Made by a program: the position numbers and the translations under genes. The notes below the pieces were generated by a model. The model saw nothing but the letters and a program-made list of their open reading frames with translations, was not told the DNA's origin and did no database searches. From Onthophagus taurus (Eukaryota > Arthropoda > Insecta > Coleoptera > Scarabaeidae): 64,000 nt of DNA. The stretch spans positions 16,995,501 through 17,059,500 of the forward strand of contig NC_091966.1 in NCBI RefSeq assembly GCF_036711975.1, in the 5' to 3' direction. This document shows positions 1-64,000 of this stretch, piece after piece (position 1 is the first letter of the stretch; every line of letters starts with the position of its first letter).

Positions 1-585
1 AACCACAAAAACATTATACTATATTGCGAAACCTAAGATAACTTAACAAGAGGACGAAGTAATATTTCTTGCCCCTTTTTCTGGATACAACGTATGAGGA
101 TAAGTGTTGATCAATGCTATTAACTCTGCGTGTGGTGTGATTATTAATACCATTTTTGGTTTCTTTGTTTTTTACGCATTTTTACGTCCACCAATCAAAT
201 TTCCATCTTATAACATTTATTCTCATCTAAAACCCCACTGTATCTCTCATTTTCAATTTTTTATTTTTCAATTCAGATTGTACTTATTTTTGCGGCACTC
301 GTAATGTTTCATAATAATAAACATCATAAGATATTGGAATATCTCGAATCTGATTCTTTTTCAGTGAAATGTATTGAAAAATGTGTTCTTTGATGTAATT
401 ACATTGTCAAATTTTCTATTCTAATCTTCATCGTTTATTAAGATTTGCTGGGAGGTGTATAAGAATGAATTGTTTGTCCAATAATGACGGTAATCATGTT
501 TCATTTCTAGTATAAGAATAATACAATCAAAAATAGTTTGATTTCAATTGGATTTGTGTCTTACCCAGACGACTTTTTTTATATA
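1..585. other. AT-rich sequence, no gene seen
   Basis: I see no coding pattern, RNA gene or clear repeat here. The short open frames are low-complexity and hydrophobic, as expected by chance in AT-rich DNA. Confidence 0.5.
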
Positions 586-1532
586 GGATGTTTCACTTAA
601 AACTCCCAGGCCAAGTATCCCTGGAATGGGTTGTGATATTTTAGTTTTTGTAAAAAGTTGTTAGAGTACGTAAATAACTCTCGTTTTTAAGTATTATTAT
701 TATTCATTGTATAAAACTAAAGGTTGCACTGCAATCAAAACAAACTTTTCCTCCATCATAAAGTTTTGGTTAGCTGCATGTGATAGAAACATCAAAAACT
801 GTGCAACTTTCATTAGTAACATTGATTTCAATTATTAGTATGAACCAACAAGGTAGTCACAACAATAGTTTCTAACATAAATAACAAAACATTAACAAAA
901 CAAATTAATAAAGTAAAAAACATAATTACCTTTTAGCTTACTAAATAAGTTTTTCATCATTAATACGTAATAGTTGAAAATTCATTTCATTTTTATGCAC
1001 GCACAATTCGAATCATCTGATCAATTCAATATAATTACCATTTGTACCAACCTATTTTCCTGGAAACCTACAGTCCAGGTACTGAGTCACTCTCTGTGCG
1101 TTATGTGGAAGTGCGTCATGTTCTTGAAACCACATCGTTCTTTTTAATAAATTAAAATCATATTTAATTTATCTTAATTAGTGAAAAGAACCATTTTAAG
1201 TTAAAGTGTTTGCCGTTTATTTTGACATACTCAAAATTATTCCATAAAACATAAATTCATAATAAAGTTTCTATCAGGACTACTAAGTTTTTCAAATTAA
1301 TATTGATAAGGAAAGTTGTACAGTTTTCGATGTTCTATGCATCTAATAAGTTTAAGTCTAATAAGTTCGTGTTGAAGGAAAAGTTCCTTTTGACTACTGC
1401 GCCACCTTCATTTTTGTACAATGAATAATACGTAACAACTGAAGTCATTTAGGTACTCAACTTCTTACAAAACTTAAATATCTCAACCCATACTAGAGAT
1501 ACTTGGTTGCGAGTTTTAAGTGAAATACCCGG
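586..1532 (-). mobile_element. Relic Tc1/mariner-type element with long inverted arms
   Basis: The ends match as an inverted repeat: ggatgtttcacttaaaactc at the left, and gagttttaagtgaaat near the right end. Similarity continues inward for about 240 bp at each side (about 586-830 and 1290-1532) with many differences. The dinucleotide TA flanks both ends (584-585 and 1533-1534), which is the target duplication expected of the IS630/Tc1/mariner superfamily. The centre keeps a scrap of transposase on the minus strand, listed separately. At under 1 kb the element is a deletion derivative and must be non-autonomous. The TA flanks and the matching transposase support the superfamily call. The exact family is unknown to me. 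Confidence 0.7.
1035..1143 (-). pseudogene. Tc1/mariner transposase fragment (second catalytic region)
   Basis: The minus-strand reading gives RTMWFQEHDALPHNAQRVTQ, followed by YLDCRFPGK, a stop, then VGTNG. This corresponds to the widespread insect mariner/Tc1 motif in which W-F-Q-x-D-G-A-P-P-H carries the second catalytic aspartate, followed by a helix and an F-P-x-R-W-I-G-x-x-G box. The canonical Q-D-G is changed to E-H-D by what looks like an insertion or frame slip, and W is a stop codon in the R-W-I-G box. It is therefore a dead remnant. Only about 35 residues of a protein that is usually around 340 residues survive. Confidence 0.7.
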
Positions 1533-4500
1533 TACATGCTGATTTTATTCAAATCAAGATATTGGGATTAATAGTTAAATAGTTCATTTTAAAGAAGTTT
1601 AATCTGAATTTAAAACTGGATTTTGTATCGAAAATATTAAATCTCCCGTTTTCGCCTTAAATTTTAACTCTCTAACTATATTTAATCTTATTTCGTTGGA
1701 AACTATTTTGATATATCTCTGGTATCTTTTTGAAACTCTATTTTCATATTTGTACATAATAGTTATCTAACTACCAATCGCTGTTCTTATACTGTTGAAT
1801 GCGTTACTCTACATTAAATACAGTGTTATATCACATTTTCTGCCTCTTTGAATATATTAACTCAAAAACATGTAACAAATAATTAATAACATCAAACTTA
1901 CCATTAAATAACTAACTTATTATTGACAGTGGAGTTTTTTTCATAATATTCTTGAGGTATCTTTCTTAAAATTAGTACACATCCCAATCGTATTATTTGT
2001 TATTAGTAGAGTGAGATTAACTGTAGACACGCTGACAAACATAATACTCTTATAATTGTAAAACTGTTAGTTTTATGGTATTTGAATCAGCATATTTAGT
2101 AGTAGGTATTATACAATCAAAACATATTTTTTTAATTTGGAAAATTTTTGACAAGGTGGTCTCAATAAAATCATTCTATCCAATTATTGAACGTGGTAAT
2201 AACTCACAAAATTCAGAAAAGTCTCAAAGTTGTTCCTAAAACTTAAAATATTGTTGATCTATTGAATTAATAAAAACCTCTATATTTCTTCGGCCTAGCT
2301 TAGAAACGAAATTGCAAAAATTAATTTTACTAATTTTTAACGAGTTGATCAACAATATCAGCTTTATAAAATAATTATATCTACACATAAATTTACGAAA
2401 CTTTTTCATTTAGCATATTAGAAGTTATTAAGAACTATTTAGGTTAACACTTTATTTCAAACTTATTACAATAACATTGTTTAAATATGATATTGAAAAG
2501 ACTGGCGCAAGACTTTTTTAAGATAAGAAAACATTATCGTTATGCTAACGATTTAAAACCTCTGGTTGTTATAGAAAATAATTGATTTTGGATTCTGTAT
2601 AGTGCATCATATGAGGTTATTTCGAATTAAATAGTGTATAAATGATTTTACATATAAAAATAAGTCGACACAATTCTTATGTAAACTTTGATAGCTATGA
2701 ATACAAAAGGGTTATATCTTCAAACCACATTTTCCTTAATAACAGACCGATAAAAATTGGTAAATCTCAAAAGTTACAGTACAGACTATTTTTTTTTAAC
2801 ATATTAGACGTGTTCAATTCGAATTTGAACTAAGAATTGCTCCATCACAAAAAGTTTTACAGATATCCTAACGTAATGGTGTAAAGGAGTAATTTATTGA
2901 TTAATAAATTTATGTTTATTATTTCAAAACATTATTATGTAATAATTTCATTAATTTCTCTTACCATTTTTTATTATTTTCTGAAGGAACAACGATTCAA
3001 TCAAGAATTTTATTCTGAATTTATTATTTTATGTCAGGTCCTAATAGGCGATACATATCTAGAGTGGTCCCCATCAGCTCTATAAGGTTTAAAGACGATA
3101 TTTAAAAATCTGTTCCTTGAAGTGCGTCAAGACAATCTTACAGGAGTTCTAATCAGGCAGGCGATATCATCAGCTTCTCTAGTATTAAATTGCGTTACTT
3201 TGGGAAGCAAAACTTTTTTTAACATGTCTCTTTAAAAAAATGAGGCGTCGAGATCTCTACAAAGAAAAAAACACATTAAACAATGACTTCTTGGCTGTGA
3301 AAAGATCGTTTGTGAACTTTTGTGGATTACAACAAATTTCCGTTGGGATTCTTATACAATCTGCTGATTTTAATTCTTAAAGCAATTCTTAATCAATCAA
3401 TAAGGCAACATTGTAAGCGTTGAACGAAATCTCTTTCATGAAGTTTCAGAACACTACACATTTTTCTGAACGTTACAATTAGTTCCGTGCAATACCAGAT
3501 TTGGTTTTTGCCGCTATAGTTGTTTTTAATTTTTGATTTCATCCGTAAATTACTACTATTTTTGGAGCTTCTCTAACTTATCCAGTTTGGTTTTACTGAT
3601 GCAAATTGATTATTTCATCAGCATTCCTAATCAATTTTAAAAGAGCTAGTACATCATGCATTTAGTAGCTGATTTTGTTGTGTTAATTGGAGCTTCCTTT
3701 GACCCCCAGCATGGCTTTACTTTTTTTACACGTTTATTTTGGAGTTTCTTTATGCCAAATATCGAAACCAAAAATGTTGAATTTTGATTTTTATAAAAAA
3801 AATCATTCTTTACAAAGCAAAATCGGTTAGAGTGATTTTTTTTAATAATAATTTTGTGTAAGGAAACTTTAAAATTGTTTGCGTTAAAATTATGTTTGTT
3901 GTTGAATCGCCGCAATAGTTTTTGAGCTAATCATTTGGGGGGTACTAGCTTCGAATTTACAGCAGAACTACATCTTTGATGCGCTACTGTTCAAAAGATC
4001 TGAAACGATTTCAAATAATAAGAAAATAGTTATCGACATACATTACTTGACATTTTCAGTGTTAACAGTGAGCATTTAGAAGAAGTTCGAAAACGTCCTC
4101 ATTAACAAATGTAATAGTCTCAGGACGAGCTGGTGTCATGGTAATGAATGGATTCTGAGGAAAGGAATATTTTGCTACTATAAAATCCGTAGGGAGTTGG
4201 GTATACCATATTTTTTCACAAGAACGAGTTTCTTCAGAGCTTTACTCATTTTTCATATTATTCTTATTTTCTATGTCCTTTTTCATTCACATATAAAATC
4301 TCTTCTGGGACAACTCCCTCTTTTCTTTATTTCCTGGAAGGTCTACCGCTTCTTTGGTCACCTTTAGCATTTCATGAAAAAGCTCATTACACTTTTTACA
4401 ACTTAATACAACCATCTCCGTAAACGGAGGTTTGGCAAAACCTTCCTTAACAACTTCTCCTCATCTTCGCCCTTCCACTGCTTCTACTTTTCTTTCACAT

Positions 4501-4794
4501 GCTCTGTTTCTTCTAGGCAATGTTCCACTTCTTCAACTTCTTCGCTCAGTTTTCTGTCATTTTTTTTGTTTTCTGCTCTTATTATCTCTTCTTCCACCGT
4601 TGTCAACAGATTGTAGCATTTGTTTTTATTGACAGCTTCAACCAGTTCAAAAATGAATATTATTTCATGGTTTCTATAACATATTGAAATTATTTACACA
4701 AAAATAACGCGGGAACTAACAAAATCTTCATCTACAAAGATATCTTGTGGAAGTCTTCGTTTTAGGCGGGTAGTATCTGTATTATCTAGTATCT
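1533..4794. other. AT-rich sequence without recognisable genes
   Basis: There are no convincing exons, RNA genes or terminal repeats. Short open frames near 2642, 2897, 3646 and 4432 have low-complexity translations and no family signature. The stretch 4300-4640 is pyrimidine-rich on the plus strand and could be a decayed coding relic on the minus strand, but I cannot name it. Confidence 0.45.
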
Positions 4795-5390
4795 AATATT
4801 TCCTAGTTAATGTTCTTGAACACTTGGACACTTTTGGCACTTTTTGAGGTTGTGTTAGTGTTTTCAATGTATCTGCGAGTTCTTCACAAACCATGGGGCA
4901 TCTACGCATATTCTTAGTATTTTATTTGTTGAGCTCGAAACTGGGCATGCATTATATGTTATTACAGGTCTTATTAACAATTTGTAAAGTAACATAGCCC
5001 ATTCGATCTTCAGTTTCGATTTTCTTAATAATAGGACAAAATTATTTCAGCCTTGCATATGCTTTGTTTAATTTGTTATTAATATGATACTTCCACGTAA
5101 GTCTTTGATCCAAATTTCTTGTTTCTTATTTTTCCGTTTAATGCATGACCTTGGATTGATATTGTAATAAGATTTTTAACTTGCCTAAGAGTAGGTAAAT
5201 ATTATGACCTTACATTTATTTGGATTTAAGTTAACGCACCAAGTGGATAACCATTTATAAATCTTATTTATAGAATTTTGGAGGTCTTGAATGGATTTTT
5301 CAAGATTTTCATTTCCGGGCATTATTATTTATTGTAATGTCCTGCTGCTAATATTTCTTTATGGCATATATTCTCATTTTCGCCGTGAAG
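4795..5390 (-). pseudogene. Jockey-like LINE reverse transcriptase C-terminal fragment
   Basis: Read on the minus strand, the segment gives pieces in order from a non-LTR reverse transcriptase after the catalytic YxDD region. They are LEKSIQDLQNSINKIYKWLS, then TWCVNLNPNKCKVIIFT; then, after a frame change, LTWKYHINNKLNKAYARLK; then a decayed stretch with a V-T-Y-A-C-P-V-like core and an A-P-W-F-V-K-N-like block. These blocks (thumb, K-V-I-I-F-T, L-T-W-K-x-H-I, A-P-W-y-v-r-N) are typical of Jockey-clade LINEs. Several stops and frameshifts are present and both ends are missing, so it is an old fragment. The upstream Y-A-D-D region at about 5350-5390 is barely recognisable. Confidence 0.65.
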
Positions 5391-7369
5391 GTGTTCTGAT
5401 TCTTGTCAGATTCTTCACATAATTTTTAATTTGAAACGCTCGCTTCATGCTGTGTAACCACATAACATAGAAGCCATTCGGATATTAATGATCTTTTACT
5501 CTTACTAAATACATGTTCCGAATCTTTTGTACCGACTATGTGTCCATATCCTTGCTCATTCATTTTCTTTTACTTTCTTTTTTACGTTTCTAATTTTATT
5601 AAATAGCACCTTGGTCCAAACAACCATTATTACGGTTTTAACTAACAAATAAGTATTTGGGGTGGAAAATTGGACAACGTTGACTACTTTGTAAATGAAT
5701 TACACTTATCTTAACCAATTTAAATCTAAATTATTAAGAAATATGTGGTTTCAAGTTATCCCCAATCACCTTAATTTATAAATTATTGCTGATGTTACTT
5801 AATTGGAATACCTTAGATACGCTTAATTAAGATATTGTTGATAATTTTTTTAAATTGTAAGTTTTCCTTTTCATTTTTCAATAATTTAACTAAAAACGTA
5901 GAAATTATGTAACGCATATTTATTATTATTTTTGAATAAGCACTGTTATATCTCAAAATTCACCAAAGATATTTATAAAACCAATGAGAAGTATGGCAAT
6001 TGCCTAAAAAGAAAATGATTTATTATAATTATTATAAAAAGAAAAGAAATAGGCAATAGCTGATTGTTGATTTCCGTTATAAAACGATAAAATCGTAATT
6101 AATAAGTAATGTAATATTTAGAGTTGATTTATAATATAGATATTACAAAATATAAAATCGAAAAATGTAAATCTAAAAAATGAATATTGTTACTTTTAGC
6201 AAAACGAAAGAGATCCTGTTAGAAATAACCACTGCCATTTAATAAATACCTAACAAGAATGTTGCGCGATAATTCTAAAAGTACATAAAAAAATCGGTGT
6301 TTACTGCTAACTAAGTAATCGATGTTGTTTTTTTGTCTTTTTCCAAGAAAGCGAACCATTTACTACACCCCGTTTTACTTAAAACTTATATAGGATTTAT
6401 ATAAATGTTTATTACAGAACATATATCACATTATAAAATTGTACCTACATTATAAAATAGCAAAGCAAAAATAAATGAATCGTATAACATGCCTTATTTT
6501 AGAAGTTTAAGGAATTGAACTTGTCGATATATGTTCTGTACAACTTCACGAATTCCAAGGATAAAAATAAAATAGATAAATAGTTTTAATCATTCTCAAA
6601 TCACCTATTAAACGATGATAGCAAATACAATTCTGATTACATTTGTGTATAAAAGTGATGTTCCATACGTAGACACACTCACACGGTGACTGAAAACTAT
6701 ATAGTAAACGAAATATTTATTGCATTTGCACTGACGGACAATAAAAAGAAAAAATGTTAAACGCAAAACGTACGGTTGATAGTTGGACATTTTCAGACAC
6801 CGAAGTATTAAATATTATTGTATCTCATAGCCTGGGATTATTTACTGCTTTTATACTACACGCGCATAAAAGTTACACATAGAAATATATACTAATACGT
6901 ATTATAATACAACAAATTAGCGTGGCTTAAAAATCTAAGTACAAAATGAGAGTACAGAAAAATATCAAAAAATTAAAAAAATTTAAACGGAATGTTGCGG
7001 TGCCAATCTTAAATTGTTTCAGTATTTAAGCAGTAAATATGTATATTTTTTGTGTTTAATTTTATTTTTTAATTCTTTATACAAACGGTTGAGTTATTAA
7101 AATAAAGATTCAAAGTCTCATTTAGTAGTGTTATTTATTTTTTAATTACAAAAAAATTCAATATAACGGAATATAGCATATATTTGTTTGTAAAGTTGTT
7201 TAAGATTTTATTTTCCATAAAACAAATGAGTAACGAATAACACTTGAATTTTTTTAAATAGCAATACTCTTTCCTTAGGCTCATTTGATAGAGATTTTTG
7301 TTCTCTTTTCGATGACGCAAAATCAAGAAAGCATCATGGACGTCTCAAAGTTGACTGTCGATTTGGGAT
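5391..7369. other. AT-rich filler
   Basis: Very AT-rich sequence with homopolymer runs and no recognisable gene or repeat boundary. The minus-strand frames at 6608-6790 and 7135-7326 show no family features and I treat them as chance. Confidence 0.45.
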
Positions 7370-7479
7370 TCCCAGCGAGTATCGCTTAATTTTTTAAGGG
7401 TGGAGATTTTCACAGAGGACAGAGGAACTAAATAAAAGAGTAAATAAGTATAGTATGCATTACTAAATTCAAGAATTCT

Positions 7480-8099
7480 GGAATTGGGAATTGACCTAAA
7501 CGGAAAGGTGAATATAATTCAAATCTACGCAGCAACGAAATTTTTACTCAAGCCTACAGAAAACCTTCGATAAATACAGAGAACAAGGAGAGAAAGTAAT
7601 TATAATGGGAGACTGGAATGCGAGAATAGGTAATGATATACACAATGGGGGAGGAAGTATAGGAGAATATGGGGATCAGGGAGAGGCAATGATGAATAGA
7701 AATGGTCAAAGAATGCTTGAATTTTGTTACATAAACGATTTATTGATTGAAAACACTATGTGGTGTCAAAGGAGGCAAGATAAATATACGTTTGTGGCGG
7801 AAGAAAGAAAAGCTAAGAGTATTATTGATTACATCACATACACCCAGAATCTCCAAAACAGAGTCGAAGAGGTAAAAACTGAAGCAGAAGCAGAAATGGG
7901 AACCAACCACGGACGAGTCATGGCAACTATTAATAACATAGAAATCGAAAGAGAAGAAATGACAACATACACGAAAATAAACATCCATAAACTAAGGCAG
8001 GAGGAAGAAAGAATAAAATACCAAGAGAAAACAAACAAAGAATTACAAAAACCAGAGAATTTAACACTGAGGAATGGTGGAGAATTTTTAAAGAGATAA
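7480..8099 (+). pseudogene. LINE apurinic-like endonuclease, C-terminal half
   Basis: The reading enters with NGKVNIIQIYAATK at about 7,500, shifts frame, then runs open from MGDWNARIGN at 7,605 to 8,099. G-D-W-N-A-R-I-G is the conserved G-D-x-N motif of exonuclease-endonuclease-phosphatase domains, where D and N take part in metal and phosphate handling. Further conserved parts follow: N-G-x-R-x-L-E-F-C, D-K-Y-T-F, a S-I-I-D-Y-I box, and a T-N-H-G-R-V stretch where the family usually has S-D-H-R-x-V. The catalytic S-D-H aspartate is therefore changed to N (T-N-H), which should inactivate it. The frame ends in a charged linker at 8,099, where a stop breaks the polyprotein. Confidence 0.8.
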
Positions 8100-8539
8100 T
8101 GCGAAATAAAGCAATAAAGGTGTATGGAATGAGAAAATATAATAATTAGGCAGAGAAAACACTGGTGACAGAAAGAGTCACGGAAAGAATACATAAAAAC
8201 GATTTCGGAAGAGGATAGAGCAAACTACAGAACGAAGAGAAATGCAGCTAAGAATATGGTAAGAGTGACTAAAACGAAAAGTTAGGAAGAGTTCAGAACA
8301 AGCTTAAATGAAACATACGGATCGAATAACAGGAAATTCTGGAATCAAATAAGAAAACTGAAGGGAGATCAAAAGAAACAAATAAAAGCCGTCAAAGATA
8401 AAAACAACGAGATCAAGATAACTACAAGGGAAATTCTGGACATATGGGCGGATATTTATGCAGAGAAGTTCAAGGACAGAAAACGAATTCAAACAATGAA
8501 AGAGGAAAAAGAAGATGAAATAAAGACAAAGACACTACA

Positions 8540-9932
8540 GACATAGCAACTGAAGAGATAACAATGGAAGAATTAGAAGAGACAATGATGAAGATGAAAA
8601 CAGACAAGACAAGATAAATCCGGAGATAATAAAACATTTGGGAATAAAAGGGAAGAAGTGGGTTTTAAGTCTAAAAAACCGCATGAGAGTCGAAAACAAT
8701 CTCGAAAGATTGGGAAGATAATATCATCCTACCAATACATAAAAAAGGAAGCAACTCGAACTGTGAAAATTATAGAGCCATATGTCTATCATCTACAGGT
8801 TACAAATTATACACAAAGATAATAGAAAAAAGGCTAAGAAGAGTAGTGGAAAATAAACTGGAAGATGAACAAGCAGCATACAGAGGAAGCAAACAAACGA
8901 ATGATACATGTATGTATTTCGAAATATCATTGAAAGGAAAACAGAGACGGGCATGGGAATGAACTGTACCTAATATACTTGGACCTAAAAGCAGCTTTTG
9001 ACACGGTTAACCGTAGTATTATATGGAAGTGTCTAGAACAATTAATGGTACCACAAAAACTAACAAAAATAATAGAAAACCTGAAGTAAGTAAGGGAGAA
9101 ACATCAAATACTTTTGAAATGAGCAAGGGAATAAAACAAGGCGATGGCCTAAGCCCCTTATTATTTATAATATTAATGGACAGAGTGATAAAAAATATAA
9201 ATACAAACAGTAATATGTTATAAAAGTTTGGAACCAGTAAAAATAGATAATTTACTCTATGGTGACGATATAGTGCTGATAGCAGAGAACCATATAAAAA
9301 GGCAAAGAAGTTAGTTGAAATATGGACAGAAGTATTTGAAAAGATGGGGCTAGAACTGAACGTAAATATATGTAAAATCGTAGTAATAAATAAAAAGGAA
9401 ATAAGAAATAACCCGAAAGAAATATAGATATATTAAAGAACAAAAGATAGAAGAAGTATCATCATATGAGTACTTGGGCAGTATAATAGCACAAGATGGA
9501 AGGATAGATTTAGAGATAAATGCAAGCATAAAGAAAACAAACAACGTATATATACTCTAAACAGAAGAATTTTTGGGAAGAAGGAGATAGATAAAGGGAT
9601 AAAATTGAAAGTGTACAACTCGGTGGCAGATGACGTAGTGGGATAGGATAAGGAATGAGGAAATAAGACTGGGAGTAGATCAAGAGGAGATAATCAGCAA
9701 AATAGAGAGAAAGCAACTAAACTGGTACGCCTAAATAATTAGAATGGAGCATAACAAAACACTAAAAAAGGTATTTGCAGCAAAGAATAAGGATAAGGGA
9801 AAGAGCGGAAGATCTAGAAAGAAGTGGGAGAAAAGAATAGCAGAAGTTAAGAAGAAGATAGGGAAGCCTATAGCAGATATAAGGGAATTAGCCAGGAACC
9901 GGAGGGAGTGGAAGAGGTGGATGGAGGAATAG
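8540..9932 (+). pseudogene. LINE reverse transcriptase and C-terminal tail
   Basis: Motifs appear in the expected order but in changing frames: CENYRAICLSSTGYKLYTKI near 8,765-8,825 (fingers), E-D-E-Q-A-A-Y-R-G near 8,865, L-K-A-A-F-D-T-V-N near 8,985-9,011 (motif A, catalytic Asp), G-I-K-Q-G-D-G-L-S-P-L-L-F near 9,129-9,167 (motif B), Y-G-D-D near 9,258 (motif C, both aspartates kept) and Y-L-G-S-I-I near 9,470. The tail at 9,744-9,932 has G-R-S-R-K-K-W and R-R-E-W-K-R-W, like the basic C-termini of many LINEs. The catalytic triad codons survive but frameshifts separate them, so no functional enzyme can be made. Confidence 0.82.
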
Positions 9933-10103
9933 CAAAAAGATTTATCCGACGCCATCAGGCAAAAGTATTAAGAGAAGAAGAAGAAGATTTTCAGATGCTT
10001 CCTTAAAATGTTCCATCTAAATATTTACTGATGCTGCTAATAAAGTAAATATTTATTGCAAGATTACGAATAAAGATTAAAAGACAAAATTATAATTGTA
10101 ACA

Positions 10104-10830
10104 TCAACATGGTACAAATAAAACTAACGGATTAAGGCCAGTAATTCTCTTTTGCAAGCCCTTGTTTCTTCCTTTCATGTTGCCGCCATTATCAAAACCT
10201 TGTCCCCTGCAATCGTCTATATTGAGGTCATAATCACAAATGTTTTTAAAATAGCTTCTGTGAGACAGTAAAGTTGTATCATCAATTTCCAAAAATTTAA
10301 TGTAATATTCTTTAATGCTTAAAGCGTCCTCGGTTATGTCAGTGCAGTTAATATTAGGGAGAGTTGCTCTTTATGGTTTATATCAGGAGTACAGTCAGCT
10401 ATGGTAGCAAAATACTTTGAATTCCTTACGTGGGATAATATTGTGGATTTAACTTGCCATTAATTCTATCAATTCATTTTGTACATATTTGCTACAATAA
10501 TGGTCAACGAACTCACCTTTTATTGCTAATTTGACGTGCTCCTCCATGATAGGGTCAAACTTTGTCAATAATTGTACGAGCCCTAGAAATTTGCCATTAT
10601 TAAAAAGTAAATAGTTTATCAGAAGATCGTCTGAAAGCCATATTATTTTCAGCTAAATATAATATAATCTGCATCAGTCGTTGAAGCATATTTTTCTATC
10701 GTAAGCTTTCCTTAGAAATTAATTTTTGTGTTTCTTTGTCAATAGTTGATCCAGTTTTTAATCTAATATCAGCTTCAAATAACTGATGTAAAACTTGCAT
10801 TCATTGAAACTGAAGTACAGAGGAAAACAA
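10104..10830 (-). pseudogene. hAT-type transposase relic (DUF4371 / ZMYM1-like)
   Basis: On the minus strand, the segment nearest 10,300 down to 10,104 reads ICDYDLNIDDCRGQGFDNGG, then NMKGRNKGLQKRITGLNP. This corresponds to the conserved D-C-R-G-Q-G-Y-D-N-G-A-N-M-x-G block of hAT proteins annotated with DUF4371, often labelled zinc finger MYM-type protein 1-like. Upstream, 10,600-10,330 gives fragments like VKLAIKGEFVDHYC, NELIELMASK and KYFATIADCTPDINHKEQLS, which match the region before it: I-L-x-D-x-T-P-D-I-S-H-x-E-Q, carrying the first catalytic Asp. Frameshifts and stops break it, and the C-terminal dimerisation domain is absent. No terminal repeats were found, so this is a fragment. 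Confidence 0.75.
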
Positions 10831-10971
10831 CAAATAATGGGGCATTTTAAAAAGAGAATTTAAGCCCTATATCAAAGTATTGCTATTTATTGTTGATTTA
10901 AGTTTATTTTCACGTTTTTTGCTGTATTAACTACTTAATAGACTAGCGAATGTCCCATAAAACCGCCACTG

Positions 10972-11927
10972 CATTAAACAAAACCAATTTGACGACTATC
11001 GTAATCAAATTGGCATTAATAAAAATCGAAATCAATTACAAATTGTTACTACTAACAAACTGTCTACAAAATGCTGCTATTCTTGAATTATTTACGAATG
11101 GCAACGGGCGCAGTTTAACTCAAATTCTTGGTGTTGCAAAAAGAACAGCGTTCAGATGGATAAAAAATCAAGAAGAATAAAAACCAAGAGGAAGTAAATG
11201 TAAAATAGAAATTACAGATTGACATCACCGTTTCTTTAAAATTGAAATTGAAGAAAATCCTAAAACCACACGTAAGCTGTTACCAGGAACATTACAAAAT
11301 GAGTTTCCGCTTATTGTAAGTCAGGAGTGTATTCGACAACACCTTGATGGTCTCATGTTTACATTAAAACAAATACAGTTTGAACCGGAGAGAACCAACA
11401 CCGTCGAAGTGAAAACAAAAACATCTCAATACATAAGAAATTTGCTTGAACTTCATAGTGAAAACACGTCCATAATCTATTTAGACGAAACAAACAAAAA
11501 GTCCAATGCTAAACCCAATTGAACACGCATGGTCAATTTTGAAAGCAGGTGTAAAGGCGCTAAACAAATATTTTGGGGGGAAATGACAGAGAAAATTTGT
11601 CTCAAACCGAGTAGAGAATTCGAAAATTACAAAATATAACTAGGCAAAATATTCCAAAACTTAATTAAACTAACTGTAACGCATTTATAGCCAGAATTCA
11701 TAAGCACATCACCTCTATTTTCAACATGGAGGATGTCACCTTTTGAGTTAACAATATTGTTTATTACCAAGTATACAATTATGTATTTAAAATGTTAATC
11801 ACGGATTAAAGATTGTTTTGTTAAATTATTGAATGCCAATTTGATTAATGTCATTTTGATTTTGATTATATAATGCCAATTTGATTATGGCAGTTGCAAA
11901 ATTGGTTTTGTTTAATGCCATTTTGAA
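10972..11927 (+). mobile_element. Internally deleted IS630/Tc1/mariner element with about 60-bp inverted ends
   Basis: The left end (cattaaacaaaaccaatttg, then about 40 more matching bases) recurs inverted at 11,850-11,927 (cattaaacaaaaccaatttt on the minus strand). The arms also share aatcaaattggcatta. Inside are transposase pieces: an N-terminal helix-turn-helix at about 11,085-11,180 (SLTQILGVAKRTAFRWIKN), then ENPKTTRKLLPGTLQNE, IIYLDETN at about 11,470 (second catalytic Asp), and immediately after it, in another frame, SPMLNPIEHAWSILKAGVKA at about 11,500. In intact relatives roughly 60-100 residues separate Y-L-D-E-T-N from the N-P-I-E-H box that carries the last acidic residue, so a deletion has fused the two. 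The copy is non-autonomous. Confidence 0.78.
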
Positions 11928-11929
11928 CT

Positions 11930-12258
11930 GGATTAGTTCTAGTTCTATATCTAATGTTAGTTCGAAGAAAAATATACAACAATCTAACGCTAAACAACAG
12001 CTAAAATAAGAACTAATACTAGACACTAGCATTAAACTAACCCGAATGTTGTCATTTTTAATTTTAGTTGTTATTCAGTGCTAGATTGTTGTATATTTTT
12101 ATTGAACTAAAAGTATAACTAACACTAGACCTGGAATTGGAAACATTCGGGTTTAGCAGTCTTAACAGATGTATGGCTAAACTTTCTAGTTCTAAGTCTA
12201 GTGTTAGTTCTAGCATTGTTCTAGTTTTAGTTATTATTCAGCGCTACATTGTTGTAAT
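11930..12258. repeat. Palindromic foldback repeat, copy A
   Basis: The sequence is built from inverted arms containing ctagtgttagttctag, gttattcagcgctag, attgttgtatatttttattg and the block cattcgggtttagc. These words occur in both orientations, so the strand folds back on itself. At least one and a half foldback units are present. The same words recur at 34.05-34.41 kb, 36.74-36.79 kb and 62.22-62.50 kb, so this is an interspersed family. It abuts the IS630-type element on its left. On its right, after the P-element relic, a sequence shared with the pogo-ended copy at 34.0 kb appears (14,775-14,800, inverted), which suggests that the P element landed inside this copy. Confidence 0.75.
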
Positions 12259-12700
12259 AGAACAGTAGTATAGAGAAGTGCGCACTTTGTGATAAAATAA
12301 AAGCAACACTACCCCCTCCAGATTCGTATGGCACACACGCGGGAAATTTGATTTCTATATACTTTACTTTCACTTCTCTACTTTCCTAAATGGAATTCTT
12401 TATTTCAAAAAGTGCCATTTTGAAATATTTGGCATTTTTTAGTTGGCTTTAGAAATAAATTTAAAATTTATATTAAAACAAAATTTAAATACAAAAATAA
12501 CATAATATATTGTTTCTAAAAAATATATGAATAAATAAACAATAAATATAAATACAATAATACAACAAAAACTTAAAAATCATTTTAAACAAAATATAAA
12601 AAAAAATTTAAGAACGAGAAAAGAGATTTTTCTTCCATGTATATTGCACCCATGCTCACATAAAACAAAATAAACTGTTAGGAACATTCTTAATGTTCCT
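12259..12700. other. AT-rich flank of the P-element relic
   Basis: No coding pattern. A short inverted match (tagagaagtg near 12,271 and cacttctcta near 12,371) may be part of a terminal repeat of the neighbouring P-like element, but I could not find its partner at the other end. The rest is runs of A and T. Confidence 0.35.
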
Positions 12701-12775
12701 TTTTTTTAACTATCTCTTGTGGACTTCGTTAATATTCTTATCTTTTAAATATTTATATACATTTAAACAAGTACA

Positions 12776-14760
12776 TTATTTATCCATAATCAAACATTTA
12801 ATATCATCAATTTGACAAAATTGATAAGAATTAAAGAAGTCCACATTAGAATTTTTAAATGTGCTCTCAATTGGGCTTAAGTGACCATACTTATCAAGAA
12901 ATTGATACATTTTTTCATGGACTGCATTAACCATCTTAATAAGCTCATCACTTACATAATTTAAATGTGTCTCATTGTTATACTCCTTGAAAGAAGTAAA
13001 CAAATGATTCTCGTTACATTCTGCAGAATATAAATTTTCTCGGCACGTATCACAGTCCGGAATATGTATATTCTTCAGAAAACCAGCCACATAAGCCGTT
13101 ACTTGATTATCTTCTATACTTGGGTTTAGTTCGATATCTGAGAAAACAGGATTTGAATCCATTTTATCACTAGAATGAAAATCCTCTGGAAAATGTACTA
13201 ACAAATCTTGTAGGTTCCCCAAAGACACAATACAATAATCGTCTTGACAATTCCGTCCCCTACTTAAGGGTACAGAAAAGTTATTAACGATAAGAGTCTT
13301 CAAGGCAGCTACGTATTGATGACCTGTGGGATTAGTGTTAAAAAAGCCATGTTGGCGTACTTGGCAAAATAAATTTTCTGCCAACCTTTAAGAAATCTAA
13401 CTGACTTTGTACAATCCCTACTGTCCCGATCAATCATTTGCCATTTGGTGATTTAGGTAACAAATTGGACCAGAACTGTCAATGTGTAATCTTTTGATAA
13501 CGCGCACCGAAACTCTACCATTTTTTGGATATCGAACCCACCCATTCAGCGAATGAAACAATTGATCCATCAAATGAACAAATTCGGCAGTAGCTAAAGT
13601 CAGCAGGTAAATCTTTAGTTACATGAAATGTTTCTATCGATGTAGTAACTGTGTGGCTCAACTGAGCAGCAGCCACTTTCACCTTCATTTTAATGTAACT
13701 ATTATCAAAATTGAAATACTCTGATTTTAGTTTTGGCAACTGTTTGTAGGTTCTACGCTGCTGATCTAAATTGAAGGCAGGCTAAATATGTACAAACTTT
13801 GCGCGCTTATTGCTTTCATACGCAATATCATATCGCAACAACGCATTTCGTGTATTCTTTAGTAAATGTGGCACGTCATAGATTGTACATATTTTTTCTC
13901 CGTTTACTTCAAACACATAATCGTCGTTACCACAAAGTAATTTACATGTAGCCACATTAATAGACCCCTGATCACAAACAGTTGCGACCACCTTCAGCCC
14001 AATTGCTTGCAAATTACTAAGTATTTTTACAATATAATTAATTGCTTTAGGGAAGTAGCTGCTATTGTATTTTGAACAAAATAATAAGCAACAACTTGAT
14101 TATAATTTTTTTGAACCCCTCTGACCATGAAAACCAATGCATGATTTGCCATTTTATTATTGGTTCCGAGTTCACCCAGATCTTCGAATCCCGAAATTCT
14201 TTGTTCATGAGCCTCATAATGAAGCCCACTACTAAGTTGAACTTCGTCGAAAATGAGGGTGCAATACTTGTCAACATCATTCATGTTCCTAACCTGACGT
14301 TCAAGATAATCCATAACATTTGGATTTATACCGGTACGAAAAGACATGTTGGACAACAGGCCTTTTAAAAGTCTTATGTAGATAACGATATAATCGTGGG
14401 GTTCTTTTGTAGATAGATAAAGCAAATGCTTTATCTTCCATAGTCCACCTTTTACCTGACAGAGCTCAACTAGAATTGCGTAATTGAGAGTTAATAAATT
14501 CCTTTGTTACAGAATTCAAAATAAATTCGATGAACTCAAATCGGCCCTCATCATATAGTTTCCTAACAAAGCTCACATCAGCTTTAGCGCTTTTCAGCTG
14601 TGATCTTAACTTTGACAATTTCGATTGTATATTACGATGAATTTTATTATCACGCGGGTCTAAATTTTCTTTTAAAACTCCTGTTGTTTCAACATTATCC
14701 AATATACCGCTCAAATCTACACTATCCGAATAACTAAAGCAGAACGAGAACGCAACGATG
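12776..14760 (-). pseudogene. P-element-type transposase, frameshifted, THAP domain missing
   Basis: Minus-strand pieces follow P-element/THAP9-like transposase in order. From 14,714: a leucine/lysine-rich coiled-coil-like stretch. About 14,450: SGKRWTMEDKAFALSIYKRT (the K-R-W-T-x-E-D-K-x-x-A-L-S-x-Y box). 14,340-14,050: MSFRTGINPNV, then a CTLIFDEVQL block carrying the first catalytic Asp, then G-F-E-D-L-G and A-L-V-F-M-V-R-G. 14,012-13,782: VVATVCDQGSINVATCKLL (second Asp), then FEVNGEKICTIYDVPHLLKN, the region of the GTP-binding insertion. 13,739-13,515: K-V-A-A-A-Q-L-S-H-T-V. 13,384-12,776: a 202-residue frame with RQHGFFNTNPTGHQY and AYVAGFLKN plus C-x-x-C. At least four frame breaks and no N-terminal THAP zinc finger make it non-functional. 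A family member normally has about 750-900 residues. Confidence 0.85.
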
Positions 14761-15146
14761 TGGATAGCTGTTCGAATTTGTGTGCATTAAAATTATTCAT
14801 CAAACAGTTTAAAGTGCAAATTAAAAATTTTTCATATAACGAACTTTTGGCTATAATGGACACTCCCTTCCCCCTATTAATCCGTTATATCAAAGTTTTA
14901 CTTTATTTTATTATCTTTTCCACTTTGAAAGTTCAGCGCCATCTATACACCGAAAGACAAATTAAATCCATATATTTATATAAACTAACATTATTTGATT
15001 TATTTTAATTAATTTTTACAAAATTTTATTATTAATAAAGAAATTAACAACCCAATCTAATTTTTATTTGAATTAATTATTAAAATATGTTTTAACAACT
15101 TCTTAATATTTTATGATGTTAGGTTGGTACCACTACTGTTTGACGG
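14761..15146. other. AT-rich spacer with a pogo-repeat fragment
   Basis: At about 14,775-14,800 the minus strand contains ttaatgcacacaaattcgaa, identical to a stretch at 34,010-34,035 just inside the pogo-type end there. The rest is AT-rich and shows no gene. Confidence 0.5.
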
Positions 15147-15170
15147 TTGTTTGAATCAAACTGTCATAAG
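15136..15170 (+). promoter_or_regulatory. Possible cell-cycle promoter element upstream of the survivin-like gene
   Basis: About 80-100 bp before the chosen start codon lies tttgacggttgtttgaatca, with the partial palindrome gtttgaatcaaac. It contains TTTGAA, the core of the CHR element, and CAACCG on the reverse strand, which fits a MYB site (YAACNG). Mitotic genes including survivin are classically controlled through CHR/MYB-MuvB sites. The words are short and could be chance. Confidence 0.2.
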
Positions 15171-15239
15171 AATAAAGAAACGGTAAAGAGGTTAACCTCA
15201 CAACAAACCGTTTTATCTTCATTCGAACGTGTTATAACA

Positions 15240-15728
15240 ATGAGTACTACAAGAAAAACAACTGTCGCACATAACTCTGTACAATCAATACTTCGACCTC
15301 AGTTTAATCACAAAGAGTACGGAGAATTTCGTTTGAAGATGATAGCAGAAGAAAGCCGTTTGGAAACTTTCAAGACGTGGGTATTTGACGATTCGAAACG
15401 TTGTAACAAAGCGAAACTTGCTGAAGCGGGATTTTATTTCACTGGTAGCAAGACCGAACCAGACGTTGTGACGTGCTTCTTATGTTCGAAAATCTTGGAT
15501 GGTTGGGAAGAAGATGATGACCCTTGGGAGGAACACATTAATCATGCTGATTACTGCGAATTTGCTAAACTAAGGAAACCAATTAAAAAAATAACATTTG
15601 AACAGTTGTTAGATCTGCAAAAATCTGTAATGTTGGATAGTGCCGAGAAGATTGCTGATGTATGGAAAAAAAATGTTGCGGACTGTATTAATTTTATTAC
15701 ACAAAAAGCGCATGTTTCTAAAAAATAA
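15240..15728 (+). CDS. BIRC5: Survivin-like BIR-domain protein (deterin/BIRC5)
   Basis: A complete 162-residue frame encodes one BIR domain followed by a helical tail, the survivin arrangement. RLETFKTWVF (residues 40-49) opens the BIR, LAEAGFYFTGSKTEPDVVTC follows, and the zinc ligands are C79, C82, H99 and C106 with the canonical C-x2-C-x16-H-x6-C spacing. The acidic W-E-E-D-D-D-P-W-E-E-H region is typical of survivin. Residues 118-162 (from F-E-Q-L-L-D-L) look like the long C-terminal helix that binds borealin and INCENP in the chromosomal passenger complex. Function known for the family: chromosome segregation and cytokinesis, with some anti-apoptotic activity. The frame is open for 31 codons upstream, but I choose ATG 15,240 because the extra N-terminus lacks family similarity and the length then fits (human 142, fly about 153). 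Poly(A) signals aataaa occur at about 15,804 and 15,911. There is no intron. It sits between a P relic and a transposon nest. Confidence 0.85.
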   Translation: MSTTRKTTVAHNSVQSILRPQFNHKEYGEFRLKMIAEESRLETFKTWVFDDSKRCNKAKLAEAGFYFTGSKTEPDVVTCFLCSKILDGWEEDDDPWEEHINHADYCEFAKLRKPIKKITFEQLLDLQKSVMLDSAEKIADVWKKNVADCINFITQKAHVSKK

Positions 15729-15803
15729 TAATATAATTTTTAATTAAACACTATAGTTTTTGGAATATATAGGTAAGAAATAATATTTTTTGTATAAATG
15801 TTT

Positions 15804-15809
15804 AATAAA
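15804..15809 (+). terminator. Candidate polyadenylation signal of the survivin-like gene
   Basis: An AATAAA hexamer lies about 75 bp after the stop codon, and a second cluster (aataaataaa) lies near 15,911. Either could serve. Hexamers are frequent in AT-rich DNA, so position is the main support. Confidence 0.4.
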
Positions 15810-15811
15810 TT

Positions 15812-16423
15812 TTTAATAGTAATTTATCTTTTTACTTTACATCTTTTTAAAAACAGAATAATGTTGGAATATATAAGTACGATATATCATTTCTGTATAA
15901 ATAAGTGTTCAATAAATAAACATTTATATTAAGTTACAGTATATTTTGTTTAAGATCCAATGTATGTAGCTGTTTGTGGGTGGTTTTACAATTCTTTTAA
16001 CATTCTGTGTAAAAGGTTTGGGAAGAATGAAAGAACATTTCTCAACTCCATTCTGATAATTTAAGGTTACTATACTTACTTTATACAATAGCAATCAATT
16101 AACTAGGGTAGCAATAATACTCAAATCAGCATTTAATAATTTCTTGTGAATGTAAATATTTCATTACATTATTTTATTAGCCATCTTTGTAGTATATTAA
16201 ACACATTATTCTCTTTTTACAAAAAAGTACACAGTGTGGAGGGAACTGGAAGGTAGAGATAGATATGTAAACAGATCGGCGTGCACAAATGAAAGAAGAG
16301 AAATACAATATCAAATACAAAGTTAAAATGATGAAGAAAATATCCGTACAAAAATGTGATATCTAATAAAGCAAGATGGAGTTTCCACTATTTCTGTAAC
16401 GGTCTTTATTGTCTTCATTGTTG
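15812..16423. other. AT-rich spacer
   Basis: No gene or repeat recognised between the survivin-like gene and the hairpin at 16,424. Confidence 0.4.
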
Positions 16424-16458
16424 AAAGCCATACACCCATAGCCTGGGTGTATGGCTTT
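16424..16458. repeat. Perfect 15-bp hairpin
   Basis: aaagccatacaccca (16,424-16,438) is followed after the 5-base loop tagcc by its exact reverse complement (16,444-16,458). A perfect 15-bp stem with no mismatches stands out from the surrounding sequence. It could be a short RNA hairpin or a cruciform-forming site. No gene context links it to a function. Confidence 0.7.
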
Positions 16459-16671
16459 GTATGGTAGTCCTACCACAAAATGGATGCTGCCACCTTTTTT
16501 CTAATAACTTTTCCATTGTGTGCAGCATGTATAATAGTTACGGTTGTGAAGTTAGCCATAGATTTTAAAATCGAAAAATGACCGATTTCTGCAACTCAAA
16601 ACGCAAATTAAAATTAATATTGGAGTTTAGCACTTAGAACAACCCCTATACAAAAATTTTCCCGGGGGTGT

Positions 16672-16844
16672 TATTAAAACTATGCGTGATATGTTTTAAC
16701 AGTTTAACAAACCTTTTATTATCTTTATATATTGACAATTAATAATAACAACATTCACTTGTTTTATATTATATATAACTACTCATAAAACATTAATGCA
16801 CTCTTGATTGGGATTGCTTTATGATAAAATATAACATTTCAACA
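16672..16844 (-). repeat. 3' LTR of the copia element
   Basis: This 173-bp repeat matches the other LTR except for about four substitutions and a 10-bp segment (ccaagtttaa) that is absent here. On the plus strand it starts tattaaaactatg and ends aacatttcaaca. Confidence 0.93.
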
Positions 16845-16860
16845 CTCCCCCTCAAGGCCA
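16845..16860 (-). promoter_or_regulatory. Polypurine tract of the copia element
   Basis: Immediately inside the 3' LTR the minus strand reads ccttgagggggag, a purine run ending at the LTR boundary. This is where plus-strand DNA synthesis is primed in LTR retrotransposons. Confidence 0.8.
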
Positions 16861-17927
16861 ATCATAGTTACAAACTTTTCTAATTTTGGTTTTGGTAACG
16901 GCTTTGTTAGTACGTCGGCAATCATTTCTTATTGCTTTTTTCCATTCTTCTTCATCTTCTTTTAAAGCTTCCTTTAAAGAAATATTTTCCAATATTTGCT
17001 TCCAAATTTGTATCGTCGTACGTAGTAGTCGTTATTTTTAACACATTTATCTTAACTTGGTTTTTAATATTTATTATTTCATCTGGTTCATTTTCTATCT
17101 TCAATTTGTAAATTTTTCTAGGTCTACCTTTTTTACCAGTTTTTTCTAATTTAGGTCTGCCTCTTCCTCTTTTCAATTCAATTTCTTTTTTTGTAGTTTC
17201 TTTTTCACACTTTTCATTTTGATTTAAATGTATTCGATCTTGTGGGTTTAATTCTGGATTTGACGGTGTATTTTCTATTTTTTCTTGATTTATATTTTCA
17301 CTAATGATTGGGAATTCTACCAATATTTCTTATGTTTGTTTCTTTTCTTGTTCTAACAAAAAATCTTCAATATTTACATTTCCTTTTTTTTTAATTTTAC
17401 GTCTCTACTAAATATTACGTTTCTTTTATTTGGAATATAAATTCTATATGCTTTCGCTGTGTCGGAATATCCGACAAATGTTCCTCGTACTTCGTTCCTC
17501 GTATTTATATAGGTTCAAATTTGTTTTTGTTTGGAGCTTTGTTTAGAACATATACAAGCCTTTGGAAAATTTGTAAGTGTTTTAAATTTAGTTTTGAATT
17601 AGCTAACGTTTTATAAGGAATTTCTCCATTAATTCCATTTGAAGGACATCGATTTCTTATGTCATTTGCTGCGTTGATTGCTTCTGCCCAAAATGATGGT
17701 GGTAAGTTCGATTGAAGTAAATTACATCTTGCAGTTTCTACTAGCGATCTAATTTTTCTTTCTGCTATTCCGTTCTGTTGGGGAGTGTACGGAACTGTTA
17801 ATCTTCGTTTAATACCATGTTTCTCCAGGAATTCCTCGAATTTTTGATTACAATACTCAGTACCGTTATCAGATTGTAAATGTTTAATTTTATAACCTGT
17901 ATTATTTTCGACTTGAGCTTTATACAT
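16845..17927 (-). pseudogene. copia pol 3' part: integrase C-terminal half, linker, and fused pol C-terminus
   Basis: From 17,927 the frame runs through LQSDNGTEYCNQKFEEFLEK (second catalytic Asp of integrase), YTPQQNGIAERKIRSLVETA (catalytic Glu in G-I-A-E-R) and a P-P-S-F-W-A-E-A block. A frame change leads to a lysine-rich linker with two AT-hook-like G-R-G-R-P-K / G-R-P-R-K motifs at about 17,140-17,180. The reading then reaches the E-E-W-K-K-A-I block that marks the start of copia reverse transcriptase. Within a few bases it continues as MIADVLTKPLPKPKLEKF, the normal last segment after RNase H. Roughly 2 kb of coding sequence (catalytic Y-V-D-D and the whole RNase H) is deleted at about 16,920-16,935. 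Confidence 0.88.
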
Positions 17928-18772
17928 TTTAAAAATATCTTTAACTTCGTTTTTATTTCGACAAAAATGACGAAATACTTCTTACCTCCTTTTGATTCTG
18001 TTCTCATTGGACCACATACATCGGTGTGAATAATTTGTAAAGGTTGATTCGTTCTTACTTTTGTAGATGAAGGAAATTTTGTTTGCACATGTTTTCCAAC
18101 GATACACCATTCACAGGGTTTCAGCTTGCTTTTCTCGTTAAAATTCAAGATTTTTGTTTTCTTTAAGACTTCTTGAAGAGATTTTTCATTTAAGTGTCCT
18201 AATTTATAATGTCAGTCTTGAACTTTGCTTTCATCTTTTATTAAATTTGCTTCTTCTTCTTTTTCAATAAAGTATAAGTCTCCTTTTCTATCTGCTATTC
18301 CTAGTACATTTCCGTTTCTTTTATTAATTATAAATGCTCTATTCTTTGTAAATTTAACATCATATCCATGATCTGTAATTTTAGCTACAGATAATAAATT
18401 GGTGCGCAAACTTGGTACATATAATGTGTTTTCGAGTCGGACTTGATCTATTGAAAAATTATTTTTTAGATTTATTTTTATTTTGCCAATTCCTTCAACG
18501 GACGTTTTTTGATTATTGGCTAATTTTAATTCTTTCGACGTTTTATGTATCTTTTCAAAAATTTCTTTTTCACCACTCATATGAGATGTAGATCCGCTGT
18601 CGGGACACCAAACTTGCTTTTTATTTTCTACTTCATTTATCATTGCTTTTGATTCATTAATGTATAATGTTGAACTATTAGATTGTTTGAAGACTTTCTT
18701 CTTTTGATTAAAATAACAATCTAGTGATTTATGTCCTATTTTTCCACAAATATGACATTTAAATTTGAACAT
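17798..18772 (-). pseudogene. copia zinc knuckle, protease and integrase N-terminal half
   Basis: The frame contains CHICGKIGHKSLDC (a C-x2-C-x4-H-x4-C knuckle that binds retrotransposon RNA), WCPDSGSTSHMSG (aspartic protease, D-S-G active site), the pre-integrase domain ending in H-Y-K-L-G-H-L-N, CEWCIVGK (integrase zinc-binding region) and IIHTDVCGPM (first catalytic Asp). An in-frame TGA stands where the usual Trp of W-H-x-x-L-G-H-L-N should be. After K-K-Y-F-V-I-F-V about 40 bases are missing and the frame shifts, removing the start of the next integrase block. Confidence 0.88.
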
Positions 18773-18790
18773 TTCATTTTTAAATTTATT

Positions 18791-19402
18791 TTAATTTGGT
18801 TTTTGAAAATATCCCCTATTAAATGTTTTTGGTTTATTAACATATAATACATTTCCTTCGGTTTGTTTATTTTCTCTTTCTTCTCTTGCTTCATATTCTT
18901 CCAGTATCTTAATTCGCTGTACCTCAGGTTTTGGTAGATCGTCTCTGGTTTCAATGGCAATACGGAAATTTTCGAATTTTTCTGGCAAACTATATAACAT
19001 GATTATTGTAAGTAGATCTTCGTTAATTTCTAAATTCATTTCTTTTAGTTTGTCTACAGTATCAAAGAAATTATTTAAATATTCATTTATATTTTCTCCG
19101 TCTTTCATTTTTGATAACGTCAATTTTTTTAATAGAAATGCATTTTTAGCAGGTCCGCTTGATTGCTGTATTGTTTCTAGTTTCTTCCATACTTCATACG
19201 ATGTTAAACAATGTTTTACTTGTTTTAATTCTGTAGGGTCCATAGACAGTATTAAGTCTGATCGTGCTTTACTGTCCTTTATTTCCCATTCTCTAATTTT
19301 TTTGATTGATTCATCATTTTCCGCTATTAAAGTTGGATTTTTTAATGTTCCATTGACATACTCCCATGCGTCGTTTTTAATTAATATTGCTTCCATTTGC
19401 AA
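18791..19402 (-). pseudogene. copia Gag (UBN2-type) 5' part
   Basis: A 203-residue frame has the blocks of copia Gag: A-W-E-Y-V-N-G at the N-terminus, a K-A-R-S-D-L-I-L-S helix, A-x-E-V-W-K-K-L-E-T-I-like YEVWKKLETIQQ, a L-L-K-K-L-T-L-S-K-M-K-D-G-E-N-I-N-E-Y-L segment and L-P-E-K-F-E-N-F. One in-frame TAA separates it from the zinc-knuckle segment that follows in the same frame. In an intact copia, Gag and Pol form one continuous frame, so this stop would end translation after capsid. The start may be 19,402 or slightly upstream, since the ATG nearest the primer site (about 19,460) lies in a decayed reading. Confidence 0.85.
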
Positions 19403-19520
19403 CTTCTATGTTTCCCAATTATTCTTTTTAAGAGGATCAATTTTAAAACTTGTAGACATTTTTTTTAATTTATTTTAGTTTGTCTTCTTATAAAGGTTTG
19501 TTTTTATTACTGTTTTATAT

Positions 19521-19534
19521 CTGGGCCCATAACC
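19521..19534 (-). promoter_or_regulatory. Primer-binding site matching internal part of initiator tRNA-Met
   Basis: Next to the 5' LTR the plus strand reads ctgggcccataacc. This matches the anticodon-arm region of insect initiator tRNA-Met (its anticodon is CAT within gggcccataacc). Drosophila copia is known to be primed by an internal fragment of this tRNA rather than by its 3' end, so the site fits the copia mode of priming. Confidence 0.75.
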
Positions 19535-19717
19535 TATTAAAATTATGCGTGATATGTTTTAACAGTTTAACCAAGTTTAACAAACCTTTTATTATCTTTA
19601 TATATTGACAATTAATAATAACAGCATTCACTTGTTTTATGTTATATATAACTACTCATAAAACATTAATGCACTCTTGATTGAGATTGCTTTATGATAA
19701 AATATAACATTTCAACA
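19535..19717 (-). repeat. 5' LTR of the copia element
   Basis: This 183-bp repeat is nearly identical to the 3' LTR. The extra 10 bp comes from a short local duplication (gtttaaccaagtttaac). About four base differences over 173 aligned positions imply a fairly recent insertion. Confidence 0.93.
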
Positions 19718-19947
19718 GGTGTTTTCATTTAAGGGCGTAAAAAAGTCCCAAAGTTGTGAACATCGCGTGCGCACGAATACTGTTCGACCAAAATCGAAAA
19801 ATGACGAATTTCTACAATTCGAAACGCAAATTAAAATTCATATTTGAGTTTAGCGGTCTTAGAATAACCCGTATACAAAAATTTACGGGGGGGTGTTTTC
19901 ATTTAACGGAGTAAAAAAATCACAAAGTTGTGAACATCGCGTGCGCG

Positions 19948-21220
19948 CTTGGAAATTCAGAGTTTTTGATTATTAGGTTGAAAATATGTAAGAGTGTAGG
20001 GGCGCCGTCGTTGACTAAAAATGTAGGAATCTCATCTGTTGTAGTAATTTCGTCGTAACTGACTGGAGATACCAAAGGTGACAGAATTAGTATCATAAGC
20101 AGCGTGATCGTTAGCACTAGGTTCAAATTATGCAGGATAGTACATAGCCTCAAAATGATCGGCAAATAAGTTAACTACTGTTGGCAAATCGGACACACTT
20201 TCATCGGCCCACTTGAGAGAGCCTGGAGATCTTATATTGTTTCTGCTCATGTTAACATATCCCTCAGGGATTTGACATAACCTTGTGCGATGATATTTGC
20301 AATGAGTTTTTCTATACAATTTATGGTGGTGTTTTTTTAATCTAAGTATTCTTATTAGGTTAATTGAATACCATACAGGATATTTCGACCTTGCATGCTT
20401 GTCCTCAGATTTAAGTACGTGAGCGTCCAGGTCGTTTTATAATGCTTCATAAAAAACATTACAGTATTGTTCAACCGATGATAACGTAAATAAATGAGTC
20501 CAGTCGATGTTAAGCAGTGCCTCGTACATGTCAGGCAGATAAGATAACACCTCGAGCTATCAAATGTGCAGGCACCGTTACCGTAATAGTAAGTAGTAAT
20601 GCCGATTGGTAATTATCTTCTCGTACCAATGTAAAGTCTGAGTGTTTTATTTAAATCTCAAGTTTGAGGAAGCAAGTATCAAATCAAGAGTTCTATCAAT
20701 GATATTCATTACATTATTTAATTGCAGAAAGTCATTATTACTGCAATATTAAAATCACCCATGACTATGCTATCCAAAGACGTATCCAACATTGATTCAA
20801 TGTAATCGAATGTGTAACTATACATACATTCCTCCAGCTATAACAGGTGCGAAATAGCAGACAACAATGTTAAAAGCCGATTTCGTCTTTTTAAAGTCAA
20901 TCCGTACAGCTTTCAAGTCAATTGATTTAATAGAACAGGAGGCAATTATGATATTCGAAGTAGCAACTCCGGAATTAACAGTCAGTAACATCTCTCCACC
21001 CTTACGGAGAGATCGATCACATCTAAAAACGTCATACCTGTCTGGAAAGATCTCGTAGTCTAGGACGCTCTTCTTGACCCAAGTTTCACTGAGAGCAATA
21101 ACATCAAAGTCTGATGCATCGACCGAAGTAAAAAATTCATTGCTTTTTGTATTCAATCCGCGTGTGTTTTGATAGTATATGTTGTACTCTTTCCGTTGGG
21201 AAGTAACTAGTTTTTCTTAA
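19948..21220 (-). pseudogene. LINE fragment: endonuclease and start of reverse transcriptase
   Basis: The longest frame (21,156-20,818) reads LNTKSNEFF-like start, then DVIALSETWVKKSVLDYEIF, RYDVFRCDRSLRKGGEMLL, a typical endonuclease N-terminal half of Jockey/CR1-like LINEs (S-E-T-W with catalytic Glu, then D-R-x-x-K-G-G-G-V). Near 20,780-20,750 comes IVMGDFNIAVIM (G-D-F-N motif). At 20,430-20,130 the linker has KYPVWYS and KSPGSLKWADE-like readings, then LFADHFEAMYYPA. At 20,050-19,960 the reading is a decayed G-A-P-T-L-L-H-I-F-N block before the reverse transcriptase palm. The catalytic palm is absent, because the fragment is cut where the mariner-type repeat begins. Confidence 0.75.
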
Positions 21221-21234
21221 CAATTCTCGGACAT

Positions 21235-21572
21235 CCATTAATGAACTGTATTCTTAAATCATTTTCACCGTATTCAAAATCCGCACATAACAAGGGAAAT
21301 GAACAATCAAAGAAAATTTTGCGTAAACGTGTGGATGGAGCTCATTGGAAATAATTTAATTGTCGTATTTTTTACCGGATGGTTTAATTAGCGCAGCATA
21401 CAATGAATTTTTATATAACAATTTAATAGACCTGCTTGACCATGTACCTTTAGAAAACAGATGTAATGTGGTTTTCCAGCATGATGGATGCCTTGCACAC
21501 TATTCCCAAAATGTTGAAAATTCATTAAATGAAATGTTTGAGTTGCACAAATTGGTCATTTTTCGATTTTAG
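21235..21572 (+). pseudogene. Tc1/mariner transposase relic of the composite element
   Basis: One frame gives REMNNQRKFCVNVWMELIGN up to about 21,350, then a one-base shift leads into FLPDGLISAAYNEFLYNNLI, DHVPLENRCNVVFQHDGCLA and HYSQNVENSLNEMFEL. This is the block with the second catalytic Asp (V-F-Q-H-D-G) and its surroundings in the large insect DD34-type transposases. The N-terminal DNA-binding part and the third catalytic residue are missing. It abuts the right inverted arm, as expected if it belongs to the host element. Confidence 0.75.
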
Positions 21573-21784
21573 TCGAACAGTATTCTCGCGCACGCGATGT
21601 TCACAACTTTGAAATTTTTTTCGCCCTTAAATGAAAACACCTCCCCGTAAATTTTTGCATAGGGGTTGTTCTAAGAGTGCTAAACTCAAATATTAATTTT
21701 GATTTGCGTTTTGAGTTGCAGAAATCGGTCATTTTTCGATTTTAAAATCTATGACTAGAATCTATGGCTAACTTCACAACCGTA

Positions 21785-22124
21785 TAATAGTTGATATGCA
21801 GAAGGGGTTGAGGAGTCGTCCGTTTTCTTGCGTATAAGGATAACTTTTTGTACCTCCTATGCGTCTTACATATTTTACGTAAGTACTCTCGGAAGAACAA
21901 TTGATTGAACTAGAATCCGAATTAGAACACTAAATGATCCCATTGAATCTCATTTAGTCTTCGACCGTTGTGACGTTAAAAGATCTGGGCAACAGCTCTG
22001 GAAACTAAAATCAAACCACACTTTCTATTATCCTGGAGACAAAAACACGTCGGTTGGGAACACTAGTTTTCTGATCCATAAACGTTGTGACCCAAACATA
22101 GTGTTCTACACACATTTTTTAATG
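21785..22124. other. Spacer without recognised features
   Basis: Moderately AT-rich, with no coding pattern that I recognise. Confidence 0.35.
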
Positions 22125-22545
22125 TATGCAGCGCGATTCAAATATCGCTAAACTGAAGCTCTATGCGGAATAGTCATTTCAAGTCGAAATGAATGGACAA
22201 AGTTTTTTCTTATTGACTTTTGTAGTCAATAAGTAGAGATAATCGATATCAAATTTTTATCATTCATGTAAAGATAATAACAAATTACAGTTTGCTCCAA
22301 TTGATTCTTGTTTTCGAGATATACACTCTTAAAGTTTTGTTAATAGTGTTGGTTCTACAGTACAACTTTAATATCGAATATCTCGAAAACAAAAGTCAAT
22401 CTGATTTTTAGAACACTTATTCTTTATTTTCATTTTAAAAATAAATATTGTAGATCGATAAGAAAAAAATTTCTTTCATTCATTTCAACTGGGAATAGAC
22501 TGTTCTATATGAGATTTCAGTTATACTATCCTATACTTTTAAATC
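22125..22545. repeat. Foldback MITE-like element, about 420 bp
   Basis: The left arm (about 22,130-22,345) and right arm (about 22,350-22,545) are inverted copies with moderate divergence. Shared words are cttgttttcgagatat, ttttttcttattga / ttttttcttatcga, and the outer actgaa...gaatagtc. The loop is only a few bases. No open frame; a non-autonomous DNA element is the likely identity. Confidence 0.6.
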
Positions 22546-22626
22546 ACTCTGTTTGTGCTTTAACATATTCAATAAGTATGAAATAGTATAAGCTCTGTCG
22601 TATGTTATATGAAAAATTGTTTTATA

Positions 22627-22807
22627 CAGGGTCATCCACGACGATCGTCCATTAGACGTTTCTGGGGTTCTGGACAAAATAAAAATTTGAGAATTCAGAT
22701 TTAACTATTATCAATAGCGTTCTCTTCGACTAAAATTTTCAGATTTCTAGCACTTCCGGTTATACCGGAAGTCGTAACCTACTTTATTTTTTAAATGGAA
22801 CATCCTG
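22627..22807. repeat. Short MITE with cagggt...cctg ends and TA flanks
   Basis: The element begins cagggtcatccac and ends ggaacatcctg, bordered by TA at both sides. Its centre holds the perfect palindrome acttccggttataccggaagt split as a 9-bp stem with a 3-base loop (reported here as stem acttccggt, loop tat). No coding capacity. Confidence 0.5.
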
Positions 22808-22981
22808 TATATTTTTACATATTTAGATTTGTCTATTTTCAAGGTTTATAGTTTATTTTTCAAAAAAACCCTAATTATCTCCCAAACTATTAATGTTAGG
22901 TATAGGACATATGAGATATAAAAGATGTAAAATGAGACACCAAATACTATACATATTATTCCATACATATTGAACACACTA

Positions 22982-23620
22982 CAGGGTGATTCACATAAGA
23001 CCCGATACAGAGCAGGGACATGTAGTGGACAATAAATTAAGATGATTTAACGTAACTTACCTCTGTACTAAGTTTTACACCTGAGGGGTTATAGGCCTTC
23101 AAAGTTGGCTCTTACATTTTTTAAAAGTTCAATATCTTCGTAATACATTAAGCTAGAAGACCCAAATTTGGTATACGTTATGAGTGTACCAAGGGTATTA
23201 ATTGGTAGCAAATTGAACTCAATTGAGGCATTTCAAAGGGTTGATTAAGGGTAATGGTACCCTAAATTTTGACAGATTTTTTTAACCTTTTGACGGATTT
23301 AATACATTGCTACTTCATTTCATGTGGAATTTAATTCTAAAACTTTTCTTACTCTTATTATTTTTTAAAAAACTTTGTCGTTTTCATAAAAAACTTAAAT
23401 AACTAAAGACACTTATTTCGTAATGTTACTTAAAATAAGCGTAAATTCAGTAGTCGGCTATGAAATTGTACGTCAAACTTGACAAATAGGTTATAAAATT
23501 ATTTGACAACAAGGTTTTGCGGCTTTTTTTTGCTAATAATCGTCTGCTATGTCTTTTCCCCATTTTAATTAAAAAAAAACACTAAAAAATAATTCTAACT
23601 AACAATCGATATTAAGGTCG
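22982..23620. repeat. Single-arm repeat beginning cagggtgattcac
   Basis: The start (after TA) and style resemble the arms of the other foldback elements in 22-32 kb: an end-motif, then a run of short A/T-rich phrases. I could not find a matching inverted arm, so this may be half of an element or a diverged copy. No gene is visible. Confidence 0.3.
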
Positions 23621-24086
23621 CGGTTCAATCACGTGATGTTCGCAAAAGTGCAAAAAAAATTTGTATAGTTCCGCTGTTGGATAAAAGAGGTCGTCGAGAG
23701 TTCAATTCAGTTATTCATAGCGACGCTTTTTTATATCAGCTTACAATTAGTCATCCTACCGTTGAAATATTTTATTTATTGAGGAATATATTCTGGTTTA
23801 GCCTTACGCGATGCCTATTCTCGATAATATTTGGCGTTCCTTTTTTTTTTTTTTTGCGAGATGTTAATATTGTTATAGTTGGTGTTATTTTCATAACTTA
23901 ACATTTTTACTTTTAAACAATTAATTTTTATTTTCAATTATTTATTCAAATATTTCTATTACCTAAATTTTGGTTAACACAAATTTTTTTACCAGTATTA
24001 GATCCTAACTCAACATTAACAATGTATTACAACAATATTAAACATTTTCGACCCAATTCCACAGGAATCAGATTTTTGGCCATATA

Positions 24087-24480
24087 CAGGGTGGATCAGT
24101 TTTTAATCGGGAAGCTTTACTAGGATGTAGTATTTGCCAAAATAACACAAGTTTTTTATATAAACATAGGGTCCCAACTTTTTTGTTTTTGAGCTATGAG
24201 CTGTCAAAGTTGAGCCAAAAATTTACATTTTATCTTTTATTTCGAGTATAAGTAAACCATAGAATTTGAATTTTTGTATGTATGTACTACTGGCTGATAC
24301 CTTATTTTCAACCATACCTTAAACTTCCCTAGCACCCTCTAAGGGGATGCAATTCACCATCCCCTTGATTTATTTATAAGAACTTTTTAACGCTATGTAA
24401 TATTAACATAAAAAAAAATGGGTTATAAGAACATACTTTAGTGGTACTTTTTTGTCTCTTTAGTATTTTCTTTAAGGTGG
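24087..24480. repeat. Solo arm of the 29.4-32.1 kb foldback family
   Basis: From cagggtggatcagtttttaa this stretch matches 29,362-29,760 closely: atcgggaag, acttgccaaaataacacaag-like text, tataaacatagggtc, gagctatgag and gtataagtaaac all recur in the same order. It also matches, inverted, 31,890-32,085. Only one arm is present here. Confidence 0.75.
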
Positions 24481-24616
24481 CGATTCGAACCTCTTGGGTT
24501 CATAAAATTGATAAAAAAATCGGTTTAATTTCGTCAGTCAATGATTAATATTTCAACAATATTCATGCATTTAATTTTACAACATTACTGAATTCGCCAC
24601 TTGATTATATTGTATA

Positions 24617-25780
24617 CGGGGTGTTTCGGTGACTCGGGGAATAAATTTAACCACATATACTAGAATGAAAATGATGACGATTCATGTAAAAAAAAATAGT
24701 AAAAGTCTTCAAATTTCAAAGATACAGGCCATCAAAGTTAGGAAATTTTAACACATTTTTCCAAATATCTTAAACACTATTTACAGTAAAGCGCTGAAAT
24801 TTGGTACTGTATAAATCAATGTCGTGTAAAATTGTTAGGCAATTTATGAGTTGAATCGGTCCGCGGGAACAATGCTTACCGGCTGTTCCTAAAGTTTGTT
24901 TGCTCAGAACTTTTTTATTCTTTCATAACCCTACATTTATTTTTGCAGTTTCTAATAGTAAATTTAGTTTAGAAACTTTTATTACTCTTAGATAATATTC
25001 ATAAAAATCACCGTTTTCGTGTTAAATCCAAAAATGTTGGGTTCCGATTTCAATAGTGCTATTACTAAAAAAAAAAGAAATCTAAGTTTTTGGACATCCT
25101 TTAGTATTTTTTATTACTTGTCTTGTTATTTTATGTACTTTTTTTTATTATTCCTGTTAGTGTTGATTTTTAATTTATTGTTTTTGAGTTCTTTTATTAA
25201 ACCAACTAAAACAAATTAAAAATGTGATTTAGCTAAATCTACATTTGGACATGTTGCATACATAATAGTTATGACAGCTCAGTTCGATTTTCACTTGTCA
25301 TTGCTAATTCAAATTATTTATTTATTTATTTTTTTTAGTGTTATTGAATTCGGAGCCTAACATTTTTGCATTTAATACGGAAACGGTGGTTTTTATCAAT
25401 ATTCTCTAAGAGTGATAAAAGTTTCTAAACTAAATTTACTATTAGAAAATGCAAAAATAAATGTAAGGTAATGATAGGATAAAAAAGTTCTGAGCAAAGA
25501 AACTTTATGAACAGCCTGTATAGCATTGTTCCCGCGTTCCGATCCAACTCAAAAATTGCCTAATGATTTTACGTGATGTTAGTTTACGCTGTACCAAATT
25601 TCAACGCTTTACCATAAATAGTGTTTAAGATATTTAGAAAAATGTGTTAAAATTTCATAACTTTGATGGCCTGTATCTTTGCAATTTGAGGACTTTTACT
25701 AATTTTTTTTACATGAATCGTCATCATTTTCACTCTAGTATATGTGGTTACATTTGCTCCCCGAGTCACCGAAACACCTG
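24617..25780. mobile_element. Foldback element with about 450-bp arms
   Basis: The left arm (24,617-25,074) is repeated inverted at 25,335-25,780, with about 90 percent similarity by eye over phrases such as ggtgtttcggtgactcgggg at the tip, gatggcctgtatc (inverted) and acattttt. TATA borders both ends (24,613-24,616 and 25,781-25,784). The 260-bp loop has no family-specific coding sequence; the 66-residue frame at 25,019-25,219 is an AT-rich chance frame. Long arms and a short loop suggest a non-autonomous foldback DNA element. Confidence 0.75.
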
Positions 25781-25784
25781 TATA

Positions 25785-26640
25785 TGATGGTTTTTTATTG
25801 TGAAATAGTTTTGTAAAAATTGTTATTCTAAGATGGTTTTTTTATTGTAAAATAAAATTAAAGTTGTTATTGATTTTTATTATTTTTTATAATGTAGAAC
25901 CGTTTTTTTTTTGTGAATAAATAGTATTATTGTTATCTATGTCTATTACAAATTATTATTACTTTACTTTAGATTATTTATGTTCTTATATCTTGATAAC
26001 AATTTTCTGTGTTATTTCTTACTTTCTCAGTGTTAATATAATCATTAAAAATTAGGGCGGAAGGACTGTGATCAGCAACTCATTCATAATTGCCTACAAA
26101 TCTTCTATCTGTTATATATATTTATTTACTCAGTAGTTAAAAGAGAAATTGGATATGAACAAATGTTATTACCAACTCAAGATTAGTAATCAATTTATAA
26201 TACGTTTTATAACATTTTATTGGCAATTAATTATTTTTTATATTTATTTTTTTTTAAATTTTTAATTAGTACCTAAAGCCATCTACAAAGTAATTGCCAA
26301 AGGTTTACTTAGTACTGTTTTGTCGATTTTAGGCAACCCATTTTACACCTTTTCGTAATGACTAAAAATTGTGACAAAATCGCATATCTTCAGAAAAAAC
26401 ACATTCATGAAATAATCACACAGCTATTGCACTTTTACGAATACGGAATCTGTTCCTAAGATACATAAGCATTAGATGACATATTTGCCACCTCGTTTAA
26501 GTCCCTAATCTCTTCTAGAGAACGATTTGTATTAAGCCCTTATTATGACTAACTTTCGTAATTTATTTCTGTCAGCGTCATGATTATTTTAGAATACTAA
26601 ATATGTCATTCCGTAGAGTAATATATGTACTTCAAGCCTA
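25785..26640. other. AT-rich filler
   Basis: Imperfect repeats of atggttttttattgt occur near 25,788 and 25,833. Nothing else is recognisable. Confidence 0.4.
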
Positions 26641-26710
26641 CGTATTTACTTTTTTATAAATATGTAGCATTAAGTCGTGAATGTACATCTACGTAACCTC
26701 TCCCGGCGTA

Positions 26711-26717
26711 TATAAAA
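26711..26717 (+). promoter_or_regulatory. Possible TATA-type core promoter
   Basis: TATAAAA at 26,711 stands just before a 250-bp block that is much richer in CpG than its surroundings (26,740-26,990). The expected start would be near 26,740-26,745. The block ends at ccagctag/gtaggc, which could serve as a splice donor. The open frame 26,778-26,984 has no recognised similarity. A promoter with a non-coding first exon is one possibility; a repeat-derived chance match is another. Confidence 0.22.
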
Positions 26718-27017
26718 ATGGACGCTTTGAACCGCCCCCTTAATGCAGCGTTGTTTCAACAATCGACCTGACTCGTCGTGTACTCGTCAAATGCAATTGA
26801 ATGCAATCAACTCCGAATAAAATCAACGTCGCTGATTGTCAGGGAATTACCCGACAATCGGACAGTCCTAACCGCCATCGGCCTGGCGCGCCATCCCGAT
26901 CGTGTATACATATATGGAGCGGTGTTGCCGCATTACGCGTGTTCACAAGCGAATCTCGTTCCGAATTTTTTGCCAGCTAGGTAGGCCTCTTAAGGAAGTA
27001 TCTCCAAGATACATATA

Positions 27018-27255
27018 CAGAGTGTATCTGAATGACTGCAACAAACTTCAAGGGATGATTCTTTAGTGAATGTTAAGGGTACTTTCATATATGAACCATG
27101 GGCGACTTTAAATTAAACCATAATTTTCCGCCATTTTTGGAGGGGCGTAGCTCCCCAGGGGGCCGAAGTCGTCCATGGTTCATATATGAAAGTACCCTTA
27201 AAATTCACTAAAGAATCACCCCTTGAAGTTTGTTGCAGTCATTCAGATACACCTG
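27018..27255. repeat. MITE with about 93-bp near-perfect inverted arms
   Basis: The left arm (27,018-27,112) and right arm (27,163-27,255) share gtatctgaatgactgcaaca, agggatgattctttagtgaa-like text and gggtactttcatatatgaac in inverted order, with only a few mismatches. The element is bordered by TA. The short centre contains ggggcgtagctcccc, itself a small palindrome. Confidence 0.8.
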
Positions 27256-27903
27256 TATACAGTATTAAGATTAAATAAATCGTCTCTACTGTATAAAAAT
27301 TATCCAGGTATATGCCGTACCAACCACCACACCATACTAATGAGGAAGTAGACTTCTTTTATGAAGACATAAGCATGGCTTGGATTTCCCAGACCATAAG
27401 ATTCACATACGCACAACTGCCTTGCCTGACCCGTATAGCCCTCGGATAGCCGAGATACAGGAGGTGTCTGAAAATCGTAAATTTCAAACACTCCCTGTAT
27501 ATCAAAAACGAAGAGGGTTATAAAAATTTGGTTTGCGCCCTTGTAAGTTTCAGAAAAAAGTTTCAGAAAATCTTTCATAATAACTGCGATACCCTGCAAA
27601 CCCATCGAAATTTGGACACCCTGTTCATTTCAACATAGTAAATCAAATGATTTGTCTTTTAAAAAGGATTCAAGTTCATGACTTTTATTTTTTAATACTT
27701 CAATATTATAATGGAGCAATTTCAATTGATATGACGGTGTATCGACCATTCCCCCACCGGGACCATCGATTTCCCTCTTTAACAAAATATCGTTATCTAA
27801 ACTATCAATCCGTTTTTGGTAACATAAATAAAATTTGAGCGATTCTCATTAGTACAAACTGTAAATATGTTACTTTGCAATCCATATTGGGTAGCACTCC
27901 ACC

Positions 27904-29194
27904 AAATACACCACTCACTAAAATTCAAACTACAATTTCGAAACTTCGGTAAAATAATGCTTTATTATCTACTACGAAACGATGAAAGTTCCTACCGAAG
28001 AAACTCAACTGTTATGTTTCCTGTACCATTGTTAGCTCCAACTTTAATATTTTCTTCCTAGCATTAATGAATTTCTGCCCACAAACTGTCCGTTTATTTG
28101 ATTGTTAAACTGTCAAGTAGACGCCCAGTGCGACGTCGTTGAAATTTTTCCATATCAATGACTTTGATAGGGGCCGAATTATCGGTATGAAAGAAGCAGG
28201 TCTCTCATTCCCAGAGATTGGGAGAATTCTGAATCGGGACCACATTACAGTTGCTCGGATATGGTCTTTATGGTCCAAAGAATAGTATTCAGAGACGCCG
28301 TCCTGCTGGAAGACTCACCCGAAGAAGCAACGCACGTGAAGACCGACTCCTTAGGCGGATGGCTACCAGGGATCGATTTCAAACAAGATCGATTGCTGTG
28401 GATTGGATGAGAGCTTTGAACCGACACTTGTCGATGGCAACTGTTTACAAGAGAAATTCTTCCTTTGGGCTTTATTAATACCGTTCCATTAACCTTACCT
28501 TCGGCTTCCATTAACACCTCCCCATAAAGCAGCCAGACTTGCATAGTGTCAAGAACGGCAAGGATGAAAGACGATGTCATTCCATTGATGAACCCACCAT
28601 CAATGGAATCACATCGTCTTCAGTGATGCATCAAGGTTTTGTTTATGGGTGAATGATGGTCGTAGAAGGGTGCGACGACATCGAGGGGAAAGACGGAATT
28701 TGGAGTTCGTTCAAAGACGACACACACCCTTAACACCTGGGGTTACGGTTTCGCGGGCGATATTAAACGCACGTCGTTACATCGGAAACGTTCTGGAACC
28801 GGTGTTAGTACCTTTCATGCAGACGTTGTAGACTGCTGTGGTTAGAAGAAGGTTCCTGGACTTGCCGCCGATTGAAGATGTCTGGGATATGATGGGTCGG
28901 CTAAGACAAGTATCCAGGCTTCCTGAGAATCTGGATGAACATCGACACCATCTAGAGGTTGCATGGAACGAGATACCTCAGGACATCGACCAGTTAATAG
29001 CGAGCATGGGTAGAAGAGTTAATACATGCATAGCTGCGCGTGGGGATGCAACCCACTACTAGCTTTTTCTTGAAAAATGATAATTTTTGTTTTCTTTTTT
29101 TCAACTAAACTTTCATCGTTTCTTAGTTGATAATAAAGCATGATTTTACCGAAGTTTCAAAAGTGTAGTCTAATTCTTAATGGGTGGTGTATTT
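27904..29194 (+). mobile_element. Tc1-like DNA transposon with inverted ends, degenerate
   Basis: Left-end sequence (aatacaccactcac, then gaaacttcggtaaaat, tgctttattatc, gaaacgatgaaagtt) recurs inverted at 29,110-29,194, giving terminal repeats of about 110 bp. Between them is a plus-strand Tc1-type transposase relic. Total length of about 1.3 kb is close to a full Tc1 element, so only modest internal loss has occurred. Confidence 0.78.
28168..29062 (+). pseudogene. Tc1-type transposase, frameshifted
   Basis: Order of pieces: GMKEAGLSFPEIGRILNRDH at about 28,185 (helix-turn-helix), SMATVYKR near 28,435, WNHIVFSDASRFCLW at about 28,605-28,650 (first catalytic Asp in F-S-D), NDGRRRVRRHRGERRN, FVQRRHTPLTPGVTVSRAIL, a Y-I-G-N-V-L-E-P-V-L-V-P-F-M-Q block, then PIEDVWDMMGRLRQ near 28,870 and a complete C-terminus ending RRVNTCIAARGDATHY. 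The usual P-I-E-H-V-W box has D for H. The segment with the second catalytic Asp (Q-D-N-A-R-P-H) is missing between 28,830 and 28,860. With this and at least four frame breaks, it is inactive. Confidence 0.85.
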
Positions 29195-29870
29195 CATGTG
29201 AAAGTAGTATCGTTCCCTTTTACTTTTTTTAAAAAATCACAAAAATATGTAACCGCTGCAGATAACGTCCTCTAGTTTATTTGTTTCAAACTAAACCGTC
29301 TTACATATTAAAATGTAAACATATGAAAACGGATTGTCCACCCTTTCCTTATTATGACATACAGGATGGTTCAGTTCTTAATCGGGAAATTTTACTAGGA
29401 CGTAGTACTTGCCAAAATAACACAAGTTTTTTTATATAAACATAGGGTCGCAACTCTTTTGTTTTCGAGCTATGAGCAGTCAAAGTTGAGCCAGAAATTT
29501 ACATTTTATCTTTTATTTCGGGTATAAGTAAACCGTAGTATTTGAAATTTTGTATTTATGTACTACTGGTTAATACCTTATTTTTAACCATATCTTAAAC
29601 ATCCCTAGCGCCCTCTAAAGGGATGAAATTCACAACCCCTTTGATTTTTTATAACAACTTTTTAACGCCATGGAATATTAACATAGAAAAAGAAGGGTTG
29701 TAAAGCTTATTCATTGTTGGTACTTTTTTATCTCTTTAGTTTTTTCCTTAAAGATAATAGTTTTAGCGTAAAAAAATAAAATATGCTACATTGTACTGTA
29801 AAGTGCTGCTATTATTTAAAAAAAATTTTTTCTTTATAGCTGGCTATGGAAGTTGTGCACTTACTAGGAT

Positions 29871-30729
29871 CTACTATCCGTGCAAAAAGTCAAGGCCCCT
29901 CATTTTAGAGATCGATATCTTCGTAACCGCTTGATGGAAAAAATTGTGGTAAAGTTTATTGTAATCAGTCAACATTTCTGCGTATCACATGTTAATTTGG
30001 AAATTTTCGGGTCCGCGGCTTTTCTTTTATCGCGAGTTAAGTGAAAAAAGTACCCGATTTTTTGAGAGTGATTTTTGGCAATCTCTAAAACTATTTGACG
30101 AAAAGATTTAGTACGTCGCGCCTTTATCTTACCTACATAAAGAAACAAGGCGCGACGTCCTGTCTGGGACGCATCATCTGTTCCAATTGGACGGAACCCC
30201 CGTCACCCCGCAGAGCTTATTTCTGTTTCTCTTTAATTTGTAATTCCAATAGATCGCTCTTAAAAAATTAGGGAGCTCTAATTTTGAAAAACTGATAACG
30301 GAATTCGATATTTGATATATTTTGGTCAAATCCGCGAGGAAATCCACCCAGCCGTTTTCGACATAACGGCGTCTTACTAAACCGTGATTTTTCGCGAAAC
30401 TGTTTGAAATATCGAAAAAATAAAATATGCCACTCATTAAGAACACATCAGGCTATCACCTGTTCAAAATTCAAATTTTTTCGTACGATAGTTTTCGAGA
30501 AAAAATATCGCAAAGTTGACAAAGTTGCCGATACCGTAAAAAATCGGGTACTCATTTAACTCGCGATAAAAAGAAAACCGTGGATCCGAAAATTTTCAAA
30601 TTAACATATGTTACGTAGAAATGTTCAGTGATTACAACAAACTTTGTCGCAATTTGTTTTATAGGGCGGTTGCGAAGATATCGATCTCTAAAGTGAGGGG
30701 TCTTGACTTTTTGCACGGATAGTAGTACT
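29871..30729. repeat. Inner inverted repeat with about 195-bp arms
   Basis: tactatccgtgcaaaaagtc at the left and its complement at the right define the tips; atcgatatcttcg, ctcgcgataaa and cccgattttt follow in mirrored order. The arms are about 85 percent alike by eye. The 470-bp centre includes the 12-bp hairpin listed separately and the open frame 30,174-30,446 on the minus strand, which resembles no family I know. Confidence 0.7.
30113..30158. repeat. Perfect 12-bp GC-rich hairpin
   Basis: acgtcgcgcctt (30,113-30,124) and aaggcgcgacgt (30,147-30,158) are exact complements around a 22-base AT-rich loop. GC-rich perfect stems are rare in this AT-rich window. Confidence 0.75.
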
Positions 30730-30981
30730 AACTAAATAACACCAATTAATTGTGATTTCCTGAAAAATTTTTATATTTTTTACAAGGAGAGTATTAACTT
30801 TAAGGAAAATACTAAACAGACAAAAAAGTACCACTAAAGAATGAGCTTTACAACCCATATTTTTTTATATTTTTTTATTGATATTCCATAGCGTTAAAAA
30901 GTTCTTATAAAAAAATCAAGGATGTGGTGAATTACATCCCCTTAAGCGGCGCTAGGGAAGTTTAAGGGATGCTTGAAAATA

Positions 30982-31862
30982 ACCCGTGCGACGATAGCAA
31001 CAAACCTCCCAGCAACAAACTTTTACCCGTAATTTCCTATCTACTTTCTTAGCTGATATCTTCCTTATAATTAGGGATAGCGAAAAACTAAATGCACCAC
31101 TTGAAAGCTTGAATCATTCTCTATCTAAAACCGGGTTTCGTCTGCCGATAAGTTGATATTAAGATCAATAAAAAATAAACAACACCGCGCTGTACTTAAA
31201 ATATAGCAGGAAATTTCCGATAAGATAGATATGGTTCTAGAGTTTTCTCCTGCTCATATAAGAAAGTTATCGACCCGAACAAGGTTTAAAAATCGCTTAA
31301 ACGTATGAATTTTGCAGTTTTTGGCCAAAAATGTACGTGTGCAAGCGCGTGATCGCCGCGTGTTATACACCACTAGAAAGAGCAGAAAATTTTCAATAAG
31401 ATAGATATGTTTCTATAGTTTTCTCCCTATCAAATAAGAAAGTTGTTTAGAGGAAGAGTATTTAAGCGTTTCTGCGTGTAGGGATGGACATTAAGGGTGA
31501 TTTAAGCATGACGCCGATAGATATTAACCGACGAAAACCCGGATTAAGATAGCTGAAGGAGCGCCCTTTCTGACTGTGATAACAGTTTTTTAAAATTCGG
31601 TTTCGTAACAATTGCACAAGGCCTTGAAGTTTGGTAATTTTGAGCTATTTTAAGTACAGCGCGGTGTTCTTCATTTTTTATTGATCTTAATATCAACTTA
31701 TCGGCAGACGAATCCGATACGAACCCGGTTTTAGATAGAGAAAGATTCAAGCTTTCAAGTGGTGCATTTAGTTTTTCGCTATCCCTAATTATAAGGAAGA
31801 TATCAGCTAAGAAAGTAGATAGGAAATTACGGGTAAAAGTTTGTTGCTATCGTCGCACGGGT
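30982..31862. mobile_element. MULE-like non-autonomous element with a 9-bp target duplication
   Basis: The ends are exact inverted repeats: acccgtgcgacgatagcaac at 30,982 and its complement ending at 31,862. The match extends inward for about 220 bp with few differences; the left arm has an extra 15 bp from a local duplication of agcaacaaac. The sequence ttgaaaata occurs directly outside both ends (30,973-30,981 and 31,863-31,871), a 9-bp duplication that fits Mutator-like elements. The insertion splits the outer arm of the surrounding foldback element. The 430-bp interior contains a direct repeat of agatagatatg and gttttctcc phrases but no transposase. Confidence 0.78.
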
Positions 31863-32089
31863 TTGAAAATAAGTTTAACTAATAGTAACTAAGTACAAAG
31901 TTTCAAATTCTACGGTTTATTTACAGCCGAAATACAAAACAAAATATAAATTTTTGGATCAATTTTGACAGCTCATAGCTCGAAAACAAATGAGTTGCGA
32001 CCCTACATTTATATAAACAACTAGTGTTATTTTGGCAAGTATCACATCCTAGTGAAGTTTCCCGATTAAAAACTGAACTTTCTGAATCT

Positions 32090-33980
32090 CTAGCGGTCGA
32101 ATTACGAACTTCAAAACAAATTCCACCTATTTCTCTTGTTCACTTTGCTTATAAGGGCTTTTTTCACAAACTTTGAGCCTTACGGTTGTCAAGATACAGC
32201 CGCTCTGTACCCTTAACGGAACAGCCGGTATTTGTCAATAGTCTCATAAGTGTGCTTTTTCTTCTTTGAATTTCAGGCATGATGATGTATATTGATGTAA
32301 AATTACTCAGAGGTTCATCGCAACGTTAACTAAAATTTTAAGAAATTTTAAAAATTTTTAATAAAATTGTTCGTCTATAATGATGAATTCTTTTTTAATC
32401 AAATAGTACAAAAATAGTACAAATTTTTCTGTAATCACCGACATTTTATAACAATTATACTAGTAAACATTATTATTTTCAAAAATATATTTAGTATAAG
32501 CGGATTTACATGTTTACAACACCTTCTATATTAGAGAAATGAATCATACCTATTTTTTCATTACACTTGAGCTAAGTGAACGAACGCTTACACCACGTAC
32601 GTTTAACGGATCTAATTCTAACGCAAACACAAAAGTCTTGGCACACAATGCTTGTTGGCGTCATCGTTCGTAATTTTAATGCGTACATGTAATTGAAAAC
32701 GATTACAAAACCGAGAATCGTTCATTTAACTATTCATCGAGTGCAATTAAAGTTAAAGCCGCTCAATAAATTATCATCGTTAATTGGATTGTGTATTCGT
32801 AAACGCGTATATTAGAGCTTTCGTGCGTTTCTAAGTATCAAAACACACCCTAATTGCGTGCTTTCCAATTCTAAATTTAGCATTAATTAATCATCTAATT
32901 GAAGTGAATATACGTTTAATAACTAAATGTAATAATTATTTTAATCAAAGTTTTTATTTAATACCTTTAATTTAAAATAATTTTTTTAAGTTCTAATTGA
33001 ATAATTTTTTGATTCAGTTTATAATTTTCTTGTTATCTTTGTTGGATAATAGCGCGCATGTTAGGGTGCGACCTTTGGCACACACGAGCGCCTATTTCAC
33101 CAGATATTTTGCACGTTTCGATGACTTCGGCCAGAGGCGGCACTTTCGAAAGCACGACGCGCCCGTGGCTTGCCCTAAAAAGCTCGCGCAAGCTTACGAT
33201 CAGGTCGTATGTGTAAGTTTGTTTCTCAAAACCCGACAACGTGTCGTCTCATGTAGAATCAAAAAATATCTCGCATGGGAAAGTTCACACACGCAACAAC
33301 GCGTTTCTACGAACAGAATAGGTGAGTATTAATTTTTTTTGCTTTTTTTCGTTGATTTATAAATATTTTATCGATACATACATTTTTTTCTTTTAGTTTT
33401 GTTTTCTGAAAATAAATTTTATGTCTCTGAAAAATTCGACCACTTAGAATAGAGGCATTAAGCTCTGCCAAAAATAAGGAGTTTGTTTAGATTAGTATTC
33501 AAACTCAATTTCTTACGTAGGTTTTTGGATCAGTGTTGAGTTCAAAGATGAAGACTTTACAATCGAGAAATAATCACGTTCGTCCTTGCATTAAAGAAGT
33601 TACATACATTGTAAGTACACAAAAAAAACGTTTTTATTTTCAGTTTGGCAGTTTAGATTGCATGTACGTTTTAATCGTTTAGTTTCGAACTTTCCGAATT
33701 TTTTAACCTTACAACCGGATTCGTGTTTAACCTTGCAATTAGATAAGAGATTCCGTGGAGATAGTTCTAGCGATTTATTCCTATACTAAATCGTTATATC
33801 CGCGTCAGGTGCAATACACCAATTTGCACGCGTTAAATTTAAACCTAGTTAACCCAATTTTGAGTAAGAAAATGAGAAAAAAGTGGATTAATTTATTATA
33901 ATCTTTTAGTTCGAGCGCAGTAATTTATCAATTAAAAGTTTTGTGAAGTGGAAAAGTTTTGAGTATAATTCGTCTTAATA
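32090..33980. other. Low-repeat stretch with a CpG-richer block and a candidate splice donor
   Basis: From about 32,600 the sequence has few transposon features. At 33,040-33,320 CpG content rises sharply (gcgcgcatg, ggcggcac, acgacgcgcccg, ctcgcgcaagc), and the block ends in aacagaatag/gtgagt, an excellent splice-donor match at 33,322. The overlapping 111-residue frame (32,997-33,332) has no recognised similarity. A 5' untranslated first exon of the + strand host gene whose coding exons lie at 52-54 kb is a reasonable but unproven reading. Confidence 0.3.
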
Positions 33981-34055
33981 ATACAGTAAAATCTCGATTA
34001 ACGGAAAATTTTAATGCACACAAATTCGAACCGTTGCATTTTGTATCAGTTAGTT

Positions 34056-34408
34056 CTACATTTAGTTCAATAAAAATACACAACTATCTAGAGCTGAATA
34101 ACAACTAAAACTAGAGCTAACACTAGTACTAAAGCTAACACTAGACCTAGCCGTCTTAAGAGACGCACGGCTAGGTCTAGTGTTAGTTTTACTTTTAGTT
34201 CAATGATAAATATAGAACAATCTAGCGCTAAATAACAAATAAAACTAGAACTAACACTAGCATTAGAAATAACACTAGACCAAGAATTAGAAATATTCGA
34301 GTTTAGCCATCTTAAGAGATGTACGGATAAACCCGAATGTTTTTAGTTCTAGGATCTAGGACTAGTGTTAGTTCCACGTTTAGGTCAATAAAAATAAACA
34401 AAAACGAT
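34056..34408. repeat. Palindromic foldback repeat, copy B (part)
   Basis: Contains ttagttcaataaaaatacac, agctgaataacaactaaaac, ctaacactag and the centre gtcttaagagacgcacggct in mirrored arrangement, then a second unit with attcgagtttagc. A last fragment of the same family (aactatctagcgctgaataa) lies at 36,736-36,790 on the far side of the Penelope insertion. Confidence 0.8.
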
Positions 34409-34491
34409 GAATTTATCGGGTTTAACGGTCAAAATGATGATTAATGAAACAACTTTCTAAAAGCGCTAATATTTCGATTGTTTATTCAATC

Positions 34492-36714
34492 TTCCTCAGA
34501 GCTATTCAATGCTAAAAGGTTTTTACAAGAGAAAATACCTACAATTAAAAGTCTGATAATAACTCAAGAAAAAGTAACTAGTAAAAAAACAACTTACTTG
34601 TTTAATGAGGCTAGGGAATGAGCAACGTTTGACTTCATAACAAACTTGTTAAAATTTTTTTATTTAAAAAAAAAAATTGAAAATTACTAAATTTGTCCAT
34701 AATAAAATTGAATTAAGAATTACGTTAACAATTTAAAATTTAACACACAACCCTCGGGAAAACAAGATGGACATTACACGTTAATTAAGTTGTTAACTTC
34801 AAAAATTTCTTCAATTGGCACTGCATCGTACGGCTTATCGGGACACATGGCTGATATTTTGAGTCTAGCATTTTGTGGTAGAACTACTTACAATATTACG
34901 AATACTTTTCAATTCGTGGAAGAGTTTAGGGGTTACAGCCTCCAACGGGACCATATCCTGATCTCACTGGACGTTGTGAGTTTGTTTACTGTTATACCTT
35001 TGGATTTGGTAAATAGGATTGTTGAGGAAAGATAACTGAAGTTTGTTGTTGGGATAAAGATACATTTTTATTGGGTTTAAAAATACTTTTTGAGAACTCT
35101 AAGTTTACTTTTGATAATGTGACCTACAAACAGATTGAAGGTACCCCAATGGGATCAAAATTGTCACCAATTTTAGCATTGATAGTGATGGACTACGCGC
35201 TGGACGAAATATTGACTAAAAATAATTCTGTTCGTATTCAATTTATGAAGAAGTATGTTAATGATTTGATTTTGGGAGTTCATGGGGAGGATGTGGATGT
35301 CATTTTGACGTGTTTTAATAATTTTCATCAGAGTATTCAATTTACAATCGAAAGGGAAGTTAACAACAGCTTACCCTTCCTTGACACTAAAGTTATTCGG
35401 GATCCTGATAATAACATTCAGTTTGACTGGTATGTAAAGCCAACATACTCAGGACGATATTTAAACTATTTTTCGAATCATCACATAAAACACAAAACCA
35501 TTCGTTGTATGAAACACAGAGTTACCAGTATTTGCAACCACCAATTTTTACATAACAATTTACAGTTTCTTAAAAATAATTTTATTAACAATGGTTATCC
35601 GATTAAGCTAATTAAGCTAATAGCTGCGTGAAGTAAGCTTAAATAATCCTTCACAACTTACTACTGTTTCGACTGTTTATAAAAAACTTCCTTACATCGA
35701 GAAACTGAGTAACGGACTAAAACAGGCTCTTTCATGTATTGAGAATGTTAAAATCGTTGAATGTTATGAAAGCAAACTGGGAAGCCAGTTTTCTAAGTTA
35801 AAGGACAGGACCCTTGAGGAACTAAAGTCTAATGTTGTTTACTGTGTTTCATGCAATGACTGTGATGGAAAATACGTTGGACAAACTTTACAATGGCTAA
35901 AAAGCAGAGTCTCGAAACATAAAAGTGATTGTAGATTATCAAACACCGGTTGTGCTCTATCCCAACACGTCATTGACTGTAAACATTCTTTTGATTTTGA
36001 TAACGTCAAGATTCTTGATTCGGAACCCAATTATCATAATAGGCTTTTTCTGGAATATCAACTACACCAAAAACACGGTTAACTTTAAAAATGATACAAA
36101 TAATCTCAGCAACATATATGCATATTTGTTTGCTAAGGATAATTCCAACCAACACCATAGTGACTCGGATCAACACAATAATAGTATTGACAACTTTAAT
36201 TTTTCTACTGACATGGTTTATTTATAAGTCGATTTTGAATCTAAATTAAATCTTTAATTTCATTAACTTTTGTCAATATAATTTTGGTTTACATTGTTGC
36301 TTAATTTTAAATTTTAAATTTCCCGCTGGTTATCTTCCAATTGTTGGAGTTTGCGCTGTGGTTGACATGTAGCATACGCCGTATTTTAAAAAACGTGTTT
36401 TTTATTGTAACAACTTATTTTAACGTGTAATGTCCTCGTGTAATTTCCCGAGGGTTGTGTGTTAAATTTTAAATTGTTAACGTAATTCTTAATTCAATTT
36501 TATTATGGACAAATTTAGTAATTTTCAATTTTTTTTTTAAATAAAAACATTTTTAACAAGTTTGTTATGAAGTCAAACGTTGCTCATTCCCTAGCCTCAT
36601 TAAACAAGTAAGTTGGTTTTTTACTAGTTAATTTTTCTTGAGTTATTATCAGACTTTTAATTGTTGGTATTTTCTCTTGTAAAAACCTTTTAGCATTGAA
36701 TAGCTCTGAGGAAT
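34492..36714 (+). mobile_element. Penelope-like retroelement with inverted terminal repeats
   Basis: An RT plus GIY-YIG endonuclease coding region is bounded by two about 290-bp repeats in opposite orientation (34,492-34,783 and 36,420-36,714). They are nearly identical; both contain cacacaaccctcggg-type text next to the coding region, and cattccctagcctcatt. Penelope-like elements commonly carry such terminal repeats in direct or inverted orientation. The element interrupts a foldback/pogo repeat, so it came later. Confidence 0.85.
34790..36227 (+). pseudogene. Penelope-like reverse transcriptase with GIY-YIG endonuclease
   Basis: 34,790-35,035 encodes the reverse transcriptase fingers and motif A (ILISLDVVSLFTVIPLD, catalytic Asp present). 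After a frameshift near 35,035, the frame 35,071-35,631 has GTPMGSKLSPILALIVMDY (motif B), KKYVNDLILGV (motif C), and PFLDTKVIRD. Motif C normally reads Y-V-D-D, and the first Asp is N here. The downstream frame at about 35,740-36,080 carries VVYCVSCNDCDGKYVGQTLQ and K-S-R-V-S-K-H, the GIY-YIG nuclease with its upstream C-x-x-C linker. A second frameshift before KNTVNFKNDTNN precedes the C-terminus. The active-site change and two frameshifts make it inactive. Confidence 0.85.
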
Positions 36715-36989
36715 AGTCGTGGATACATCTTGCCAATAAAAATAAACAACTATCTAGCGCTGAATAACAATTAAATGTAGAACTACCGCCCTAGATTTAT
36801 ACATCGTATAGATAACTCGGGGAATACCCCCAGTTTATCTATAAACATGGAATAGAGCAACTTGGGAAATAACGCGGAAATAACATGGGAGCGCTTACAT
36901 CTATATTTAAATATGATTTAAAAATATTTTGTCCGTTGCATCCGAAATCCATTCTAACGAGATCTGTTATGTCGAGATTTTACTGTATT

Positions 36990-37370
36990 TATATCGAAAA
37001 TTCGTTTTTTACAAGACCTTGATGGTTACGTAATTTAATGAGAATCGTTATAAATATGACGAGTTCACATGCAGTGCTTAATAATCGAAAACTAACAACA
37101 ACAAAAAAACTAGGAAGGTATAATTATTTTCTATTCACTTGTAGTTGGTAATTTCCTCTTTATCATAGTGCAAGTTTTGAGCCAATAAATCCACCATGAG
37201 ATTAATTTTGATGTTTTTTTGGATTTGTGTATTTATGTGCCCCATAATTTTAAATTTGTGTATTTTTATGTGTTTTTCGTTTTGGTACATTTTAAAAGTA
37301 AGTAAAAAAAATTATCTTCATAATTTTTAACTAAAAATAACTTAAACATATCAAAATATAATAACTTAGC
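36990..37370. other. AT-rich spacer
   Basis: No feature recognised between the pogo-type end and the CpG-rich block. Confidence 0.35.
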
Positions 37371-37970
37371 TTGGTTGTGTTATTACAGTATGAATTATTT
37401 ATACGGAAGTGTTCGTCACTTCGACACATATCCTTTCCGAAATTATTCCCGTCGTTATTTTACCATAGGCTCCGCCACCAATTTTAGACATCCGCAAAAC
37501 ATACGCTTTTCCCTGATCCTCGCCCTGATTCCTATTTATATTGTAATGAATCCGATATTGGGGCGTGTGAAAACTAATCGTCCTTCGCGTGCGGAATATT
37601 AATTTCGAAATTCCTATTTTGAATAAAGGTGCAAACTTGTCGCAACACGTGTCGTGCCATCAGCGAAGATTATGCGGTGCTTCGTTCTTTTTAATTTTAC
37701 TCCGTCTCGGATTCGTAACGAAAATTTGAAGCAGTTCGCTTCGGAATTTCAATTATGCCGTTCCTTCGAAGTATCGTTGTGTTTCCTGTCGCCCTTCTCG
37801 CAAAGTTATTTCTCGTTTTAACTTGTGCGTGACTGAAATGTATTCGTCTTAAGAATTTTTACCCCAAAGCGAGTGAAGCGAGCTTCTCCCTAAGTTTTCA
37901 CTTTTCAAGTATCGAAACGCAAAGCTTCGTGTCGTCGACTGAAATTTTTGCTCATTTTAACGTCAGAGAA
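37371..37970. other. CpG-rich, low-repeat block of unknown role
   Basis: This 600-bp block is richer in CpG than its neighbours and matches no repeat in the window. It is preceded by ttgtgttattacag, which looks like a splice acceptor, and contains a 75-residue frame (37,375-37,602) that I do not recognise. It may be an internal or untranslated exon, a promoter, or a conserved regulatory block. I cannot choose between these. Confidence 0.3.
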
Positions 37971-38769
37971 TTACTTATTTTACTATTATTATTTTTTAAT
38001 TATTTATTTTGTTAATAGTTTCAGCGTTTAAATAATTAGGTGGTTTCATTGATTATATGTAATCTATTTTTCCGCTTATCAAGAAATCCGAAGGTTAACA
38101 GGTTTTGCCCTGAATGTCTAATAAAGGGTGTTTTGATTGACTTGGAGCGATATCGTGCGCCCTAATTCTTAACCGGAAGTCCAACCTACTAACCGACAAG
38201 AATGGTCAAGTGCATGAAATCGCGGTGACCGTAATAAAAATACATTATGGAGCCGAATCGAATTTGTGCCCTAATTTAAATTAAATAAGAAATATGGTAA
38301 TCTTAATTTATAAGTTACAGGAATCTGAAGTGATTTATATATAAGTTTTTCCAACATAATTATAATTGAGTTAAAAAATAATTGTATATACAATTACGTA
38401 AGATACAGATACGTAATTCGATTTAGTTTGTTATCAAATGGAGATAATAATTATTTTGTTTGCTGATTATTGATTTATTTCTTCTTTTCAAAGTAATCAA
38501 ATCCCTTACAAAGTATAAAAGAATAATAAAAAAATACACCAACAATTTTGCAGAAATCGTGTTATTTTACATCTTTATTGCGTAATGATAATAAAATATA
38601 CTTGTTATAGAACAATGTTGAAGTTAACATCCTTAACATTTTGCGTTTGCAGCCTTTTACCTTGCTGAAATGTGTATATCGATAATATTAATAAATTTTT
38701 GGACCATTAAAAATGTTTTGAAGAAATTCCGGTGTACTATATTAGATGAACTTTCAAATAGTGTCTGAA

Positions 38770-38945
38770 AAGTATCAACCCAAGATACCCATTATGATAC
38801 CAACCCAACTATGATAAACACATTGCGGTTCTGTCGCAAGCAATGTTTTAGCCCATATCAACCCATAACTGGCCAACACATTGCCACCTACGGCCGAGAC
38901 GCTACAATTTATACCAATCAACCTGAAAATGATCAACACAGTGTC
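38770..38945. repeat. Imperfect 57-bp tandem repeat
   Basis: The phrase ta(c/t)caaccca...aacacattgc recurs at about 38,798, 38,856 and 38,912, spaced 58 and 56 bp, with a partial copy at 38,773. Two intervals carry cggttctgtcgc and cggccgagacgc, so the repeats have diverged. Confidence 0.5.
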
Positions 38946-39039
38946 TCGGCTAATCTCAGAACATAGTATGTAGGACTTTGCCTGCTTATATGAAGGTCGC
39001 TTGTGGCTGGGGTGATACAATTGATTTCATACTAATACT

Positions 39040-40600
39040 GGATTCTTTTTCTTTTTATAGCGCCGTCTTCGAACGAAGGTTGGCGATCCAATTGACGATT
39101 ATGAATTTTGATGCTGCTGAAAAAATGTTAGTCAGGTGCGACCAAACCATTGTCGCATTGTCCAAGATCTTTTAGTCATGAATTTTGACGTCTTCCTACA
39201 GATCTATTCCCCACTTTTGCCTTCAATAATCAATCTAAAAAGGTGGTGTTGCTTACCTCATTTTATATATTCCAAATGGTACAGCTTTTTTTCTTTAACG
39301 GTATTCAAGAATTTCCACATTGATTATGTTCTCTGTCCATGTTATTTTTAAGAACACTGGATAGATGTACATAGCCACTAAGTAATCCTATGGTGTAGGT
39401 TTAAATATTTACTAGTGCAGCCCTTCTTCATTTGGAAAATTTTCTTTCTGTTCGATTCTTGCTGCTACTACATTCTTGGAATCACAGTTCCCGTTTTTTG
39501 TAGCATCCAGATATTGATATCAAGGTACTTAAACTAGGAATATCGTTGATAAGGAGACCCTCTCTTCTTGACGTCTTTGAGATGATCATTAGCTTTGTCT
39601 TAGAGGTGTTTATTTGAACTAGTAAGGAACTAGTAAGCTCATATGGTCATTACCACATTGAGTGGCGATAGCATTTTTAGGTAATCTTTTAGTAGTCTCT
39701 AAAGTTGATTTTAGGCAACCATCTGTGAATGTCAACGCGATCAGACCTTCATCATCTTTTCTTGCAATCATTTTCATAGCTTGATATACTTGGTCTGAGC
39801 CTGTAGCTTTCCCATTTATTGGAGTCCGAAGGTTTGCTTAACATCTTCTTTTGTAATTTTGAGACTTTACTAACTGATGCTTATGTTACTAGATGATACT
39901 AAAACAATATATTAATTGTTTCCACCGAAACAATTTTTTTTAACCACATCAAGATTTTGTTGTTGACGTCGTTTAGGATCCCTTTGTTGTGTTTTTGTTT
40001 ATTGGTAAGCTCTGAACTTTTTTCAATTTCAATTTCTTTGCAGGTCTTTAATTTCATCGCAGCATTCTTTAAGCCATCTTTCTTTGGTTTCTCGACAAGC
40101 TCTTCGAATGTGTTTGTATAATATTTATTAACATCTTTGTTTTTTTCTATTCTTCTCTGGTTCATAAGTTGTAGGATTTCGTCATTTATCCATTGGTGCT
40201 TTTTGTTGCTGGGTGTATACTATATATCAGTATTTTTGAATTGATTCCAATTTATTTTTTGCAGTTTTTGGAATCGATTATCTTATTTCTCTGCTATAAG
40301 ACCACGGACTTCACGTCACTTTACGTTTATTTTCTTTTGAAGAATTTGTTTTTTGAAAAGATTAAAACGGTGAATTTTCATATACATTTCAACTGGGTTG
40401 TGATCGCTGTTTATATAGTCGCCGAGGATGTTGTTTGAAGTATGTGTTTACGACTGACATTTTATGTTTATTGCTGAAATCGATCAGCTGTCTCCTCTCT
40501 AATTTTGCGTTCCAAGTCCATATTCCCATATATGTATAGCGGTCCAATGTACCGCTTTCTTACTTCAGATTTCTTTGTTACCAGAAGTCATAAATATCTT
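39040..40600 (-). pseudogene. LINE fragment with internal deletion
   Basis: On the minus strand: an endonuclease C-terminal trace (G-D-Y-I-N-S-D-H-N-P at about 40,430, S-D-H motif), a linker with KKHQWINDEILQLMNQRRIE near 40,190-40,130, then MGKATGSDQVYQAMKMIARK-like text near 39,800, LPKNAIATQCGN near 39,680, and immediately T-K-L-M-I-I-S-K near 39,590. The last two blocks normally flank the reverse transcriptase palm, so the palm is deleted. A C-terminal tail with GRRQNSWLKR near 39,170 ends in R-R-R-R-Y-K-K-K-K near 39,050. Many stops are present. Confidence 0.7.
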
Positions 40601-41599
40601 TTCTGACCATAATTATATTGTACAGTAAAAAACACTAACCAAAATAATTAAGTATACTCCAACTAACTATTGTACTTACAAAAAACAACGTAGATTTACG
40701 TTTGCGGTTTAGAAGAAATTGTATCAAAGTTTATTTACGCCCGAAGCACTGAAATCAAGACTATTAACATTGAAACAGAACTAGAAATATAAATTTTCAT
40801 AAATCAGTGATTACCCAAGAAATATAATAACTGATTACTAATCAGTTATGAAACCAATTGACTGTTAATACTTATTATTTTCTAGATATGAGAATAAATA
40901 ATAGCAAAAATACATCCACCCTGTCATCGTCGTGAGGGTGATGAAGAATTATAAGGAGAGTCAAGACCTACTTATTTATTAACTTATATTAACAAGCACA
41001 GAGTGAAAATTGTATAAATAAATGTTCAACAACATAGAGCCATTTCTGCCCTTGTGATTACTTGTCCTTTTTGGTGTTTTCATATTAGTTTATTTAATGA
41101 TGTTTTAATAAAACCATAAATTAATCGCTCTACAACCAACTTTATTTAAAGGTAAAATTACACTAACTAGCAATATTATCTATTACATATTACAATGACT
41201 CAGTCTGCGTGCTCATCAATTAAACAATCGGTTATTGACCAAATACTTACTCCACGAGCCGCAGAGTTTATTGTTTTTTGCTTCAACATATGCTATTTTT
41301 ATAAATTACATGAATTTCTAATTCTAATTATTCCACTACACCTTGCTCTCAGGATTTTCACCATCTGGTTGAGGGAAAAGAAGGTTCACTAAGGGTTAGA
41401 ATAGTTGTGGTTCTAGCTGCTAGTATACTGTTAACATGAAAAATTACCATTTTCACCAATAAATTATTATACTTAACGCAAATTATTGAACATTATTTTG
41501 AAGAGCTATTTCATTGTGTTTGACAATTCAAACTTGTTTAACAATGATTTCTTTTAGTAACAACATAATTTTGAGGTTAACTCCGTTAATAAACAAGAG
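40601..41599. other. AT-rich filler
   Basis: No recognisable genes, RNAs or repeat ends. Confidence 0.4.
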
Positions 41600-42720
41600 T
41601 TTAGCTTTGTCATTATTAGCTAACTTATCGGAGCAGATAAAATATCCAACAAGCTGCTGAAGCACATACTCTTTAAGAAAATCATAGACTGCAGGAGGAT
41701 ATCAACGGAATAAAAAGAAAGTGACCATTCCAGTGTTTAAGAAAGGAAATTAAAAAGACCTAGGAAACTATCGGGAAATCACGCTATTAGGTTTAGTGCT
41801 AAAGCTATTCACAAAAATCCTGGAAGAAGAAATATCTTCCCATGGGTTAAGCGAAGATCAACAAGGCTTTAGGAAGAACAGGTCAACTATAGACGCCATC
41901 TTTGCAATCAGACAGATCGTGCAAAAATCTATAGAATACAACAAAATAGTATACATGTGTTTCTTATATCTTACGAATGCTTGGACCGCGTATCACTTCC
42001 AGACGTTGTGAGACTCCTCAACAAGAAAAATGTGCACCCAGATATAAAAAACATTATAGTCGTGTTAAATACGGACAATTGGACCCAAATATAAGTGGAA
42101 GGCAGAAAGACACGAAGAATATCTATGCAGACAAAAATAAGACAAGGCTATAGCTTAAGTCCTACCTTTTTCAATTAGATTATGGACGAACTAATAACTA
42201 AAATGAAGAAGATTGGAAAGGGATACACATTGGGAAACAAAAACCTAAGAAAATCTGGTACGCAGACAATGTCGTGTTGATTTCAGAGGACGAGGACAAT
42301 CTATAGAGAATGCTTTTTCAATTTGAAAAAACAGCTACCAAGTACCACATGACTTAATATCGGGGTATTTGCGACAAGACTTGCGTAAGACCTGTTATGA
42401 CTAACGCTGTGGAAACAATTGCTGAAAACTTTACAACAAAAAGAATCATTCGAACAGCAGAGATGAGGGCCCTACGATACATAGCAGGCTACACTCTGAG
42501 GGACCATAAGAGAAGCGAAGATATCAGAGAAGTCTGCGGGGTCTAAGATATAGTCCGATGGTCCTGAACCAGACGCCGCGCATGGAGGAACCATGTTGAC
42601 CGGATGGATGACAACAGATTGCCGAAAATTGCAAGGGATGGTATCCCAAGATCAAACAGACTACCAGGACGCCCGCCCACTAGATTACCTCACTATACGC
42701 CAGGTTTCTAGATTATAGAG
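41600..42720 (+). pseudogene. LINE reverse transcriptase fragment
   Basis: Plus-strand pieces in order: KISNKLLKHI, S-V-T-I-P-V-F-K-K-G-N with D-L-G-N-Y-R near 41,760, LKLFTKILEEEISSHGLSED, QQGFRKNRSTIDAIFAIRQI, a decayed motif A (L-T-N-A-W, where the catalytic Asp should lie), R-Q-G-Y-S-L-S-P-T near 42,145, I-W-Y-A-D-N-V-V-L-I-S near 42,255 (motif C, second Asp is N), then RTAEMRALRYIAGYTLRDHK, a W-R-N-H-V-D-R-M-D block and G-R-P-P-T-R near 42,670. It resembles the LINE at 54.9-56.4 kb in its C-terminal tail. The catalytic changes and stops show it is dead. Confidence 0.8.
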
Positions 42721-43189
42721 TATAAGGCAAAGGCCTTAAAAAGAGGAAGAAGAAAAAGTGAACTTATCGTTTTCTCGACTCTCTTCGACTTTTGTAACAG
42801 TTTTATAATTTTTCAAAACACGAATTCAACGAATTACAAAAGAGAAAAAAGTGAGTTATTAGGCTAACTGAAAACATGTTTTCGGATTGACTATGTATTG
42901 GTTTTCTATTGTGATTGCCTTGATATAGTGATCATAGATCTTTCCTATGCTTCTTTCATCGCCTCGTGCTGGAAGTTGTTTTCCTTTTACTTATATTGTG
43001 TTTAAAGATCCTGCGCTACCATGTCAAAGTTGATGTTTTTATCATTTTCAATTTATTCTCGTTCAAGTTTGTAACAAAAAAAGCTGCTTCTGCACCATTG
43101 AGGAACAAGTTATGTTTCGTGCCAAGCAACTTTATTTAAGCATCAAGGGCTTTGATGCTCAAACTATTCAGTCAACTTTCTTTTTGATC

Positions 43190-44240
43190 ATTTTGGACCA
43201 AAACGAACTTTTTGTTTCAAGCAATTTTTTATTTAAATCTGCAGTTTTTTTAGTAAAACTCTATAACATCGTGATTCCAACTCCATATTTAATAAATTTA
43301 TGGTTTTTATAATCTCAAAAGTCTTCGTTTTTTACAAATTATGAAAGTATTTTTCTAAACTTTATTTCTTGGAACTTTTCGATGTCATGAGTTGTAAGTT
43401 TTTTATTTTAATTTTAATAATGTTAATAATTTAACAGGCTTTTTATTGTAATTCATACAAATACTGTTATATCAAGGTTACTTTAAAAAAGTTTTTACTA
43501 ATTCGAAAAATCTTTATATTTGTGATTTCCGATACTTTTGATCATAGTTTTGATCATCAAGAGCATAATTATCTCAATTTTGGTAATAATTTCATATTGT
43601 TTATCGAAATTTACACACTTCACCATATAATTCTTGAAAATTTAATTCTTCCAAAATAATTTTTAAAAATGTTACGATTTATAACTAATTATTAAATATT
43701 TAAATTTTTATTTTTCAATACTTTTTGTTTCGACCATTCAAAACATTGTTATTTCAATGTTAGTAACAATATCGTATTTTTATTTAAATCTACAACTCTT
43801 AACAAATTTATGACGCCAAGACGAGCTTTTAAAAAGTTATGAATTTTATAACATTAAAGCCTTCAATTTTTTGCTGTTTCGGTACTTTTAAAAACAATGT
43901 CGTATTTTTTATTTAAATCTACACTATTTTAGTGTAACTCCTAAAAATGTTGCAATACCAACACAATTTATAAAAAAGTTATGAAGTTATATTGCGTTAA
44001 AGAATGAAATTTTTGCTATTTAAACACTTTTTGACTTGATTACCCAAAACATTTCTATTTTAATTTTTAAAGAAGTGTGGTAAATTTTATTTGAATCTAC
44101 ACTCTTTTTAATATAACTTTTAAAAATTTCGTATTTCTAATCCAAGTTTTATAACAGTTATGAATTTATTTTTATTTTATCTTTATTTTAGATACTTTTT
44201 GGCTCAATTTCTGGAACAATAGTTATTAATAAAACTTTTA
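43190..44240. repeat. Degenerate AT-rich tandem repeats
   Basis: The phrase tttatttaaatctacact recurs near 43,225, 43,781, 43,911 and 44,089, followed each time by variants of aacttttaaaaatgtt(g/a)c(g/a)att and ttataaaaagttatgaa. Spacing is irregular (about 130-180 bp for the last three), so the array is old or has lost units. Confidence 0.5.
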
Positions 44241-45216
44241 TATCAGATATTCTTTCCTTTTTAATTTTATTTTGTTGAGTAATTAAATAAGGAAAGAGAT
44301 TTAAACACACAAATTTTTCTTAGTAATACTCAATTTAATCTACTTAATTAACCCATTTTTTATACAAAATAACGTCATATTTACTAATTTGATATACATA
44401 TAAGATAATAACTAAAACAACACACGTTATTCACAACGGTGATGTTAAAACCATAAGCCCACGCTACTAATTCAAATAATTGTGTTTAACATTACATTTT
44501 TCTTTATTCGAAAAACAATATAACCGATGTTCTGGTTTCGAGTAAATCGGTCAATGTCAAGAGTACCGTGGACAGGTAACAAATGAACAAAACAACGATA
44601 AAAAAATTAAAGTAATAAATCAAATTTGTAGTACGACGGTGTTTATCGGAGCAACAATCGGTGAACAAAGAAGAAACTTCCGACGGTGTTTTTGAATAAA
44701 AGTCGATTAGGTTTCGCCGTATGCTGAGGATTCCCAAAAGGAAATTGCTCCGTCTGAAGGGAAAAATTTAAATTAACCTACTCGCCACAAGAGTGGCACT
44801 AGCTCGTGAGCTTTTACATTAAAAGCTTGACTGTACCAGGCGCCGGTTTTAACGGGTTTCAACTTGTTAATTTGGCTACCCAGAATTGATTATTTATCAA
44901 CGTTAACACCTGTGAAATATATCTATTTAAAAATAAAAATAATTCATTAACGATTTAATTTTTAACATCCACGCTTCTATTAGAAACTACAATTGACATT
45001 TTCAAATGCCACGGTATTGATTGGGCGTTTTATCCCTTAATAAGTAGGACAATGGTTTTGAATAAACAATTTTATGCAAATCTTAATGATAACTGTGTAC
45101 TTTAAGCAATTTTAAATGTCAAGGTTGAAATGTTTTAATAGTAAATATTCTTACTTATGCGAAGATAGCACCCTATTTTTGTAGTGTTTTGATTATAACA
45201 AGAGAACGTCCCAACC
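44241..45216. other. Spacer before the large foldback element
   Basis: AT-rich at first. From 44,500 to 44,850 it is less so, with no coding match (the 77-residue minus-strand frame at 44,504-44,737 is not recognised). Confidence 0.35.
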
Positions 45217-45563
45217 AATATTGACGAACAATATCTCATTCGAAAGCTTAACTCTTGGCCAATACGAAATGTCCGATTTGAAACCACTTTTGAATTCCGC
45301 TAAAACGCCAAAATATTGCGAAAGCATACGAAAATAGTACAAAAATTATCTTTTTTTTTAGATGGTCGTTTTTTTAGACTCGGAAATGATATACTCGATT
45401 GTAAACAACAAGATGTAAAACCACAATTATCGAACTTTCACCTTTTTAAATTTTTCTGGATATTTATGTATCTGAGAGTAAAAGTGCATAGTAGCAATAA
45501 TGAAAAGAATGAAGTTTGCTACAAGTTTTATACTAAAACTTTTTCTCTAAAATGTTCCGACTC

Positions 45564-46520
45564 CGAGTGCGGGAAGTTAGACCCCATTTTTTGATTTTTA
45601 AATTTTTTATTGTTGTTCTAGATTGTTCTAGAGTTGTTCTACATTGTTGCAAAGCGGCAAATCGAAGAAATAAAAACTCCACGAGAAAACCGAAAAAACA
45701 GGTTTTTTGACTAGCCCCCCATTTTTGGAAAAATCAAATTTTCTTTGTTGTTCTGGGTTGTTCTAGTTGTTCTAGTTATTATTCTAGAAAATCAAAATTA
45801 TGGGATACAGCATTACGAAGTTATAACTAAAAATAGGTTTGGCTGCCGAAATGTCTAGTTGATTGCTGTGACCATAGTTTTTCTATTATCAATTCCATAT
45901 TACAAATATATACTTATTATACCTAAAGCAATCTGGAACAGCTATTATTTTCACTAGAACAACTCTCTAAAGGGCACTTTACTCTTTGAAAATTAAAGTT
46001 TTTCGAAGTTTCAGTCAGTAATTCTTGTGTCAGCGATTTTATATTACACAATAAGAATTAAAAAACATAGAACATAGATTCAAATTGTTCTAGATGTGTT
46101 TTACGTTTAACACGGACATTAATTTTGCAAAATCACATATTTTTTGTTGCTCTAAATTGTTCTTGTTGTTCTAGGTACTTAAAATGTGTATTTAATCACT
46201 GCGGCTTTAGTTCTTTTAAAGTTTCATGTTAAAAATTAGTACTTACAACAATTAAAACAATTCAGAACAGCTGTTATTTTCACTAGAAAAACCTTAAATT
46301 TGAGTTGTGATATCGGACACGTTTTGTTGAATCAGTGAACCCAACCTTTAATATAATAATAGTTTTAAAAAATTAAAAAATATTGAATAATCTGACCATC
46401 TAATTTCCTAAAAATCACCTTTCCCTTTAAACATATAATAATAAAACATAAGTTGCGATTTAAAGTGTATTTTATTTTGTAAAACTAAGTAATAAATTAA
46501 TAAATAAACTAAACTAACAA
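45564..46520. repeat. Left long inverted arm of the large foldback element
   Basis: Rich in ttgttctag motifs. Mirrors 47,885-48,845 over about 950 bp with high similarity by eye (for example gatatcggacacgttttgtt, ttctagatgtgttttacgtt and ggtcacagcaat recur as complements). The end part (about 46,300-46,515) is duplicated directly at 46,530-46,770. Confidence 0.82.
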
Positions 46521-46894
46521 AAGTTGTTTTTCAGTTGTTGTGATATCGGACAGGTTTTGTTGAATTAGTGAACCCAACCTTTACTATAATAATAGTTTTA
46601 AAAAACCAAAAAAATAGAATAATCTGACCATCCTAATTTTCTAAAAATCACAAGTTTCAGCTTTCTCTTTAAACTTATAATAGTAACACATAAGATGCGA
46701 TTTACAGTGTATTTTATTTTGTATAAACTAAGTAATAAATTAATAAATAAACTAAACTAACAAATAAAACAATAACTATTCGATCAGTATTATTATATTA
46801 GTACAATAACTTATTCTAAGGTAAACTATAACTAAATAAACTAAATTATGTAAATAAACTAATATCATGGAATAATACGGTTACATCACTTTGC

Positions 46895-47660
46895 TCATTT
46901 ATAAACATATATCCACATTTGTGCATTTATTTCAATAGCTTTTTCAACTTGTACGGATTTTTTTCGTAAGTCATTAAATAATATCCAATTGGCATTGTAG
47001 GGTACAAATGCCGGGTAGTGTCCTACATTATTTAAAGATTGAGTACCTTCGCAATGGATGATACCTGCGGGGATATAGAATTTGTTGTGGAGTTACAAAT
47101 TGCGTGCGTAATCACTTAATTTTGTTTTATTGTTCTCTCCATTCGTTGTTTCTATAAACAGACCACATTTTTTTGCAATTGTTGCTTAGAGTTTGCATGT
47201 AGTTTTCTATTACTTGCTTTACTTCTATTACTTGCATTACTTGCATAGCCGGGCATAGCCAAATATTGTTACGATGTCAATGTCGATTGGTAAAATTATG
47301 TTTTTATGGAAAGTAACGTTTAAACAATTATTGCAGTTTTTAGTCCTACAATAACAAAATTCTTCTTTAAATAGTTGTGTGCAAAGAAACGCAATATTTG
47401 AAATAGCATTCACTATTATCACGCCAGCAATATTCTGGCTTCCAAAATAATTTATTCCTGTTAACAGTTCAGCTCTTTTTTTATATGTTGCTTTACTAGA
47501 ACTGGTTTTTAAAAATAATTTTAGGAAACTAAAGCTATCTGTGCAAACATTCTCAACATGATTTCTAAATGAATTGTGTGTACGGGCAAATGCTAAACTA
47601 TGAAATATACTGTGGAATCCGCAAGTATTTTGAACAATACATTTTTTATTGAAATAGATA
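46895..47660 (-). pseudogene. Decayed USP-like (C19) cysteine peptidase frame within the foldback element
   Basis: The minus-strand reading begins near 47,660 with a Cys box-like KKCIVQNTCGFHSIFHSLAF (USPs: N-T-C-Y-x-N-S-x-L-Q). It continues through an uncharacterised helical part and a cysteine-rich patch, FCYCRTKNCNNC, and ends with IPAGIIHCEGTQSLNNVGHY, AFVPYNANWILFNDLRKKSV and MWIYVYK. The last part matches the USP His box: H in G-H-Y-x-A-x-V, then W-x-x-F-N-D with the final Asp/Asn, and a terminal hydrophobic Y-V-Y strand. All segments are in one frame. It is interrupted by a 9-bp microsatellite (units like tgcaagtaa) that brings several TAA codons, and by two further TAA stops. No start methionine is evident. 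Role in the element is unknown. About 255 residues is short for a USP domain. Confidence 0.5.
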
Positions 47661-47884
47661 TTAATGAAACTTACTTATGAACTTATGAAAGAATTACTAA
47701 CTGAAACTTCAAAAAATTTTAATTTTCAAAGAGTAAAGTGTTCTTTATAGAGTTGTTCTAGGGAAAATATTAGCTATTCTAGATTGCTTAGGTATAATAA
47801 GTATTTGTGATATGGAACTGAAAATAGAAAAACTATGGTCACAGCAATCAACTAGACATTTTGGCAGCCCAACCTACTTTTGTT

Positions 47885-48845
47885 AGTTTAGTTTATTTAT
47901 TAATTTATTACTTAGTTTTACAAAATAAAATACACTTTAAATCGCAACTTATGTTTTATTATTATAAGTTTAAAGGGAAAGGTGATTTTTAGGAAATTAG
48001 ATGGTCAGATTATTCAATATTTTTTAATTTTTTAAAACTATTATTATATTAAAGGTTGGGTTCACTGATTCAACAAAACGTGTCCGATATCACAACTCAA
48101 ATTTAAGGTTTTTCTAGTGAAAACAACAGCTGTTCTGAATTGTTTTAATTGTTGTAAGTACTAATTTTTAATATGAAACTTTAAAAGAACTAAAGCCGCA
48201 GTGATTAAATAAGCATTTTAAGTACCTAGAACAACAAGAACAATTTAGAGCAACAAAAAATACGTGATTTTGTAAAATTAATGTCCGTGTTAAACGTAAA
48301 ACACATCTAGAACAATTTGAATCGACAAAGTTTGAGTTATTTTAGATTGTTCTATGCTTTTTAATTGTTATTGCGTAATATAAAACCGCTGACACAAGAA
48401 TTACTGACTGAAACTTCCAAAAACTTTAATTTTCAAAGAGTAAAGTGCCCTTTAGAGAGTTGTTTTAGTGAAAATAATAGCTGTTCCAGATTGCGTTATC
48501 TATAATAAGTATATATTTCTAATATGGAATTGATAATAGAAAAACTATGGTCACAGCAATTAACTAGACATTTCGGCGGTCAAACCTATTTTTAGTTATA
48601 ACTTCGTAATGCTGTATCCCATAATTTTGATTTTCTAGAACAATAACTAGAACAACAGAGAAAATTAGATTTTTCCAAAAATGGGGAGATAGTCAAAAAA
48701 CCCGTTTTTTCGGTTTTCTCGCGGAGTTTTTATTTTTTCGATTTGCCGCTTTGGAACAATGTAGAACAACTCTAGAACAATCTAGAACAACAATGAAAAA
48801 TTTAAAAATCAAAAAATGGGGGGCTTACTTCCTGCACTCTCCGAC
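47885..48845. repeat. Right long inverted arm of the large foldback element
   Basis: Inverted partner of 45,564-46,520. A shorter direct copy of part of this arm (like 48,394-48,590) lies at 47,690-47,880, next to the peptidase-like frame, so the arm has been partly duplicated. Confidence 0.82.
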
Positions 48846-48866
48846 TCCAGTAGTCTACCAACTACA

Positions 48867-51790
48867 AGATGTAAAATCACGATTTCATGTAATTTTAACC
48901 TTTCTAAATTTTTCTCAATATTTATGCATCTAAAATCAAAAGTGCAAAGTAGCAATATTGGAAAAAATGAAGTTTGGTACAACTTTTATACTAAAACTGT
49001 TTTTTAAAACTTTCCTACTCTTGTACTCCACCAACTACAAGATGTAAAATCACGATTTCATGTAATTTTAACCTTTCTAAATTTTTTTCGATATTTATGC
49101 ATCTGACAGCAAAAGTGCACAGTAGCAATATTGTTAAGAATAAAGTTTGCTACAACTTTTATACAAAAACTTTTTTCTAAAACGTTCTGAATCCTGTGCT
49201 CTACCAACAACAAGATGTAAAACCACGATTTCATCTAATTCTCACCTTTTAAAATTTTTCTCGATATTTACGCATCTGAGAGCAAAAGTGCAAAGTAGCA
49301 ATAATGAAAAGAATGAAGTTTGATACAACTTTTATACTAAAACTTTTTTCTAAAACGTTCCGACTACAGTACTCTACCAACTACAAGATGTAAAATCACA
49401 ATTTCATGTAATTTTAACCTTTTTAAATTTTTCTCGATGTTCATGCATCTGAGAGCAAAAGGGCAAAGTAGCAGTAATACAAAGAATGAAGTTTGCTACA
49501 ACTTTTATACTAAAACTTTTTTTCTAAAATGTCCCGACTCCAGTACTCTACCAACTACAAGATGTAAAATCACGATTTCATGTAATTTCAACCTTTCTAA
49601 ACTTTTCTCAATATTTATGCATCTAAAACCAAAAGTGCAAAGTAGCAATATTGGAAAGAATGAAGTTTGCTACAACTTTTATACTAAAACTGTTTTTTAA
49701 AACGTTCTTACTCTTGTACTCTACCAACTACAAGATGTAAAATCACGATTTCATGTAATTTTAATCTTTCTAAATTTTTTTCGATATTTATGCATCTGAC
49801 AGCAAAAGTGCACAGTAGCAATATTGTTAAGAATAAAGTTTGCTACAATTTTTATACTAAAACTTTTTTTCTAAAACGTTCTAAATCCTGTTCTCTACCA
49901 ACACTAAGATGTAAAAACACGATTTCATCTAAAACTCACCTTTTAAAATTTTTCTGGATATTTATGCATCTAAGAGCAAAAGTGCAAAGTAGCAATATTG
50001 GAAAGAATGAAGTTTGCTACAACTTTTATACTAAAACTATTTTTTTAAAACGTTGCGACTCCTGTACTCTACCAACTACAAGATGTAAAATCACGATTTC
50101 ATGTAACTTCAACCTTTCTAAATTTTTCTCAATATTTATGCATCTGAGAGCAAAAGTGTAAAGTAGCAATATTGTTAAGAATAAAGTTTACTACAACTTT
50201 TATACAAAAACTTTTTTCTAAAACGTTCTGAATCCTGTGCTCTACCAACAGCAAGATGTAAAACCACGATTTCATCTAATTCTCACCTTTTAAAATTTTT
50301 CTCGATACTTAAGCATCTGAGAGCAAAAGTGCAAAGTAGCAATAATGAAAAGAATGAAGTTTGATACAACTTTTATACTAAAACTTTTTTCTAAAACGTT
50401 CCGACTACAGTACTCTACCAACTACAAGATGTAAAATCACAATTTCATGTAATTTTAACCTTTTTAAATTTTTCTCGATGTTCATGCATCTGAGAGCAAA
50501 AGGGCAAAGTAGCAATATTGGAAAGAATGAAGTTTGCTACAACTTTTATACTAAAACTGTTTTTTAAAACGTTCCTACTCTTGTACTCTACCAACTACAA
50601 GATGTAAAATCACGATTTCATGTAATTTTAATCTTTCTAAATTTTTTTCGATATTTATGCATCTGACAGCAAAAGTGCAAAGTAGCAATATTGTTAAGAA
50701 TAAAGTTTGCTACAATTTTTATACTAAAACTTTTTTTCTAAAACGTTCTGAATCCTGTTCTCTACCAACAATAAGATGTAAAAACACGATTTCATCTAAT
50801 ACTCATCTTTTAAAATTTTTGTCGATATTTATGCATCTAAGAGCAAAAGTGCAAAGTAGCAATATTGGAAAGAATGAAGTTTGCTACAACTTTTTTTCTA
50901 AAATGTTCCGATTCCAGTACTCTACCAAGTACAAGATGTAAAACAACGATTTCATGTAACTTCAACTTTTCTACATTTTTCTCAATATTTATGCATCTGA
51001 GAGCAAAAGTGTAAAGTAGCAATATTGTTAAGAATAAAGTTTACTACAACTTTTATACAAAAACTTTTTTTCTGAAACGTTCTGAATCCTGTGCTCTACC
51101 AACAACAAGATGTAAAACCAGGATTTCATCTAATTCTCACCTTTTAAAATTTTTCTCGATATTTATGCATCTGAGAGCAAAAGTGTAAAGTAGCAATAAT
51201 GAAAAGAATAAAGTTTGCTACAACTTTTTTCTAAAACGTTCCGACTCCAGTACTCTACCAACTACAAGATGTAAAACCACGATTTCATCTAATACTCACC
51301 TTTTAAAATTTTTCTCGATATTTAAGCATCTAAGAGCAAAAGTACAAAGTAGCAATATTGGAAAGAATAAAGTTTTCTACAACTTTTATACTAAAACTTT
51401 TTTTCTAAAACGCCCTGAATCCTGTGCTCTACCAACAACAAGATGTAAAACCACGATTTCATCTAATTCTCACCTTTTTAAATTTTTCTCGATATTTACG
51501 TATCTGAGAGCAAAAGTGCAAAGTTGCTACAACTTTTAACTAAAACTTTTTTTCTAAAACGTTCCGAATCCCGTGAGCAAAAGTGTAAAGAAGCAATATT
51601 GTTAAAAATAAAGTTTGCTACAACTTTTATGATAAAACTTTTTTTTTAAAACGTTCCGGATCCCATGCTCTACCAATAACAAGATGTAAAACCCCGATTT
51701 CATCTAGTTTTCACATATTCGAATTTTTCTCGATATTCATGCATTTGAGAGAGTGAAAGTATAAAAGAGCAATATTTTTAAGTACAAGAT
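48867..51790 (+). repeat. Satellite-like tandem array, about 17 units of about 173 bp
   Basis: The landmark agatgtaaaa occurs near 48,867, 49,040, 49,214, 49,386, 49,560, 49,733 and so on to about 51,682, mostly 170-177 bp apart. Each unit has tctaccaactacaagatgta, acgatttcatgtaattt, tatttatgcatctgagagca, aagtagcaatattg and acaacttttatactaaaac in order. Two or three subtypes alternate (for example caacaacaag versus aactacaag; aatattgttaag versus aataatgaaaag), which suggests higher-order duplication. Last units are shortened. Open frames of 60-123 residues here are by-products of the repeats. Confidence 0.92.
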
Positions 51791-52118
51791 TTGCATGTTC
51801 CAAAACGCGGTTTTGTTCTAAGGACTGTACAAGGTTAACGGGAAAAAATTGAAATCGCGCATTATATTTCGATAGAAGAAACTATGGGAAATCGAATGAC
51901 GTATAGATCTTCACAATCAAGTACATCGTTTACGAGTTATGACCACCTAAAAAAGATCATTTTAGTGTTATTTTCGTGTGCTTTTGCAATATTTTGGAGT
52001 TTTTGCAATAATTAATCGGACAATAGTTTCGTATTGGCCAAGGATTAAGCTTTCGAATGAGATATTGTTGTTCAAAATCACTTAAGCCTCATATCTAATC
52101 TTTTAACTTGATTTTTAG

Positions 52119-52331
52119 GCTGTGGTTCCAAATCCATCAAGATTTATTAATCGGCGAATAGCGGAACTTCCTTCTTTAAGATATGGTTCTTTAGGATCTA
52201 AAAGTCCCGTATCAGGACCACTTCGATTATCAAATAAAGTTGTCAATTCTGAAACTTTTCCAAGAACAACAAAGAAGATATCCTTAAAAAATGAATGTCA
52301 AGAAGTTGATAAGTTTGGTGTTAACAAAAAC
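52119..52331 (+). CDS. Internal exon of an unidentified host gene
   Basis: A 71-codon exon is bounded by acttgatttttag at the 5' side and aaaaac/gtaagt at the 3' side, both good splice sites. The translation (AVVPNPSRFINRRIAELPSL, ...YGSLGSKSPVSGPLRLSNK, ...) is basic and serine-rich, without a known domain, and looks disordered. The exon starts and ends in phase 0. The next exon with matching phase is 53,365-53,919. The large foldback element ends only about 40 bp upstream of the acceptor, so the branch-point region may be transposon-adjacent. The preceding exon is not identified. It may lie many kilobases upstream. Confidence 0.55.
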
Positions 52332-53364
52332 GTAAGTAAATATGTTATAATTAGAATATTTTTGTTTGGTTGGGGTATTAAGTTAATACGAGCTATAATT
52401 ATTATTACAAATATTTTCAGAATGCATCATCGCATTCATCCATCGATTAAATATAGATTGAGTTGTTAGGATGTTTGGTATTTACGCCGGGGCTGTGTAA
52501 GCATCGTTTCCTGCAATAGCACGTACATAAACTCACACTATTTAACAAAGTATGTACGCGTTGCTCACGAATTGGTATTTGCTTACATTAACAATTTCGC
52601 CAGCTTCGTTCGTTAGCACGGAAATGATAATAGAGAACATAAATTTTTCGATGTGTCGTTGATTTTCATCGTTAGTTATTCCTTGTAAATTAACATAAAT
52701 TAAGATTGATTGAGAAGATAAGTCAAACAGTACTTATACTAAAAAAAAGTAAATTGTGTCTCTAAAGAGAAATACGAAACACCTTAAGATCGATTTGATT
52801 GGAAAGGTTTTATGCTCGTAAAACCATCATCTCACAACATACTATAAAAATATTTGCTTTAACGCAACTGAAACGGGTAAACAAGTTCACGTGGAGTTCC
52901 ATATTATCCTGGATTCAAGAGAATAATTTGAGAAGTTAAATCTTTTTGTTTCAACGGGACATTATTCACAAAATAAAAAAATAGATATTCTAAGAAAATG
53001 TTGTTGGTAACAGATTAATGTTAGATTTTTAAATTTTTCAACAAATAATTTTTTTTAATAGACTCATCGCAAATCTACACCAAAAACTTCTTAATATCTG
53101 TTGATGAACTTATAAATAAACGCTCTTATAAACATTTATTCAAAATTTACCTTGAACTTTCTCCGAATACAACCACGAAAAAGAAATGTTTATACTATAA
53201 TTACGTTAAAATTTTTACGATTGCTAAGTTTACATAAAGTAGTTTCAAATTCCTGCGATTAAATTTGACTTAGATTTAAATCCGTCTGAAATAAGAAATA
53301 AGAATAACTGAAACACCTGTAACTGCTGAAACTACAACAGAACCCTTTATTTTTACATTTTCAG
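52332..53364 (+). other. Intron between the two host exons
   Basis: About 1.03 kb, starting gtaagtaaatatg and ending ttttacattttcag. AT-rich with no obvious transposon. Intron position is inferred from splice sites and the shared phase. Confidence 0.5.
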
Positions 53365-53919
53365 CACCGTCGAGTCCGTTTTACACTTCCGCCGGCGGAG
53401 GGCGCCAACAAAACCCGCTCGAACACGTTTTCGGAGTCTCTAAAACGCGTCGCGGCGGGAGATCAGCAGCTGAAATATCGTTCAGGCGCCAGTTCGCGTT
53501 CGGCTGAAGCGCGAGGCGTACGTTTGAATTCGATCCAATCGGAGCGCTCAACATACAACACTAGGCGCGAAGTTAAAGAAGTAAGGAAAGAGCCTAAAGG
53601 GAACGGTTCTTGTTGTTTGGCATCTTTGGAGACGGATTACGAAGACGACGACGAAGAGATTTTAGCGACTTGTGTTCCCGTTTCGGTAACCGCATCTCCT
53701 GCTGTTAGGACTCGCATACATCCCACGGGACGTTACGTTCGTGGCACCCTGTCACCCACTGCAAACACGGCGGCCCCCGTGGCCCCAAACCCCGGAGGAC
53801 AGCTTCTGCTCCGAGCTGCCAGGGATGGCGAAGAGGGGCTTCTCAGGGACATACTTAGAAGGGCTGCTTTGGTCGGTATTGCGGATGCAGACATCAATGG
53901 TACAGATAATAGTGGAAGA
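53365..53919 (+). CDS. Exon of the same host gene, probably leading into ankyrin repeats
   Basis: A 185-codon exon with much higher GC content than the surroundings, bounded by cattttcag/cac and ggaaga/gtaagt, phase 0 at both ends. Near its start is HRRVRFTLPP, containing R-V-R-F, a perfect match to the R-V-x-F docking motif for protein phosphatase 1. A polar, disordered middle has an acidic run D-Y-E-D-D-D-E-E. The end reads GGQLLLRAARDGEEGLLRDI, then ADADINGTDNSGR, which fits the second half of one ankyrin-type helix pair and the start of the next (D-I-N-x-x-D-x-x-G-R-T). The repeats would continue in later exons outside what I can identify. I do not recognise the gene. Confidence 0.6.
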
Positions 53920-54895
53920 GTAAGTTATTTTGAATTTTTTAAATAATTGTTAAAATAACCCTTTTAAACATCAACTTGAAATAGACTAAAACTATTAAGT
54001 GGTTCTTTGAAAGAAATTTTTATTCAGTTACACGAAAAAATAATTTAAATTTCAATCACGGTAGCTATAATAGAAATAACTACGTCAAGTAAGCTTATCA
54101 AACTCGATTTTTATTGTTTGCTCGGCACCAGGGGAGAGCGACTGGGAAGTTTTAACTAGTTTTTCGGGATACGAGGTAAATTCCCGAGCATTGGTGTTTG
54201 TAAAGTTTTATAGGAGTTAACTCGAAGCCGCGTTGGGTAGAGCATTAAGTGCCGAACTTTACGCGGAACTAAATCGGAGAAACCTGACTAACACGAGCTT
54301 TTGTTTCAAAACAAGGGAAGTTTAAAAAAAAATATAAATTTGATTCATAATCGGGTCATTTAGAATCCCGGCGATAAACTTAAACCCAATTTACAGCTTT
54401 AAATACGTATTTATTGTTGATACAACGGCTTATAATAAATCTCAATTGTAGAATTTAAACTTTTAAATGAACGTTTACCTTAAATGATTAATTACGTCGT
54501 ATTAGACACTTAATGTTTTGTAGTAAAGCTTTTCTAGGTCACTTTGAAATAAATCTGATATATTTCGAATACAGGAAAATTCGATTAAAATATGTATAAA
54601 TTAATATGAAATGAATGGATACAATATAATTTGGTTATAATGGTTGTTCATTCTTGAAATATTTGAGTTTGCATTCACAACGCGGCTTGTATTTATACAT
54701 AAATGTTGTAATAATATTTATTAATAATAATACATTTAGTCAAATCTTGTTTGTTTGCAGCATTGTATGTGTAAGTATTTTATTAAATCAGATTAACAAT
54801 ATTGTTAATTAAAATAAGATACTTTACGGCGATTTCGAGAAATGTCTGCATTCTTCTTCAATTCGGGGATAGTTGACAGCTAATTAATTTTTGTG
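53920..54895 (+). other. Downstream intron (part)
   Basis: Starts with gtaagttatttt. Mostly AT-rich; 54,120-54,300 has a CpG-richer patch without a coding reading. No next exon was found before the window ends, so the intron may exceed 10 kb and hold the LINE fragments, the 1.2-kb duplication and the piggyBac relic. Confidence 0.4.
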
Positions 54896-54899
54896 CAAA

Positions 54900-56445
54900 T
54901 TTATTTTCTTCTTGTTGCTCTTTCTAGAGGCGTATCGCCTGTTTATTTTCAATTTCCCTGCGGTTTCCCCGCTTTCTCAGCACTTCTTGTGATGTTCATT
55001 GCCAAATGGGCCACCATCGCTTAGGTGGTCGTCCTATAGGTCTTCTTCAGTGTGATGTGTTGTTAGCACAATCTTGGCTATTCTGTCGAGACCCATTCGG
55101 TTCACGTACTCGTTCCATTCTCTTCTTCTTCTTATCCACCTTACCACGTCATCTGTTTTGTACTTTTTTCTTGAAGCTGTATTTCTTTGCCTGTCGTATC
55201 TCATCATTGCTCTTAGGGTCTTCATCTCGGCTGTTCTCAGAATCAAACGTATCAGTATTTCAGTTCTTGTTTCTGCATCCTATGTCACCAGTGGTCGTAT
55301 ACATGTTTTGTATATTCTCGACTTACAATCTGTAGTTAGGTGTTTGTTTTTTCACATTGGGTATCTGAAGTGTCCAGATATTGCGGAAGCTTTATTGACT
55401 TGTTTTCTCATTTCATAATACAGAAACCCCGTAGTTGTGATTTTGCAACCAAGGTATTCGAATGACATGATTTGTTCGATGATGTTATTTTCTATTACCA
55501 ATTTGCTGCACAGCGGTTCCTTTGGAATGATTACGCATTTGGTCTATATGTATAAATTGTCATGTTAAGTTTTTCTGCCTGTTTATTATAAACCAGTAAC
55601 ATTCTTTTGTCATCTTCTGACTCAGCAATAAGTACTGCATCGTCTGCATAACATAATACGTTTATTCTATTTGTTCCCATTCGATATTATAAAAAATACC
55701 GGTTTGTGAAAAAATACCTTTATCAATTCATTATTATGTTGAACAACAGAGGGCTGAGGCATGGTTTTCGTCAGCAATTGGCATTATTGAGGCTATCTTG
55801 TCCACAAGAGTTAGTTTGTTGGATCTGATTTTTCGGTAGTCTCTTCTGGATTTGTATTATGTTGTAATGCGATATTTAACAGTTTCGTGTATTCTTTTAT
55901 AATGGCTGTTCCTTCCGTATTTTATCAGTTCGTTTGGTATGTTGCCTTGAATTGGGGTTTTCCCGTTTTTGACCTTTCTCATTGTCTCTCTTACTTGCTC
56001 TTTGGTTATTTGCTCGTGTTCTTCTGGGGAGTCGCTTTGTGTAGTTTTTATTTGTGCTTTCAATGGGGTTTTCGTATGTTCGTATAAACTTCGTATACAC
56101 GTTTCTTCAGTAATTGTTTTTAGTTGTATTGACAGCACTCTTATGTCTATTATTTGTTGAGGGAGAGACATACGGTTGTTAACGATATAAAAAGTGTATT
56201 TATGTTAATCTTCATGGGAGAAGTATGTATAATTTTTTGGCAATTCATTGTGTGCACAAAATTTTGTCACCATTTCACCATTTCTATTAGTTACATTTTC
56301 GTTGTATGTTTGTTTGACCCTATCCACCACCTCCTTTCTATTCTGTTTTGCGGTATATCGTCCAGCTCTGCTTGTAGGTTTTCATGGAATTCTATCGACG
56401 CTTTTTCTGGTTTACCTAAAGTCAGGTGCGCACTGATATAATATG
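54900..56445 (-). pseudogene. LINE fragment: endonuclease end, reverse transcriptase thumb and tail
   Basis: Minus-strand order: GKPEKASIEFHENLQAELDD and NRNGEMVTKFCAHNEL near 56,420-56,230 (endonuclease C-terminal part), HKYTF and NNRMSLPQQIIDIRVLS near 56,170, a linker, MRKVKNGKTPIQGNIPNELI near 55,930 (usual K-A-x-G-P-D-x-I-P-x-E-x-L), then after a deletion the motif C region and thumb (LLVYNKQAEKLN-like) near 55,600, and C-terminal LRTAEMKTLRAMMRYDRQRN, then W-I-R-R-R-R-E-W-N-E-Y-V-N-R-M near 55,100 and G-R-R-P-I-G-R-P-P near 55,030. Stops and frame breaks are frequent. It resembles the + strand fragment at 41.6-42.7 kb. Confidence 0.78.
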
Positions 56446-57639
56446 TAAGGCATGATCAAATTTATTTTGATTACGTTTATTTTATCTTCGACATTATCGT
56501 CGAAACAATACTCTAATTGATAACAAGCACCCGCAGAGATGATGTACAATGCGAACCGCACTAGTTATTGCTGCTGCAAAGGGTAGTTTTGAGGAATATC
56601 CAAATGAATCAATTCGTCTTCTTTCGCAACACTTGTAGCTAGTCCATTCATTTACGAGCTTGCAAAAAACCAACACTTGCAAAAGTTAAAGCTATTTAAC
56701 TATATATGTAACAACTAAAACCCATTATTGAGGTGTCGTTTCATCTACAAAAGCCCACCGTTTAATGTATTTTATCGGATGGCGGAATCATTGCCCATAT
56801 TTTTTCAAAAGTGCTGTTGGTTGGAGCATTACGGTCAATGTTATTTTTATATTTTTCGTTAAATGTGCTACAACTTTGGTTCCACTATCTTATGATGTCA
56901 CCCATCTGTATTCTGTTCGGAAAATTTGAAAATTCTCTCTACAACGTATTGCTAATAGAAATTAAAAATATATTCTGTAAAAACTGTAAATAAAAACAAC
57001 ATTCTTTGGCTAGCAATAGGCCTTATTACTGTTTTGTAAACTCGTAGCTTGTTATTGTGGCATACATTTTTGGATTTTAATTCGCCCACGAACTTTTGCC
57101 AAATAGACTTAGTTGTGCGAATTTTCCGCATGTAAACATGTAATCAAGAGGATAACTAAGTAGTATAAAATCTTCCCTACTTTACAAATAATATTTTGAA
57201 TTAGTTTTCAATTTCTTTAGTTCTCCGCTTGAAGATAGTTTTTAGCCCTCAAATAGTACCAAGTCCCAAAAACAATGAGAGAGCTTTATCAAGAATTACA
57301 AAACATTCTCGACAACATTTAAAAGCAGGACGACATTATCATGATAAAGTACAGAAGAAATTCTTAACGAAAGCGCTCAGAATGAACTGCGTATTATACG
57401 TTCCATTTCCAATTGCACATTTTCTACAATAAGATAACTATCTGCAAGCAAATTCTACAAGTGTGTCGATACCCATATTTAAGAAGGAAATTGTACACAC
57501 AGGAATCGTCGAAAAACAACAGGAGTTCCGATAAAATAGATAAACGCTATATTCATACTCCGTCAAATCAATAATAATTAATAATCAATAATAATAATAA
57601 TAATTATCGAAGTAGGGAAATATAGATCGACACATTATA
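56446..57639. other. AT-rich filler
   Basis: No recognised gene or repeat. A trinucleotide-like aat/aataat tract is present at 57,570-57,605. Confidence 0.4.
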
Positions 57640-58310
57640 GCAATTAATTATCAAATAATTGAACAGCAACAACACAACATACATAATGAGCAGACAAAAT
57701 ACCAGTACTTTCGGGGATAAGGCAGGGTGACATCCTCAGTCCCATACTATTCAACGTTATTGACGACAAAATTATCAAAAATGTCTAGACCACTGACGAC
57801 AAGTCCACAATGAGAAACAAACATATCCTATATTAATATCCTAAGACGAACACAATTTACAGTTATTATATAGATCTGAAGCAACTGTAAAAATATTCAG
57901 CATGACCATTTCAATTCAAAAAACATAATCTCTTACAGTGTTTAAAGAACCAAGTAGATGCAAACTAGTGATATACGGACAAAGTGTGGAACAGCTAATG
58001 AGTTTTAAATACGTAGGAGTCTGCATAAGCAACAATATAAACTTGAAGTCAGCAGTGTATGCCCAAACAACTAAAACAGCAATTATAACGGGGTATCTAT
58101 CAAAAAGCAAAGAATTGGTTGGAGAGACCATGTTAACAGAATGGTCGAGAACCGATCAGTGAAAATTACGAAATTGCTAGCGGCGTGTAGGTGCCCGTTT
58201 AGCGGTATAAGGAAAGTTGGATATCAACATCGCAAGATGTACCATAATGAGGCACATATTAGTATATACAGAATAATGTCCAAAATTAAGCAGAAGGCGA
58301 GAAGGTAGTC
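57640..58310 (+). pseudogene. LINE reverse transcriptase fragment
   Basis: Plus-strand reading contains FRGIRQGDILSPILFNVIDD near 57,710-57,770 (motif B), then after a lost motif C region CKLVIYGQSVEQLMSFKYVG near 57,960-58,020 (the F-x-Y-L-G box) with N-I-N-L-K-S. The C-terminal part is decayed. The catalytic motif C is missing, so this is a short dead fragment. Confidence 0.6.
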
Positions 58311-58510
58311 TTTTTTTCAGAAATATAGCTACAACATCTTTATGATTTTCTGATCAAATGTGGCTGATCAAATCTGTAAGAAACGCCCAGGTGTTATTTT
58401 ATCTAACTATGTTGTTTATTCCATCTCGTATTCCTCTGTTTTTCCACAAGTTTAGTTTATATGGTGTTGATGTCATAAGCTTGGACTTTCAATCTTCCAC
58501 AGATTTCTTA

Positions 58511-60947
58511 TATATTCATAATTAGAATTTGTCGTACTTAACATGGAGTTTCTTTCATGCTGATTTGATGACAGACTTCTCGACATAAGTACTCTGATAG
58601 TTGCTCTTGTTAACATGGTGCTTGAGTAGCTACAAATTTCTCGTTATTGATTCACAGATTACATTTATCTGAAGTAAATCCCGCTGTTACCAATTGAGAC
58701 CACTTAAACAGCTGCTATCATGGCAATTAAGCCCTGGTTAGCTCAATAGGAAAGTCATTAATCGGAGTCCAAGGTAATGGAAAGTGATTTGACTTGCATT
58801 TTTACCTGTAACATCGCATTTTCGCCAGATGCACTGTTTGCGTGTTCGGAAATGTAGACATCCAGTATGTTTCGTATTTTATTCTTAATAATTATCACAA
58901 TGTTGTTATTTACAGTCATAAATGGAGTGTCCCGTTTCATTTCACTTCATGTACAAATTTATTTATCTATTAATATCGTTTGATCATTTTTGTTACCAAA
59001 ATGTATTGGTTTGTTACTTTTTTCAATTGTTAGTCATTTTTGTGTGGTTTATGACTTTACAATCTTGGTTAATTGCGAGCTTCAGATTCCTGTTTCCTTC
59101 TTTATACAGCAAGCATATTGTCTTTAACCTCCATTAACACCTTTCTAACTTCATTTACTTCTTTCCAGGCTTAATTTCAGTCTTTATAGAACTCGATAAA
59201 ATTTTTTTATTATCAATATGGCTCTGATTACCGATAATAAATTAGCAAAGGCTTGCAAGGCCGGTCTTATCAAATTAAGAACAGGCGATAACTTTTGAAG
59301 AGAACTTTCAGAAACAACTTCACTTTTGAGCTGAATTAACTACTTAAGCTTTAATTACAAAATTTGAAAGATAAGGAAAAAAATTTCAAACTTGACATAC
59401 ACAAATAATTATTTTTTTGATAATATCATAACACCAACAATAAATCTACTACAAAGAAATCTAAGATTTTTAAGATTCGTTTCGGTTGATTAAAACAATA
59501 AAAGAAAATGATTTATCAAGTAGTGTTTATAGGTCAACGCAGAACCGTTTAACTTCTCCTTAACGCTACTAAAGATGCTATCATTATTTCTTTTTATACT
59601 TTTAAAACTTAGTGATTTGCTATAAAACCGTTTTAAACGATACATTTCGTTACAAATAGTATTAAAATCTGTGCTCAATTGCTACAATAAACAGCCTTTA
59701 TTTATTTATTATATATTCATAATTAGAATTTGTCGTACTTAACATGGCACTTCTTTCATGCTGATTTGATGACAGACTTCTCGACATAAGTACTCTGATA
59801 GTAGCTCTTGTCAACATGGTGCTTGAGTAGCTACAAATTTCTCGTTATTGATTTACAAATTACATTTATCTGAAGTAAATCCCGCTGTTACCAAATGAGA
59901 CCATTTAAACTGCTGCTATCATGGCAATTAAGCCCTGGTTAGCCCAATAGGAAGGTCATTAATCGGAGTCCAAGGTAATGGAAAGTGATTTGACTTGTAT
60001 ATTTACCAGTAGCATCGCCTTTTCGCCAGGTGCACTATCTGCGTGTTCGGAAATGTAGACATCCAGTATGTTTTGTATTTTATTCTTAATACTTATTACG
60101 ATGTTGTTATTTGCAGTCATAAATGGAGTGTCACGTTTCATTTCACTTCATGTACAAATTTATTTATCTATTAATATCGTTTAATCATTTTTGTTACCAA
60201 AATATATTGATTTGTTATTTTTTTCAATTGTTAGTCTTTTTTGTGTGGTTTATGACTTTACAATCTTGGTTAATTGCGAGCTTCTGAATTTCAGGCTTAC
60301 AAGGTATTCAATTTTAGGTATTCAGATTCCTGTTTTCTTATTTATACAGCAAGCATATTGCCTTTAACCTCCATTAACAACTTTCTAACTTCATTTACTT
60401 CTTTCCAGGCTTAATTTCAGTCTATATAGAACTCGATAACATTTTTTTATTGCTCAATACGATTCTGATTACCGATGATAAATTAGCATAGGCTTGCAAG
60501 GCCGGTCTTATCAAATTAAGAACAGGCGATAACTTTTGAAGAGAACTTTCAGAAACAACTTCAGTTTTGAGCTGAATTAACTACTTAAGCTTTAACTACA
60601 AAATTTGAAAGATAAGGAAAAAAATTTCAACCTTGACATACACAAATAATTATTTTTTTGATAATATCATAACACCAACAATAAATCTACAACAAAGAAA
60701 TCTAAGATTTTTAAGATTCGTTTTGATTGATTAAAACAATAAAAGAAAATGATTTATCAAGTAGTGTTTATAGGTCAACGCAGAACCGTTTAACTTCTCC
60801 TTAACGCCACTAAAGATGCTATCATTATTTCTTTTTATACTTTTAAAACTTAGTGATTTGCTATAAAACCGTTTTAAACGATACATTTCGTTACAAATAG
60901 TATTAAAATCTGTGCTCAATTGCTACAATAAACAGCCTTTATTTATA
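58511..60947. repeat. 1.2-kb tandem duplication
   Basis: Copy 1 (58,511-59,711) and copy 2 (59,712-60,947) run side by side in the same orientation with about 95 percent identity by eye. Shared landmarks include ttcataattagaatttgtcg, ggcaattaagccctggttag and cgctaaagatgctatcat-like text. Copy 2 has an extra about 36 bp near 60,285-60,325 that repeats local sequence. Minus-strand frames occur in both copies: one 62-residue pair differs at a single residue, the other 60-residue pair at about nine. I do not recognise either frame, and coding is unproven. Confidence 0.88.
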
Positions 60948-62145
60948 TTTAACGTCCAAACATTTACGCGTACAATGTTATTTCAAGCGGTCGAAGTTTT
61001 TGCTTCATTTGTTGGAATAATCAAATTTATTTTCCTAAAGTGACGAATAACAGTTTTCTACATAACCTCTATTCAATTCGATATCCTTTTAGTATCCTTA
61101 TTTATTAAATAAATTTCATTTAAAATGAATGGGATATATCCGGATCGTTATGTAAATAACAAAGAAGCTTATTTTCGAACATCCCCTCTATTCAAATAAA
61201 GGCACCACCTTAGGTCATAACTCTTATATAACCGCTTTTAACGTCCGCTACCTTTATCTCGAGATATGAAGTGACCCGACGGAGAATGAAGTTATTTATA
61301 GACATCTTGTCAGAGCTTTTATACCTCAAACATATGTCCCATTTTCTCCCTTGGTCGTAATATGACGTACAGGTTGTGCGTAACCACCCTCTTTGATATT
61401 ATCAGAAATATTATTCTCACAAACTAAATAACAAAGTTTGTGAATACCTTATTTATAGTTTTTGAATAGAAGTTACCTTAAGTTTAATTACACAATAAAT
61501 CTTAGAATGCAGTCAGTTTAACGTTGGAAATATCAATCCATTTAATCGAAAACACCATTATTTATTCGTCGTTGAAATACAGCAACAAGTGACCTCTAGT
61601 ACCCGAGAGTACGATAGTTAAAAGTCGTTTTTGTCCTACTTTTCGTCTAGACGGTTTATTTAGAGAAAACACCCTTGACACCGTGACAAGGGGAAATGCA
61701 TAGAAACGTCCCTACAAGTTGATTTGTTGGGTCTGCACACCATTGTTTAGCTGTCAATTGAAGTTAGCTGATAACGTCGATGGCCGTAATTACTCTTGGC
61801 GCGGCGTGAGCAAGCTGCCGTGTTCAGTATTATTCTGTTGAAGTAAGAATGACTTTGAAAACGACTGTTTACCAGTGAGAAAACGACAAAAATAACGAAA
61901 CAATTTTATATTTTAAAATGTATATTAGGCTGTCCCACTTCGTTTGTTGTAAATTACTAAATCAATCGTATGTAAATAATTTATGAAAGCTGAAAGCTGC
62001 AGTTTGCGTGTTATGACCAAAATGAACCAATAACAGTTATTTTGTAGAATGATTACAAAAATGTCTCAATTCAGCGTGAGCGATTGTACATCAATTGAGT
62101 TGAGTACTACATCAAAAAGAAATACAAGAAATTAATGAAAGTATA
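60948..62145. other. Spacer without recognised features
   Basis: AT-rich to moderate GC, with no coding match, tRNA-like structure or repeat that I recognise. Confidence 0.35.
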
Positions 62146-62500
62146 GTAAAACCTCGAAATAACTGATTAATAAGGGGTCCGTTATAGCCATAAGTCCGCT
62201 ATATGAAAAATTTTTAATTTACTTGTTAGTTCTACTTTTAGTTCACTAAAGATATACAATAATCTGGCGCTGAATAACAACTAAAACTAGAGTTAACTCC
62301 AGCACTAAAACTAACACTAGACTTAGAACTCGAAACATTCGGATTTAGCCGTGCGTCTCTTAAGACGGCTAAACCCGAATGATTTTAGTTCTAGGTCTAG
62401 TGTTAGTTCTAGTTTTAGTTCAATGAAAAATTTTGCAGACCTCAAATTTTACTAGACCACATTCGGGTTTAGCCGCGCGTCTCTTAACCCATTAAAGCCC
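62146..62500. repeat. Pogo-like end plus palindromic foldback repeat, copy C
   Basis: Starts with tatagtaaaacctcgaaata, a pogo-type tip, then after about 80 bp the foldback words: ttagttctacttttagttca, gctgaataacaactaaaac, ctaacactag. At its centre is the long inverted pair ttcggatttagccgtgcgtc / tcttaagacggctaaacccg around aagacggc. A further partial unit (cattcgggtttagc, gcgtctctta) follows at 62,460-62,490. No right pogo tip was found. Confidence 0.7.
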
Positions 62501-62684
62501 AAATAACTTTTTCTGTTAAAAAGAAAGTATGTTGGGTACATTTTTATTTAAGTAGAGCAACTGATAGTTTTTTTCTATCTTAGTTTTTGTAAAAAAGGTT
62601 GATCTATAACACACGGAATAAATCTTTAAAAAAAAATATTGAGAAATATAACATTACATTTTAAAGTGTTTGTTATGAAACATA

Positions 62685-64000
62685 CTAAAACAAGTAACAC
62701 ATATGGGGTAATATCATATTTTTGCAAAACGTAAACAGTCGACTTTTGCACATTGGAAATTGACATCGACGTTGATTTGCTCTCGTTTCGATAAAATGTC
62801 GTTTCTTATCGACACTGTCCAAAACTTTGGATTTTGAGGAAGATGGAACGCTGAGCAGTCTACCCTTCAAAACACTTGTTCCGTGACCAATTTTTAAATA
62901 TATCACTGCAATGTGTTTCCTAAAATCTTCGATAGGAATTGACTTCCTTCCATAAATTCTTCTATATAACAAGAAGAAATTTACAACAGCTATATCAATT
63001 ATCCTTATGAATAGACCAGTACAATTTCTTACCCCTTATCGCTATAGAATGTTTTTCTAGAAGTAAATTATGATGGTCTACCCCACACATGTATGGATTA
63101 TAATGGTGAAACTGCCTTGGCTGAGCAACTTACACTTTTGATTTTTGTTCTCTGCTTCATCTTGCACTGGTTCTATGGTATCATATTTGTGTGCATACAA
63201 ACACATTTGTTATCATTCCATTTTACCAGCAATAATTTGTTTTGGCCATCAATGATCATATAGGATCCTCGAGGTAACTTTACTAGGTCTTTGCTTCCCA
63301 ATGGACATTTTGTAGTCCTATTTTCTCTGATATTACCTGTTGCACGTACATGCATTTCTTTTAATTGACGAAACAAGTCAAGGTTGCTAAAAAATATATC
63401 AAAATAAAAGCAACAACTTTTTGGACTTTTTACAGCAGTTAGCAATTTCAAAATAACTGCAGTGCCGAGAGGTTCTGATTGTGATCCACTTTCCTTGCAT
63501 TATACTGTATCCAGTATGAGGAAAAAAGAAATAACAAATCTTATTGGTTTACCCTTTATGAACTGTTTTAGTGAGTGGTAGCCGTAATACCTTAATTATG
63601 TCATTTATCAACAGATTTTCTTGAAAAATAGCAATATTTAAAAAATTTGCATTTACCATATCTAACAACGGCCTAATTTTAAAAGATTTATCGCCTTTAC
63701 TTTCATGAGCTTTGGTATGTATCAAAGATTTTATTTCAAGATAGGTCATAGCTCTCTAGTCATAGCATTTTTCTCAATAGGCTATCCCAAATCGTCGTCG
63801 CCTGAACAACAATCGCGCTCAGATGGTAATGTGTGGCCGCGCTAAATACAAGAAAGCTAATAAAAATTTTGATCTCATTCTTTGTGATCACAAATCCGTA
63901 TTTATTTTTCTGATCAGCATATCTCATAGTTTCTTCTACAATCATGTCGCAAAGAGCCGTAATCACCATCGTCAAAAAGCTGTTCAAATATGTCCACCGG
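62685..64000 (-). pseudogene. piggyBac-type transposase relic, cut by the window edge
   Basis: Minus-strand pieces from the right edge inward: IVEETMRYADQKNKYGF and EIKIFISFLVFSAA (N-terminal part, 63,987-63,760), KSFKIRPLLDMVNANFLNIA and FQENLLIND (63,749-63,549), LKLLTAVKSPKSCCFYFDIF and RQLKEMHVRATGNIRENRTT with K-C-P-L-G (63,451-63,173), a W-N-D-N-K-C-V block, and a C-terminal region DFRKHIAVIYLK...RRCQFPMCKSR. The F-x-E-N-L-S-I-D-E box carries the first catalytic Asp of the family, and here it reads L-I-N-D, so it is probably lost. Frames change at least three times. The N-terminal start lies beyond 64,000. Confidence 0.82.

Follow-up and report, generated by a model that had tools for sequence, protein, structure and literature searches.

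Known Systems

Ubiquitin and ubiquitin-like (Ubl) peptidase domains occur in several groups of mobile elements, with Ulp1 recorded in plant MULEs and Ginger1 and with OTU and VTD in Helitrons (PMC2836005, PMC9741609, PMC13317346). The Trichomonas protein XP_001314237.1 combines transposase_11 with Peptidase C19 (PMC2836005). The authors of the Ginger paper suggest a possible role of Ulp1 and OTU domains in repair (PMC2836005); for the VTDs of Helitrons, the suggested role is that they may keep proteins required for transposition from being degraded by the proteasome (PMC9741609).

Tm1 of root-knot nematodes (PMC3169594) and Tetris (PMC4079207) are Mutator/Foldback elements with long composite inverted arms, target duplications of mostly 9 bp, and short copies that lack a transposase. 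The foldback family of the beetle Onthophagus taurus described here resembles them in these respects. Target duplications of MULEs measure 8–11 bp and commonly 9 (table in PMC6446971). Neither ubiquitin nor peptidase is mentioned in the Tm1 paper (PMC3169594), and the main text of a 2019 MULE survey contains no occurrence of ubiquitin, peptidase, or protease. Among the titles and abstracts listed in a literature search of open-access journal papers, none concerns a ubiquitin-specific peptidase (USP) in a foldback or Mutator element.

The Foldback Element in the Window

The window is a 64,000-nucleotide stretch of O. taurus contig NC_091966.1 (positions 16,995,501 to 17,059,500). It contains a foldback element with the following features.

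45556..45564, left 9-bp target-site duplication, TCCGACTCC
45565..48839, whole non-autonomous foldback element, 3,275 bp, with ends common to other copies (blastn, window against 21 loci)
45565..46529, left inverted arm with internal subrepeats (inverted repeat pairs I1-I3)
46895..47674, minus strand, decayed USP-like C-terminal domain frame, 260 codons, aligned (as L001) to the open frame of L029
46970..47023, minus strand, His box, GHYPAFVPYNANWILFND
47162..47173, minus strand, remnant of the second CxxC (KKCG; CKKC in L029 and L049)
47324..47335, minus strand, first CxxC of the finger-type Cys pairs (CNNC; CSHC in L049)
47594..47629, minus strand, Cys box, NTCGFHSIFHSL
47871..48839, right inverted arm (inverted repeat pairs)
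48840..48848, right 9-bp target-site duplication, TCCGACTCC
48840..51524, 173-bp satellite array, 15.6 copies, the insertion target

The inverted arms are about 0.95 kb long, pairs I1-I3 are 95–98% complementary, and 10-bp and 242-bp repeats lie inside or adjoin the left arm. With its long inverted arms and internal subrepeats, the element has the structure that defines foldbacks. Its termini read GAGTGC(G/A)GGAAGT(T/A)AG. The two 9-bp target duplications are perfectly alike, and an exact 9-bp duplication with paired ends is present at 11 of 21 other loci tested; at the remaining 10, one end is absent from the stretch examined or the pair is unmatched. The length in the window and at these 11 loci is that of a MULE-type target duplication. 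One of the 11, L032, is a 309-bp element without the USP-like frame.

About one matching satellite unit lies directly left of the element. When the two flanks are joined with a single copy of the duplication, the resulting 231 bases match the satellite without a break (the five best matches are 89.6–92.6% over 229–231 bases), which identifies the window insertion as a clean transposition event. Two other copies, L031:4403-7544 and L033:3199-6835, contain an extra element end; apparently, one foldback has inserted in, or been rearranged within, another.

The Decayed Frame

A first-pass annotation, made from the sequence alone, had picked out a frame with Cys-box and His-box motifs of a USP inside the element and proposed that the foldback family carries its own deubiquitinase-like gene. 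Both motifs indeed lie in one minus-strand frame, NTCGFHSIFHSL at 47594-47629 and GHYPAFVPYNANWILFND at 46970-47023, and the frame ends in Y-V-Y-K at 46898-46909. The catalytic-type His comes 201 codons after the Cys, in agreement with the spacing of about 200 codons given there, and the cysteine-rich patch noticed between the boxes is real, consisting of CNNC and the KKCG remnant of a second pair. The His in the Cys box (FHS) is present in the window copy but was seen only there, as nearly all other aligned copies read FDS; the exceptions are L039 (FGS), L031 and L032 (no aligned letters at this point), and L045 (a gap).

The frame is not a product of chance, since it recurs across the genome and both boxes stand in open frames in the long relatives L029 and L049. 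The family does, as proposed, code for a USP (C19)-like domain; it lies between foldback arms, with target duplications of 9 bp. The window copy itself is the dead remnant of a foldback DNA transposon and has lost internal sequence. Its 260 codons include nine stops, the last of which is the terminal TGA, leaving eight internal, and it has no working domain. Short foldback copies, the window's among them, lack the transposase part and retain only the C-terminal end. Structure prediction for the window frame, read through its stops as a single sequence with no alignment, gave a mean pLDDT of 32.5.

Relatives in the Genome

The genome searched comprises 290.8 Mb in 33 contigs, and 20 stretches of 9.9 kb were extracted for relatives. 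There are at least 46 DNA matches of the window frame and at least 151 protein matches of the Cys half (from 150 scored candidates), some in each count being pieces of one copy. The relatives amount to dozens of copies at least.

L029 (C3:15252665-15254389) has an open frame of 575 codons with both boxes inside; upstream of it stand another 187 codons in a transposase-like frame. With the 575-codon frame as the query, 76 of the 78 matches listed start at residue 304 or later, the other two being L029 itself and L049; the copies among the matches listed therefore hold only the last ~260 codons. L030 is open through both boxes over 257 codons and has 12- and 16-codon gaps relative to L029, the second of which removes the strand preceding the His box. 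A further domain relative, L054 (C6), of which 436 bases were read, is 24% identical to L049 and retains CxxC, H-Y, A, W, and N-D; no transposase match lies near it among the matches listed. None of 103 pattern-matched stretches in viral contigs encodes a relative by tblastn.

At L029:1608-3991, 457-base inverted repeats, 95% complementary and 1,470 bases apart, lie between two transposase-like gene parts, as if another element had inserted. On a 2.7-Mb contig, 20 places match the Cys half with closely similar scores at steps of ~25-55 kb (C4:1963268-2549893), which looks like tandem amplification or an assembly effect. The copy read from this series, L031, adjoins a DEAH-type helicase gene with ankyrin repeats.

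The Transposase-Like Part

L049 (C7) is a distant relative whose single stop-to-stop frame, 917 codons long, joins a transposase-like part to the peptidase-like part that follows it. Its core contains D240, D310, DxxH at 356-359, and E528, and its domain contains Cys 655, CSHC from 758, CKKC from 802, and GHY at 876-878 followed by YDD. Asp240, Asp310, and Glu528, together with D-x-x-H, form a putative DDE set. In several transposase superfamilies, a C/D-x-x-H motif follows the second Asp. L029 is collinear with L049 in both parts: its 575-codon frame is 26% identical over 587 columns (blastp E=3e-57), and its 187-codon upstream frame is 41% identical to the L049 core (E=3e-36). Since the 917-codon frame of L049 joins both parts, the USP-like domain is the C-terminus of a transposase-like protein. 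The first-pass proposal thus holds for the domain but not for a separate gene. In another place, C8:15602268-15604321, weak matches to the transposase part (E=1.2e-7) and to the domain (E=3.3e-4) stand in the same order on one strand, as judged by position alone.

Neither L049 nor L029 has a Pfam or NCBIfam transposase match. PF10551, the MULE transposase domain, matched neither protein, whole or as the core, and the transposase is not classed as a MULE here. In this respect the protein differs from that of Tm1-A, which encodes FLYWCH and MULE domains (PMC3169594). Matches of the transposase core profile in the PDB (two ribosomal L18 and one haemoglobin) are due to chance.

In having the peptidase domain at the transposase C-terminus, the protein resembles Ginger1 (PMC2836005), but the families named in Ginger1, Helitrons, and plant MULEs are Ulp1, OTU, and VTD, whereas the domain here is of the USP type. 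The Trichomonas protein likewise joins a DNA transposase to a C19 peptidase; it is, however, a protist protein with another transposase domain, and it was compared by description only (PMC2836005).

Homology to Ubiquitin-Specific Peptidases

By homology, as judged from profile comparisons, the His half of the domain is that of a USP (C19). Pfam UCH (PF00443), which has a curated cut-off of 23.9 bits, matches the C-terminal 66 aa of L029 (1.1e-6, 28.8 bits) and its C-terminal 108 aa (7.3e-7, 29.5 bits), reaching the profile end in both cases. Below the cut-off are a 65-aa window piece around the His box (E=0.0054, 16.8 bits) and three pieces of L049 (0.0022, 0.0028, and, for 295 aa, 0.086; 18.1 bits at best). 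The 66- and 108-aa pieces are two of five from the L029 C-terminus, and those of 575, 297, and 196 aa gave no UCH match. Full-length L049, the L030, L033, and L037 frames, and both L054 pieces gave none either. The lack of a match in longer pieces is taken as putative dilution of a short, weak match. A search against Pfam UCH was among the checks that the first-pass annotation had proposed, and its result is above the cut-off in the L029 C-terminal pieces and below it in the window piece. Neither outcome named there as contrary, the absence of any peptidase match or intact homologues with an unrelated fold and without conserved Cys and His, appeared.

The domain could instead be a SUMO peptidase related to USPL1 (Peptidase_C98) and not a ubiquitin peptidase. 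There is a weak Peptidase_C98 match (E=0.056-0.057), the C-x-x-D-x-I of the Cys box resembles the USPL1 Cys box, and Ulp1-type domains are known in plant MULEs, as noted above. However, the same piece that scores 29.5 bits against UCH reaches 13.5 bits against C98, where the cut-off is 27; USPL1 was rejected as a candidate on this score, and the reading is rather unlikely.

A profile of the L029, L049, and L054 C-termini retrieved 26 PDB sequences at E<=10, of which 25 are ubiquitin/Ubl carboxyl-terminal hydrolases, many of these being the same enzyme solved again. The best E was 0.0048, with five near 0.005 and the others at 0.059 or above; the weakest of the 26, YfdQ, is not of the USP class. 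A two-sequence profile of the whole domain gave five PDB matches, all USPs, with a best E of 0.15, none being significant alone.

Profile alignment by hhalign was made against a pair of giant-virus USPs, which are 86% identical to each other and in effect one sequence. The whole-domain profile scored 33.2 (P 4.1e-4, probability only 34.8%), compared with 22.8 for the best of 200 column shuffles and 18.1 for the reversed alignment, and the match takes in everything from the first Cys pair to the His box. The C-terminal profile scored 32.6 (P 1.4e-4, probability only 52.5%), compared with 21.3 and 17.6 for the corresponding controls (again 200 shuffles); its match starts past the second Cys pair and takes in the His box.

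When L029, L049, L054, and one giant-virus USP were aligned with the window frame (stops written as Lys), the invariant columns were a Cys of the second pair, a single Lys, the His, the following Tyr, an Ala, a Trp, an Asp, and the final Tyr; the Cys column is doubtful for the window row, which is decayed. The box G-H-Y...W-x-x-[FY]-[ND]-D is found in L029, L049, and the window, and L054 has S-H-Y and W-x-x-K-N-D.

The PDB match of L049 as a single sequence, tryptophan synthase (E=0.33), is due to chance, and a profile of 10 rows (A1), most without the His half, had no PDB match. Pfam BNR_assoc_N, DUF1428, BTHB, Tuberin, and Zer-1 were below their own cut-offs and not common to the relatives. 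Against the USP reading, none of the 47 places listed when the whole genome was searched with UCH is a copy of the foldback family. A 1,432-codon open frame at C10:6856747-6857004 scored 22.9 bits against UCH over the His half, just under the cut-off; it is a host gene or another element.

Cys Half and Catalytic Residues

The Cys half alone has no Pfam match, and its hhalign P is 0.19. Its putative USP identity is suggested by the conserved Cys, the spacing, and the CxxC pairs. In L029 and L049, the Cys box, two Cys pairs, Y-x-L-x-G-I strand, G-H-Y-x-A, W-x-x-[FY]-[ND]-D, and final Tyr are ordered and spaced as in USPs. Unlike in USPs, the Cys box reads C-[GA]-F-D-S and not C-Y-x-N-S, the Cys half escapes detection by profiles, and the domain is joined to a transposase-like protein.

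The Cys, the CxxC pairs, His-Tyr, Trp, and Asn/Asp stand in USP order. The CxxC pairs are C149/C152 and C193/C196 in L029 (domain numbering), and zinc-finger-type pairs are also present in L049. The distances from the Cys to the first pair, second pair, and His are 96/140/204 in L029 and 103/147/222 in L049; in the giant-virus USP, the distances to the matching Cys groups and the His are 93/129/193, the first group being C-x3-H. The Cys box usually reads N-[TI]-C-G-F-D-S, and L049 has E-T-C-A-F-D-S.

Among 33 copies (L029 included), 31 have the catalytic-type Cys, which is also present in L049, and two have no aligned letter there. The His position is H in 24, Q in seven, and unaligned in two, and the Asn position is N in 29, K in one, a stop in one, and unaligned in two. 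The Gln copies are L041, L042, L043, L046, L047, L020, and L022, and as seven copies share the change, a subfamily without the His residue has spread. A 12-codon gap is found in six of the seven Gln copies, and many His copies have the same gap.

These residues bear on whether the domain is a pseudo-peptidase that keeps the USP fold for ubiquitin binding or architecture, without catalysis. USPs have an oxyanion Asn or Asp five residues before the catalytic Cys, and the residue at this point here is Ile or Val. The departure of the Cys box from N-T-C-Y-x-N-S and the replacement of His by Gln in 7/33 copies also speak for lost catalysis. Against this, the Gln form was seen in short copies, and all but one of these seven have the 12-codon gap that such copies commonly show; L029 and L049, which have the longest frames, retain Cys, His, and Asn/Asp. 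A pseudo-peptidase is an unlikely reading of the domain.

Two further peptidase types were considered and rejected. In Ulp1 enzymes the His precedes the Cys in sequence, whereas the Cys comes first here, and no Ulp1 (C48) family is among the Pfam matches listed. The VTD, a papain-like deubiquitinase known from transposons, occurs in Helitrons, including those of insects, and is characterized by an invariable Asp-x-His and the lack of an aromatic gatekeeper motif (PMC9741609). In the domain here, the His is followed by a Tyr in all of L029, L049, L054, and the window. Asp-x-His occurs in L049 (NDGHY) and is missing from L029 (SDVGHY), L054 (GGISHY), and the window (NVGHY). A VTD or similar deubiquitinase is highly improbable.

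Selection and Decay

Pairwise comparison of L029 with each of 32 copies gave dN/dS values of 0.26-0.55 (highest in L032) at dS of 0.24-0.46; L029 and its relatives thus show fewer protein-changing than silent differences. Because decay of copies after insertion raises dN/dS, these values suggest that the source lineage has been under purifying selection. When L029 and L032 are set aside, the other 31 copies give a ratio of mean pN to mean pS of 0.72, nearer neutral. At least one stop lies among the aligned codons in 20 of the 33 copies, and other copies have gaps. With such stops and lost residues, most short copies probably lack a working domain.

The stops, the gaps, and the pN/pS of 0.72 are what would be expected of passive cargo, a host USP exon captured as in Pack-MULEs and decaying without function. 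This explanation is improbable: the domain is in frame with the transposase-like part in L049 and collinear in L029 at 26% identity, the weak match pair on C8 repeats the order, and Cys, His, and Asn/Asp persist alongside the dN/dS of 0.26-0.55 in the L029 comparisons.

Proposed Function and Meaning

The window element is best explained as a dead foldback copy from a family in which, with good probability, the long relatives would encode a transposase with an active C-terminal USP-type peptidase and the short copies would be moved in trans. The N-terminal part would be the transposase of these elements, and the long protein would cut and paste them through their arms. The C-terminal domain would act as a thiol peptidase that strips ubiquitin or a Ubl from its targets, which may be the transposase itself or host proteins at the cut site. 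As a result, the transposase could escape proteasomal degradation, or repair could be favored; stabilization of the transposase is the simplest option. Short copies, moved in trans by the long form, would not need the peptidase.

A broader and more tentative idea, to which somewhat less than an even chance is given, is that in the distant past an animal (insect) foldback lineage joined an active USP-type peptidase to its transposase and uses it to shield the transposase, or host repair factors at the cut, from ubiquitin control. The fusion would persist in the two divergent families read and, by the position of weak matches, in a third.

Mobile elements with Ulp1, OTU, and VTD domains, and with C19 joined to transposase_11, were already known, and a USP-type domain in a foldback family would be added to them by the present reading of these sequences. 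The domain accounts for a frame within repeats that might go unnamed in gene annotation or be taken for a host USP. Joined to a foldback transposase-like protein, it would be a further, probably independent, case of an element-borne peptidase, and it would lend weight to the view that transposition is generally hindered by ubiquitin control, whether of the transposase or of repair.
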